From: Protonemura montana
Lineage: Eukaryota > Arthropoda > Insecta > Plecoptera > Nemouridae
Direction of reading: 5' to 3'
DNA length: 64,000 nucleotides
Assembly (NCBI GenBank): GCA_947568835.1
Contig: OX387606.1
Location: 5,270,001-5,334,000, forward strand
Shown here one piece after another: positions 1 through 64,000 of this stretch. The translations under genes and the position numbers were made by a program. Position 1 is the stretch's first letter; the number at the start of each line of letters is the position of its first letter. A model generated the notes under the pieces. That model saw only the letters and a list, made by a program, of their open reading frames with translations, had not been told where the DNA came from and ran no database searches.

Positions 1-225
1 TAAAAGTAATCCAAAATATGTTAATTTTAACTTTGGTTGATAAACATTTATTGTTTTTCATTAAATATTTTGTTTTCCTGAAATTATTAAATGTTTCAAC
101 CAAAGAAAAACATTATTTTGTTGCTTTTAAATCGGATAGTTAACAGTGGCATCATGGTGTCATGTTTTCTAGGTTGGTACAAGCACCCCAGAAAGTGGCA
201 AACTCAAATTAATCCTAGTGTAGGT
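1..225 (+). repeat. Dispersed repeat, inverted copy at 49131-49352
   Basis: About 220 bp match the reverse complement of 49131-49352 with scattered substitutions and small indels. In both copies one frame stays open from an ATG (93 here; 49265 on the minus strand there) and reads MFQPKKNIILLLLNRIV, with KHPRKW and TQINPSV further on. Most differences between copies change an amino acid, so this looks like neutral drift of a transposable-element fragment and not a selected protein. The family is not recognised. The window edge cuts the repeat. Confidence 0.7.
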
Positions 226-380
226 ATAATCGTCTGGAAAACTGTGAAGTGTAAACCATGCGCAAGGTAAACATTACGATATTAAACGCTGTTTTCATGT
301 CCCCCTATTTTCAACGCCGCAGCTTTGCGAGCTTTTCGGATCCAATTCTTAAGGTGGTCGTGTCAATTTTTAACTGATAT

Positions 381-836
381 GGCCGAATGGTTTGACATGT
401 TGGAAACACCGGTTCTCGTTAGATCACCAAAGTTAAGCAACACTGCGCTGGGTCAGGTATTGGATGGGTGACCATCATACACATGACCAGTTCTGTTCGG
501 GAGAGAGGTTGGAGGGATGAAAGTTAGTACAGCAACTTTATTCGCCTTGCTTATCAACCTCTCGACAGCATGGATTTGTGGAGGAATCCTGCTGTTCGAA
601 TTGTACCGTCCTTCGGAAGGGACGTTAAGCCGGTGGTCCCCCTGGTGCTCCTCGACAGGAGTAGGCTACGTGCCGCACCGGGTTTACCCTCCTCCCTTCT
701 AGGCTAGGCTAGGTTCATCATCATCCTCATCATCATCCCCTCATTCACCGACGCCTTTAGACCAGTGCCGCATGGCCAGATGTCAAAACAGTGCGTCGTT
801 AAACACCATAAATAATAATAATAATAAAAATAATAG
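381..836 (+). mobile_element. Full-length 5S rRNA-headed SINE (copy A)
   Basis: The head (about 400-480) resembles 5S rRNA: GTTAAGCAACACTGCGCTGG corresponds to the box A region and GGATGGGTGACC to the intermediate element/box C, the internal RNA polymerase III promoter of 5S genes. A body of about 330 bp follows, with GGAGGGATGAAAGTTAGTAC, a (TCATCA)n stretch and GTGCGTCGTTAAACACC, then an (AAT)n tail. CTGATAT at 374-380 and 837-843 is a likely short target-site duplication. This is SINE3-like organisation (known class); the family itself is not identified. At least six other full or partial copies lie in the window. Confidence 0.88.
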
Positions 837-1017
837 CTGATATAGGCGTTCAGCCACGTGTCGCTACCAACAGGAGCCACCCGATGACGTCACGGAGTGA
901 ACCATGTGTATTGTAGTGTGCAGTGTCCGTCGGTGACTCGCCCAACATTTGTAGATTTTTGTCTTGGGTATGCTACATAGATTGGTGTTCTTGAGACCAT
1001 GCTTGATCTTGTTTCAG

Positions 1018-1172
1018 TGCTATGAGGCGTTGAAGGACGCCATGACTGCCATCAGAGGACTTCCCTCGCCAAGCGGACTGCCTTTCGAACCCGTGCATAG
1101 CTACGTGCTCAACCCTAAGTCCATCACAATGGGCCAGCTTTACGGAGAGTTCGACGCACTCACACACGAGTG
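1018..1172 (+). CDS. DNAH1: DNAH1 exon (AAA2, after P-loop)
   Basis: The acceptor TTGTTTCAG precedes TGC TAT GAG and the donor GTATGT follows, giving 155 nt in phase 0 to 2. The frame reads [20 protein letters not shown] and later [20 protein letters not shown], ending on a TGG Trp split by the next intron. [15 protein letters not shown] is the conserved stretch after the AAA2 Walker A loop in axonemal dynein heavy chains. It belongs to the AAA+ motor ring that walks on axonemal microtubules. The P-loop itself must be on an exon left of the window. An antisense open frame over the same interval is a shadow. Confidence 0.95.
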
Positions 1173-1595
1173 GTATGTAAATAATCGGGACATTACTTTT
1201 CACACACTTTCCTGCAATAACAATTTTAGTTGCATTGTGGATGAGCGAAACTACTTTTTGGTATATAGTCATTGAAAAGTAAATTAAGTAGGTTACATAA
1301 ATTAAATTATCGTTTGACTGTCGACGATAAACGACTACAACTGTTTATTAATAACATTCCACTTGATATTGCACCTTTTTAAGTGTATGTATTTTGAAAA
1401 ATCAAAAACTATATCCATAAACCGGATTGACACAGCTTCATAAATCGAGACAGAAGAAAGTTTCAGAATTTATGTCAATGAACGCTGATGTCATTTGGCT
1501 CGCATACATAGGTGTCGATTGAAAGTGTTTTGCCCGTGTCAAGAGCGGGATTGCTATCAGCTCCTTTCCGAATTCCGATTTGCCACCGGGGGAAC

Positions 1596-1859
1596 GCAAT
1601 AGCAAGCTTTCGAGACTTTTCATGCTCAAATGATCTCCATCATTTTTTACCTCAACGATTGATATACACGTAACGATATTAAAAAGCGAATAACCAACGA
1701 GAAATATCGAAATTAATTTTCATACGACAGTGACTCCACTTAACGGCGTGTTCCGGTACTCTGCATTTTTGTCGGTAAAGTAGTCATTTGACGGCCATCT
1801 TTCACGCAGCAAGTTTAACATTAACGTTCTGCCTCTACCTAGAACCTGCACACTCAACG
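1596..1859 (+). mobile_element. Truncated copy of foldback MITE (family of 15008-15413)
   Basis: This stretch matches the loop and right arm of the foldback element at 15008-15413. Shared blocks include ACGATATTAAAAAGCGA, TTCCGGTACTCTGCATTTTT and the end CTCAACG. The left arm is missing or too diverged to see, so this is a broken, non-autonomous copy. It encodes nothing. Confidence 0.75.
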
Positions 1860-2275
1860 CTAGTATTATGTCAAAGAAGGTTATAATTTTTGCAAAATAT
1901 GTTTTTCATTAATTCAACTGAAACTAATACCAGGCGTCTAAAGTTTTAACTTCATCTCGACTTGCACACAATGGCGTCGTGATAGCAATTTCTAGCAGTT
2001 CATGTTTTTACCAGTTTTTACCAGTTTTAGCATATTCAATTTGAAAATGAATAATGTATTATGAATGTGAGTGAATGGTAAATATCTTCTAGCATAGAAC
2101 ACCATCATTACCTACTGTAAAGTGTTTGATTTTTTGTCGGGAACTTTCTCGATCGCATCCAAAAATTCTTTGGTACCTCTTGGTGTAAGAAAGAAATTTG
2201 TATTCGTGTTTAGTTATTCTGTTAATAATATTATTATTATTATGATACAAGTCAATTAAAATTCTAGTATTTGTC

Positions 2276-2430
2276 ATGTTGATGGTTTTTAGACTCATGT
2301 CTACTTGATTTATCCTTAGCACTAGTTTTAAGGAACACTATTTGAAATGGGTTTTGAATGCTAAGTAAAGGACAACTAAATTTTGTTGTCCTTTACTTAG
2401 CATTCAAAACCCATTTCAAACATTTTTTCT
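2276..2430. mobile_element. Foldback/MITE-like element with perfect 36-bp palindrome
   Basis: The arms at 2341-2376 and 2385-2420 are perfect reverse complements around the 8-bp spacer TAAATTTT; the left arm begins TTTGAAATGGGTTTTGAATG. The flank TTTTTAGACTCATGTCTACT...CCTTAGCACTAGTTTT recurs at 37733-37790, and related arms occur at 46135-46460 and 63258-63495. It is a small non-autonomous repeat family of unknown superfamily. A perfect palindrome this long points to a recent insertion or to gene conversion between the arms. Confidence 0.8.
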
Positions 2431-5400
2431 TAATTTTTCATTTTCTTTGTCCTATTTACTTTTAAAAAGTTTTCAAGCAGCTATTCTGAAACATTCATTG
2501 AAGCTATTTCTGTAATACATGCGAATGCACTTTTTTTGTTGATTAGTTAGGTATCGTTTATTAGAATTCATCCGGGTGATATTTGGTTTTATTTTTAGGT
2601 TCCATGCTGATTTTCAATTTTTATTAGATTTTTTAAAATTATATTGACAGAATGAGTTCTTTTAATTTTTGATAGTGCGAACCAGTGCCGTAACTAGGTA
2701 TTTCTGGACCCAGGGGCAAGATTTTTCGTTGCCCCCCCACCCCACCAGAAAACGTATACTAGATGTTTCAAGCCACGAACTAAATTTTCCCGGGGATAGC
2801 TTCCCTTAATATAAACAGCTAATTGTCTTTTTTTTCTGTCAGCAAATAGCCAACATGATTGACAATACGCGACATCAAGTCAAGGTGAGTAGCGAAGTCC
2901 CGTTTTGTATTTAGCCCAGCCGGTAGTTACGCCACTATTGCTAACCCATACCACCCTTTATTTTATCGTGACAGACTTTATCCCTTGAATTACCAGATTG
3001 CCAAAAAAAGTGAAAGGTTCATAGTATGCTGATTGTAGACGAGGTCAATGAACGCGATATTCTTATCATGCGAGGTGTTGGTTCAACACACCGGATTCCA
3101 AGATAGATTAATAAGGGGTTTAAAATACCAACATTTGTAACCTACACGATTTGGAGTTGCGTTGAGTTTGTTATTTCAAGGTCGATTTACCTTCGAGTCT
3201 GCGTTGATATGTTTACCTTTTTGAACTTTAGGATGCTTTATTATTTTAGTTGCTTCTGTGGGTGTGCTGGAAGTTGGTTTTGATGATCGATTTACAGAGA
3301 ATATGTGAAAACTTCTATACATTTTGAGATGATTCGGCCATAAGGGAGTTTTTAAGCAGGAATATCACATTATTTTTTAATATATCTATACAGAAGAATG
3401 TTTAGTAAAAACGTCGGGCAGATAGTTTTATCTATTTTTTAATATCTATCGCTTAAAGCCAAGTAAGTAGGAGTTGGTTTGTTGTGGAGGTGCCGTGTTT
3501 TCCGCACTGTGGGTTGCGTTCAGGGGAATGAGAAATGGCTCATTATTCCAGTAGGTAAATAAAAAAACCATGGTACCTACGCATGAACCACATTAGGCGT
3601 AAAATTATAGATTTTTTTCTTACTAAAAAAAAATGTTTGAATTAAATTTTAATTAAATCAATATTTATTGCAACATATTTCAACAAAATAACCTTTTATT
3701 ATGAGAAGGTTGCATCATATTTGATTAAAAAAAAACGTTTCTCGTTACGAGCAGGTACCGGACCCTAAATATAATGGTATTTAGGGTCATATTTAATGTT
3801 ATTTAATGTCAGGGTCATATTCAAATTTCAATTTCAAATAAGTTTCAATATTTTTACTTCACAGATACTTAACAGAGAATTTTTCAGAAATCGTCTACTT
3901 TGTAAAGTTGAAAAGTTAATTTTTATCGTTTTTCTTGGTTTTATGCAATTTTTTATAAACTTGATTATCAAATCAACGTAATTTTTTATTTTTAAGCCCC
4001 GCTTGGCATCGTTTATACATTTTTATCCCTGTCATGGTCACAGCTTTATTCAATTCCACGAATTTTGATGAAAGCATGCTTCAAAATGAGGTTGTAATTA
4101 CAGTTTGTAATATCAGCGTTTTCACCGACGCAGGCAGTCTAAATATACTATTTGTGTGGATTTTTAATTTTAATTTTTTACCATGCATTTTCTAGGAATA
4201 AGACCACAATTAAAGCCGCATAATTTCCTAATAGCATCGGACTTTGATACCCGGAACGGGGCACGGTAACCTAGTAGGGGTTCGAGAAAATTAAACCGTG
4301 AAAATATTATCTCTATTATTTTCTCTGTGTGGGTGGGAACACAACAATAAACGCACGCGCTTGGGATTACAAAAATGTCCACGCCAAAGGATTCGCAAGT
4401 TGGTTTGAAAATTGAATAAACTTTAAGTTTGTTAAAGTGCTCACGTACTCAGTTTTAGGTTAGGTAACACGTCGCCAAAAATATAAACACATCGATTACA
4501 AAAGCAACGGAATTGGGCTCTGAAATACCAAAATTCTGACAGAGCGTAAATTTCACCTGTCAGTAACCTGTAGTCAATATCTAACATTCAAAAACCGTTC
4601 CACGCGTTACTTTCAAACCGTAGCCCTGAACCCCTACGGCGACTTAACGTTAGGTAATTGAATACACATAAAAAAAAGTTACACAACATTTAATCAATCG
4701 CGAAGTACTTCTGATTGCGGTTAGATCAAATTGGAAGCCATATACATCGATTGCATACTAGCCTAGCCTAGCATAGAATCGCAAATTGCTTGCAAGCTAA
4801 TTTACAAACTAGAACAAGCTTTGCAACTAGCACTGAAGTTTGGCAGAGTTTTAACTATGGCTTTACTTTCCTCTCTGCTAACTTTATCTTTTATTCATGA
4901 AAAGTGAAAGTATTTTTTTTTTATTTCTGATAATTATTACCATCATTGATTTCGATTTAAAAGCCCTTGTTCGGGAAAACTGAGGTAAGAATTTTCCTGA
5001 GTGCTTCCAGAATTCGCCGTCCTGAGCCCGTCCTGGGAACTAAGACGTTATTGAACACGGTATCGTTTCATCGATACGCACTCAGAGGCTCTGTATGTAT
5101 GCTGATAGAATTAAAAGACGTAACCCTAAATCCTCGACGGCGTATATTAATGTTATTTTATTTCACTTGTTGAAAATTGTACTTACCTTGATCGGAGTGT
5201 TCCCTGCACTGAGCGCTGTGGTCTGTGGGCAGGTAATAATATACAATTTCATTAGTAAGCACAGTCCTGTGTTATACCTACTCTCATGCTCCAACTCAAC
5301 ACAACACAACTCCACGAGAGCTACGTTCTGAGAGTCGTTTTGAGCGTTGTTTTTTTATTCAAGTAATTTTTAAATTGCAACTGAATAGGGACATCTCCTT

Positions 5401-5582
5401 AAGATTATTATTGAATTATTATCATTGTATTCAAATACGCATTTAAAATAAAATCTTACCTTTTTTTTTTTTTTTTTTTAATCCGATCATAACTTTTCTA
5501 TTTACGTTTGTTTTTAAGAATGGCTAAAATATGAATTCTCGTGGCGGGATGAAAACGGGCTGTGATTAACTACAGGTAGTTC

Positions 5583-5653
5583 TGACGTCATTTTGTTGTA
5601 TCCTTTGCGTTCGCTTCTGTTTCTTGACGTTTTTTGACGTCATACTGACGTCA
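5583..5653 (+). promoter_or_regulatory. Cluster of three CRE/ATF-like TGACGTCA octamers
   Basis: Perfect palindromic TGACGTCA lies at 5583-5590, 5635-5642 and 5646-5653. TTGACGTTTT and TACGTCAT half-sites lie within the same 110 bp, and a GATGACGTCACGG site lies near 884. TGACGTCA is the established binding site of CREB/ATF bZIP factors. Whether this intronic cluster is an enhancer or a coincidence inside an old repeat cannot be told from sequence alone. Confidence 0.4.
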
Positions 5654-7306
5654 GATTTCACTATACGTCATAAAAAATGGCGACCCACGTTTTCGTACGA
5701 TATTGAAACGCAAACATTTTAAACAGGTATATTTTATTCAAAATTGGATTAAGAAGAAAATAAAAAAATACGTGTTCATTACATTCTCACAAAAAAAAAA
5801 AAAAAAAAAAAAACAGTTTCAAATTTAAAGAGATTTCCATATTGATGAAATAGTACTTCTCCAAAATATTTGATTTTCTGTTCTAATTAACTTATTGGAA
5901 TCTGTTTGAATTTCATTTCGATAGCATTTCACATAGAGGTTCACAAACATACAAAAAAATACAACTTATTGTAACCAGGAAATAAAGAAACGTTTTCTTG
6001 CTCGCTCACTAGATTCCAATTCGGTCGTAGGAATAACGTTCTGGATGGAAATGGAAAATCGTCTGTGTTTCTAAATTTGAGTCAAGAGCACTTATTTACA
6101 TGTTTGCGTTCACAGAGAATCACAATTGTTATAATTAAATGGCGAGCTAAAATAACCGCATTTGTGAGCAATGTTGAGCTCTACTGGTGGAGTACCTCGA
6201 TAACGCAAGTAATAAATATGCCAGAAGTAACGAGTACAAAACCAGAGACAAAACCATCATTACAAAATTAGGCGATCAAATAAAGGTATTTTGAAAAGAA
6301 ACATGTTTCTTAATATTTGGTTAGATTAGATTATTTGATTTCTTTGTTTTGAATCATCATATTCACCGGCAAATTTGCCGACTATGGTCAGAAATTTCAT
6401 CTGCCAAGATATGATACAGACGACGGCCGGTTCTCCTAGGGCCGCTCGATTCGACTGTGGAACAAATTACCAAAGACAGCGATGGAGAAATTCCCCGAAA
6501 ATTGCTCGGCAATTGCTAAATTGTTGTCTCACACTATTTAATTTAGCTTCATTCATATGATATCATCAATCATCAATCTAACTATCAATATCATATCTAA
6601 TAAAATATCACATGATACATCACCGATATGGTATGTGTAACGACCACCGGAGCAATCCTAAGTCGTTAATAAACAAAATAAATAAATACAATAAATATTG
6701 CGCTCGCTTTGTGTGGTCATTAATGTAATTTGACTGTTAGTGGAGGCTTAATTCCCGTGAAACCTGAAATTAAAATTTGTGGTTTTTAAAGGAATGCCTG
6801 TTACAGGCAAACAATACACCCACTCAAAAATCAATTGGTAAATCAGCTTTTTATTTTTGGAAGTGATCGTAATCTATTTATCGATTGAATTGGATCTTAA
6901 GACATTTATTTTTGAAAGCATGGCGAGGCTGCATTGTGTGGTCCATAGTAAAATTAGTCACTAAAGAAACTTTGATATTAAGTAGAACCTGGCAGCTCGT
7001 AATTTGTTAGTGAAAGGTTAGTTCAAAATTGCAATAACAGTTAAACAACCGTTAGAACAACAGTTAACATTTGTAATGCAAGGAAAGGTGTACTTTTCAG
7101 AAAATTTAAATTTAAAAAAATTGCAGTAAAAACCAGTCATATCGGGTTTTTGATGTGGCCGTTTGACCCGTTCGCCTTTACTTTTCGCGTAAAAAAAAAA
7201 AAAACTTTCTGACTAATCTAACATAACAGCAGCTGATAATCAATTATCACCTTATTAGTGCCTTTGCATTCACTTTTCAACGTAACATCTTTGGGGTGGT
7301 GCACAG

Positions 7307-7625
7307 GACGGACGGAATTCTGGCGTCGCTGGTACGCAGTGGGTCGCTCACCTCTGACCTTGACAAGCGATGGTACGTGTTCGACGGGCCGGTCGATGCC
7401 GTCTGGATCGAGAATATGAACACCGTGCTCGACGACAACAAGAAGCTTTGTCTCAGTTCGGGCGAGATTATCAAACTCACAGACGCCCAGACAATGATGT
7501 TCGAGGTGGCTGACCTTGCGGTCGCCTCCCCAGCCACCGTCTCGCGGTGTGGTATGGTCTATCTGGAACCCAGTGTGCTTGGTTTACCGCCCTTCATCAA
7601 CTGCTGGATCAAATTGATGCCGAAG
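7307..7625 (+). CDS. DNAH1: DNAH1 exon (AAA2 Walker B and sensor region)
   Basis: The acceptor GTGCACAG precedes GACGGACGG and the donor GTTGGT follows AAG; 319 nt, phase 2 to 0. The first G completes the split Trp, giving [13 protein letters not shown]. The exon carries the AAA2 Walker B block [20 protein letters not shown] followed by [17 protein letters not shown], then [17 protein letters not shown] (sensor region). [16 protein letters not shown] and [10 protein letters not shown] resemble DNAH1 more than the DNAH3/7/12 group, which has MSGEIIQM there (family knowledge). AAA2 binds nucleotide structurally in the dynein ring. A second GT four bases on (GTATGC) would break the phase of the next exon, so the first was chosen. 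Confidence 0.96.
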
Positions 7626-8724
7626 GTTGGTATGCAAGTTGTCACTAAAGGTGATTGGTGCCAAAATCTAGATGCAATTGGAGTGCCTTATCTTTATTCT
7701 TTGAATACCTAGCTTACCGAGATATTTATTTTTGCTATACTTTCATTCGGCGGCCGCTCTAAAACAAACAAGACTCAAATAAACTGCATCAAAAATTTCA
7801 AAGCAGATATGAGTATGTTTTTCCCCTGCCTAGTCGCATGGAAATTGTCGATTTATTTGATAAATTATCACTGAACAATTTGTTATATATTCTTATGCAA
7901 ATAATTTTAAACCTTAATTCGGAAAATTAGCATGTAGAATGTAGTTAATTTTTTGTAATCTAGTTATATTTCAGTATTATTATTATTTGTGGTGATAACG
8001 ACGCACTGTTTTGACAACTGGCCCTGCGGCACTGGTCTAATGGCGTCGGTGAATGAGTGGATGATGATGAGGATGATGATGAACCTAACCTAGCCTAGAA
8101 GGGAGGAGGGGAAACCCGGTGCCGGCACGTAGCCTACTCCTGTCGAAGAGCACCAAGGGGACCACCGGCTTCACGTCCCTTCCGAAGGACGGTACAACGC
8201 GAACAGCAGGATTCCTCCACAAATCCATGCTGTCGAGAGGTTGATAAGCAAGGCGAATGAAGTTGCTGTACTAACTTTCATCCCTCCAACCTCTCTCCCG
8301 AACAGAACTGGTCATGTGTATAATGGTCACCCATTCAATACCTGACTCAGCGCAGTGTTGCTTAACTTCGGTGATCTAACGAGAACCGGTGTTTCCAACA
8401 CGCCAAACCGTTCGGTTATATTTCAGTACTTGATATGTGCACAGATTCCTTTTTGATTCAATATCAATGCTTAGAAGAACCTGTTGTCCCTGGTAATCGT
8501 GAACCTGAATAGCACTGCATAGAACTTTGCGCTATTCTAAAGCTAATATTTATTTAGTGCCCGAATAGTTTTTATTCGCCGTCCAAATAATCGGCATGAT
8601 CGATGAAGAAACTCTGAAAAACATTTTTCTTGAAAAGCCTCGGACCAAAAAGCGTACAGCGATGCTTTCTGACCTCGAAGATAGCCAAGGCCGCCTAGCT
8701 CATTCACTTTACACTGCCCTGTAG
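7626..8724 (+). other. DNAH1 intron, 1.1 kb
   Basis: The intron is largely occupied by a complete 5S-headed SINE in antisense orientation (7977-8414) with a 14-bp target-site duplication. The remainder is AT-rich and shows nothing recognisable. It ends at CCCTGTAG. Confidence 0.8.
7977..8414 (-). mobile_element. Full-length 5S-headed SINE (copy B) with 14-bp TSD
   Basis: On the minus strand the element runs from ...CGAACGGTTTGGCGTGTTGG (8414 side) to a (TAA)n tail at 7977. It is flanked by the direct repeat GTTATATTTCAGTA at 7963-7976 and 8415-8428, a perfect 14-bp target-site duplication. That length fits target-primed reverse transcription driven by a LINE enzyme. The 5S-like promoter block (GGTCACCC...TTGCTTAAC on the plus strand) is intact. 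This copy gives the best definition of both ends of the family. Confidence 0.92.
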
Positions 8725-8938
8725 CTCGCCGAGTCGTACGGCGACGATCTTCAGGAACTGTTCGCCATCTACCTGTTGCCCGGTGTCGAGCTGCTGCGCT
8801 CGCACATGAAGGAGTTAGTGGGCACAGTGGACTCTGCGATAGTTATGAGCTGTCTGCACATGATGGACATTCGGCTGCGTCCACTGGCCAACCCCGACGG
8901 AAAACCACCGCCGCCTGCACAGTTCCTAAGACTAATGC
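8725..8938 (+). CDS. DNAH1: DNAH1 exon (AAA2-AAA3 connector)
   Basis: The acceptor CCCTGTAG and the donor GTGAGT bound 214 nt, phase 0 to 1. The frame reads LAESYGDDLQELFAIYLLPG, then VELLRSHMKELVGTVDSAIV and LRPLANPDGKPPPPAQFLRL. It is the variable helical segment after the AAA2 large domain; DNAH1 proteins have an LLP.L..........V..........LL.L..C pattern here. Sequence is less conserved than in neighbouring exons, but phase and position fit exactly. A 63-bp SINE tail fragment begins 15 bases past the donor. Confidence 0.9.
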
Positions 8939-11900
8939 GTGAGTACGTTGGTTTTAAACGACGCACTGTTTTGACTACGGGTCTTGTGGCATTGGGCTTG
9001 TGACGTCGGCGAACGGCAGTAGTGAAGACTCGTATAAAAATGTGGCAAAATTAGTTGCAATTGTGATGCAAGTTTTTGATCCCTGATCGCAAATGCCAAA
9101 AAGTGGGTTCCGTTGACGCTCAGACTCAATTTGATATTTATTTTATAGTTCGGCAATATTATAGCAAACATCCCGCTCTTTCCAATAGTGCCTAAAATCC
9201 ACAAATATCAGCTCCTGGTGTATACACAATTTTAAAACCAATTTTGCTTATTTAGAAATTAATTTCCACTTGGATTTGTTTTTGGAAATTCAAAATCAGT
9301 TCTAAATTTAAAAATTTTCCTTTTTTTGACGATGCTCAAATTGCAGCTCAATTGAAAAAAGACTATATATTTTACTTGCATGCAACTTCCCTTCTTCCTG
9401 TTAACTAGAAAAAAAAGCCAGCATAACGACTTTGCCATCTAGTTTTAACCCCGTAGAGCTTTTTAATTTTTAAAAATTTATACAGAAAACCTACCTCGTC
9501 AACAAATGGAATATTTCGGGTTTTTTCACGATGCGTAGGTATGCAGCATTACGAATTTTTATTAAGATATCCGTTCAAGTATCCGTTTAATTGCAAATCT
9601 TTGCAATTCTTTCCGTTCTTAATTAAGCCAAGCAGCGAAGTTTTGATGGCCTATTTTCTTATTATTGTTATATTTTTTGAGATTTTACGGAACTCATCAC
9701 AATAACACAATTGATGACGAAATGATTTGGTCTTCGTAAGCTTCCACGAAGAGTAGAGGCTTGTTGACGGTGCACATTTTGGTACACCGATCGACTATTT
9801 AAAAAAGCCGTGAATTGTGATAATAGAGCGTTGATTGGAAATTCTACCATGCTCAACCACTAGAGCGTAATTGTTGTTTTTCAATCAAAACAATGTCTAG
9901 CTCCGAAAGGTTCTAAATTAGGAACCAATTGGATCTGGGCGTTTGATCAACGGTATCACAAACAGGAATGATATTACAATGTACATATCTAATTCATACT
10001 GATTCAACGGTGGCACGTGCGAGCTTGGCGTAAACGCATTGTTCACGTGATTTATAATTAGTATGTACCTACTGCATTTGCTAATTGGAAAGCAGTACAA
10101 AGTACCTAGGGCCTGAAATTGCAGGTTCACAACGTATCGCATGAGAAGGCATGTTTCAATTTGCTTCACCGATATCGATTAACTAATTTACTAAACATTT
10201 GCTCTAGAGCCCATTGGTTCATTGGCCCAACAGCACAACTGAAAAACAAATATTCTCATATTTCGAATCTACAAGGGGGAACTGTGGTCTGCGTTCAGAT
10301 ATTATTTCAATTCGTTGTGTGAGCAGAGGAGCCTTTCAAAAATAAAACTTTAATTCCAATTCCAAATTGCAATTCCAAATCCGATTCCAAATATAAAAAA
10401 TTTAAGTTGTGATACCGGTTCCGATTTTCATTCCATTTTGTATAAAACCAGAATGTGCGTGTGTCTACTGTCGTTATGTCATCAGTGGTGATTTTTCTAG
10501 TCCGATTCTAAACCCTGAGTTGAGAGCGTCGTCTACAATGTTTGTTCGTTCTGTAGGATGATTTGGATTGTTATTTTAAATAAACCCACCCTTATCTGAT
10601 CACCACAGATTATACCAAAACAGAGTTTTTGTAATTATTGGTGACTTCTAGCATCCTTCGGGATTGCTCCCCATTCGTTTCAAACCAATATTCACAGGCA
10701 CATTTTTTTTATTGTTTTTTTATTTCTTGATGTTGTCACATTTTCTGACAAAAACAGAAACCCAAGATACCACCACCAGCCGAAATCTGAGACGCTTGCC
10801 GTACCAAGTCGTAACGTCAAGTGTGTTTATTCCAAAATTAGCTGTCGGAATTGACTTTGGGACATACAATTTATTGTACGGTTATATAAAGGCAAGTTGG
10901 CTATACTGAAATTATGGTTTGTTAAGTAAAATTAAGTTGGCTTTACTCATTTGCTTTCACATTATATCTTATTTTCTCTAGACGTTAACTGATTGCCAAT
11001 CATCCATCTTACTGTACATATGTATCAGTTGAAATCGGTACAAACATTTGGAACACAATCTTGAAGAACTTACAAAGTACCAGGATTTACCTAAAGCTAA
11101 CCAGGATTTCTGGCTATTGTTTTCAAGTGTCGTTTGTGATTATCGGAGTTGGAATGGAAGCAGTGAGAAGCCACGTGGCGAGTAGCGACTGCTTCACACT
11201 GTTTCACATACGTGCGCTGTAAAATAGAAGCGACCAACCGGAACTTTGTGGCACTCTTTGAACACCCGGTGGTGTTATCGATCAAGTTGGCTGACATAGG
11301 AACAAACAGGAAGCAAGTCAAGCTAAATCAAGAGCTTGACTTGTTGATTCTTCGTCGAAACGTTAGTAAATAACGTTGACCATTTTTTTTATTAAAGAAA
11401 TCCAACCAAAGCCGGCTGTCATTTTACTTCGGTGAGAAATTAAAACATGTTTCTGATCTAAAAGTAAGAGCAAATTTGAATTGTGGTACAGTGGTAATTA
11501 GCACAAAAAAGGAAACTTTTTTTGGGAGACTTGTGCAATGCCAAGCGTAATTTATCTTTTTGTGAGACAATCCTTTGCCAAATTTTAAGTCAGCTAAAGT
11601 AGCAAAGCCCCAAGCGAAATGTAAAGATGCAACACGTATTCCCACCCGTGGTGGTATCCATGCTAAGGCCATGACACGATTTACGTTTCACAGAGTAAGT
11701 ACCCATCAAATAAAATGCAGGGACTTGCACTTTTCAGGCCTCTCCCATGTATATTGATAATATTTCTCTTGAACAAGGAAGACAGCAACCAGAAATTTCT
11801 ATGCTTTACATCTTTTTTACAATTGCCAATAATCTACAATAAAAAAAAACGCCGTGATCCAACTTCTGACAAGGGACGACGTCAGAATTCGGTATCTTGA

Positions 11901-12811
11901 AGATACCCAAAACATAAAAAATTTCAATATGCTGAGAGAAAATTGATAGTGAAGAAAAGGTTAATATTTTCCGGTTCGCAGTTCAAATGCAGTCATCCAT
12001 AATCTAAAAAAAGATGTTATTTGGAAAGCAATGCGCTGTGTAATAATTTCCCATGGTATATAGAATTGATGTTAAGGTGATCGACTATAATATCCATTCA
12101 TGTGAAGCCAATGTAGGCTAATATTATATGGGATTATGATTTATGCTAGATGTTTGGCGTTCGACGCTGAATTCTTCCAAGAGTTGGCGTCGGTTGGGGC
12201 TCCAGGCTGAAAGCAGTGATTAACCCCCTACCCCACTCAGTGCTCAAACGGTTCGATACTCTGACTGACAATAGCTACTATCGCCGTCAATTTATCAGCT
12301 CGAACTCTGTCCAACAAATTTTAGTTTGGTACATAACTGTAAGGCAACGTGGAAAAGTGCTAAAGTGTGCAGAATGACAAATTGTGAGAAGTGTCGATAG
12401 ATCAACAAGCTTTAGAAGCAACGCCTATAAATTAGCTATGGGCTTTGGATCGATAAGTGTCTCCTAAAACCCCATGCTTTTTCTGCAAAATGATCAGCAA
12501 AAACTTGCTGAAAAAGGAAAAAGGAAAGGAAAAAGGAAAAGGAAAAACAAGTTCCATTCGGAAGAAGTAGGTAGGTGTAATACGTAGGTGAAATACGTAG
12601 GTGCCATTTAATTTAATTTGGCTTTTTGTTAGCTATGCTACACTATTTCCAGAATAAAGACAGTAGTGTAATATGCCTACAATGAGCTTCGAGTTAAATG
12701 GTGCATAAGACTATTTTATGGTGGTTTTATTTTGAATGTAATATGTGTACCTATGTGTGGTTGTTAAGTATCTAATAATCCTTTGAAATGGAATTTGTAC
12801 GTGGGTTTCAG
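8939..12811 (+). other. DNAH1 intron, 3.9 kb
   Basis: It starts with a 63-bp fragment of the 5S-SINE tail (8954-9016). Beyond it the intron is AT-rich with a small purine-rich AAAAGGA tract near 12510-12550. Open frames at 9668-9856, 9918-10322, 10664-10909 and 11424-11900 show no conserved motif, no codon bias like the exons and no splice support. No other mobile element recognised. Confidence 0.7.
8954..9016 (-). mobile_element. 5S-SINE tail fragment beside exon donor
   Basis: TTAAACGACGCACTGTTTTG matches the 3' tail of the minus-oriented 5S SINE, followed by diverged ACTACGGGTCTTGTGGCATT and GACGTCGGCGAACG. Only the last ~60 bp of the element remain. It lies 15 bases downstream of the splice donor at 8938/8939, so it forms part of the early intron. 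Confidence 0.75.
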
Positions 12812-12974
12812 CCGGCCTGCTCGCGCCATGGGTGATCTTCGCAGTGATCTGGACCGTGGGGGCAACGTGCGATCACGAGTCACGCGTTGTTTTCTCGACG
12901 TGGGTACGTGAGGTGATGGCACAGAACGGTCACGAGCCCTTGTTTCCCGCTGGGGGTCTTGTTTACGATTACAA
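12812..12974 (+). CDS. DNAH1: DNAH1 exon (AAA2-AAA3 connector)
   Basis: The acceptor GGGTTTCAG precedes CCGGCC and the donor GTGAGT follows; 163 nt, phase 1 to 2. It reads PGLLAPWVIFAVIWTVGATC, then FSTWVREVMAQNGHEPLFPA and GGLVYDYK with the Lys codon split. The pattern PW.IF..IW.VGAT......R..FS.W.R......G....FP..GLV.DY is shared with DNAH1 orthologues. The intron behind the donor begins directly with a 51-bp minisatellite, so the splice-site context is partly built from that repeat. Confidence 0.93.
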
Positions 12975-13821
12975 GTGAGTAAAAATACCTTAGGTCTGAG
13001 ACAATGAGAGCATACTGGACCTACCCACAGTTAAAATACCTTAGGTCTGAGACAATGAGAGCATACTGGACCTACCCACAGTAAAAATACCTTAGGTCTG
13101 AGACAATGAGAGCATACTGGACCTACCCACAGTAAAAATACCTTAGGTCTGAGACAATGAGAGCATACTGGACCTACCCACAGTTAAAATACCTTAGCTC
13201 TGAGACAATGAGAGCATACTGGACCTACCCACAGTAAAAATACCTTAGGTCTGAGACAATGAGAGCATACTGGACCTACCCACAGTTAAAATATTTGTAG
13301 ATTCCGGCATACGCACAAATATTACCTATCTTTGAATGAACGCATTTGCGTTACCGAATACAGCACCGAGTTTATCTTAAACTTACGTAATTAAAACTGC
13401 TTAGTAACGGCAAAGTTTTTTTTTTTCAGTTTCAGTTTCAATCAATTTAAATATTTAAAAAATGCCATCACGGATTTGAGCGTATATTGCCCACTAATTT
13501 AAATTAATTTGTGTGTGTTAAAATGTGAGACAGCTACATCATATAGCCAAGTGAATTAATTCATTTTCATGGCTGGTAAACTAAAATGTCGTGATTTTAG
13601 CATGGAATAAAGGTACAGGAGACATTACCCAAGCCCATTTCAAAGGGGATAGTGAGAGAAAAAAGATGTGCTGCTATTAGAAACGAGCTAGGCTATGCCG
13701 AGACGTGGACAAACGACGCTGGCGACGTCTTGTAACGCACTCGAATTACGCTCCGATGGAACCGTGATTTGAGTCGCGCTATGCGTGAACTTGACACTTT
13801 TGCCACTTTCTTGGACCCAAG
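12975..13821 (+). other. DNAH1 intron, 0.85 kb
   Basis: The first 310 bp are a 51-bp tandem array (12978-13286). The rest is AT-rich with no recognisable feature. The acceptor TTGGACCCAAG has a short, weak polypyrimidine tract. Confidence 0.75.
12978..13286 (+). repeat. 51-bp minisatellite, six units, abutting a splice donor
   Basis: Six nearly identical 51-bp units contain ATACCTTAGGTCTGAGACAA and end with CTGGACCTACCCACAG. Units differ at only a few positions (GTAAAAA versus GTTAAAA; TTAGCTC in unit 5). The first unit starts inside the donor: exon...AA|GTGAGTAAAAATACC. High identity indicates recent expansion. Each unit ends in CCCACAG, an acceptor-like trinucleotide context without a strong pyrimidine tract. 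Confidence 0.95.
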
Positions 13822-13940
13822 GCTTCACGATGGTGGATTCAATGATTCGACTGATGACGGAGAACCGGCGTCGCCCACTTGGCACCACTGGATGGAGAGC
13901 GTCGAGGCCTACGTAATCACTCCAGAGATGAAGTACTCAG
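13822..13940 (+). CDS. DNAH1: DNAH1 exon (AAA2-AAA3 connector, acidic loop)
   Basis: 119 nt, phase 2 to 1, between acceptor CCCAAG and donor GTAGGT. With the split Lys from the previous exon it reads YDYK|LHDGGFNDSTDDGEPA, then SPTWHHWMESVEAYVITPEM and KYS. Vertebrate DNAH1 has an equivalent short acidic loop ending in a W..W motif just before AAA3. The acceptor is weak, but it is the only one that keeps the phase with both neighbours and restores the family pattern. Confidence 0.85.
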
Positions 13941-14480
13941 GTAGGTAAAAGGGGTTAAGGTCTGCTGGCCGACGGTCGAAAAAGGATGGCGTACAGTGGT
14001 AGGTGTCAGGTGATACACGATTGGGTGTTACTGGAATTGACCTCTTTAACGAGAGATTCCACTGCCTGCTTACACAAAAAGAGAATAACGTCACGGTCTA
14101 CCGCCCCTCCCCTCAAAAAACTATCTGTTGCTACTTTTCTTCTTTTTTTTTTCTCAAAATGTAACGTGAGATGGATTTTGTTATGATAATCTATATTTTT
14201 TCAATGAAACAGTTGAAAGTTTTACGTACTTTCGAATGGTGCAAACAGCACGTTGCTATATCTGGAAATTAAATCCCTTTGATGGGGAATTCGACCCACC
14301 TGGTGCAAACTATTCTTTTGTCATACTATTGAATAACATTCACAACGATCAGTGACGGATTGGTATGATACAGTGATGCAATCGTTTTTTTGGGGGCCTT
14401 TTTACGAATATACGTCCGAAAGTGGAAAAAATAAAGTTCATGTTCTCCTTAACTCTCTTAAATACTCATACTTACATAAT

Positions 14481-14482
<2 letters not shown>

Positions 14483-14511
<29 letters not shown>

Positions 14512-14524
14512 ATACACACACACA
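14483..14524 (+). repeat. (CA)n microsatellite
   Basis: About 40 bp of CACACA, with one interruption (CCATA) near 14510-14515. It translates to a His-Thr run in one frame, which is meaningless. Confidence 0.95.
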
Positions 14525-15007
14525 TATGTTACCTTATACTGATTTGTTATTTCCCTAGCTTCCTGATGACTTCAAGACGATAACTTTGCCAACTTTGAGT
14601 TTATAGAAATTAAAATGTGTTATCAGCAGTTACTTCACAAGACTTTTTTTTTACATTAATACATCCATATAAAGAGTGGAAATAAACTGAGGAAGCTTTT
14701 AGGATTCTTGAAGCGAAACTTTATTTATGAGTCGCAACTTATAAGAGAGAGGTAATTTTTTGGGTGAATGTGTGGTGATTATGAACTTAAATGTGTTTTA
14801 TTTAATAATCGATCAGATTCTCCACTCGAGCAGCGGCCAGCCATTGCATAAGATGGAGTTTGTCTGACTTATGAAAGATTGGACCTCCACTAATATGTGG
14901 AGGACCTACGCGGTCAATTTGCTACATCTAGAGACGCAAGCTGCTAGTGGAGGAGCCAGATTTGTGTTGCGGGTTGCGTGCAAGACCCCACGAATTATAG
15001 AAATACA

Positions 15008-15413
15008 GTTGAGTGTAGGTTACAGGTAGAGAAACAACGTCAATGTTACAGTCTCTGCGTGAAATATGGCCGCCAAATGACTACCTTACCGACAAAAATG
15101 CAGAGTACCGGAAGATCACGTTAAGTGGAGCCACTGTCGTATGAATTTTAATTTCGATATTTCTCGTAGGTTAACTCGCTTTTGAGACTTTACATGCTCA
15201 AAAAATCCCCATCAATGTTTACCTCAACGATTGATAAACACGTTACGATATTAAAAAGCGAGTAACCTACGATAAATATCGAAATTAAATTTCATACTTA
15301 ACGTGACGTTCCGGTACTCTGCATTTTTGTCGGTAAGGTAGTCATTTAACGGTCATCTTCAAGCAGAGACTGTAACATTGACGTTATTTCTCTACCTATA
15401 ACCTACACTCAAC
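15008..15413. mobile_element. Foldback MITE with ~170-bp arms
   Basis: Left arm about 15008-15190, starting GTTGAGTGTAGGTTACAGGT; right arm about 15248-15413, ending ACCTATAACCTACACTCAAC. The arms are reverse complements with scattered differences and small indels around a ~55-bp loop. GACAAAAATGCAGAGTACCG occurs in one arm and its complement in the other. There is no coding capacity. A truncated relative lies at 1596-1859. Probably a non-autonomous DNA transposon of unassigned superfamily. Confidence 0.85.
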
Positions 15414-15605
15414 GGTAATACAGTACACAAGGATAAAATAAGATAAGTCGTGTAGGGTGAATTATCCTTGTGAAGAAAACTAAAAAACTTCTTAAAAGTC
15501 AGTATTACTCCCTACTCCAGGCCCAGGCTCAACCACACCCAGGCTCACGCTGGCCACCCTCAAGACCAACTCCATAGATCATGAAATGCCTACTGCTGTT
15601 TGTAG

Positions 15606-15811
15606 ATATCGAGGTGCCGACCATCGACAACGTGCGATGCGCCGAGGTGCTGGGTATGGTAGTACACAACGAGCGACCGGCGCTCTGCGTTGGACCCACG
15701 GGCACCGGCAAGACAGTCACAGTCGTCGCTAAGCTCAGTCGTGGTTTGCACAAGAAGTTCATGTACGACTTTCTTACATTCTCCGCGCGCACTTCGGCCA
15801 ACCAGACGCAG
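15606..15811 (+). CDS. DNAH1: DNAH1 exon (AAA3 Walker A)
   Basis: The acceptor TTTGTAG and the donor GTTAGT bound 206 nt, phase 1 to 0. It reads (D)IEVPTIDNVRCAEVLGMVV, then the AAA3 P-loop CVGPTGTGKTVTVVAKLSRG with the catalytic-site Lys of GKT, and DFLTFSARTSANQTQ. FSARTSANQTQ is a hallmark of the AAA3 module. AAA3 ATP binding and hydrolysis gates dynein motor activity in cytoplasmic and axonemal forms (family knowledge). Overlapping minus-strand frames are shadows. Confidence 0.97.
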
Positions 15812-16346
15812 GTTAGTTGGACGAGCGATGGGGATTTGATTCACTACTTATTAAGTGGCTGGGCTGACTTAATGTACTGACTGAAAGCAAGGCACCTTTA
15901 AAATATTTTAACTTTAAGGTATCCTACGTTTTTAGATAATATGAATGGATTTTGAAATACATATATATATATATTTTTTTTTTTTTTCAAATTAAACTTG
16001 AAACCAAATAAATGCCGAAGTAATTTAAGCAAAGCCTGGCCGCCTTTTGCAGACATGTTTATCGTATTGACGTGAACTATGCCTAAGCATGTCAGTTCCG
16101 AAAGTGTCTAAACATGACAATTCCGAAAGTTAGTTTTTTTTAGACTAGATTCGCCAGAGAATCGATTTTTGTAACGTTGATCATTTACTTTCTTAAAAAG
16201 AAATTAGTAATTCATGTGTGTCGCACACTTTAAAAATAACCTGAAGCAAGCCTAGGTACGCTCATTCTTCACCGTGACTCAAGTATTGTGGTACGTCCTT
16301 CTTTTGGTGAGTGACAAAGGAACCAGTGCATACATGCGAGCCTCAA

Positions 16347-16786
16347 GTATTCAGCACCAACCGGAATTAACCTATTACCTAGTATTCAGGACCAACAGGA
16401 ATTAACCTATTACCTAGTATTCAGCACCAACCGGAATTAACCTATTACCTAGTAGTATTCAGCACCAACCGGAATAAACCTATTACCTAGTATTCAGCAC
16501 CAACCGGAATTAACCTATTACCTAGTATTCAGCACCAACCGGAATTAACCTATTACCTAGTATTCAGCACCAACCGGAATTAACCTATTACCTAGTATTC
16601 AGCACCAACCGGAATTAACCTATTACCTAGTAGTATTCAGCACCAACCGGAATTAACCTATTACCTAGTAGTATTCAGCACCAACCGGAATCAACCTATT
16701 ACCTAGTATTCAGCACCAACCGGAATAACCTATTACCTAGTATTAAGCACCAACCGGAATTAACCTATTACCTAGTATTCAGCACT
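16347..16786 (+). repeat. 35-bp minisatellite, about 13 units
   Basis: The unit is TATTCAGCACCAACCGGAAT followed by TAACCTATTACCTAG. Some units carry an extra TAG (CTAGTAGTATT), making 38 bp, and a few have substitutions (AGGACCAACAGG, GGAATCAAC, GGAATAACC). There are no unique spacers, so it is not CRISPR-like. The 3-bp length variants could serve as markers of array growth by unequal exchange. Confidence 0.95.
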
Positions 16787-19013
16787 GACCACTTGTTCAC
16801 AAAGAGTTGCACTGAGGCAAAATACACGGCGTATTACGAAAACCCAGCGTTTTTTTTTCACAAAAATAAAAGCACCGTATCTAGTAGGTACCTACCGACC
16901 CTTTTCAAATAACGTTCGGTTAAGATTTTTTATTCGATCTGATTGCTTGCCAGTTTCAAAGCATTGAGCGTAAATCTGGTATATTTTTACAGACTTATTT
17001 TTGGTAATTTGTTTTCCTTTTTTTTATTTTACAAATTCGAAGTCTCTCATACGAAAACCAATATTCTTTGCAGCGTTTTCAAATTATTTCTTCGCGGGTT
17101 GATAGAGGGCTTAAAAAATCGTGCGATCGAATAAATTCCATCATGCTTCGACGCGACGGTGCGACCGAGACCACCCGACATGTTTAAAAGGCGATACTGT
17201 AGTGGTTCATTAAAGTTTATTTATTATATGTACCTTTTGTAACACTCCTTATTGGTCAATCTATAAAAGGTCAAACATCTCTCGTCTTATTCAAGGTGTG
17301 GTTTCAGCCAGTGTTACTGATTGGATGTTTCAATCAACTCGCATATGTTTCCACAGAATTTCAATTTCGTTTGAATTTAATTCAAAATAAGATTTTTTTT
17401 GTGGGATGGGTGTTTTCGTAAATTGTTGTCTTCTGAGCAAATATATAGTTCATTTTCGACACGCACTGTTCTCTAGATTGGTTTACACAAATAACTCGAA
17501 ACTGTTCTTCAACCACCTTTTATTTTGTTTATTTGTTTATTTGTTTATTGGCTATTGTAATTGTATGGGTCTTATATTCTTGTATATTCTTATATTAAAT
17601 TATTATTATAATGCAAAATGCAAATGCAATGTATGTGCCAATGCAAAGAGGTTTGAAAGGCACGCTTCTACCAGCTTTTGAGTGTTTTTTCTTATATTTT
17701 TGAAGGAAATGGCTGATTCGATATATTATGTTCAACACGCTTGATACTGGTGCCGTGTTCCTTAAAATATCCCTTGTTGCGTTCCCGTTGAAATTTTTGA
17801 CTGCCACTGTTTACGATTTTTTCAAACGCGCTTCTCGATAAAGTTGTCATCTGGTTTTGGCGGCGAGTGAAAGGGAGAGATGGATGCGCCCCCTCCCCAT
17901 TCAATAACAAATAACAATAGCAACAACAAGCAATAGCATTAGCAATAGCATTAACGAAGTATGCCCTCATATACCAACCCAGGACTGCGCTGACCCAAGG
18001 TCCCGCTTTACCAAAACTTGACAATTTTTGGTGTTGATTAAGGTTATTTATGGTAGAGCTGAGTTGTAAGAGATATTTTTTATTGACAGAAAATTGTGCA
18101 TTGATGGCCTGGCCATCTGGTTAACACATCAGTTTGCTTTTAAAGTGGCGAGTGGGTAGAAGGTTTGAAGGGGGTAAGTGGGGACGCCAAGTCACTTTGC
18201 TTGCTCGTTGGAACTTTAGGGTCGTACAATCGGTAAAGACTACAGGAAATGTCCGAGTTTTCATCCCTCAAAATTTCTTAGTAAAGTTATTAGTAACAAT
18301 TTTTTCATACGTAGTTGGAGGCTAGTTTTGATTATTTGAGCTTATCGCACACTCTGATTGGCCGCGTGCTAGGCTTGCTACGCCTGACTATCACTGACTA
18401 TCACTGGCTGATCTTTGGTGGTTTACTGAGACTTGGGGGATTAATTGTCGCGAATAGTTTGATTCTTGAGAAACGTAACTATCTTTTCTCAGAAATTATC
18501 ATTCCCTCTCTCTCTATGTGTTGGGGTTCTCGCAACTTTTTTTGTTGTGAAACTTCAAAAGGCTACCCGTTTTTTGCTTGCCATCGCAATTGAGGTGAAC
18601 GTATTCTAAAATACGTAATGTTCCGGCGGGCCCAAAAGTTGCCTGAGTTTGAGTAGAACCGTTACCGCACCCTCTCCTAACTCCTCGGTGAGCCTCATTT
18701 TCAACCGATATATGCTTTCTGCGCCCGACCGGAATGTATCACCCCACACACGGTGTTATCAGTCGAGTTCTTTTTATTTTTGAATTTATTACAGCTGACA
18801 GCAACGACAGACGGAGCTCATATTTGCGGTTGCACAGTCAACAATGCAGCGACTTACTGAAGGAATTACAATTGCGAAGTATGTCGATGTTTACTCTTTA
18901 AATGTTAATTACGAAACAGAAAAGTGTGGTGTTCGTGTCGTGTTCTTGTCAATGTACTGTCAGGAAGCAACATTTAAACTGGGACATTACTAACTCAATT
19001 TATCTGCCATTTT

Positions 19014-19089
19014 ATTTTATTATTAACAACACTATAACCAAATCAATTTTTGATTTTTGAGACGGTTATAGTGTTGTTAATAATAAAAT
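19014..19089. repeat. Perfect 26-bp inverted repeat (hairpin)
   Basis: The arm ATTTTATTATTAACAACACT...ATAACC at 19014-19039 is the exact reverse complement of 19064-19089; the loop is 24 bp and AT-rich. No coding frame or target duplication is evident. It may be the tip of a small foldback element. Confidence 0.85.
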
Positions 19090-22000
19090 ACCCCGCGCAT
19101 TGCAAGCGTTTGCAATTTAAATAAGAGTTCATCCGAATACTGCCATTTTATTATTTTCAATTATTTGCGATCTTTTTTCTCCATCTTTAGGTATCAGTTT
19201 TCCTCCCGCTGACCGTCCTTACATCTCCTTGTATTGGTTTTTCAGCTATGCTCAGAAATTCCTGCTTCCCCGAGTTTTACTGACTAACGAATGTAAATTA
19301 AATATTTTTCCACAAGATACCGACATGTGACACTATTTCCTGGGAACAGTTACGAGATTTATTTTTGCCAGGTCACCACTCTAGCCTCCAAGGAAATCCA
19401 GTGGCGTCTCAAGAGGGGTTGGCGTAAGAGTACGGAGCCCATATTTTGCTTCCAGTATTGGAATTAACGCAAGTCCCCTTAGGAACCCCTTCAGTGAGCA
19501 CTTTTCTAATTTTAAAAATAAATAAGAAATAAATCAATGGATAATAAAAAATAAAAATGTGTACATTTATTTTAAGCCACGCATTTTATTTGTCGTGGAA
19601 AATCCAATGCAAATATTGTCAAAAATATCACCAGAAAATATCCAGTGGCTCTAAATTAAATAGCATAGGTAATCACAACACATGCCTGTCTTGTCTTGAT
19701 TTTTGGACAAAATTGTCAGTCTTGGTTCATTTAGTTTTCGGCTGTATGCACGAACGTTAACTGAATAATTGAGTAGGTACCTTTCATTAACTGACACCGA
19801 TCAAATTCCTTGTGGGAAAAGAAACTCTTTTAAACACATCTACACTCTCTTAGCTCTTTGTCTCTTATGACTCTGTCACTCGAAAGCTCCGTTTGACTTG
19901 TGTCCTTTTCGCGTCTTCAACTTAGCGTCTGCCTGAAAACTTCCAGGACACGACTCAAAGTGGGTGTTCGTCTTGATGTTAAAGTTTGAATGTCCCGATT
20001 GTCCCACACTCTCACCACCATCATGGTTGCCAGTAAAAGTTGTGATCAAGTCGATAGAGCACCAACACGAGTATTGTATCAGTTTGTATCAAAATCTTGT
20101 GTTTCATTCTTGTTTTCTACGGAATCACGCAATTCAAGCATGATTTGGTTCATTTTTTTGTGTCAACATTTTATTGTTTTACATTTCGTATGGTATTTGT
20201 TTCCTCTGCTTTCTTCCATTGTCTTACTTCGTTCGAATTAAAAAGTAACTCTCGCGTATTCTTCTAAATACTTTTCTTTTTCTAAGTTTAAGAACAGAAT
20301 GACCGAACTATTTTTTGAGTCCAAGTAAATAATTGAATAAATTAATATGATTCTTAGGGTAAACGATTGAAGGTGTCCGGCCCCTGGATCAACCATTATT
20401 TGTTTCCGTCCCTCAAAATAAATTGGCTACAATTCTACAAGGTCATAACTGAGAGCTTGTCACTGCCCTTTCTAACGTTTCAGAACCACTCCAAAACATC
20501 TTATATGCTCGGAGTGGCAAGAAAAGCGTCGGGAAATCCGAGAAAAGCTATTCGCCTTAGCGAGCTGAGAATTGTCCTGTCAGAACGATGATCAATAGCC
20601 AATAAAGTTTATATTTTCTTTGAATTTCTTGGGCTCTTTGTCGATAACGGGTTGTTGGATATTGAACTATTGCTCGAACTTTCAGTTGAACAGTCTCGGA
20701 CTGTGATCACACTATTGGCCTTGGAAACAAGACCCGGGTCTAGATGGTAGTACTTTGGATGCTACGTAAGGTGGCTCTATTTTAGAGGCGGCACATTTGT
20801 TTTAAAAGTTTAAACATTTTTTTAAGTTCGTCTGATAACTATCCTAACTGAGCGCATACCGATACATATCCGTGACTTCGTGCAAAACTTAAAATCAAAT
20901 ATCCAACAAGATCGAACTCCAAATATGCGCGTATGACCTTAAAAATTAATTTCCCGCTACCAAGGAGCAGATTTGTTTCGTTTTGTACGGAGGAGGTGTT
21001 TGACCGTCGTGCTTAAAAATAAACCAACTAAATAATTCCCAGCCCCATGAAGATAAAAAATGATAATAATAATACAAATAGAAATATAATTTTAGGAGGT
21101 GCTTTACCCTTAAAAGAGCTGAAAAATAATCAGTGTTTAGAGGAAGAGTGTTTTTATGGTTGCTATTGTTTCATATTTTGACATTTTGAAAAACTAGGAG
21201 GGAGTGAGTTTTTTAACAGAGTTAAAATACACATATTTGAAAGATTTGTGTGTCGACACCATTATTTTAGCAATCATGACCACAGTCTTACCTTATGCAC
21301 TGTTTTTTCTAGATTATTTTCGAACAAATTTAGATCCCCAAAGGTCTGACCGCAAAAAGGTCTGCATCGCCATGTTTGGTCGACTTCAAGCTACTCAAAG
21401 TAAACATTTCGTTATCGCTTGTTTCGAGTTGACCAAAAATTAGGTGGAATGGTAACTCTTCATTTTTGAGAAAAAAATTGTCAGTGTTAAAAACTTTGAA
21501 GCTCGATAGAATGTCTATCTAAAGTCCAAAAACTTCGATTCGACTCCGGCTAGAATCTTTTATCACAGTCAAATCCAACAGTACAAATAAATTTACAAAA
21601 ATCGTAGAAAAACTAGTCAAATATTAATTATACGTGACTCATCGTTCGCATTTCGTCACCCGTTGGCTATAAAACCGCAGTCCGTAGTCCGTTTTAACCG
21701 TAGTCCATTAAACAGATGTGATCATGAAAAGCTCATCAATATTAAAATAAGGAGATAAACTGGGTAGCAGTTTCTTCCCGTTCCTTGAAAAGTGTCCCCA
21801 AACCATCGCGCTGGCATAGTTTTCAATTGAGTCCCTAAAGGAATCGGTAATGGGGTTGGTGAGTGAGGGAAGGGGTTGAACGATCTAATCTATATTTCGC
21901 CCGTAAAAGCTGTCAATGCAGTCCATCTTGACATAATATAACGAGTGAACACCAAGGTGTTCACTCAAGAGCTACTCAAGAGTAGCTGATATTTTTAAAA

Positions 22001-22493
22001 CGGGGCTGCACAAAACACTTTTTGTTTCTGGAGGATAGTTGAAGTCTAGAAAAAAAAAATTCCCTTCCAAATTTCAAGGATAGTTAAAGAAAATATTGTT
22101 GTATCATCTGATTTCCTCTGTTTATGGCAAATATTCTTTGGCTTCGTGCATGTTGTGATAATAATAACGCCGAGACTTAAAGGTGTTGTAGCCAACTCAA
22201 TTTTAAGAGAGCTTAAGACCCTCTCATGGTTTGCCACAGTCCTCTCTGTCCAGCAGTGATAACACGCGTGCAGAGCATGCGAATTTGGCTTTAAAGCATG
22301 CCCGTTGAGCAATAGACAAGAGTTGTATGGGTTTTAGAATTCTTATCTCCGACCAAGAAATAAAATTTTGTCGTTTTAACGATAGTTTGGCGATGATAAT
22401 TTTAATCCAACATGCGACTTTCATGGTTTGCGAACCACAACGCTGGCATCAAAGTCTGCAAATATCAGCTATGTCGGTTCTGATATGTTGCAG

Positions 22494-22656
22494 GACTTGA
22501 TAGACTCGAAGCTGGACAAACGGCGCAAGGGCGTGTTTGGCCCGCCAATCCTCAAGAAGCAGGTGTTCTTCATCGACGATCTCAACATGCCGGCGCTCGA
22601 AACGTATGGGGCACAGCCCCCAATCGAGCTCATCCGTCAGTGGTGTGACTTTAAAG
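22494..22656 (+). CDS. DNAH1: DNAH1 exon (AAA3 Walker B)
   Basis: 163 nt, phase 0 to 1, acceptor TGTTGCAG and donor GTAGAC. It reads [18 protein letters not shown], then the AAA3 Walker B segment [20 protein letters not shown] and [13 protein letters not shown](L/F)[16 protein letters not shown] and [12 protein letters not shown](L/I)RQW are near-invariant among axonemal heavy chains. The Asp pair in FIDDLNMP coordinates Mg-ATP in AAA3. In the spliced protein it joins the preceding ...SANQTQ directly. Confidence 0.97.
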
Positions 22657-23520
22657 GTAGACTTTTATTGTCAATGGGTAGAGTTAAGTCCCATAACAAT
22701 ACACCTACTTCTGCATACCTGATTGTCAACGAGTTTGAGCACTAACAGGAGAAACGGACACTTCACGTGGGACGTAATACCCTGTTTGGCAAGATCAACT
22801 TTAATTAACATCCTTTAGTGACCATGAAAAAAAAAAACAGGCGGTCATGCCTAGAGCTGTCCAAAGATGTCCACCCCAAAATAAGGGATGCCTCGGGATT
22901 AACATCGTTCATTTGAACAAATACACTTAGCGAGTGAAAAGAATATTTGATCTGCCAATCGTGAAAAAAACAAACACGTGTGTGTGTCTTTTTAGTCTCT
23001 TTTTAGTACTGGGCAATCGACTGCTCCGGTTTTGACGATATTTTCAGGTTACCTTTCGTTTACTAAATCTCACGAGTTTTTTTTTAATATATATATATTT
23101 TTTTAAATTGGTCAGAAATAGGAAAAGATTACATAGTGTGGTTCCTGGCTTCGGCTTGTGCGTTTAAACAGTTCCTAGGCTAAGAGTTCTCTGAGCGCTG
23201 GGCGTAATTTGATAGAGGAGGGAGTTTCTTCAAGGAATGCGTCAGTTCTGTTTTGGGGAAATATGTCACGATCCAATATTTCCGATACATCCGATATTCC
23301 CATAATTGAAATATTTTCTTCAGTAGAAGTTACACAGTCTCAGTTCTCAGCACAAAATAAATTTTTCTGTTAGTGTTTTCAATATATATTTTTTTTAAAG
23401 CGATTAACCATTCATCCCCATTCCCTGGCCCATCCAATCCTCCAATTCTCCAAGCCAATAAACATTTATTGGAAGGAGGGATATCTACGAAAACGTATGG
23501 TTCAGGTGGGGGGGGATAAA

Positions 23521-23580
23521 GCCTCCTGGCGGGGCCTGCGGCGTCGTGACGCGGGGGCGAAGCGCCCCTGCGCTCTGAAG
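23521..23580 (+). repeat. GC-rich hairpin island
   Basis: Within an AT-rich intron, GCGGGGGCGAAGCGCCCCTG (23551-23570) folds into a short GC hairpin, preceded by GGGGCCTGCGGCGTCGTGAC. The composition contrast with the flanks suggests it came in with a repeat, but no second copy is visible in this window. Confidence 0.5.
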
Positions 23581-24620
23581 AGAATAAATGAAACTAGAAA
23601 ATAAACAAATCGCCGAAATTGGCAAATATATAACGCAAGAGTGAGCTCAATTTTGTAAACGAGAATGTGTTGCAGCTAAAATACCTTTACGAAGTCGTTG
23701 ACCCGGAACTGCGACGAGGGCGAGTGACTTAATGAAAGTTTTAATGGCGCCGGGGGGGGGGGGGGGGTCATGTTAACAAGCGGCTGCAATGAGTCTCAGC
23801 GTCTAACGTCTAGACCAGAGACTGAAGAGCCCGGTGGACTAGTACCCTGTATTGTGGATGTTAATTCCTTTATCAATTGATGAGCGCAATTATGGGCATA
23901 ACTGCATTGCATCCCGACAATTTTCAAGCCACGTTCTATACAAATTGGGTCAATAATTACAAACAAAAAAAACTTAAAAATCAAATAAATAAAATCAAAA
24001 CTTAGGAAGTATTTTTCTCCCTATTTGTGTGTGAAATATTTCACGCGTTGCAAAGAATAAATTCCGACTCACTGTTTACTTTTCTTTTCACGATCCTCTC
24101 AAGATCGAAACGACGATCGGCCTGAGCGAATATTAATGTGGGTTTGTTTTTGTCTTAGACACACACAACATATAAAAAAGTCATAGATCCCCAACATAAC
24201 CCTGTGGAACGCCTTTCATCCGCCCCAACCTAACGGTTTAGCTTTTGGTCAAAAACAAAAAAAACAAACGGAAAAATTAACTATTTGATCTTCTTTCCTG
24301 GTAGTTGAATTTCGTTTCTTTGATCCATAGAACATGATAATTAACCAAGCATTAATTTTGTCTTCCACTAAACCTACCACCGATCACTCAACAATAGTTG
24401 ATGTCATAGAATAAAGAAGGTTAGAATAAGAATAAGAAGGTATTCGCTTTCTTATACCATGATAAATTATTCGATGAAAAGTGGAGATTTGAATTATAAT
24501 ATAAATAAATAGTAGGAGTCAGAACGCATTGGAGACACCCAGAGTGGATCTTACATCTTTCTTCACCGTTTCACTCTGTCCGAGCGACACTGACAGTCAA
24601 TTGTCAAGTCACAAATACAC

Positions 24621-25048
24621 CGAACGGTTTGGCGTGTTGGAAACACCGGTTCTCATGAGATCACTGAAGATAAGCAACACTACGCTGAGTCAGGTATAGG
24701 ATGGGTGACCGTCGTACACATAACCAGTTTGGAGGGAGAGAGTTTGGAGGGATAAAAGTTAGTACAGCAACTTCATTCGCCTTGCTTATCAACCTCTCGA
24801 CAGCACGGATTTGTGGAGGAATCCTACTGTTCGAGTTGTACCGTCCTTCGGAAGGGACGTAAAGCCGGTGGTCCCCTTGGTACTTTTCGACAGGAGAAGG
24901 CTACTTGCCGGCACCGGGTATCCCCTCCTCCCTTCTAGGCTAGGTTAGGTTCATCATCATCCTCATCATCATCCACTCATTCACCGATGCCATTAGACCA
25001 GTGCCGCATTGCCAGATGTCAAAACAGTGCGTCGCTAAACACCAAAAA
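24621..25048 (+). mobile_element. 5S-headed SINE (copy C)
   Basis: The copy starts CGAACGGTTTGGCGTGTTGG, carries the 5S-like block (ATAAGCAACACTACGCTGAG, GGATGGGTGACC), the body, (TCATCA)n, and ends GTCGCTAAACACCAAAAATC. No convincing target duplication is found. Substitutions at CpG-like positions and loss of the TTCTG segment in the body show moderate age. Confidence 0.88.
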
Positions 25049-25769
25049 TCAATCGAGTCACAAATCTTTTTTTCTGCTATGGAGATTTTTTTATTTACTT
25101 GATCAAAAATGCCTAGCGGCTTCATTGAATTGCATTCAAATCTCAAAAGCGCTTTTCATTAGACCATGGCAACACAGGAATTCTAAATTAAAGGTTTGCA
25201 TTTTCTTTTAAGGATATCAGTGTGGGTGTCAGGAAATGAGATGGATGATAGGACGTGGTAATAGGATCCAACAGATGTTTTCTTCAAATATTGACAATGA
25301 CTGTCATATTTAAGATGATCTCATTTCTTTTTACCAAGTTCTAAGAAAACGTGGGTGCTTGCGTCGATACATTTCTCAGACCTATATTTCTCTCTGCCTA
25401 CTACTCCAACTATAAGATTTCTCGAAACCATCTCCAAGAGATGTATCCTTGAAACTTTATGTTACAATATGATAGATTAACACCAATACTTAAGGTGTAG
25501 TAATGATTCTTCCAGGTTTTTCGCTCGGTAAGAAAGACCTAATTTCCCAATCAACCGTCCTAGGAAACAAACCTTGTCAATTGGGTCAGCTGGTCAGCTG
25601 GTTTCACTTTAATATCATCTAATAATTGGCCTTTGCATTGCTTAAAATAGCAACACGGAGAGGTACAGAGAACAAGGTACTTTGCCAAGGAAACGCAATA
25701 TCTCTGTGCTAACGAGGTGCAATAGGACGCTGTTTGCCTACGCTGACGCTGACGTGTCATGACCCGCAG

Positions 25770-25930
25770 GGTGGTACGATCGACGTGCCATCGGAGAGTG
25801 GCGCCAGATCATCGACGTGACCTTCGTTGGTGCAATGGGTCCCCCCGGGGGTGGTCGGAACCCCGTAACTCTTCGGCTGTTGCGACACTTCCACTATATC
25901 GCATTCACTGAGCTGGAAGACTCGAGCAAG
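25770..25930 (+). CDS. DNAH1: DNAH1 exon (AAA3 sensor region)
   Basis: 161 nt, phase 1 to 0, acceptor GACCCGCAG and donor GTGAGC. It reads GWYDRRAIGEWRQIIDVTFV, then GAMGPPGGGRNPVTLRLLRH and FHYIAFTELEDSSK. GAMGPPGGGRN.VT.R..RHF is the conserved post-Walker B block of AAA3 in axonemal dyneins, including the Arg-Asn pair of the sensor strand. GGWYDR matches DNAH1-type chains. Confidence 0.97.
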
Positions 25931-26580
25931 GTGAGCGAATCAACAAATTGACAGCAGCATCATTTCGCTGGAACATCACCGAAATAATGACTAAAGAGGA
26001 AAATAAATATCGTATAACAGCGACTCGAGTTCCTTCCCGGACCCCCACCCCCATACACACTCCGCCACGGGCCGCCAGGTGTGTGTCGCAACTTATTAAC
26101 GTGGCAGGGGGTGAGGGGGTGCCATGGAAACATATTAGCATATAGATCAACTGAAATATAAAGTAGCCATTCAATTAAACTCAATTTTAATCGATTTTTT
26201 TGCGTAATATAAAGAAGTGTACCACATTTCCAAACATATAATCATTTTCCTCGCAGTAGATAGTAGTTACTGCACCTTCCATGATTGAGCTGAAGGATAT
26301 TCTTTGAAGGCATTCATTTTTGTCGCAATCTTCTTAGAACGACTATTTTCTAAACGGGGTAAACGAGTTAAATTCGTCTCAAAGTCCAATTCCCCCCCCC
26401 CCCCCTCCTCCCCCCCCCCAATCAGACACAAACACACACCGATCTGCTATGCGCCATTTTATTTTCCCTGCATGTTGTTCACTTATTCTGTCAACATGCA
26501 TCCAGCTCATCTCAAGATCTTTGCAAGTGCAAAGATAAAGTTCTTGAAGCAAGCCTATAATCGACCACGTAACGTTGCAG
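25931..26580 (+). other. DNAH1 intron, 0.65 kb
   Basis: The shortest intron of the set. It holds C-rich runs at 26392-26405 and 26411-26419 and no recognisable element. Antisense frames over this interval and the next exon are shadows. Confidence 0.8.
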
Positions 26581-26796
26581 CGGTGCATCTTCGACACGAT
26601 CGTGAGCTCGTGGTTGGGACGCACGTCCGACCTGTCGCACCTCCTTGAGGCAGTCGTCAGCGCCACACTGTCCGTGTACTCCACTATCTTGTCCGAGCTG
26701 CTGCCCACGCCAGCCAAGACGCACTACACGTTCAACCTGCGGGACCTCAGCAAGGTCTTCCAGGGCATGCTCATGGTGGATCCCGAGGCTGTCACG
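26581..26796 (+). CDS. DNAH1: DNAH1 exon (AAA3 small domain)
   Basis: 216 nt, phase 0 to 0, acceptor AACGTTGCAG and donor GTCAGT. It reads RCIFDTIVSSWLGRTSDLSH, then ATLSVYSTILSELLPTPAKT and HYTFNLRDLSKVFQGMLMVD. LPTPAK.HYTFNLRDLSKVFQGML is a strongly conserved AAA3 block. The stretch between SSWL and LLEAVV is shorter than in vertebrate DNAH1 as I remember it (about a dozen residues), with no sign of a frameshift. Confidence 0.96.
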
Positions 26797-27929
26797 GTCA
26801 GTAACACCCTCGATTACTGAAGCACCACTCGAGTTTTTGCACTCACCTGTGTTGTTTTTTTATTATCTTTTGTATCGTATCTGTATTGCTTTGTAACTTA
26901 GGATAATATATGCATGTATGCTATTAATTAAGATATACCTAGGTCCGTCTAGGCACCTATAGCGATCATCCGGTCATTCGTAAAGGAGCTGACCTGATGG
27001 TACGATTATCGAGTTTATGTATGAGTATAGTCAGAGTGCCAGCGTTTATATGAAAGTTTCTGCTGATAAAACGAGCTGGCAACAAGAGGTAACGGTAGGT
27101 GCCACCCGATGGCGCTTGCAGGCGTACTACATAAAAAAACCTCCACAATTAAATATTTACGACTCAAAATATCGGATATGTATATCAATCGATATATCTA
27201 AGACCTTATCTTTACCTTAAAAACCTTAAGGTAACCTCTATACCTTAATCTATACCTATACCTTTAAGGCCCATTCACAATGCGGCGCTAACTTAAAACT
27301 TTAACGTAAGCGTAGAACGTATATCTATACCTTAAGACTTAATAAAGATTAATCGGGCGTATTTCAGTAATCTGTGAGAAATAACAAGTTAAAAAATTGT
27401 AATTCTCGAAAAAACTTTGACTCCAGTTCCACCTATTAGCAGCCTCCGCATTTTCGCTTGGCGGTCATTATTTCTGTAGACAGTTGACCATTAACGCTGG
27501 ACCTCTGACCGTACCTATTAACTCAATTTTGCTAGATAATACGACCGGTGGTAGTATTATATATCTCCAAACCAGAGTGGTACATTTAACAACAATCCCA
27601 GAGTTTGTTAATTTCAGCACCGATAGTAACCGGAATTTCGGTGGTGCTACGAAAATAAGAACTCGAGAAGGCATGTTACGATGTTATGTTTTAGTTTGTC
27701 ATCACAGCGATGTGAGTTTAAAGCAACGAATAGCTTGAAGCGTCACTGACGCATAATTAGTTTGCACTGTGCTTCTCAGCTCTCGGTCAAACCCCGGGAC
27801 AAACAATGTCCCTGCAGTGTGCTGAGTTCATATGATAACCCACTCTGTCGCTCGTGTTTAAATATAACAATATGGCTCTACAAAACGTGTTAGTTCAAAG
27901 CTGGATGTATGCCTGAACATAGGCGTGCG

Positions 27930-28776
27930 CAAGGATGGGGCCTGTAGGGCCTGGGCCCTACCTAATGTGTTAGCGTCCGTCAATAATCCTATACGTAATC
28001 TTGATAATCTTGTTTTGGTGGATGCATGCACATCACACAGTAAAAACTCGGTTATTTTGTACTTCCTAGGGACCATTCAGTTTGTTTATAATTACTTTGA
28101 AGGAAGCCCTGTAAGGCATGCTGTTTTGGAACATATATTGAATGAGGTTGGGGGGGTTGCGAAGAGTCAAATCCCTGTCTACAACACGATGAGCCTGCCG
28201 GGCCGAAGCAGTATCTGCAGTAAAAAGGAATTACTTGCCGATAGTGACTGCTGTCGAAGAAATAATCAGCACCACCAAGCAAGCAGAGCAAAAGGGAGGG
28301 GATTTTTGTTGCAGCTGAAATCATCTGAATTTATTTTCTGTTTGTGCATGATGCATCCAAACCTAGAGATGATCCTCAAAGTAGGCAAATATCTTTAACA
28401 CGAAGAACTGAATTTACTTGTTGAAATGGAGCAAATACGTCTATTGGGCTCCGAAGCTTCTGCACCAAAATTTAATCAAAAGGCAAAGATTTGGTTGAAA
28501 TGGTTTCAAGAAACCGGACGGGACAAAATATTCCATAGTTTTAACAGAATATTAAAGTTATTTTCTGTTATTCCGGTAACAATTTGTACGTGTGAACGTG
28601 CCTTTTCCAAATTAGCCATTGTAAAAACAAAGTTGAGGACAACGATGGCCCAAGAACGCCTGGAATCGTTAATGTTACTTTTCATTGAGCCCGAATTAGC
28701 ATGCTCGGTTCAAATTGACGATGTTGTTGAGGATTTCAAAAAATTGATTCTCACCGAGTGCAGAATGATTCTTTAA
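27930..28776 (+). pseudogene. Degenerate hAT transposase (ZMYM1-like)
   Basis: The first open stretch reads NLDNLVLVDACTSHSKN, FLGTIQFVYNYFEGSPVRHA and VLEHILNEVG; the frame then drifts past NTMSLPGR, and other frames carry the continuation (VEEII, TTKQAEQKG). The second open part (28426-28776) reads FHSFNRILKLFSVIPVTICT, CERAFSKLAIVKTKLRTTMA and QERLESLMLLFIE, the C-terminal dimerisation domain (hATC) of hAT transposases. Zinc-finger MYM-type-1-like genes derive from such elements. Missing N-terminal half, frameshifts and stops make it non-functional. No terminal repeats are seen. Confidence 0.85.
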
Positions 28777-31700
28777 CTAATATGTATGAAAATGATTTCC
28801 TGTGTCCCTATCACAAAGACACACGCTTCCCCACTGAGTAAATTAGTGATACTAATAAGTAATATTGTCTTTTAAGTAAAAAACAGAATTGAGAATAATA
28901 TGAAAATTGTGATATTTTTATTTGATGGAACCTAAAATGTAGGTATTAAAAATGTATTACCCAAAATGGACCACCCGTGTAATACTAACCAGTAATTCTT
29001 TGTGTCCAATAAAATAAATAGATAAATTAATTAATAATTAGATAAATAATCGAATCGAATGGTAATTTTAATTAGCACCCTCATTTAACATTTACTATAG
29101 CTAAAATCAGTTTGCACACCTCACATATTTTCGAGATACTGAACGGTTTTTATAAAATAAAATAAAACAAAACATTTTCCGCAACAGTGAATTGTAAATT
29201 CTAGTATTTATTCGATAGTGAGACCACAGATTGACATACACAGATATATCACCTTACCCAGCTTTGGCTACGGCACGCTACGGCAAAAAAATACTTGTTA
29301 CGCGAGCACTGAGGGGCGCTGGCATCGCGATGTATAGTAGCATCAGTTGAATATTGGGCCACCAGAGTGCAGGGTAATCGGTTTGACCGAGTGGTGGGGC
29401 GAGAGTACAGCTTGCTGAACTAAAAAATGGGTACTGGATTTGGCGAAGTACTTGTCATTGGAAAAGGGATCGTGTTAGTGTTAAAAATTGAAGAAAATTG
29501 AGGATTTAGGTGCAAACGTCGGTACACTGCAGCTGAATAAAAAGAAAGGCGAGTCCATTATCACATTTAAACTATATTTTAATCGCAAGCAGGGACATAT
29601 GTGTGTTTCCTTCTGAAGGCACTGCAAGCTGACAGTACCTATTTTGTTTCTATTACAAATGCATAATGGCTGGGGAAATAAAAATACATTAACAACAATA
29701 TATTGTTATATTTCAGGTTTCAATTTGAAGAAACTAGAACAAAAAGTCAGTCTCATCTAAAGAGATCAAATGAAAATACAAAGCAAGTCCCAATACCAGG
29801 GGCGCCGACTACGTGTGTGCCCGAGAGCTCGAGCAACCCTCGAAAACTCTTTGGATATTCTCAAATCTTTCGATACGAGATTTTTTTCCGTAACTCATCA
29901 ATAGCTGTCAACATTCCAGGGCTAAAAAGTAAAAGCCATCCGTATGGCATGAGTTGCCGTACAGTAAGATGGTTCAAAGAATCTTACAAAATCATTCTGA
30001 AAAATATATGACAACAGCTATACTCACTCATAATAATATTGACTACGCGATCGCGAAACTATAAGCTTGGCCAAGGTCAGCGCACCGCATACCCTTTGTA
30101 AGGCAGCGCCGACAAAGCAATGCGAATACCCCTATTTTTGTAGTTTCCACTCTCAGTACATGACCGATCCTTTCGTAACAAGAACGACCAGCAATGATGT
30201 CATTAAAGGGGCACAAATCACGTTTTGGTCAGTTTGCAGTTTCAGATTATGTGTCTAGCTATGCGTCTAGATTTGATTTGGAACAAAACACTACTGAATA
30301 TCTAAGCCGATTTGCGATAAAAATGTTCCGAGAATCGCTAATACCAGAGCCATTTAACTCACAAAACCATCTTATGCTAATAATTGAATTTCGAAATTTT
30401 TTAAAGCACCATTACATTCGGCATCGAAACCTGATTTCAAATCAGTTTGAATTTTTGTTCTAATGTTGAAACTACCCTCTCTAGCATCAATTTACCGTGA
30501 TCAACCAGCAAGGTTACTGGGCCACCTGCTCAGTCTCGCCAAACCATCGTAATCGCCTGGCGATATTATTATAAAACCCAGCAATGCGGGAATTCCAAGA
30601 AAATCAACATTGAGATAAGCACCCGCCAAGTCAAAGTACCTATCATTTAATAGATTTTCGAAATTTGAAACAATCCACATTACTTTCCGAAATTTTCTAT
30701 GCGGAAATCTTTTTTGATCGACATCCTAGCCCCAGATTTAGCGATTTGACATTAGTTCTCACCCAACAATTTCAATATGACTTGGTCATGATCGTGAATT
30801 TATGCAATGAGAGGCTCACAGCGACTTCCAAGCGTGTTTATATAAGCAATAGTCTAGGAATATCGAGCGGCTATCTCTTCAAATAGAGAAGTTAGGATAT
30901 TCGGTGTTATATAAAGCTGAAATTTTGATATTATGTGCATAACACCATGACACAACTATTGTCACAAACCCGGACAAAAAATTTTCATCGGAAGACATTC
31001 AAAAAAATTACCAAAGTCAAAATTTCTTAAAAAATGAAAATTTCTTAAAAGTTGAATAAGTATGTCATTTTTGAATTTATAAACGTCTAGTTTCCGCAGA
31101 AGCCTAGGCATTAATACGTTATATCGATGCCGTTTTTAAAAAACATCAAAAAGTTTTTTCTAACCTATGATATGAGCCAAAAAGTAGCTAAAAAAAACGC
31201 AAAAAAAATATATACCACTTTTCACTTAATGCCACGGGACTAAATATTGGCCAAATGTTATAAAACGAGTTTGTGAAGATAGCTCAAATCTTTGTCTACA
31301 AGACTGCAGATCTAACTTTTTGAACACGTCAAGTTCACAACTGAGATTTTTGCTTTTCCCTACGAGAGGTAACTCTTGGCGCGCTGCCAAGCGCCGATAA
31401 GCCGTGCGGCTGGCTGGCATCCACCGAGTCTAACGGGCTGCAATATGGTATCACAATTTAGTTCAGTAGCAAGCATTTTACTTGCCGAAATAAGCAGCCG
31501 ACTAGATTTGACATATCTCGTGTACGATTTATAGCTAAGAAAACTCGTTCATGACATCGCTCTGAGGTGCATTGTGACAATATTCTTTCTGTACCGAACT
31601 GAACTTCTCGGTGCAATAAATTGAACTAATTAACGGTGTAACTAATAATGAAAATATACAACAAAGCAGGGAACAAGAAATCACCCTTTATGTACTTAAT

Positions 31701-32019
31701 CCTATTTCTTATTGATTTCTTATTGAACCACGCAGATATTTGATATTTGATATGTTTATTCAACTTGATATTTTATTGAAACGAATTTGAATTTGATCTA
31801 AAAAAAACGATCGCGAACTTCGATCTTCGATCGCGATTGTTTTTTGACGACGATCTTGATCTTTTTAAAAGATCGCTTTCAAAACGATCTTCCCCAACTA
31901 TGGCACCAGAGCATCATTATAATTATTTTCTGGGATGTTTACATTTTTCTTCAATGTTGGACTTGCTCGAACTCCGCTGCAGTTATCGCCTGGATACAGT
32001 AGGATAGCGGCAGCGCTGA

Positions 32020-32161
32020 GAGCGAATGTGAGCGAAAGGACTTTAGACCGATGACCGAGCAAGCTTGGAACAGATAGTAAACTTGAGAGGGAGCGAATGT
32101 GAGCGAAAGGACTTTAGACCGATGACCGAGCAAGCTTGGAACAGATAGTATACTTGAGAGG
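32020..32161 (+). repeat. 71-bp direct tandem duplication
   Basis: GAGCGAATGTGAGCGAAAGG...CAGATAGTAAACTTGAGAG at 32020-32090 is repeated at 32091-32161 with essentially one difference (GTAAAC versus GTATAC). Two units only; recent duplication. It lies about 400 bp left of the long-TIR element. Confidence 0.92.
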
Positions 32162-32569
32162 TACCGAACGTAGCGCCATCCCGTGTCCAGAGGGCAAACT
32201 ATTTTAGCTTGTGGGTGAGGGGATTGGCGCGAATCTTGCGGGGCGAAAGCTTTCGCGTAGCTCCCAATAGCATAGGAGTGGACAATCTGTGTATGTCTAT
32301 CTGTGGTGAGACCGACTGACGAAGTACCGTTATCTACCCGCTATTCACCCTTCACAATGAGCGCCCTACCCAATGTGGAACCCTGTGCACGCCTATGTGC
32401 CTGAAAGAACTTCCCGATACAAACCAATTATAGCTGGCGTGCTAACAGGCTCCATCACGTTCTCCCGCTCGGATGACCACGGGACATACCATGCTCCCAG
32501 CATGGGAAATTTTGTTCGGTTGCCACTCATTTCCCCTTTAGGCGAAGATTTAAAACTGAAAACTGAAAT

Positions 32570-33376
32570 TTTGTTACCTCGGTGGTATATCAAGCTGAAT
32601 TTTGTACCACGTGTTCAGAACACCCTAGAGGGGCTGTGAAACATTCTACACCCGAATCGTCCTTCCGGAACAACCCCAAAAAAATTGCCAAAGTCAAAAT
32701 TTCACGAAAAAAATGGAAAAATTGCTTTCGCGTTCACTAAAAATACAGACTTATTAGAAGTTCCAAATATCTTCTGATGCATTCTGTAACATATGGGTAG
32801 TAATATTATTTGTCAATATTCCGACATATTTTTATTTTGATAGTCGAAACCCGAAAAAAATAGACCAAAAATCGCACTAAAACGAAATACGCGGCGCAAA
32901 GTGAGTTGGTGTATGCGAACTATTGGTTTCCGCGAACTTTTATTAGTACCATTCGATAGATCTGTTCTTTGGGCACTAGGAAAAAATATAAAGTTACCAA
33001 AACGCAAACTTCATAGCAGACTTTTGTCCGAAGAAGCGGCGCGCGACGCGCGCAACTCTTTTCCCGCCGTTTTTTACAACGTCTTAAAAACACTCACAAA
33101 GCAAAAAAATCTCGCATTTTTGCTAGAAATCATGTCAGACTATTTTATTTGACATCCCTATATGAAAAAAACACAGCATTTTCATCCCCTAAAAAACACC
33201 CCTATTTGCATTTTTTCGTATTTTGCGTTATCCTCGCAATTTTTGGTTTGCAATTAAGTTACATTTAGAGTAAGCGGCTAAATAATATTACATGTGATAT
33301 ATATTGCGAATAAGGGGTAAAACATCCCCCTGTAGACTACTAAAATAACCAGCAGTGGTGTACATTGCCGTTAGTT
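32570..33376 (+). repeat. Left terminal inverted repeat (807 bp)
   Basis: This arm starts TTTGTTACCTCGGTGGTATA and ends ACATTGCCGTTAGTT. It is the reverse complement of 35760-36566, and equal arm length indicates few indels since insertion. It contains an 83-codon open frame (32901-33152) that is identical in the other arm, and several A-rich runs. TIRs this long and this similar imply a young insertion or recent arm homogenisation. Confidence 0.95.
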
Positions 33377-33488
33377 CGTCGTCCACCCAATGTACCACAG
33401 GGCATCTAATGCGATATTTTATTGTATGTATAAATTGTTTTAGTACTTGAGATATTTATAATTAACAAGGTTTTATCAGGAATGCAAT

Positions 33489-33742
33489 TTACAAGTCGTC
33501 TTCGTCGTCAACAAATTTAGCATTGTTGAAAGTGTTGTGACAATTGCTGCAGCAGCGGCACACTTCTGTGCATGCAAGGCCATCGCGATTACAAATGCAT
33601 GTTGTGGACCGATTGCACTGCAATTTCGTCTTGCACGTGCAAAAAAAATCGCTAAGTTTCTCAGTCACACAGAGGCCGATGTAGTAGACCGGAGAAACAA
33701 AATTCGCTCCTTCAATTCTCTGCCAGCCGTGATCAATCGGGC
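33489..33742 (-). CDS. Long-TIR element gene, last exon (Cys cluster)
   Basis: The acceptor TTTTAAAG (minus strand) precedes GCCCGATTGATC; the phase fits the previous exon (LPNIP|S PIDHGWQ). It reads RIEGANFVSPVYYIGLCVTE, FFCTCKTKLQCNRSTTCICN, RDGLACTEVCRCCSNCHNTF and ends VDDEDDL with TAA at 33489-33491. Spacing C-x-C-x5-C-x5-C-x-C-x6-C-x3-C-x-CC-x2-C suggests a zinc-binding tail (inference). An acidic C-terminus closes the protein. The exon has no ATG, which is why a simple frame scan misses it. Confidence 0.8.
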
Positions 33743-33832
33743 CTTTAAAACAAAAATTTAAATTACAAAAATGAACCGATAAAAAAATGAAATATTATCA
33801 TGTAAATTTGGAAACAAGACAGAGCATCTTAC

Positions 33833-34369
33833 TTGGAATATTGGGAAGTTGCTCGTGTGCTGTCGTCCAGGTCAGGCACTGCCATGCAGCTCGCTTGACA
33901 TGCTGTAAGAAGGAGGCTTCGCACGGTGGTAGTTTTGAAACTGAAATCGACCTTGCTGTTGACATTTTGATTCGCATGTCATTTAAAGAGCCGTGTTGAG
34001 TTTTAAGCTTCTTGCCTTGGTCGTAGAGAACAGCCACAAATTTCCTAGCTTCATCCACAGCATAGTTGTCATTTCCTTTGTGAAAGTTTGCAAGCATTGA
34101 AATCTCGTCTTCGCTCATCTTTAGAGCTTGATTTAAAACCTTCTTCTTACCGATTCCATAAAAAGAGGAAACTGAATCGCAGCCTGTCAATGCGTGTATT
34201 GCTGGCAATGCGGCGCAAACATGACTGCCTAACTTCTGTGCTATTTCGTGAAGGGGGACGAATCTCTTTTTATTCGCTGTCTTGGATATGACACCAGTTT
34301 CCAGCCAAACGCTGTCGATGGACGTCATTATCGGGGTGTATTTTAGGAGTAGAACCATTACATCTGTAT
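33833..34369 (-). CDS. Long-TIR element gene, PIN/XPG-like exon
   Basis: Acceptor TTTCCTCCTTAG and donor GTAAGA on the minus strand; 537 nt. It begins TDVMVLLLKYTPIMTSIDSV, then TGVISKTANKKRFVPLHEIA, CAALPAIHALTGCDSVSSFY and GIGKKKVLNQALKM. DTDV.VLLL and HALTGCD..S.F.G.GK recur in large uncharacterised proteins of cnidarians and other invertebrates. GCD....I.GIGPK is the helix-hairpin-helix region of FEN1/XPG nucleases, so a PIN-like nuclease fold is likely (inference from motif). The first codon needs one base from the exon before (G or similar) to give the usual D in DTDV. Confidence 0.8.
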
Positions 34370-34470
34370 CTAAGGAGGAAACATCCCGTCATTAATTTAC
34401 ATAAATACAATTTCCGCCAACAACATTTTCTCCAAATTTCCATGCTTTTAACTTGCTAAAATAAAATTAC

Positions 34471-35338
34471 CTGGCGACTGCACGATAATGCGCCTTTTTG
34501 TTCCGGCAGCGCGGTGAGCCGAGTTGAAGTGCACAGCATGTAGTATTATCTCTATCCACACCCTCGTGAATTAGAAACTCTCTAAATTTCGTGCACACGA
34601 GAGGTAGAGGAAAAATTTGGCCAGCAATCAAATCACTTTCGAAATGTGCACAAGTTAAGGATGCAGCTTTTTCGTACACGGACTCGCTTTTCCTTCGAAT
34701 AGCGGCTTGGATATTTTTTTCTGAGCAATATTTCTGCTGGCAGACACGATGATACCTAGCATTTTTGCAAGACAAATGTTTTTCAAAAGTTAACCTGTGA
34801 ATGATTATTTCGTCTGATCGGCGAATTGCACAAGCCAATATATTTTCACGAAACATGACAGGCATCATGTTTACCAAGGAGTGTTTCCCCCCCTTTTTCT
34901 TTCTGTCTTCAATGTCACCGCATATGATGAAACAATGAAGATCCCAATCGAACAGTTTTGTTTCTGCTCGAGACACACGCTTCGGTTGAACCGAATCATC
35001 GACTTCATCGTCAACTGTGGTCAGTTTTCGCTTTTTCAATATGGATAGCCGGCGGCTGCTGGTAAATTCAACTCGACACGAAGTGTGGAATTTAAACGGG
35101 AAATATTGAGCCTTCTTTTTCGGATTTACACGATCAAGGATACGTCTAGAAGCATCATCGTTTCTCGCTTCGCAAGCGACAAGAATTGCATTTTTTCCCT
35201 TAGAAGTGATTGTAAGTGATCGTTCTTCTTCTGTCAAAACTCCCTTCTTCCCTTGACAAAAGACGCAGGCTTCATTCTCAAGAACAATATGCTGACGTGC
35301 CCTGGATGGCCCAGGAGCGTTTAAATCGATGTCCTCAT
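34471..35338 (-). CDS. Long-TIR element gene, large N-terminal exon
   Basis: 868 nt on the minus strand after acceptor TTTTCTGCATTAG and before donor GTAATT. It reads (D)EDIDLNAPGPSRARQHIVL, ENEACVFCQGKKGVLTEEER, later HTSCRVEFTS, CFIICGDIEDRKKKGG and HLSCKNARYHRVCQQKYCSE. The pairs CxxC, C/H in the YH..C.QKYC motif and the basic stretches suggest zinc-binding N-terminal modules. The exon ends in phase 2, but the next exon needs phase 1, so the two cannot be joined as they stand. That mismatch fits loss of middle exons by a deletion with both ends in introns. Confidence 0.78.
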
Positions 35339-35447
35339 CTAATGCAGAAAATAAATGAATAGGTATGAGGAGATTTGTATCACACCGCCCTAAGGCTAAG
35401 TCCTCTACTTTGTTTTAATTAACCAATGTGTCTTGAACTTAACTTAC

Positions 35448-35451
35448 CCAT
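35448..35451 (-). CDS. Long-TIR element gene, start codon mini-exon end
   Basis: On the minus strand CTTCAATGG|GTAAGTTAAG offers ATG G followed by a strong donor at 35447. Joined to the acceptor at 35339 (109-nt intron) it gives M-D-E-D-I-D in the frame of the large exon, with no other ATG upstream in frame before the acceptor. The start and splice are inferred and lie 309 bases inside the right TIR boundary, so the promoter is probably within or next to the TIR. Confidence 0.55.
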
Positions 35452-35759
35452 TGAAGATCAGTTTACAAATCCATGAAATGATGTAGGTACACACATTAAG
35501 CGTTATTATATTCGCGCACAATTACCATATTTACTGATTGACACTAGTACATCTAAAATTGCATAATTCACTTGAAACTATCAGCACTGCACTATTCCTC
35601 AGAAACCAGACCGTGTACCGCTCAGACGAGTGTTTTGAGCCAACTGAGGAACAAACCCTTAACATTTGCAGATACCAGATGTAACAAATATGGCATATTT
35701 ATGGTGTTCTGGCACTAAAAGTATTTAAAATGAACTGCAGCGGTGAAGTAACTGTCTGA

Positions 35760-36566
35760 AACTAACGGCAATGTACACCACTGCTGGTTATTTTAGTAGT
35801 CTACAGGGGGATGTTTTACCCCTTATTCGCAATATATATCACATGTAATATTATTTAGCCGCTTACTCTAAATGTAACTTAATTGCAAACCAAAAATTGC
35901 GAGGATAACGCAAAATACGAAAAAATGCAAATAGGGGTGTTTTTTAGGGGATGAAAATGCTGTGTTTTTTTCATATAGGGATGTCAAATAAAATAGTCTG
36001 ACATGATTTCTAGCAAAAATGCGAGATTTTTTTGCTTTGTGAGTGTTTTTAAGACGTTGTAAAAAACGGCGGGAAAAGAGTTGCGCGCGTCGCGCGCCGC
36101 TTCTTCGGACAAAAGTCTGCTATGAAGTTTGCGTTTTGGTAACTTTATATTTTTTCCTAGTGCCCAAAGAACAGATCTATCGAATGGTACTAATAAAAGT
36201 TCGCGGAAACCAATAGTTCGCATACACCAACTCACTTTGCGCCGCGTATTTCGTTTTAGTGCGATTTTTGGTCTATTTTTTTCGGGTTTCGACTATCAAA
36301 ATAAAAATATGTCGGAATATTGACAAATAATATTACTACCCATATGTTATAGAATGCATCAGAAGATATTTGGAACTTCTAATAAGTCTGTATTTTTAGT
36401 GAACGCGAAAGCAATTTTTCCATTTTTTTCGTGAAATTTTGACTTTGGCAATTTTTTTGGGGTTGTTCCGGAAGGACGATTCGGGTGTAGAATGTTTCAC
36501 AGCCCCTCTAGGGTGTTCTGAACACGTGGTACAAAATTCAGCTTGATATACCACCGAGGTAACAAA
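35760..36566 (-). repeat. Right terminal inverted repeat (807 bp)
   Basis: Reverse complement of 32570-33376. It ends CCACCGAGGTAACAAA at 36566, only 180 bases before dynein exon 10. An 83-codon frame (minus strand 35984-36235) is identical to the one in the left arm. Because the arms are nearly identical, transcripts through the whole element could form a long hairpin. Confidence 0.95.
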
Positions 36567-36746
36567 CTTTTTTGTTTGACGACTTTTCGGGTTTAGAATC
36601 CTCGCCTACTTCAAATGTGGTGTGGGGAGAGCTGTGAGTTGCGTGTTCATTAGACAGTTCTGCGATATGCATGTAAACCTTCTTCTTCTGTCGAGGTTGG
36701 TTACTCCCATCGTATGTGTAGCCAATTTGCTTGCTGGTCTTTTCAG

Positions 36747-36980
36747 GAAAAGGATCAGGTGGTCGTTCTGTGGTACCACGAGTGTTGTCGAGTCTTCCAG
36801 GATCGTCTTGTTAACGACAAGGATCGCGCCTGGTTTGACGACCTGCTGCGTAAGCGCATCGCATCCGCTTTCTTGAGTGACGCTGACGTTGTCCTTGGAG
36901 ACAGTACCATACTCTTCGGAGACTTCCTTGACCCCAACGTCGATGTGCGGCTCTACGACGTCATCAAAAACATGGCCAAG
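36747..36980 (+). CDS. DNAH1: DNAH1 exon (AAA3-AAA4 junction)
   Basis: 234 nt, phase 0 to 0, acceptor GTCTTTTCAG and donor GTAAGA. It reads EKDQVVVLWYHECCRVFQDR, LVNDKDRAWFDDLLRKRIAS and ILFGDFLDPNVDVRLYDVIK. The pattern LWYHE..RVF.DRLV...DR.WF..LL and I.(F/Y)GDF..P..D.R.Y is standard for the AAA3 C-terminal helices and the lead into AAA4. It lies just downstream of the long-TIR element. Confidence 0.96.
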
Positions 36981-37732
36981 GTAAGATAGCAGCTTACAAA
37001 CAGCTTTTAAGCATCAAACAACGTTTGATGCATGGCTAGGTATGTATGCTTTTTTTCTTTTCTTCATTTTTTTTTAATCATAAATTCGGAGAAATTAGAA
37101 GAGCAGCTGACGCGTCGGTAAGCCAAACTATCGCTGTCGTGGCTAGGTTGCCTGTAATATTCTAGGCTCAATTGGTACGTTTTTAAAAGGTGTATGTTTT
37201 TTTTAATAATGCCAGGTTGATTGCATTAAGGGGGTTTTCATATGGTTCTTGAAAATCGACATAAAGGCAAATCTGTTTGCATGGTTTTATTCCCACGCGT
37301 TGCAGAGTCATTAAGAAAATACTGAACAAATTATTCTGCGGGAATAATACTAAATATTACGAAAAAAATAATAATCACAAGCCAAGAGACTCGACTTGGA
37401 CTGAAAGTAAGTTTTTATTTTCACTCACTCTTGTGATCCCGTTTGAAAGGTATCAAAATCTTTCCTTGCCAGCGAGTTTTCCATTAATTTCACTATTAAA
37501 ACCCCATTAAATCGCCGTATTAAGTGTCACATTTAGTTATGCTCCGAAATAGTGTACTGCCATTTAACATTTGTACTGTAAACCATTTCCAGCCGTTTTC
37601 AACCGATTCCGGCAATTTCTACGCGGGGTACAAATTTGCACATGTGCAAAGTGCAACATACTGACATACCGACAACCCCCGTTACATGAAAATGATGTCA
37701 CGTAAATCAAGGCTTTTGTATAAGTAGATACT

Positions 37733-37790
37733 GGTTTTTAGACTCATGTCTACTTTACCTAACCTTAGCACTAGTTTTGACAAAAACTAA
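37733..37790 (+). repeat. Fragment of the 2276-type repeat
   Basis: GGTTTTTAGACTCATGTCTA followed by CTTTACC and CCTTAGCACTAGTTTTGACA matches 2283-2330 and 46137-46165. Only the terminal part is present, without the opposite arm. Confidence 0.75.
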
Positions 37791-38519
37791 TTAAGTAATT
37801 ATTTACTTCTTTAAAATATTAGAGGATATCACATAGAAATAATCTGTGGAAAGAAAATATGCAAAAAAATACGTTAATTAAAAACATCTATTAATGTTTT
37901 TTTTTCGTACGAAAAGACACGAAAAAATTCCATGTCTATGGAAAAACTGTCCAAAAACCCTATCCAAAACTGGCACTTTACCCTATGACAAGTGACAACC
38001 ATCGTACTGTTTATATATTTTTTTTTTATTCGTTACATTTTTAATACAGAGAGCGTCTTATCTTATTCTCATCACCAGCAAATATTTGCACGCTTTACAT
38101 ATGCATACTTAAACACCCAAGCTAGAGCGTTGAAATTTAACATTCAGACTTAAATTCTTCCTCTTTCTGTATAAACGCTATCTCCGTCTGTATTTTCTTG
38201 GTATTTTCATCTTGAGCGCTCTGCTCTGTAACATCCTTTGCCTGAGGCTGCAACCTAAGAAGCTAGAACGTCACAAATAACTTCAATTTAAAGGTTACTC
38301 AATATGTAGCTGTCACAAGTTCCGTACTGTGCTAAGCAAAAAGCAAGCGACAGTTCGGAAAAAACTGACATTTTGCAGCAAAACTTCGCCCGCGCAGTCA
38401 GAAATAAGTCACTTGAAATTTTTGTGTAGAAAAATCTAAGCTGTCGATCAAGACACTTGGGTAAATATGCTTCCTGATGCGTTCACTATTCAAAGTGAAA
38501 CGGAACCTCATTCATTGGG

Positions 38520-38633
38520 AAGGTAGGTAGGTAGGTAGGTAGGTATGGTCGGTACGTAGGTAGGAAGATAGGTGGGTAAGTAGGTAAGTAGGTTAGTAGG
38601 TAGGTAGGTAGGTTGAGTTGAGTTGAGTTGAGT
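38520..38633 (+). repeat. (TAGG)n / (TTGAG)n microsatellite, left part
   Basis: GGTAGGTAGGTAGGTAGG with variants, then TTGAGTTGAGTTGAGTTGAG. The same two-part composition recurs at 41650-41755 on the other side of the L1 copy, so the L1 probably inserted into, or carries duplicated pieces of, a single microsatellite. Confidence 0.9.
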
Positions 38634-41600
38634 TTAATGATCAGTACATTTTTTTTACAACACAAAACGGTTACAATATGGTTTCACCATTCTTAATTGT
38701 ACAGTGTTATGGTTTACATCAAATCAAATCAACAATTTTTATTTTACAAAATATTATAAGAAATACAATTGAAATACAAATACAAATATTGTTTACATTG
38801 TGATTATTTCTGACACAGCAAAATGGTAACCATTTGATTTCACCTTTGTGACTTGTTGCAGTGTTATGGTTTAAATGAAATCAATTCAGTAAATTATAAG
38901 AATACAATTCAAATTTAATTATAATTTGCATAAAGAAGTGAAATAGTTTGAATTTGCATCAAGAAAATTCCTTCTGTTTCATATCAATTTAGCTATCTCA
39001 AGCGTTTTATTTCTTGGTTCAAGTTTTCCCAAGACATTTTTGATCAACCAAATTTGTTCAAATTCATTCAGTGCTTCCTTGTTTATGTGGTGGGTGTATG
39101 CTATGTTTAGTCTAGGCTATGTCTAGGCTATGGCTAGGCTATGGCTATGGCTATGTCTATGTCTAGTCTTAGGCTATGTTTAATTTAATCTAGTTAGAAA
39201 AAATTTGAAGTAATTTGGTGGTTGACTGTCTGTTTGGAGTGATCTAAGGTATGAGATGGTACTTTTACCCAAAATTAATAGGAAATTTCCTAAGTTGTGA
39301 GGGGGAGATTGTAAGTTTGGAAAACCTGTGATTATATCTTCAGCAGTGATGGCCTTCTTGTTTGTAAGAAGTTCCAGTTTTTGTGTGAGAAGACTCCAAA
39401 GAGGCTTTACCATTTCACATTCAGTAATCATGTGAAATAGTGAACCTATTTGATTCCTGGGACACCAAAGACAATTAAGAGTGGGTCTTATTTTGCATTT
39501 ATATAGAAAATGTGGTGAGGTACCTCTGCTATGAAGTAATTTCCATGATATGTCTGCATCTCTTGATAGTGTGGGATATGTGTTCAAATTTACCCAATTA
39601 ATTACTTTTGGTGACCACTGGGACAATCCTGATAGTCGTGGATTTGAATTCAAATTAATTGTTAATGATGTTGTGTATATTATGCTACTGCTTACAGGGA
39701 TAAAGTATTTAGAATTGGTATATGTGTAAGAAAATAAAAATTGCGTTTGTGTTTGTGTTACTTCTAGAGCTGAATGTAGCTTAGGAAAGGTTTTCTGAAA
39801 GTAATTTTTCGCTTCTAACAGGTTTTGGCCTAAACGTCTTTTCGTAGGAGTCGTCAGGGTATTGGTAACAATTTCGTTGATGGTGCGCCAGGATCCGTCC
39901 TCCTTCCCCATATCGCCTATTTTGGACATTCCTAAAGCACACCAATCTTCTGCAAAAACGAATTTTCTGTTTTCTTCTTGCGTCAGTAGTTTACAATCCC
40001 ACATGGGGTATGATCTTATCTCTTCTATTGTTTCATTTGTGGATGGTGTGATGTCGAACGACTTCCACGTGTCCATTGCTTTCCGGTAGAATGGTTGAAG
40101 ATTTGACAGTTGATCATTCCAAAGGTTGATTATAAAAATTGATTGCGGTGAAGGGAGGTTACCGTACTTTTTGAAGTTATATTCTTAGAATAATTTTGAA
40201 ATTGAATTAGTGTTTTCAGGTTTGAGGTAATTTTGTAGAAATTTCAATCTGAATGTACTAATTCTGGATGGAATTTGCGTGACTCCCAGTCCACCTTTTG
40301 ATATCGGACTGTATATGTAGTTGGGATGGAGCCAGTGTCGTCCATTTCAAATGTAGTTTATCACCAACTTGTCAATTGTGGCGAGGAACTCTTTCGTCGG
40401 GTTGATGGCCATCAGTGCATGGTTGAATTGTGATCCGATGAGTTGATTTACTACAATGCGTCTTCCTCGAAGCGAAGTTACGGTGTTGAAGTTTTTCCAT
40501 TTGGAGAGGGTGAATTTAGCCTTTGTCTCAAGATGAACCCAGTTTTTTTCTTGCCATGCTGCGTTCCCGAGGAATATTCCCAGGAATTTTGCACCTGTAT
40601 TAGACCGTTTGAAAGCCAGCGGGGAGTCTGTTCGTGAGCTCCACGCCCCGGTGAAAAGACCTGATGATTTGCTATTGTTCAGGGCTGCTCCAGACATCGA
40701 TCCGTATTGCATAAATAAGGTGTTTAGTTTTTCGAAACCCTCTTCTTTCGTGACGAGGAAATTAACATCGTCCGCATAGGCTGTAACTATGAGATGGTGA
40801 TCATTCGAATCCGGAACCGGGAGGGAGAACAGTTTGAGTTCCTTGTTACAGAGTTTTAGGAACGGTTCAATGGAAATGGAAAAAAGAAGTCCAGATAGTG
40901 GATCGCCTTGTCTGATTCCTCTTCCAAAGTGAAATGGTTTTAGAATGTTGTTGTCCAATCATATGAAACATCTGACGTTGGAGTAGAGTGTTGATATTAT
41001 TTTCCTGAAGTTTTCGCCAAAGCCGAATGTTTTCAGTGCGTGGTGAAGGTACGTATGTTCTACACGATCAAAGGCTGACTTTTGATCCAGTGAAACAATT
41101 CCGAGGGGTAGGTTTTCTTCATTTGTGTAGTGAATCGTGTCTCGAATTAGATGAATGTTCGTGAAAATAGACCGTCCAGGTACACAAAAACTTTGGTCAG
41201 AGGTCAAGAGGTTTGGTAAAACATGACCTAAACGGGTGGACATTGATTTGCTTATAATTTTGTAGTCTGTGTTTGGCAGGGAAATTGGCCTCCAATTGCT
41301 AAGTTCAAGCCTATCCCCGCCCTTTGGAATAAGTATGAGTAGAGATTGTTGGGTCGACTGTGGCAGTTTGCCGATGCGAAAGGATTCAAGGGTCATTCGT
41401 TTGAAGAGATGTTGTAGATTTTTCCAGTAGAATTGGTAGAATTCAACGTTGAAACCATCCATTCCAGGCGCCTTAACTTTCTTCATTTGGTACAATGCGT
41501 TTGTGAATTAATTTAAGGTTATGTCTTCATCGCATTTAACTCGTTCTGTCTCAGACAATTGATTTAAATCTTGGAAAAGTGGAGACGATTCAAGTACTAC

Positions 41601-41649
41601 CGGCGATTCAGAAGTGAATAGACCAGAGAAATGATCGTGAATAGTGTTA
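38634..41649 (-). mobile_element. 5'-truncated L1 (Tx1-like) retrotransposon
   Basis: On the minus strand a single frame runs from about 41648 to 39180 with in-frame stops, then ~540 bp of 3' region with two ~120-bp related repeats (about 38655-38790 and 38815-38930) and a (GGCTAT)n-like stretch just past the stop. The element begins abruptly inside the RT gene, so the endonuclease half is missing, as usual for TPRT truncation. Microsatellite (TAGG)n/(TTGAG)n bounds it on both sides. It cannot move by itself. Confidence 0.88.
39180..41648 (-). pseudogene. L1/Tx1-like ORF2, reverse transcriptase to C-terminus
   Basis: The minus frame reads HDHFSGLFTSE, VKAPGMDGFNVEFYQFYWKN, LLILIPKGGDRLELSNWRPI, SLDQKSAFDRVEHTYLHHAL, then RQGDPLSGLLFSISIEPFL and the catalytic motif AYADDVNFLV, followed by the thumb and a C-terminal part (SWKLLHSRGTSPHF, CLWCPRNQIGSLFHMITECE) typical of Tx1/L1-clade proteins. 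In-frame stops fall at about 41506 (TAA), 40959-40961 (TGA, after RCFI), 40347-40349 (TGA, after VINYI) and near 40183 (TAA); there are no clear frameshifts. Four nonsense changes in an otherwise clean frame mean a fairly young but dead copy. Confidence 0.9.
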
Positions 41650-41755
41650 GGCAGGTAGGTAGGTAGGTAGGTAGGAAGGGTTGAGTTGAGTTGAGTGTAG
41701 GAAGGTAGGAAGGTAGGAAGGGAGGTATGCGGGTAGATAGGTGGGTAGGTATTTT
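41650..41755 (+). repeat. (TAGG)n / (TTGAG)n microsatellite, right part
   Basis: GCAGGTAGGTAGGTAGGTAG, then GGGTTGAGTTGAGTTGAG, then AGGAAGGTAGGAAGG variants. It mirrors the left part at 38520-38633 in order and strand. Confidence 0.9.
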
Positions 41756-42215
41756 ATTATTAGAAACCATAAGAACCTCTCAAAAATTGGTGCCCAAACT
41801 ATGACTCGCACCCTGATTTCCATCTTTCGCGGGTCCTTACCAACTAAGCTAATTGAACACTTGACCTTTTTGAGAGCATTTTACTTCTGCATTCCATCTC
41901 CAGTAACTCCAATTTTACGTTGGATAGGTTTTAATGCTGATAAATCTGATTTAAATTTCAACTTTGCAAAAAGAAAGGTAGAGATCAAAGTTCAAGTCCT
42001 CGTTTGAGTATCCATTTTTGAGAGGTTTTTAGTGTTCCTAACAACACAATACTTTGGGCGCTTCAAGTATTTGAAATTTTAATCAGATTTCACATGGACG
42101 TAGGTATATTGCGTTTTTTAAGAAATCTGAAATCATGATCTTGAACACAGAATTCAGTAAGTGGGCAGTGTTTTCTTGTGAATAATGCTCGTTTCCCGGT
42201 TGCTTTCAACTCCAG

Positions 42216-42378
42216 CTGCAAAGCGTGCTGAGCGACTATCTGGAGGAGTACAATGGCCAGACGACGGCGCCGATGAAGCTGGTTCTGTTTCTCGACGCCA
42301 TCTGCCACGTGTGCCGCATCGCGCGTATCATTAGACAGCCTTTAGGCAACGCCCTACTTCTGGGCATGGGCGGTTCAG
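42216..42378 (+). CDS. DNAH1: DNAH1 exon (AAA4 start and first half of P-loop)
   Basis: 163 nt, phase 0 to 1, acceptor TCAACTCCAG and donor GTAAGA. It reads LQSVLSDYLEEYNGQTTAPM, KLVLFLDAICHVCRIARIIR and QPLGNALLLGMGGSG. LGNALL(L)G.GGSG is the beginning of the AAA4 Walker A loop, cut by the phase-1 intron right after GGSG. AAA4 is a regulatory nucleotide site of the dynein ring. Confidence 0.97.
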
Positions 42379-43947
42379 GTAAGAAGCTACGTAGCGTTTT
42401 AGATTTATGGCTTTTATTTAAATGCAAATGCATCCTGCCGGGGTAAGCCGGTGTACGTAGAAAGATTCGTGAAATGGCGGCCATTTAAATGATAGTTCTA
42501 GTATATGGTATAGTTCTGGTTCTGATTAGGCTAAGAGCCTTAGCGCTTAGCAATTTTATATAAGATCAAATCAAGGTAGGTAGTTAAGAGTCTGCTTTGT
42601 AGTTAGTCTCCTTATCTTCATGGTGGTTTTCATGATTCCCTGCCGACTGGTCTGAGCTTGCAAACGCTCAGGCATCTATTACTTTCATTGAACTCATGAT
42701 TTTACAATTTTTTTAAATTGATTTGCACAATTGGAATCTATTCTGATTCCAAATGGCCGATGCCGAATCCGAGTTTTCGAACGTCAGATAGATAAGCTAT
42801 CGGACTTCAAAGTAGAATGTGCAGTTTTTGTTATGGTCGAAATCGGTGGACTTTCACTGCACGTGCTTTTGTTGATATTTGGCCTGGGCTCAAGGCATGC
42901 GATCACATTCTTGTAAACACTTAGCACCTCGACTTATTTAAAAAACTGAGCTGGCACATCCGTACGTGGTCAGACTTTTTGGGGTCTAAACATGTTCGAA
43001 AAAAAAACTGAAAAAATAAAAAGTGCATCGAGAAAGACTGTTGTCATGGTTGCATCATATTTTTTAATTGAACCTATGGTGTCGTCACACAAAGTGTTCA
43101 AATGTGTGCATTTCTACTCTTTTCAAAAACCTCATCCTTGTCTACGTTTTTCAAAATATACAAATCTGACAGGGTAACAGCCAAGGACACACACTTCCTC
43201 TATACACTGATTTTTTTTTCAGATATTTTTTAGTAATTTTAGACCCCCAATGGCAGACCGCGTGCACCTCTGATTGCATAGGGGGGAGGGGATTAATTTT
43301 ATGTGGCTGGTTTGCCATTCCAAATGACACTTTCTTTTCGGTGCATTTTTTTTTCGAACGGCTGAAAAGCGGGCAATGCTGCTTGACAAGCGAATTTCGT
43401 GGGTTGATTTGAGTCAATCACACTTAAAATTTAACGTTCTAATCTTCAGTTCAATTTGTCTTTTTGTAAAAATAAAAATGTACTGAATGCGACTTTACTG
43501 TAATCAAGATGAACACCCTCATGTCTCGACTGTTCATTTCGATTTGCCCCCGAACGCAACCCGCAGAGAAAAAAACTGGCACCTCCACTAGAATTCGAAA
43601 TGGTAGTGCGTCCACTTAACCTGCTCGTTTGTGCACGAGGTCCATGAAGCACGGCATCTTAAAAATTATGAGAGCTGGTTTTGATCTTCCTTTGGTTTCC
43701 TGAATGCTTTTTATGTGCGGTTGAAGTCCCCTCGAATAATCGCTCTAAAAGAAAGAAAAAACGCGTTTGCGAGATACCATATAAAACAACATTTGATTTC
43801 TTAACGAAGTCATAAAAAAAAACGCAATCTACTGACAAACGAATTAAGTCCTGATTTTTATCCGAACAGGAAAGTTTATTTTTTGACGTGACTACGTCTT
43901 AAAGCGAATTATATAGAGAGGCATGTGCGGATTTGCTCTCCAAAATA

Positions 43948-44392
43948 GCCAATGTGTAACAAGCCCTACAGCCTACAGGAAGCTAAGTACAGAGTTTGAC
44001 TTATTATCATTCAATAGTTCAATTAATTCTCTAGAGTTTGTTTTTTTTTTATTTTCGATAAACTAAATATTGGAGGCGTTAGAGGGGTTGGCGTTTTTAA
44101 TGCTCTCCATAAGACCAATGTTATTATTATTTGTGGTGTTTAACGACGCACTGTTTTGACAACTGGCCCTGCGGCACTGGTATAATGGCGTCGGAAGACC
44201 AATGTTAAATTACGCGAAATGGCAAATGTGTAACAAGCCATACAGCCTAAAGGAAGCGAAGTACAGAGTGTAATTTATTATCATTCAATAGTTCAGATAA
44301 TTATCTAGAGTTTTTTTTTTTATTTTCGCTAAACTAAATATTGGAGGCATGGGAGGAGGCGGCGTTTTTAGCACTCGTCATTAGACTAATGC
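43948..44392 (+). repeat. ~175-bp direct duplication, split by a SINE fragment
   Basis: AATGTGTAACAAGCC...TACAGCCTA, TTATCATTCAATAGTTCA, AACTAAATATTGGAGGC and a TTAGACTAATG-like end occur in both 43948-44121 and 44218-44392. Differences are spread over the units, so the duplication is not recent. The SINE insertion between the units came later. Confidence 0.85.
44124..44194 (-). mobile_element. Truncated 5S-SINE tail with 13-bp TSD
   Basis: Only the 3' ~70 bp of the SINE are present (TTTGTGGTGTTTAACGACGC...GCGGCACTGGTATAATGGCG). The direct repeat AAGACCAATGTTA lies at 44111-44123 and 44195-44207. A 5'-truncated copy flanked by a perfect 13-bp duplication is the signature of target-primed reverse transcription. 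Confidence 0.92.
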
Positions 44393-46134
44393 AAAATAAA
44401 ATATATATATCGCAAGATGACACCTCCATCCCAATCTGTAAAGTCCTTCAGCATGTAAATTAGATATGAAAACACAACCCAAATAAAGAGAGGCGTAAAA
44501 CAGATATTTTATCGAGGACTCCGTCCAGGGTTCCAGTCCTGGTATAAGAGAACCCGTCACTCAAACAACGGCACCGACCCTCGGCATGTGAACTACATGT
44601 GAGAATCATTTCCAATTCACAACATGGCGTTAAACAAGCACACGTATTGTTGACTTGTTGGATCTTTTATGGTTTTATGGTTTCTTGCATGTGACGAGCA
44701 CTGACGAGTTTTTATTTAGAGACAATTGTAAATGTGAATACTGTATAAATGGATGAAACTTTTTTATAAATTTTGATTTAGTTTTTAGATTTAGTTTTTA
44801 GTTTCAGATTTAGATTTTTGATTTAGTTGCACATGTTTTTGCACAAATGTTTTTAACTCTTTGACAACTTTCAATGCTCGTAAGATTTATTTTTTAAAAT
44901 ACCTTGCATTAAGAGCGTGTAGATATGTATGCAATATGTACAATGAAAGGAAAAAAAATAATAAAATAAAATAAAGTATGGTCAGTACGGTAGTTGACCT
45001 ACGTGCCTACGCTGTAGTTGAACGTAGTCACGCTTAAATATCGGCCGTGTTAACAAGATACAGCTACACCCATTTTTTTAAGGAAAACTCGCTATTTTAC
45101 AATTTCAATAAAGAGTTGGTATCACTTACGTCGGTTTATAAAACGTGAAACGTGTTGAGCTGAGGTGTTTAAAACGGATCTGCAATGTCAAAGTTTGCGC
45201 CATCTGAGAGAACTGGCTGTGAGCTAGACCAGTTAAAATAAAGTTAATAATACGATTAAGGATTCAGAGTGTTTCAGCACGCTCTGGGGGTGGGGGAGCG
45301 GCATAAAACGCTGTCGAGGTTTTGCCCTTAGAAAGCACGATGAAACTTTTATGTTAAATCTGTGAGATTCGGAATCTGCTTTCAATTTTCTCAACAAGTT
45401 TACACTTCTGTAGATTAGGAACTTTCTTCAAACACCGCGATGAGGCAAAAAAAACCTTCTATCGCTTCACAATTTTAAGCTCTTAGTGAAATGCGATGCA
45501 ATCATTTATGCTATAGAGGTGAAGAAATTCTAAACTCAGCTAGACTTGTCAAAACATATTTTCGGTCCGAACAAACAAACAAAACCAACGAACCTAATTT
45601 TGTCGGTTTGTATTTTTTCGAACAATTATAACTAGGGAATTTTAAAGACCACCCCTCATAAAATGAACGAGAAGTTGAGCAAATTTGTTTGTGAGTATTT
45701 TATTTGATTTATGAAAATGCATTAAGAATAAAAGAAAACACATCATATCAAAAAACTAAATATGTATCAGGGTCCAAGCTCAAACCGCACTACTAGCCCC
45801 TAAACGCAGCCCGCAGAGCTCAACCTGGCACCTCCACTGACCCTAGTCTTCCCATGCTAAAAGCTGTGTTTTATGTTTTATGATAATGTTAATCGACAAC
45901 TGTGCGCTCACAGCAAACGTTGATGGAAAATGTCTGTGATTATTTGTTGAGATTGACTGGAATCAATAGATGCGAAAGGTGCGGTGGCGGGAGGGGGGGG
46001 GGGGGGGGGTTAAAATCCGAAAGATACTAGCATCTACTCATTTCTTTGTGTCTCATTTATATCTTTGTTTTCCTTTTTAAACTCCATACATGTGCGTTGC
46101 AGCAAATAAAACTCTCTTTTCAAACTACCACCTA

Positions 46135-46460
46135 CTGTATCTAACCTTAGCACTAGTTTTGACAAAAACTATTTGAACTGGGTTTTGAACTAATTTTGAA
46201 CTAAATTTGAACTAAATTTGAACTAAATTTGAACTAAATTTGAACTAAATTTGAACTAAATTTGAACTAAATTTGAACTAAATTGACCTAAATTTCCCAA
46301 CGTATCGTAACTTTTACCTTTTACTTTTTGTTTCTTGTGCTCATTTTTACTGCTCTTACCCTTGAAAAAGTAACAGGTACAAGTTACGAAACGTTGGTAA
46401 GTTAAGTTGTTCTCCACTTAGCATTCAAAACCCAGTTCAAATGGTTTTTGTCAATAAAAC
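46135..46460. mobile_element. Foldback element with internal 11-bp tandem array
   Basis: Outer arms 46161-46189 (GACAAAAACTATTTGAACTG...) and 46424-46452 (reverse complement) fit together with a few differences; inner complementary blocks (CAACGTATCGTAACTT versus AAGTTACGAAACGTTG) extend the hairpin. Between them (TTTGAACTAAA)n repeats about eight times (46187-46282). It is related to 2276-2430, 37733-37790 and 63258-63495. Confidence 0.82.
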
Positions 46461-47438
46461 CCTTGTTTCGTGTGTGTGTTTTTTTAACAAACGATACGGA
46501 AAGAGTTTTTATTCCATTTTGGGACAGCGCTCCTCAAAAAGGATTTGAAGAGAAAAGATGAATGAGAGGTTCTCTAGAACGAGACGCACTATATCAAGAG
46601 ATAGATCATAGAAAGTGATATAATCAAGAGGTTGGAAAGATACATTTTTCAATAATTTAGCGAAAAAGAAGGATTTCATAGAGAAACATACAGGGTTAGA
46701 GCCCTCGCACAAGTGGACACTTACCAATGCTTTGTTATTGGGAGCCGGGCAATATCTCTCCAACCTTGCCTAACCTTGAAGGACAAAAAAAAATTGTGTT
46801 TCTTTTATAATGTTTCTGTAAAACATCAACTTTGATTACCTTTAGAGGTATTGGGTATCGTCTCGTCTCTTCAATCTCGCAACGAAGGACGCATTTGCAA
46901 AATTATCTGTTTGTTATCTTTATTACAAGCAATCGCTGAACAAAGCTCCTGAACAAACACGTCTTATGACGGCAATACGATCTCACTTTAATATTTGATC
47001 CAATAATATTCGTTTACCTGCGATTGTACATTATTTGTACAAATGTGTACACTTGTTTGTATATTCGAAAGAATCATATGACAATAAACAAACAATTGCA
47101 ATTACAAGAGTAGGTACCTAGAAAGGTTTTGTTGCTTATCGAATGGTGTAAGTTTTCTTTGGTTTTTTTTATTAAGGGACTTGGAGGAAACTGAAATTGG
47201 AATTGAGGAAAGGAGGGATCATTTTGACTTATCTATTGTACCGTATTCTCATTTGTATGTGTAGGTATATATGCTATAAATGAAATTTAAAATTTGAAGC
47301 TATCAAAAAATAAATAAATTATGGAAGTGTGTCAACTAGCAAGATATGTTTTGGTTTTTTTGTAAAATGTGTGTAATTACAGAACAAAACTTCAAATGGA
47401 TTTAACAAATAGCGCATTCTCTGCGTTTGTGTGCGCAG

Positions 47439-47722
47439 GCCGACAGAGTCTGACCCGACTGGCGACCTTCATGAACGAGTTCGTCTGCTTCTCGATCGAG
47501 CTGAGCAAGAACTACAGCATGACCGAATGGCGCGACGACATCAAGAACCTGATGCTGCGTGCCGGGTTGCAAAGGCGCGAGACTGTCTTCCTTTTCTCCG
47601 ACACACAGATCAAGAACGAGGCGTTCCTTGAAGACCTCAACAACATTCTCAACAGCGGTGACGTGCCCAACATCTACCAGGCGGACGAGCTGGACCGCAT
47701 CTACCTCTCGATGCGTGGAACG
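47439..47722 (+). CDS. DNAH1: DNAH1 exon (AAA4 P-loop end and Walker B)
   Basis: 284 nt, phase 1 to 0, acceptor GTGTGCGCAG and donor GTAAGA. It reads (G)RQSLTRLATFMNEFVCFS, IELSKNYSMTEWRDDIKNLM, then the AAA4 Walker B segment ETVFLFSDTQIKNEAFLEDL and NNILNSGDVPNIYQADELDR. Joined to the previous exon the P-loop is GMGGSG-RQSLTRLA: the usual Walker Lys is Arg here, as I recall for other DNAH1 proteins. Conservation throughout is high. Confidence 0.97.
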
Positions 47723-48003
47723 GTAAGAACCTGCTGGTCCTCGGGAACGTAGCGATTACATAGGCATAGTATACTAAAAGTGTATGGTAGTGTTGTGGCG
47801 AATGGGACAGTCACTCATCGGGGTTATAAGCACAACACAGCACTGACTTTCGAGTATATATTTATTCCACAGATTATAAGTACACACACAGGCTCGTCGA
47901 CACGTACAAGTTCCAGGACACCCTTGTCCACTTGTGCGTTCCAGTCGACCGAATGCAGAGCAATGTTATCCCCGGCGAGTAGCCCGTCTTATATACTACT
48001 TCT

Positions 48004-48034
48004 GGCCGGTCACGTGACGGTCACGTGACCGGCC
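48004..48034. repeat. GC-rich palindrome with two CACGTG boxes
   Basis: GGCCGGTCACGTGACGGTCA...CGTGACCGGCC is a 31-bp near-perfect palindrome containing two CACGTG E-boxes. A TATATA stretch lies at about 47990-47996 and a second inverted pair (CACTGGCTTTTGTCTCGGA / TCCGAGACTAGCCAGTG) at 48073-48134. It may be part of a repeat such as a solo LTR, but no target duplication is clear. Confidence 0.6.
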
Positions 48035-49130
48035 ACATGGTTTAGGGGCTGCAAGTAGAAAGCTAAGGGTACACACTGGCTTTTGTCTCGGATCACCCGC
48101 TAGCACCTTGCCTTGGGTCCGAGACTAGCCAGTGAAAGCCTTAGCTGTCCCTTGCAGTGTTTCGATACACAACCTACGGGGAAAAGTTCTTTTTGGAGAC
48201 TTCAGCAAAAAATGAGATTTTTTAAAATTCTGATTATACTGATATGTTTCGTCACATCTGTATTATTCGTTGTAGGTTCGACATTATTATTTAGGGTCTT
48301 CTGTGGGCACATTCGGTTCGAATCCAGACGCACTGTCTATCACCCCCGTGCTACTCAACCTTTATCGCCTCACTGTCACTTTCGTGAAGTTTGCACTTTT
48401 CAAAGTTGTAAATATATCGGTAATCATTTGCTCTTCAGCAATGGTATTGATGTTGATAAAGGTCTAGCAATTATAACAGACTAACAGCCTATTAGTTGCG
48501 TTATTTGTTAGCGTTCTTGATTCTTGTGACAATTCACTTTCCCTGAAAAGTTTTGCTATTGTATTTGGGGGTGGAGGGTTAACAATGTTCACTAACTTCG
48601 GAGGATTGGCGCGACTTGGTATGGTCTCCGTCTCCTAAACAAACCGAATTCCAGTACACCTATAATGGTTTATTGGTTGATGTTTGGCGACTGGAGTTTG
48701 CAAGTTAACAAAGTTATTTCCGTACATCAAAAGTTTGCCCAGCTTTCCAGCTAGTGTGCCTTGGCCGAATTTCTCAACTTCCAAGCAACGGGACTCAGGG
48801 CACATACTGTTTCTGCCAATGGAATCAAACGCATGCTTGTATCAGAACAATTCTCAACTAATTCTACGAATAGGTTAGTTTGGATTGTCATTGGCCACTC
48901 ACTGAAACTTTGCAGACTTCTTGAGAAATAATACAAAAAGCCGGCAATAAAATTCCTGAGGTTGATGCTGTTGGTACTTTGATATGAGCAGACACAACGC
49001 CCCGCCCGCCCCCCCCCCCCCCCCCCCCCCTTAGTAAACCGTGAGGCTCGTTGCCCAGGAAATGGAAATTCGTGCCTCGCTTCGCTATGCCAAACTGAAT
49101 AAAAAACCGAAGAAGATCAAGAAAATTTGG

Positions 49131-49352
49131 ACGTACACTAGGATTAATTTGAGTTTTCCACTTTCTGGGGTGCTTGTACCAACCAAGAAAATATGATACC
49201 ATGATGCTACTGTCAACTATCCGATTTAAAAGCAACAAAATAATGTTTTTCTTTGGTTGAAACATTTAAGAATTTCAGTAAAACAAAATATTTAATGAAA
49301 AACAATAAATGTTAACCAACCTAAGTTCAAATTAATATATTTTGGATTACTT
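49131..49352 (-). repeat. Inverted copy of the 1-225 repeat
   Basis: On the minus strand this matches 1-225 (for example AATAAATGTT, TTTCAACCAAAGAAAAACAT, TGGTACAAGCACCCCAGAAA). On the plus strand it follows a 22-C run at 49009-49030. See the entry at 1-225 for the shared open frame. Confidence 0.8.
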
Positions 49353-51224
49353 TTAACTTTTACCAGGTTTTGACATGCAACCAAGCTTGCAAACCGCTCT
49401 TTGGCAGCCATTGCTAGAATCCGCTAGTGTACTGCAGGTATTTAGCAGAAGTCATTAGGACTTTTAGTTTTGTATTTAAGTTCTCATTTTTCAAGAGATT
49501 TAATTTCAGGTAATTGAACTGATAAATTCACAAAGAATTTCAGTGCGAGATGTATCGTTCGATCATAATTTCCTGGTTAATTTTCAAACTCCCTGGTGAA
49601 GACTAGCTTTATTTTGCATTCTAAAGTTGGCAATATGTAGTCAGAGTCCACCAGGTTGTGGCAAGGTAAGGCTAACACAACTGTGTGTCGAATGTCAAGG
49701 TTAATAAACTGTTGCAAGGCAGTGCCCTACTTTGGACATAATAGATAGAAGACCCTGGCCAGACAGCGTCAAAAACTAGCTACCTTGCACACCATCTGGT
49801 AGTTTATCATTTAATTAAACAGTGAAGAATGGGCAAAACATGAGTGTTCACTGTAAGCTAAAGTCTGTCTCTGTTGGTATATAATATAGAATATAATGTC
49901 TCTTCAAATTAAGCCTACTGCAAAGATTCCCATGGAGTTACGGAATTATAGTTCTTCAATATTCAATTACCAACTAAAATTTATGTTATTCTGTCCGTAA
50001 CATTAGCAAAGACCTGCTTTTGTAACGAGAGTCCACTAACTTTCTCGAGAAGGACTTAGAATTGAATGGAATTATTGCGATACCAAGTAATTGTTTATCG
50101 AATAACTAGGACGTACAAAGCAAGCCTTGGACTCCGAACTTGGATCCGAACCTTACCAGACGTAGCTGGGGCACTTTATATTCGGGCAACCTTTCTTGAG
50201 ATCTATAGTGTCGCCATAAACTTCAGGGGTGGAATGAATTCGAAGACGACTTACTCACGGTGATACGAAGGCGAGAAAGTTAGCAGTGGCGTCCGTGCCT
50301 CACGGAAAAAGCGGCAACCTTCGGGGGTGCCGCAGGTTTACTTGTTAGACATGTAATTCAACTTTCCAAGGATCCCTATTTCGATATATTAAGCGTAGTT
50401 TGATGTGCATATAAGTGCATGTCTCAGGTCTGGTAGTACGAATCACCATGGCCTTAGCAAACAGTGGCTGCGTTTTGCTTTGTTTACTTGCTGATGATGG
50501 AGACTTGGGTATCACGAATGAGGATGGATCATTCTACAAAAATTGTATTTACTTGGTGTACACTGAATGGTTATTTGAATAGTGACTAAAGTAGTCAATT
50601 TTAGTTAACAATAATAGAGTTCTGATATTTAGGTTCTCGGTTCGAGTGCTTGTCTTTCAACATCTCATGTTCGTGACACTGGAGCATCTTTTTAAATAAA
50701 TGATTTTCAGTCTTGCTCTAGGCGTAAAAGCAACGTCTACGGCTCCGTACAGAAGCGTCATTTCGTTCTTGATACTGAGAAACCTTTACAAAATACATAT
50801 TTACTCTCCAAACTGAGTTTCTACCAATTCACTTTTCAATTCCTATACCAAATTAGCTATAATAATGTTAAATCTCTTTAATTGTTGCACTGGTTACGGG
50901 CGCTGGGTGACTCCAATGCCGTGTTAGTAAGCAGTTCTCGCGCTGCAACTTTCAATCACAACACCTTTGACCATAATTTTTCCGAAAAGTGTTGATTTAC
51001 TTAAAAATAACATTAGTCACTGAAGTATTCTAGGAGCTGCTCACCCAAAACACTGATTCTTAATTATGTGATAATATAGCCCGCAAAACCTTTATGTTTG
51101 CGGGGGGAAGGGGGGGGGGGAGATTAATCTCTTTGGTGGGACTGATGGTTATGCTATTTCGAAGATACTCACCATGTGCTTTGAAGAGTGAAGCGCCACT
51201 GGTTTCACTAGTGTTTCATTGCAG

Positions 51225-51319
51225 GTACAAGAACAGGGTCTACTGGCGACGAAATCCAATCTCTTCGGGGCGTATCTCAAGGTGGTGCGCACCAATCTTC
51301 ACGTCGTAATCGCAATGAG
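51225..51319 (+). CDS. DNAH1: DNAH1 exon (AAA4 sensor strand)
   Basis: 95 nt, phase 0 to 2, acceptor TTTCATTGCAG and donor GTGAGC. It reads VQEQGLLATKSNLFGAYLKV and VRTNLHVVIAMS with the Ser split. NLHVVIAMSPIGE (with the next exon) is the AAA4 sensor I block; vertebrate DNAH1 has QEQGL.PTK.NL..AY...VR.N.H.VL.MSPIGE. It is a short exon without its own ATG, easily missed by frame scans. Confidence 0.95.
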
Positions 51320-52611
51320 GTGAGCTAAAATATATTTGCATCTCGATTCCTTGCTTTCACTGAAAGTTTTCCTGAAGGGTTTTGCAGGCCGAGCTCTGGA
51401 AAGTCGTTATTCATTCCGTCCTTGTAATAAGATAGCGTCAAGTGAAATGGAGCTTCACCCTTCTAGGATCTTACATGGCAATTAAGATGGAAATCTGTTT
51501 CACTTCAAGTAGTATCTTGTGTGCTTAGCGTGCGCATTAGAAAAAAAAAGAGTTTTTGCCCGTTTGCATATTTTATTTTCATTTTGTTCGGACATCTGCG
51601 ATCGCGCAACGGACCCTCTGATGTATCCAGGAATTTCCACTTTTAAATAAAAGAATTGCTTTTTTAGAGGGTTTTTCTTCTTTTTTTTTACTTTTCGTGA
51701 ATTATTTATGAAAAAATCTATTTACTGTAGCTTAATTAAATTTTTGGATCCTCCACTTTATTGCGAAACGTGTTTGTTATGTTTTGTTTTTTTGTTTTAT
51801 TTTTTCAATTAAGTACAGAAAATTTAACAAGAAATTCTACCCAAGTTTCAAGTAAGTGAACTACCAACGAGCAAGCCCCGAGATCTTAATGACGTTCTGG
51901 TAAACATTGAAATCACGGGTTTTGTAAATAATATCCCGAGGCACATTTCGCTCAATAGGCATTAGACGCGAGACATTCAAGTGTAGAACCACACAGCCTG
52001 GCTTTCAAATGTTTAAATATGCTAATGGAGTTCGTATTTCATTACTGTAATTTTTTTAATGTAGTAATCAATTCGGCAAATAATATCCAAGCAATTAATT
52101 TTCGAATTTCGAATGGCGTTTTACAAATATTTTTATTCGTTTTTGTTGACACGAGCGTATGAGTCACTGCTCCTAAGACAAACCACTTGAGAATGTTGTA
52201 TGAGTGTCATTTTTGTGTGTTTTATTGTTCTCGTGATTCGATTTTTACAAAATTGTTTGGATACCGTCAAAAGGCCGCGCTCAAGGTCAAGGTTATATAA
52301 TGCCACTGTTAGTAATTTAGCACCGCCAAAAGGGTTATATAATGCCACTGTTAGTAATTTAGCACCGCCAAAAGGGTTATATAATGCCACTGTTAGTAAT
52401 TTAGCACCGCCAAAAGGGTTATATAATGCCACTGTTAGTAATTTAGCACCGCCAAAAGGGTTATATAATGCCACTGTTAGTAATTTAGCACCGCCAAAAG
52501 GGTTATATAATACCCCCGGTCGTATAATGTAGCGCAGTAGCACCACGGAAGCACCGCTAAATATGTAAGCCCTAGGTAAGACCCCGTCATGACACCCATG
52601 TGTTCCCACAG
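51320..52611 (+). other. DNAH1 intron, 1.3 kb
   Basis: Holds a 42-bp minisatellite (52291-52511) that ends 100 bp before the acceptor. The rest is AT-rich and unremarkable. The long frame on the minus strand (52133-52819) is a product of the repeat plus antisense of exon 14. Confidence 0.82.
52291..52511 (+). repeat. 42-bp minisatellite, five-plus units
   Basis: GGTTATATAATGCCACTGTT followed by AGTAATTTAGCACCGCCAAAAG repeats five times without visible differences, plus a partial unit at each side. Since 42 is 14 codons, open frames persist on both strands and mimic a repeat protein (ALYNPFGGAKLLTV units). Identity between units indicates very recent amplification. Confidence 0.95.
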
Positions 52612-52714
52612 CCCAATTGGTGAGATTTTCCGAGCTCGTTTGCGACAGTTTCCCGCACTTGTGAACTGCTGCACCATCGACTGGTTTAGCGCATGGCCGG
52701 ACACCGCCTTGCAG
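52612..52714 (+). CDS. DNAH1: DNAH1 exon (AAA4, post-sensor)
   Basis: 103 nt, phase 2 to 0, acceptor GTTCCCACAG and donor GTAAGC. With the split Ser it reads [20 protein letters not shown] and [41 protein letters not shown] is nearly invariant in axonemal heavy chains. Confidence 0.97.
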
Positions 52715-53020
52715 GTAAGCAATCGCTATTGTGTCGGACTTATAGAGGCTGGTTTTAGCCTTTCGAGGCCATGGGCTTACTTTGGAAGTCGATAGTTGAC
52801 TTTGCGGAGTAGTGGACAATCAGAATTTGTTTGATTGTTTTAAAACTAAAGATAGGTGGCGCAACTATTGACTTGAAGGTAGCCTATGTTCCGCGCCAAT
52901 CCTTATTTAAATCGGATTGGCTCATTCTTGCAGACGACACAGAATTTAACCGCAAAAGTGTAAACAAAAACTTTGCGTTTACGGTTACGTTCTATTGTTG
53001 CAATGCCACTTGAACGCCTA

Positions 53021-54450
53021 ATAGCCCAAGAATAATAGCGATTTTTAGAGCCATCCCTAGACATAAATAGTGTCTGTCAAGCTGAATTTTTCAGGATATG
53101 TTTCTTAAACCTCCCCAAACTTAGGCCAGAAAGTTGATAAAAATCAAACCATGGCGTCATTGTTTTCCACACCTATTTAGGGGCGGCGTTGCTGAAATAC
53201 GCCATTATTGGCAAAGATAAGGGAGGTATCAAAAAAGTTTCAACGGCAATGTGTTTTTGTGTAACAAGCTACAAGGTGCTACAAGTTAAGTTAGTTTAAG
53301 TTACACAAAAAAGCTATTTAAAATCCAAAAACGTGCTGTGAGATTCATGATAAGAACAAGCCGGGACCCTTGTGCAGAATTTTATTACAAGGACTCAGCG
53401 TGTTTTATTTTTTAGAAAACTAGAAATTTTATCTCTATCATGTTTGTACATATATAGTACTATTATTTATTTAATTGACAAACGTAAATACATTCAAACC
53501 ATTGACGCTACTGATTATGACTGAAAGATGAAAGATGTACGCCACCGCACTCATAAAATTAAGAAATGGTCAAGGGGGCCCCTATAGATGGGTGCCACAC
53601 TGTTCAACAAGCTACCAGAAAGCATTAAAGCTAAAGAGGGCCAGGCGTTAAAAAATGCACTAACATCTTATCTTTTAAGTAATTGTTTTTATTCAGTTGA
53701 CGAGTACTTAAATAACAAAGATGTATGTTAACCTTATTTTTTACACTGTCTAGAAGTGAAATTGTTCCTCTGACGTTCCTGAAATTACTATGTAATCAAT
53801 TATGGAAAAATGACAAATAAATAAATAAATAAGTAAATGTTGTAGCTTATTAAATTAAAAATCGAACAGTATCAATCACATTACAAATCTATTCAGGGGT
53901 GACCAAGATATTGCAGTTTAAAGATGATGCATTTTTTTTTGCATTTGCTTTATCTGGGCTATCTCTTGGGTTTTGTCTATAATATTTTGAGTTATATCGA
54001 CGAAGAAAGCTTATTCAGTGTAAATAAAAAGTATGAGTACATAGTTACGGCAGATTCCATTTTAGTAGCGAATAAAACATCCCAATAGAAACTCTAATAA
54101 CGGTGTATCGAACTAAACTATATGATAAACTATATAAAAATGCGACATCTTTAAACTGCAATATCTTGGTCACCTCTGAATAGATTTGCAATGTGATTGA
54201 TATTTTTCGATTTGTAATTTTATAAACTACAACATTGCCTCTAAAACTTTTTTGATACCTCCCTTATCTTCGCCAATAATGGCGTATTTCAACAACGCCA
54301 CCCCTAAATAGGGATGGAAAACAATGACGCCATGGTTAGATTTTTATCAACTTTCTGGCCTACGTTTGGGGAGGTGTAAGGAACATGTCCTGCACAATTC
54401 AGCTTTACACTATGTATGTCTACTTCAAACCTTATTATTCTTAGGCTATA
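53021..54450. mobile_element. Foldback element with ~300-bp arms and nested LINE
   Basis: Left arm 53021-53250 plus 53841-53935; right arm about 54143-54450, reverse complement. Shared blocks: CCATGGCGTCATTGTTTTCC, ACGCCATTATTGGC, GACCAAGATATTGCAGTTTA. The left arm is interrupted exactly at GGCAATGT by a LINE tail fragment (53253-53840); removing it restores the match (GGCAATG TTGTAG). A ~200-bp AT-rich loop separates the arms. No coding capacity. Arms are roughly 90% alike by eye, so moderately old. Confidence 0.85.
53253..53840 (+). mobile_element. LINE 3'-end fragment (CR1/Jockey-like) in a foldback arm
   Basis: One frame reads KIQKRAVRFMIRTSRDPCAE, then RKLEILSLSCLYIYSTII, and further on GATLFNKLPES-like sequence in shifted frames, the C-terminal end of a Jockey/CR1-type reverse transcriptase ORF. 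It ends in an (AAAT)n tail. AATGT at 53248-53252 and 53836-53840 is a likely short target duplication. Several stops and frameshifts: a dead 5'-truncated copy. Confidence 0.75.
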
Positions 54451-56011
54451 AGCACTGAGCCATAGGACAAACATAACGTTTACTATTATGTTTACTGCAT
54501 AGTTTGTTTGGCCTCTACCTTGACCATCTGTTTAGCTGAAATCCATCCACAACACGTAGTTGTTGTAGCTACACATGCGATTGCTTTTACATCAGATAAA
54601 ATGCCTTGATATCGCCGAAACGTTTGAAGCCGAACCAGGATTGAGGGCACTTACTATAAAGCAATAAAGCAATCATTTCAAATCTAGTGGAACAAATAAA
54701 ATAATTTTTTTAAAGAAAAAATGGTAACGTTTTTTTTCGCGATATTTTTTTGAAATAATTTTTCATGAGGGTATCGTTTCTTTTCTACAAAAGCGGCCAT
54801 TGCTGTCGATAACAAATACAACAATTATCTTTGGCTTTAAATTATCTTAATAAGTATCACATTAAAATTCATGTTTACAAGTATCGCTGCCGCAAAACTG
54901 AGAGACATTCGCAAGAAACTCGGAAAATTCATTTTTTTTTTTTACATTTGGGTAAAAAAAAATCTATTTATATAATAAAAATCATTAAAAATATATCACA
55001 TTCACATCTAAAGATAAAATAAAATATACAAGAATTTAATTACGCGTAAATTCAAAGATATGACATTTTATTATTAGGAACACTAATATCATATCGATAA
55101 AAAAGTTACAATTTTTTTTAAATCACATCGGACATTTTGATTTTACTGAGTGCTAAATTTACTAAGAGCGTGAAGCTACGTTTAAAAAACGAAGCAAATA
55201 ATAAGAAACTATTACATGTGGTTTACTTGATTGGCCTCTGGCCCATGTTAATCGTAGGCACATAAGACTAAACGTATCTATAGACTATGAACAATTTTGA
55301 GTCCACAGAAACGAGTATAACAGGAACGAGCAACCGACTCGCCGCGACTTCCTGCCATTTCAACCCGATCCTGCTTTTGTTTGTGCCTTTGGCATTGGTG
55401 TTGAAGCTAGCTATTCCAGTCCCCACACCAATTATTTATATTGAATTCCACCAGCAGTTCTCGAAATCTTTTTGGAATCGTCCATGTCATCATATTGTTA
55501 TTTTCAGATTTACATTACTCCCCTAGATTTCCGCTTTTGTTCGCGTGGCATGCTTTGGAAACACGAGTCATAATAAAAGGAAACAAACATTCGCTCTCAG
55601 CGATGAGTTGTACATTTGAAATACTTTCATCTGATTCATGGGTAGCCTGTGTAGTTTTTAATTATGAACCATTTCAGCATGTTTACGCGGTAACGAACAA
55701 TTACACCACGCAGAATATGTCTGCTCAGTAACCGTCCCCTTGAGCAAGTGCAATCATGCACCCTAGTTTCCTGCATGCGTTTCCTGGAAGCTATGTGGCT
55801 TCGCAATCTAGTTGTCGTCAGACTTGGTAGCAGGGTGCCTAACCTAATTGCAATTTAGCTATTATTGGTAACCGTAGAAACTAGCTATCGAGTATGATGG
55901 AAACCGCTATAATTGCGTCTCCTGTCAAAGCTAATTGGCCCCACGTTGGTCACTCTTATGTCATGACCGAAGTCAATCGTTGACCGCGTGTTGGGCTAAC
56001 GCACGTTAGGT

Positions 56012-56151
56012 CCGGTGTTACCAAAATCTCGCCTCCTAGTTGAAGTGTTAGTTGAAACTATTGCCATAGCAGCTTCCAATCACATGCAGTGAAATTAAAA
56101 TGTTTCTGTGAGTTAGAGAGCCAACTTATGGTTGAAAATTTTGGTAAAACC
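56012..56151 (+). mobile_element. Short MITE with GGT(G/T)TTACCAAAAT ends
   Basis: CCGGTGTTACCAAAATCTCG at the left and GAAAATTTTGGTAAAACC at the right are inverted. The middle GAAACTATTGCCATAGCAGC...CAATCACATGCAGTGAAA recurs at 63515-63645 and 63374-63458. ~140 bp, non-coding. SINE copy D begins nine bases further on. Confidence 0.75.
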
Positions 56152-56159
56152 AAAATGTG

Positions 56160-56598
56160 ATTTGTGGTGTTTAACGACGCACTGTTCTGACAACTGGCCC
56201 TGCGGCACTAAACTAATGGCGTCGGTGAATGAGCGAATGAGTGAATTATGAGGATGATGATGAATCTGACCTAGCTTAGAAGGGAGGAGGGGACACCCGG
56301 TGCCGGCACATAGCCTACTCCTGTCGGAGAGCACCAGGGGGACCACCGGCTTAACGTCCCTTCTGTAGGAAGGTACAACTCGAACAGCAGGATTCCTCCA
56401 CTAATCCATGCCGTCGAGAGGTCGATAAGCAAAGCGAATGAAGTTGCTGTACTAACTTTCATCCCTCTGACCCCTCTCCCGAACAGAACTGGTCATGTGT
56501 ATGATGGTCACCCATCCAATACCTGACTCAGCGCAGTGTTGCTTACCTTTGGTGATTTAATGAGAACCCGTGTTTCCAACACGCCAAACCGTTCGGTT
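56160..56598 (-). mobile_element. 5S-headed SINE (copy D)
   Basis: Full-length minus-strand copy from TTTGTGGTGTTTAACGACGC at the left (3' tail) to CACGCCAAACCGTTCGGTT at the right (5' head). The 5S-like promoter block (GGTCACCCATCCAATACCTG on the plus strand) is intact. There is no convincing target duplication. Confidence 0.88.
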
Positions 56599-57231
56599 GC
56601 ACAGTTGTGTAAACATTTGCAGCTGCCGGAATACTCCCGATCTTCTTCAAGTCAATAATTCACCCGCGTTGGTCTCAGATGGCTAGCAAACATTTACTTC
56701 ATGAATAAATCGCTGCTCGTGATCTTAAAAAGTTCGCATCAGAGACTTACCAACGTACCAGCGTCTATGGGTAGTATTCGAAGAAGTAGTACGGTAGTCC
56801 CAGTTTATTAATATAGTATAAGGGTAATCCAAGTAGAAATTGAAGTGCAGTATCAGAGTAATCAAAGTAGTCCCAGTAGTTATTGATGCAGTAATACGGT
56901 ATGCCACAGCATTTCAACAGTATGTGAAGAAATATAATACGGTAGAAAAATACTTATATTTTAACTCTTATTTTACGACGCCGTGGCTTAGCTAGCGCGC
57001 GCTTTATCACTTCCGTATATTCTTGTACAATTCTGAAATCATGATTAAAGGAATTTTTGGCTAATGCTTGCCTTCACTTAAGGCGAGCCAAGCACATCCC
57101 CTTACGAAACCGCGAGACCCTAATTTGAGCGCTATAACCCTGTGCGACTAATATAGGTACAGTCACAAAAAATATTTTTAGACATTTTTAATTTTGATTT
57201 GGTGAAGTGGTTCGGAGCCGTGGGTGAATGT

Positions 57232-57432
57232 TGTGGAAAGTAACGGACTTGCTCTGGTGGGATTGACTTGTGGTCCTAAAAAGGACCTAATAAGTCGACG
57301 TTTCGTCGGCGATGGCGCCGACACTTAACAGTCCTGAAGATGTCGGCGCCATCGCCGAAGAAACGTCGACTTTTTAGGTCCTTTTTAGGACCACAAGTCA
57401 ATCCCACCAGAGCAAGTCCGTTACTTTCCACA
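57232..57432. repeat. 92-bp near-perfect inverted repeat (palindrome)
   Basis: Left arm 57232-57323 (TGTGGAAAGTAACGGACTTG...), right arm 57341-57432, 17-bp loop CTTAACAGTCCTGAAGA. About three mismatches (CTAATAAG/CTAAAAAG, TTCGTCGG/TTCTTCGG). The tip TCCTGAAGATGTCGG...GAAACGTCGAC resembles a CCTGAAGATGGC...GCCGAAACGTCG motif that occurs in terminal repeats of invertebrate mobile elements (from memory). The hairpin would be very stable. Confidence 0.9.
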
Positions 57433-58416
57433 AAATTTTTAATTTTCTTTAGTTCAAATAAACTGTTAATAGAAATGTAGTTTATTTTTCAACAGTTCAG
57501 CATGAGTTTCATTCAAATTTTATTTCCATAACTCGCGATGGTGATCACTTCGGACGAGTTGATCAGTCATCAAAGTGGCAAAGAAACCGCATGGGTTTTA
57601 CAGCCTTACTGTGGGGAATATTGGACAAGTAATTAGTGCTTTTTATTTTCTAAAAACGACCATAAAAAACTAAAAACATTCGGTACTACATAACCCGCTC
57701 ATATAAACGTGATTTGACTAGTTGTTCATATTTGTAAGTTTATTCATCAACAACTTCACGTTTGACAGTTATTAAACTGTCGACTAAAACGTGTAATGCA
57801 CATGTTTTCATAAATTCAACGGCCAAGTTATAAGAAAAGCCATGTCTTGCCTTATCTCACCTGTAGTCATGCTAAAATAAAGACATCTCCTGAGTTAATG
57901 CCGGTGATGTACTTCTTTTTTTTAATGTCGCCGGCATTCGTGTTCAAAAAAAAAAATCCCGTATCTTATTTTTTGATAAGAAAATGTAGCTTCAATTTTT
58001 CACCAATTTCATTTTATTTTCTTGACGATTCGACCATACAAATGAACTAAAATATTTCGTATTCTAAGAAATCATAACGACATTTTCACGCACAAAGAAA
58101 AACTCAAATAAATCTATTTTAGGTTTTGGCTCTTGCAATCTTTCTTTGGTATAAAAAAGTCGTGAACAAGAAGATACCAAGAAATCAATTTAGTGTCACG
58201 ATTCGTAATATAACTATTTCATTTCATTTCACTTCATTTTCTTTTTTAATTTATGCATTGAGAATTTTTTTTAATTTAGTTCCAGAAGTAAGACTTCAAG
58301 AAGCTATGCGAAATAAAATAAGATAGCGATTTGAGGCGGATTTGACTAGCTAAATGAGAAAACATTAAAAACTAATTACTTTCAATCAGATCATTATTTC
58401 CCGGTAGTTAGTTTAG

Positions 58417-58697
58417 CACGCGGGTGAACGCAGTCCACCCAGTGATATAGTGGTCAATGCACGTGGGTGTACGCAGTTAACCCAGTGATATAGTGGTCAA
58501 TGCACGCGGGTGTACGCAGTCCACCCAGTGATATAGTGGTTAATGCACGCGGGTGTACGCAGTCCACTCAGTGATTTAGTGGCCAATGCACGCGGGTGTA
58601 CGCAGTCCACTCAGTGATTTAGTGGCCAATGCACGCGAATGTACGCAGTTAACTCAGTGATGTAGTGGCCAATGCACGCGGGTGTACGCAGTCTAAC
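58417..58697 (+). repeat. 43-bp minisatellite, about seven units
   Basis: The unit CACGCGGGTGTACGCAGTCC followed by ACCCAGTGATATAGTGGTCAATG starts at 58417, 58460, 58503 and onward. Units differ at several positions (AACGC, CGTGGG, GTTAAC, GATTTAG, GATGTAG), so it is older than the 42- and 51-bp arrays. It ends 290 bp before dynein exon 15. Confidence 0.93.
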
Positions 58698-58986
58698 CAC
58701 AATTTATTTATTTTACATCTTACAAGAATACGCAGAGAATTTGGGTTTTTAATTAAATCTATTTATTATAAGCCCTGTCTTGATCCGTCGATGGAACCCT
58801 CACAAAGCGATTACAGCAACCTGAGTAAAAAGTTCGAAATGTAGCAATTTGGTATTGTTGCGAATTACCCAAAAAGGAAGTACTCATTACATCGAAAATA
58901 AGCGTGTACCTTTTAGTTCAACACGTCACTTTGATTCAGCCAACACAATGTGTACGTGTTGTTGAGTTTCGTCTGCTTTCTTCCAG

Positions 58987-59115
58987 TCGGTGGCGTTCCA
59001 GTTCCTAGATGACATTCCCAACCTAGAAGTGAGCGGCGAGTGCCTCAAGGGTATCGTCAACACGTGCCAATTCATGCACCAGAGCGTTGTCGATGCCAGC
59101 GAGCTCTACCTCCAG
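58987..59115 (+). CDS. DNAH1: DNAH1 exon (AAA4 end, toward stalk)
   Basis: 129 nt, phase 0 to 0, acceptor TTCTTCCAG and donor GTAAAA. It reads SVAFQFLDDIPNLEVSGECL, KGIVNTCQFMHQSVVDASEL and YLQ. Vertebrate DNAH1 continues here with LKSVA..FL.EIP........I...C...HQSV, the helix bundle that precedes the coiled-coil stalk. It is the last dynein exon found; the next (R.NYVTP.SYLEL) is not visible up to 64000. Confidence 0.95.
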
Positions 59116-60151
59116 GTAAAAAATAAACCACGTCTTTTAATAATATTCAACGTCCCAGATGATTCTCATAAATCACGTTACAAAAAGTACGCTTGCAACT
59201 GAGCGTCTCAAAGCTGAAAGAGGCTTTAATATCAAAATCTACTTTACGCTCGTCTCGAAAATGTTAGCCCAATCGAATGTTTAACAAGCTTTGACTGTCA
59301 ATCTTTCCAACACACCTTTTTTTTCGACATTATGGACAAGATTTTATCCAGCGCATATCCAGACATATTGTATAAAAACGAGTTATTTTAATTTTTATAT
59401 TTATCATGTTTAAAATCGTATTCCACTTTATGATCCTCCCACCGTTATTTACGGATGTTTCCTTTTCGGAAAAAAAAGGTAATATGCTGCGATATCAAAA
59501 CTGACGCTGAAACCCGTAAACCAGTCTTTGGCTTGGGTTTTTTGAGAACTACTTGTATTTGAGATGATCAAAGCATCCAACACGCTTTGTAACCACGGCA
59601 CCTTGTCTTTGTCTCGCGACGTTTTATTAGAACCACCAATTTCAAGGAAGGGTGGTGGGGGGGGGGGGGGGGGGGAGAAGGTACCTGTCTGAAGTGATGC
59701 TTGTGGAAAAGGAAAACTGGATCCTTTTGTGTTCTGGGAAAACATGGCGCGTTTATAATAAGATGTTGGCAAAGTAAGCTAAAAGTGTATTGAAGTTTCA
59801 CTAACATTAACGCGTAAAGTGGTTTGCGCCAAGCCGGCTTCGACAACCTCTTTCAAGGACCACGTAGCTTTGTCACACCTTTTTAAACTTGATAATAGTT
59901 CATTACGTTGCTGTCCGTCACGCTCGGTGCCGGATTTACTGTTAAGGGAACCCTCAGGGGCGCGGATCAAAGCAATTTTTGGTGGGTGTGGGGGGGGGGG
60001 GGGGGGGGATTTAAGTTATTTGTGTGTCTCATTAAAACGGCAGAGTTGAAGTATTATAAAAAAATTACATACAGAAGAGAGGGTTAATTTTTTGAGTTAA
60101 AGATTATGTTTTATGCGATACGGAGGATAAGTACCCTCGATGATTGATTAT

Positions 60152-60367
60152 TGGGGTTTAACGCCGCACTGTTTTTACAACTGGCAATGCGGCACTAGTC
60201 TAATTGTGTCGGTGGTTGAGCGAATGAATATGATGATGATGATAAACCTGACCTAGCCTAGAAGGGAGGAGTGGAAACCCGGTGCCGGCACTTGGCCGAC
60301 TCCTGTCGAATAGCACCAAGACGACCACCGTCTTAACGTCCCTTCCGAACGACGGTACAACTCGAAC
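60152..60367 (-). mobile_element. 5S-SINE, 3' half (copy E, interrupted)
   Basis: TTGGGGTTTAACGCCGCACT to GACGGTACAACTCGAAC matches the 3' half of the minus-oriented SINE. The element stops mid-body at 60367 where a DNA transposon is inserted, and resumes at about 61525. Confidence 0.88.
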
Positions 60368-60370
60368 GAA

Positions 60371-61524
60371 GGTAGGAATATTTGCCAGTGGAACATTTGT
60401 CAGTGGGTCTTTTCGGAGGGGGTGGCAGATTTGCCAGCGCGGTCAGGTAACCCTACTTTTCGCTTGGAAGATTTGCCAGGCTGATATTGTACACCTCCTA
60501 CGTAGGCCTGGACAGGCTCATTGTAGCATATTTGCATAGTCACCAAGTTAACACACCACGGCAAAAATGTGTAACTAAAAGTAAGTTTCAAGTAGGTGTA
60601 CTACATACATATTATTATCTAACATGAAAAAATCTATATTATTTGTCACTTGTTCCCTTACCAAAATTCATTGGTAGGAGTACATTTATTAAAAAATCGT
60701 GTCCACATGTTTATGCAAAATAAATTAAATGTTGTCTAGGATTGAAATTTGGCCGAGCAAATTGCCAGTCAATCAGTTATATGTGGGCAAATAATTTCCA
60801 TAAGAAAAGCATTGCAATAGTTTGTCCACTTAAATGATTGACTTTGGAACTGTAGTCGTCCAAAAGCAAAAATAATAAACCTTGTGTGAAAGCATCTCTC
60901 GATTTACGCCTAACGTGTGATTTCACAAACTACAGTGCATATTATACTCGAAGCCCCCCCTAATTCGTCCATATAGTCAGAACCACTGATCTCTAATAGC
61001 CTATTAGATCAGGCTATTCTATTTGAGATCAGTGGTCAGCACACATTACGCTTTTTTCGGGCTTTGAAACCCTCAGGGTTGGGCCCGTCGGAGCCCGAAA
61101 CGCTCTGAGAGGCCGAGAACGAGACGGATTTGTTAAACACACGGGCTCGAAAGCGTGATGAGTATTTGCTCTAAGTCTCGGCTGGCAAGTCCATGGCCCG
61201 ATATCAGGAGCATCGCAATATTGTAATCAAGGTCAAAACTGCTATATGTAAGCTCCTTTAATACAGATTTAAGGTCGTGGTAAACATATTCGATGGATTT
61301 ACAGGATTGTAGGAACTTTTGGTACACATTTTTGCCTTCGCTTGTTGACTTGGACTATGCAAATGTTCCGGCTAACAACTGTCCCATTCGGGGCAGACAG
61401 GTACAATATCAGCCTGGCAAATCTTCCTAGCGAAAAGTAGGGTTACCTGACCGCGCTGGCAAATCTTCCACCCCCTCCGAAAAGACCCACTGACAAATGT
61501 TCCACTGGCAAATGTTCCGCCGAC
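60371..61524. mobile_element. 1.15-kb TIR transposon inserted in SINE copy E
   Basis: Inverted ends of ~180 bp: left 60371-60553 (GGTAGGAATATTTGCCAGTG), right 61343-61524 (ends GGCAAATGTTCCGCCGACC). They share GTCTTTTCGGAGGGGGTGG, CGCGGTCAGGTAACCCTACT and CAGGCTGATATTGTAC. Flanking CAACTCGAAC and CAACTCAAGG look like a diverged 8-10-bp target duplication, in the range of hAT or P elements. The interior has an imperfect palindrome (60979-61036) and a 64-codon minus frame (61133-61327) with no known motif. Non-autonomous. Confidence 0.85.
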
Positions 61525-61725
61525 CAACTCAAGGAGCAGGATTCCTCTACAAATCCATGCTGTCGAGAGGTTGGAAAGCAATTAAGGCGAATGAAGTTGC
61601 TGTACTAACTTTCATCCCTCCAACCTCTCTTCCGAGCAGAACTGGGCATGTGTATGATGGTCACCCATCCAATACCTGACTCAGCGCAGTGTTGCTTAAC
61701 CTGGGTGATCTCACGAGATCACCTG
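61525..61725 (-). mobile_element. 5S-SINE, 5' half (copy E, continued)
   Basis: From AACTCAAGGAGCAGGATTCC to ...CTTAACCTGGGTGATCTCAC this is the promoter-proximal half of the SINE that starts at 60152. Together the two halves make one element. The last bases of the 5S head are replaced by the sequence of the duplicated unit that follows. Confidence 0.88.
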
Positions 61726-61993
61726 TTTTACCTGTGGTTGGCTTCCTCAGTTCTCGGAGTTCAGGTGCACGTGGACCTACCCGGACATGCCTAAGTCCGG
61801 GTTCGGTCACACTTGAATGAATTCAAGCAATTAGCTGCAATTGTATACAAGTATTTTGGTTGAAGTGGCAGGGGGGGCTGTGCGCTCAGGGGCAAAACGA
61901 TTGGCCCCCGATAAACGTTGACTGAAAACATTTATACCTACCATGTAATAATAATAAATTGTATTTTTATTGGTTTGATCATACGTATTGGTA
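61726..61993 (+). repeat. SINE-flanking unique segment, unit 1
   Basis: GTTTTACCTGTGGTTGGCTTCC...TTGGTTTGATCATACGT matches 62433-62696 with a few substitutions and indels. It follows the SINE head in both places. Contains GGGGCTGTGCGCTCAGGGGC. No coding frame recognised. Confidence 0.85.
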
Positions 61994-62006
61994 AGATATT
62001 AATACT

Positions 62007-62426
62007 TATTATTATTATTATTATTTGTGGTGTTTAACGACGCACTGTTTTGACAACTGGCCCTGCGGCACTGGTCTAATGGCGTCGGTGAATGAGTGGA
62101 TGATGATGAGGATGATGATGAACCTAACCTAGCCTAGAAGGGAGGAGGGGAAACCCGGTGCCGGCACGTAGCCTACTCCTGTCGAAAAGCACCAAGGGGA
62201 CCACCGGCTTCACGTCCCTTCCGAAGGACGGTACAACTCGAACAGCAGGATTCCTCCACAAATCCATGCTGTCGAGAGGTTGATAAGCAAGGCGAATGAA
62301 GTTGCTGTACTAACTTTCATCCCTCCAACCTCTCTCCCGAACAGAACTGGGCATGTGTATGATGGTCACCCATCCAATACCTGACTCAGCGCAGTGTTGC
62401 TTAACTTCGGTGATCTCACGAGAACC
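62007..62426 (-). mobile_element. 5S-headed SINE (copy F)
   Basis: Nearly complete minus copy with (TTA)n tail at the left (62007-62023) and CGGTGATCTCACGAGAACCTG at the right, where the 5S head is cut short exactly as in copy E. The body is very close to copy B (GTAGCCTACTCCTGTCGAAA versus GTCGAAG). Part of the tandem unit described below. Confidence 0.9.
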
Positions 62427-62696
62427 TGAAGAAGTGTTCGCTGTTTTACCCGTGGTTGGCTTCCTCAGTTCTCGGGGTTCAAGGGCACGTCCCGGACATG
62501 CCCAAGTACGGTTTCGATCACACTTAAATGGATACAATCAATTAGCTGCAATTATATACAAGTATTTTGTTTTAAATGACAGTGGGGCTGTGCGCCTAGG
62601 GGCGAAACGATTGGCCCCCAATAAAAGTTGACTGAATACATGTAGACTATTTTATAATAATAAATTGTATTTTTATTGGATTGATCATGCGTGAAG
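62427..62696 (+). repeat. SINE-flanking unique segment, unit 2
   Basis: Second copy of 61726-61993 (CCGTGGTTGGCTTCCTCAGT ... TTGGATTGATCATGCGT), offset about 705 bp. Together with copy F it repeats the whole SINE-plus-flank block that begins at 60152 once the inserted transposon is removed. Confidence 0.85.
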
Positions 62697-63257
62697 TTAT
62701 TAATACATCCCAATATTTACAAAATTATAAAAATATTTACAACAGTATCCAAAATACTTTCAACCGTCGGAAAGTAAACAATAATAGCTCACCATCAACA
62801 TTTTGGTTGTATCAGTTTTAAATTCCGCACCAAATGAATCTGCTCTGCGGGGATGCGTTCAGGGGCAGATCGTTCCCTCCAAAGGCAAGCACTCACATTT
62901 TTACTAATGTGGGTACCTTTAAATGACCGCGAACCAACATATTCGAGGTGCTCTTGATGCTAATTTAGACCGTATTAAAGACAAAATTGTATACTATTTT
63001 ATTCTTGTCACGTGTCCGAAAGTCTAAATTAGAATTTTTACAATCGTTACCATGAGCCTAGAGAAAGAAATTGTCACGAGTTTTAAGCTAACTTTAGGTA
63101 AATACAGCCCGAAAGAGTGATTTAAGACTGTCATCGACAATATACGTTCGTGGTCACTTTGATGCGAGCAAATATGATGACCAAGAATTGGCTCGGCTAT
63201 CTTTTCCTGTATTTTTTTTTTGTTTTTTTAACGGACTTTCCTCTACTGCATATATCA

Positions 63258-63495
63258 TTATCACTAGTTTTGAAAAACATTTGTTATTGTTAAAACTGTT
63301 AAACTTCCCTTGAGAAAGTAACAGGCACAAGCGAAGAAACTTTGTGAAAATGTTATTTTTCTTTATATAATATGTCCGGTTGTACCAAAATCTCGCCTCC
63401 TTGGCGACGTCCAATCACATGCAGTGAAATTCAGATGAAATTTTAGTAAAACTCGACCTTAGTATTCAAGACCCAGTTTTAAAAAGAGTTTCTCA
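63258..63495. mobile_element. 2276-type foldback copy interrupted by small MITE
   Basis: CACTAGTTTTGAAAAACATT at the left and CTTAGTATTCAAGACCCAGTTTT at the right correspond to the ends of the 46135-46460 element; the inner CTTGAGAAAGTAACAGGCAC also matches. A ~85-bp MITE of the 56012 type (63374-63458: CCGGTTGTACCAAAATCTCG...) lies inside, giving a nested pair. Confidence 0.7.
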
Positions 63496-63514
63496 ATATA
63501 ACTGGGTATCCTTA

Positions 63515-63645
63515 GGCCCAGTTTTACCATCATTTAAACTTGTTGTTGAAATGCGAGTTGAAACTATTGCCACGGTGACTTCCAAACACTTGCAGTGAAA
63601 TGCAGAGGTTTCTAATTAACATGATTGAAGAATTTGGTAAAACCG
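63515..63645 (+). mobile_element. Short MITE (56012 family), second complete copy
   Basis: CCCAGTTTTACCATCATTT at the left and GAATTTGGTAAAACC at the right are inverted. The middle GAAACTATTGCCACGGTGAC and CTTGCAGTGAAATG matches 56055-56100. Confidence 0.72.
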
Positions 63646-64000
63646 TCTCTTATATTCTATTCTATTATTTTATATTCTATTCTTATAGGTATTAGTGCCA
63701 AGTCATATGGGGCTACATTTAGCTGGAGGTGCAGAGTATTTTGTACTGCTGGCTGCATTCAGGGGCATCGTCGATAAAACATAATCTGTCCATAAAAACA
63801 AACATAATGTTTCCTTTGTGTTTATTTTCAAGTATAGCCACTTAATACATTGTCCGTCCCCTTCTTTATTCTATTCAGACGCTGGAAGCGTTTAATGAAG
63901 CGTTTAATGAAGCACTTCATTTGCACCCTAATGAAAAGCAACAACTCATTAAGCGGGCTACGTTAGTTCATCCCTGTGTTCTACACGCTACCCTTTAAGA

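What the first reader, a model, noticed from the sequence alone, without database searches (positions are those of the whole stretch)
32570..36566. 4-kb element with 807-bp near-identical TIRs and a PIN/XPG-like multi-exon gene
Seen: two 807-bp arms in inverted orientation with almost no differences around 2.4 kb that carry a minus-strand gene with clear splice sites. The conserved TDVMVLLL and HALTGCDSVSSFYGIGKK motifs occur in a large uncharacterised family found in many invertebrate genomes, often as isolated proteins of unknown role. Known: FEN1/XPG nucleases have GCD...GIGPK; Academ transposons carry an XPG-type domain. Inference: this family belongs to a DNA transposon, and this copy shows its borders. 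If it is not Academ, it is a new superfamily.
Basis: partly seen in the sequence, partly recalled or inferred. Interest (0 to 1): 0.88.

Follow-up and report, generated by a model that had tools for sequence, protein, structure and literature searches.

The report
Jumping gene carrying a repair-type nuclease
The finding is a shortened copy of a recently mobile jumping gene whose full version encodes one large protein that joins a transposase to a FEN1/XPG-like repair nuclease; it fits the known Academ (AcademX) group, so it is a good new member rather than a new kind.

Summary
The 807-bp arms are not the ends: near-identical copies share 31 and 42 bp more outside them. The element is 32539-36608, TAGGCGA...TCGCCTA, flanked by a 3-bp duplication (CTT). 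Six of 7 complete copies have 3-bp duplications; two empty sites for a sister copy lie in this window.

Such duplications plus a nuclease are what is published for AcademX (PMC10045372, passage). So: a well-bounded, recently active AcademX family, not a new superfamily; no Academ reference sequence could be compared. Less expected: arms are rewritten to identity within copies.

The parts
32536..32538 (.). Left copy of the 3-bp target-site duplication (CTT)
32539..36608 (-). Whole element in the window, 4,070 bp; internally deleted, non-autonomous copy (gene on the minus strand)
   Evidence: shared boundary of the near-identical copies, empty sites of the sister copy L035, 4,070 vs 7,308 bp
32539..32569 (+). 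True left terminus outside the arm (31 bp), TAGGCGAAGATTTAAAACTGAAAA...; imperfectly complementary to the right terminus
32570..33376 (+). Left sub-terminal arm (807 bp)
33489..33742 (-). Exon 4 with stop codon; encodes the C-terminal cysteine-rich (CXC-like, by naming of relatives) end
33833..34369 (-). Exon 3; second half of the FEN1/XPG-type nuclease (DTDV, TGCDSVSSFYGIGKK)
   Evidence: fold of a homologue
34471..34548 (-). 3' remnant of exon 2, out of frame after the deletion
34549..34550 (.). Deletion junction: 3,237 bp (element positions 2014-5250 of the C16 copy) missing; 2-bp overlap TC; same junction in the copy at C4:25.82 Mb
34551..35338 (-). 5' part of exon 2: two N-terminal Cys/His (zinc-binding-like, by pattern only) modules
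35448..35451 (-). Exon 1 coding part (ATG G) with donor GTAAGT
35760..36566 (-). Right sub-terminal arm (807 bp)
36567..36608 (-). True right terminus outside the arm (42 bp), ...GAATCCTCGCCTA
36609..36611 (.). Right copy of the 3-bp target-site duplication (CTT)

Best explanation
The feature is a 4,070-bp, non-autonomous copy of a recently mobile DNA transposon of the AcademX kind. The complete element is 7,308 bp, with TAG...CTA ends and 31-42 bp of imperfect terminal repeat outside two 807-bp, nearly identical arms. It encodes one four-exon protein of 1,632 aa: zinc-like modules (likely binding the ends), an RNase-H-fold DDE transposase that cuts and joins 3' ends, a FEN1/EXO1-type nuclease, and a Cys-rich end. 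Shown: borders, duplications, copies, open frame, conservation of both active sites; shown by prediction on a homologue: both folds. Inferred: the protein moves the element by cut-and-paste with 3-bp staggered insertion. The fused 5' nuclease is proposed to cut or trim the 5' (non-transferred) strands at the ends, dividing the work with the DDE domain as TnsA and TnsB do in Tn7 (recalled). The window copy arose by internal deletion, probably during incomplete gap repair, and deleted copies are moved in trans by an intact copy.
Confidence: 0.88

Rival explanations
1. A new superfamily of DNA transposon that merely resembles Academ (same duplication length, independently fused nuclease).
For: No significant Pfam match for the three long exon frames and no NCBIfam match for the two scanned; only some relatives reach DUF6589 (2 of 6 above cut-off; L042 below cut-off). 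No Academ reference could be compared.
Against: 3-4-bp duplications and a nuclease are the two traits given for AcademX (PMC10045372, passage). Relatives occur in groups where Academ is reported, such as bivalves (Mercenaria; PMC10294476, passages) and Bemisia (PMC9143410, passages).
Confidence: 0.07
2. A local inverted duplication around a host gene, not a mobile element.
For: The arms alone would look like this in a single window.
Against: Nine near-identical copies on six contigs, 3-bp duplications and empty sites.
Confidence: 0.01
3. It is an AcademX transposon, but the XPG-like module is not part of the cutting reaction: it is a captured repair enzyme that helps heal the donor site or processes hairpins and cruciforms formed by the long arms. 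(A rival on mechanism only, so its odds overlap with those of the best explanation.)
For: Closest folds are repair enzymes EXO1, FEN1, XPG and the junction resolvase GEN1; the arms show within-copy sequence exchange.
Against: The nuclease carboxylates are conserved nearly as strictly as the DDE triad (102-105 against 104-105 of 105), and the module sits in the same polypeptide in both families of this genome.
Confidence: 0.35

Closest known systems
AcademX lineage of the Academ superfamily
   Same: DDE-type transposase with a nuclease in the same element; 3- or 4-bp target-site duplications (PMC10045372, passage); length of several kb (Academ mean 5,565 bp in bivalves, PMC10294476, passage).
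   Different: Not compared by sequence with any Academ reference. Long, internally homogenised sub-terminal arms are not mentioned in the passages read. That the Academ nuclease is of XPG type is recalled; no held paper has both words 'Academ' and 'XPG'.
AcademH
   Same: Same superfamily by name (PMC10045372, passage); relatedness of the transposase core was not tested.
   Different: AcademH has a helicase and 9-10-bp duplications; no helicase match in L034 or L042 proteins, and duplications are 3-4 bp here.
FEN1/EXO1/XPG/GEN1 5' nucleases
   Same: Predicted fold over residues 747-1119 of P0033 and the carboxylate set; the VFD..IK..R..R and GCD...GIGK blocks align with EXO1 in the same order, at weak score.
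   Different: Fused to a DDE transposase; the glycines of GxGK are not strict (73 and 83 of 105).
P element, hAT (Hermes) and retroviral integrase RNase-H-fold enzymes
   Same: Fold and order of D, D, E with a helical insertion before E.
   Different: P element and hAT make 8-bp duplications and have no XPG module (recalled).
Nuclease-bearing Kolobok lineages (KolobokP, KolobokD, KolobokE)
   Same: DDD/E transposase accompanied by a nuclease (PMC9587614, passages).
   Different: Kolobok makes TTAA duplications and uses His-Me, DEDDh or lambda-exonuclease-like nucleases.

Membership tests
Academ / AcademX | 3- or 4-bp target-site duplication | tested here: met
   Family 1: 3 bp in 6 of 7 complete copies, none in the seventh. 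Family 2: 3 bp in 9 and 4 bp in 2 of 11 copies read.
Academ / AcademX | DDD/E (RNase-H-fold) transposase | tested here: met
   AlphaFold model of a P0033 slice, pLDDT 92.2; best matches P-element transposase and other DDE enzymes; D, D, E in 104, 105 and 105 of 105. Foldseek alone gave no E <= 0.001.
Academ / AcademX | Nuclease encoded with the transposase (XPG type is recalled) | tested here: met
   EXO1/FEN1/XPG fold of P0033 and carboxylates.
Academ / AcademX | Sequence match to Academ reference transposases | not testable with these tools
   Repbase and the Yuan and Wessler profiles are not held; two papers looked up by id (PMC3093488, PMC7165386) are not in the library.
AcademH | Helicase domain and 9-10-bp duplications | tested here: not met
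   No helicase Pfam match; duplications 3-4 bp.
FEN1/XPG nuclease superfamily | PIN-like nuclease fold with H2TH end | tested here: met
FEN1/XPG nuclease superfamily | Metal-binding carboxylates and arch Lys/Arg | tested here: met
   In 105 sequences: D 104, D 105, K 105, R 94 and R 105, E or D 104, D 103, D 103, D 103, D 102. Equivalence to FEN1 residues is by motif and recall.
Kolobok superfamily | TTAA target-site duplication | tested here: not met
   CTT, TTA, TAA, ATA, TAA, GTT.
P element / hAT superfamilies | 8-bp target-site duplication (recalled) | tested here: not met
   3-4 bp.

The most novel reading that the evidence does not exclude
This lineage uses two nucleases in one polypeptide for one reaction: the DDE domain cuts the 3' strands and the FEN1/EXO1-like domain cuts the 5' strands, so that the long arms, which can form hairpins or cruciforms, are processed by the same enzyme and are rewritten to identity within a copy, perhaps at each round of movement. 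That would be a eukaryotic single-protein counterpart of the two-enzyme Tn7 strategy, with arm homogenisation as its visible trace.
Probability: 0.25. Interest if true: 0.72.

Novelty: new member of a known kind. Interest (0 to 1): 0.42.

Why it matters
Many unnamed proteins, a good part of them from animals and about 1,400-1,650 aa long (216 and 292 relatives in two searches whose sets may overlap), become readable as transposases with two active sites, and DUF6589 gets a likely function (RNase-H transposase core). A genome that holds a copy with an open frame, deleted siblings and empty sites is a direct place to test why a DDE transposase needs a flap-type nuclease.

Tried and rejected
Rejected: local inverted duplication; TTTGTTACCTCGG as the terminus; the window copy as a complete element; the 9.4-kb C1 copy (L037) as the full-length form: it is the 7.3-kb form with one stop codon in the main exon and a 2.1-kb nested element carrying a DUF7869 match.

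Led nowhere: Pfam on the C16 exons (no match for the main exon; only chance-level names for exons 3 and 4) and NCBIfam on the main exon and exon 3 (none); phmmer of exon 3 against PDB (ankyrins, best E 0.025); profile search of PDB (EXO1 on top but E 0.075); Foldseek alone (no E <= 0.001); folding of the left terminus as single-stranded DNA (z -0.54); papers PMC3093488 and PMC7165386 (not held); papers with both 'Academ' and 'XPG' (none) or with DUF6589 (none). A link to helicase-bearing AcademH proteins could not be seen: only the best 120 of 216 and of 292 relatives are listed, and none of those listed carries a helicase domain in its precomputed Pfam column.
Full report
What is there. The repeat finder gives one inverted pair in 31500-37600: 32566-33376 and 35760-36570, 811 nt, 2,383 nt apart. 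Searching the window's own genome (G000, 258 Mb, 34 contigs) with one arm gives 45 matches: 16 at 99-100% identity and 29 diverged. The 16 are 7 complete pairs and 2 single arms. The nine copies carry the same letters beyond the arm on the sides that are present, and a probe of the right end finds 8 exact right ends, 8 matching left arms and 16 diverged places. BLAST against the window puts the shared boundary at 32537-32539 on the left and at 36608 on the right in most copies (36612 and 36615 in two, where a few outside letters happen to agree). Printed ends show TAGGCGAAGATTT... and ...GAATCCTCGCCTA in each copy that has that end, with unrelated DNA outside. The element in the window is therefore 32539-36608, 4,070 bp. 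The 12-base end motif occurs at these two places only in the window at up to one mismatch; 5 of 100 shuffles also gave at least two matches, so the motif alone is weak evidence.

Target-site duplications. Next to these ends, 6 of 7 complete copies have a 3-bp direct repeat: CTT (window), TTA, TAA, ATA, TAA, GTT; the seventh, the C16 copy, has none. The L035 copy sits in a repeated sequence; when its flanks are joined with one copy of the duplication, the join matches window 1606-1824 (87%) and 15175-15379 (84%) without a break at the junction; a third match, at 15042-15183, stops short of it. The first two are empty sites and fix both border and duplication.

The complete element. Against the C16 copy (L034, 7,308 bp) the window copy lacks 3,237 bp at 34549/34550, with a 2-bp overlap TC. 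The copy at C4:25.82 Mb (L038, which lacks its left end) has the same junction; L033 (C11) and L035 (C4) share two other junctions and have different duplications, so deleted forms have moved. L032 and L036 have junctions of their own. Of the six distinct junctions, four show 1-5 bp of overlap and two show 9 or 25 bp of filler; overlaps of 1-2 bp can be chance. This resembles incomplete gap repair after excision (inference). In L034 the minus-strand gene reads ATGG | intron | exon 2 | intron | exon 3 | intron | exon 4 with GT..AG joints and gives 1,632 aa with no stop. A whole-genome protein search, which scored 29 of 350 candidates, finds the whole main exon twice at 99-100% identity: uninterrupted on C16 and with one TGA on C1; the C1 copy also holds a 2.1-kb nested element. 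In the window copy the first 270 residues, the N-terminal zinc-like modules, remain in frame.

The protein. The main exon has no Pfam or NCBIfam match. Relatives: 54 with the single sequence, 216 with a 31-sequence profile and 292 with part of the second family's protein (the best 120 are listed in each of the last two, and the sets may overlap). Two of six relatives scanned pass the Pfam cut-off for DUF6589; the L042 protein matches it below the cut-off. The zinc-like modules and the CXC-like end are read from Cys/His spacing and from source names of relatives ('Tesmin/TSO1-like CXC'), not from a Pfam match. In 105 aligned sequences (103 of the 169 relatives listed by then, chosen by me and mostly near full length, plus L034 and L042) the proposed transposase residues are D 104, D 105, H 105, E 105; the nuclease residues are D 104, D 105, K 105, R 94, R 105, E or D 104 (96 E, 8 D), D 103, D 103, D 103, D 102, K 100; the two glycines of GxGK are looser, 73 and 83. 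The equivalence to FEN1 residues is by motif and recall; two blocks were aligned to EXO1 by HMMER at a weak E of 0.075.

A second family. The genome search with the protein also hit C2:14.31 Mb (26% and 28% identity in two stretches). There an uninterrupted single-exon frame of 1,489 codons lies between 423-nt arms that are 99% complementary; BLASTP to P0033 gives 25% over 1,225 columns. Its end regions match many other places at 91-95% (42 and 41 matches, with 40 of 153 and 40 of 156 candidates scored). The ten copies whose ends I read span 2.6-3.0 kb by these coordinates, too short for the gene. Ends of those ten and of L042 read TAGCCCAGG...CCTGGACTA; duplications are 3 bp in nine (TTA, TTA, TAA, ACA, TTA, AGA, TTG, TAT, and TTA for L042) and 4 bp in two (TACT, TATA) (read by eye). 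The layout is the same: imperfect terminal repeat outside long, nearly identical arms, 36 and 26 bp in L042, 31 and 42 bp in family 1.

Arms rewritten within copies. Over the 738 alignment columns shared by the arms of the seven complete copies, within-copy differences are 1, 0, 0, 1, 0, 5 and 7 for L031 to L037. Four of the 19 variable columns carry a change present in both arms of one copy and in no other copy (two in the window copy, two in L035), and a fifth is in both arms of L034 and one arm of L036; the siblings L033 (both arms) and L038 (its one arm) lack these changes. A single mutation does not reach both arms without exchange, so arms have been copied onto each other within an element. 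Against a simple picture: in L036 and L037 no change is shared by both arms, so exchange is not continuous. In family 2 the arms of L042 are 99% alike while other copies' arms are 93-94% like them, which fits. The numbers are small.

Comparison with the known. PMC10045372 (passage) states that AcademH makes 9- or 10-bp and AcademX 3- or 4-bp duplications and relates this to the helicase and nuclease they encode. PMC10294476 (passages) uses Academ as one of 17 DDE/D superfamilies and gives a mean length of 5,565 bp in bivalves. PMC9143410 (passages) reports Academ copies in Bemisia. That the Academ nuclease is XPG-like is recalled (Kapitonov and Jurka 2010; Kojima 2020), neither of which was seen beyond reference lists. 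On this basis the element is filed as AcademX, with direct sequence comparison left open. I saw no mention of homogenised sub-terminal arms in the passages read; this is not a claim that it is unpublished.

How it probably works (inference except where cited). Zinc-like modules bind the ends; the DDE domain joins 3' ends to target DNA with a 3-bp, sometimes 4-bp, stagger (duplications); the 5' nuclease, conserved nearly as strictly as the transposase triad, cuts or trims the 5' strands or processes hairpins made by the arms. The alternative, that it only repairs the donor site, is not excluded.

Noticed in passing
L037 (C1:18669545-18679291), locus positions about 1923-4026: A 2.1-kb element nested in exon 3 of this copy, with a 4-bp overlap at its borders and a typed 399-aa stretch matching DUF7869 just above the cut-off; probably another uncharacterised transposon family.
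   Followed up: partly
P0066 and P0093: Two proteins of this family are deposited as 'MAG: Sedimenticola sp.' on 7-8-kb contigs; likely animal host DNA binned into a symbiont genome.
   Followed up: no
P0051-P0054, P0237: Nymphon proteins named sodium channel, degenerin, integrin and zinc finger, and a Frankliniella 'Elongation factor 4', contain stretches of this transposase: probable chimeric gene models with misleading names.
   Followed up: no
L034 (C16:23721127-23728769): The complete copy with an uninterrupted frame has no matching target-site duplication (tct / aaa), so it may be rearranged or have lost it.
   Followed up: no
window 39180-40184 (-): Open frame with a weak zf-RVT match (E 0.0049, below cut-off): probably the end of a LINE.
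   Followed up: partly
window 32020-32175: 71-bp tandem repeat, 2.2 copies, about 360 bp left of the element.
   Followed up: no
window 429-526, 8272-8368, 56453-56550, 61606-61700, 62311-62407: A dispersed unit of about 97 bp that also recurs many times beside the copy at C4:25.83 Mb (L040).
   Followed up: no
window 52133-52819 (-): Open frame with a repeated peptide (YNPFGGAKLLTVAL), i.e. a tandem DNA repeat in frame.
   Followed up: no
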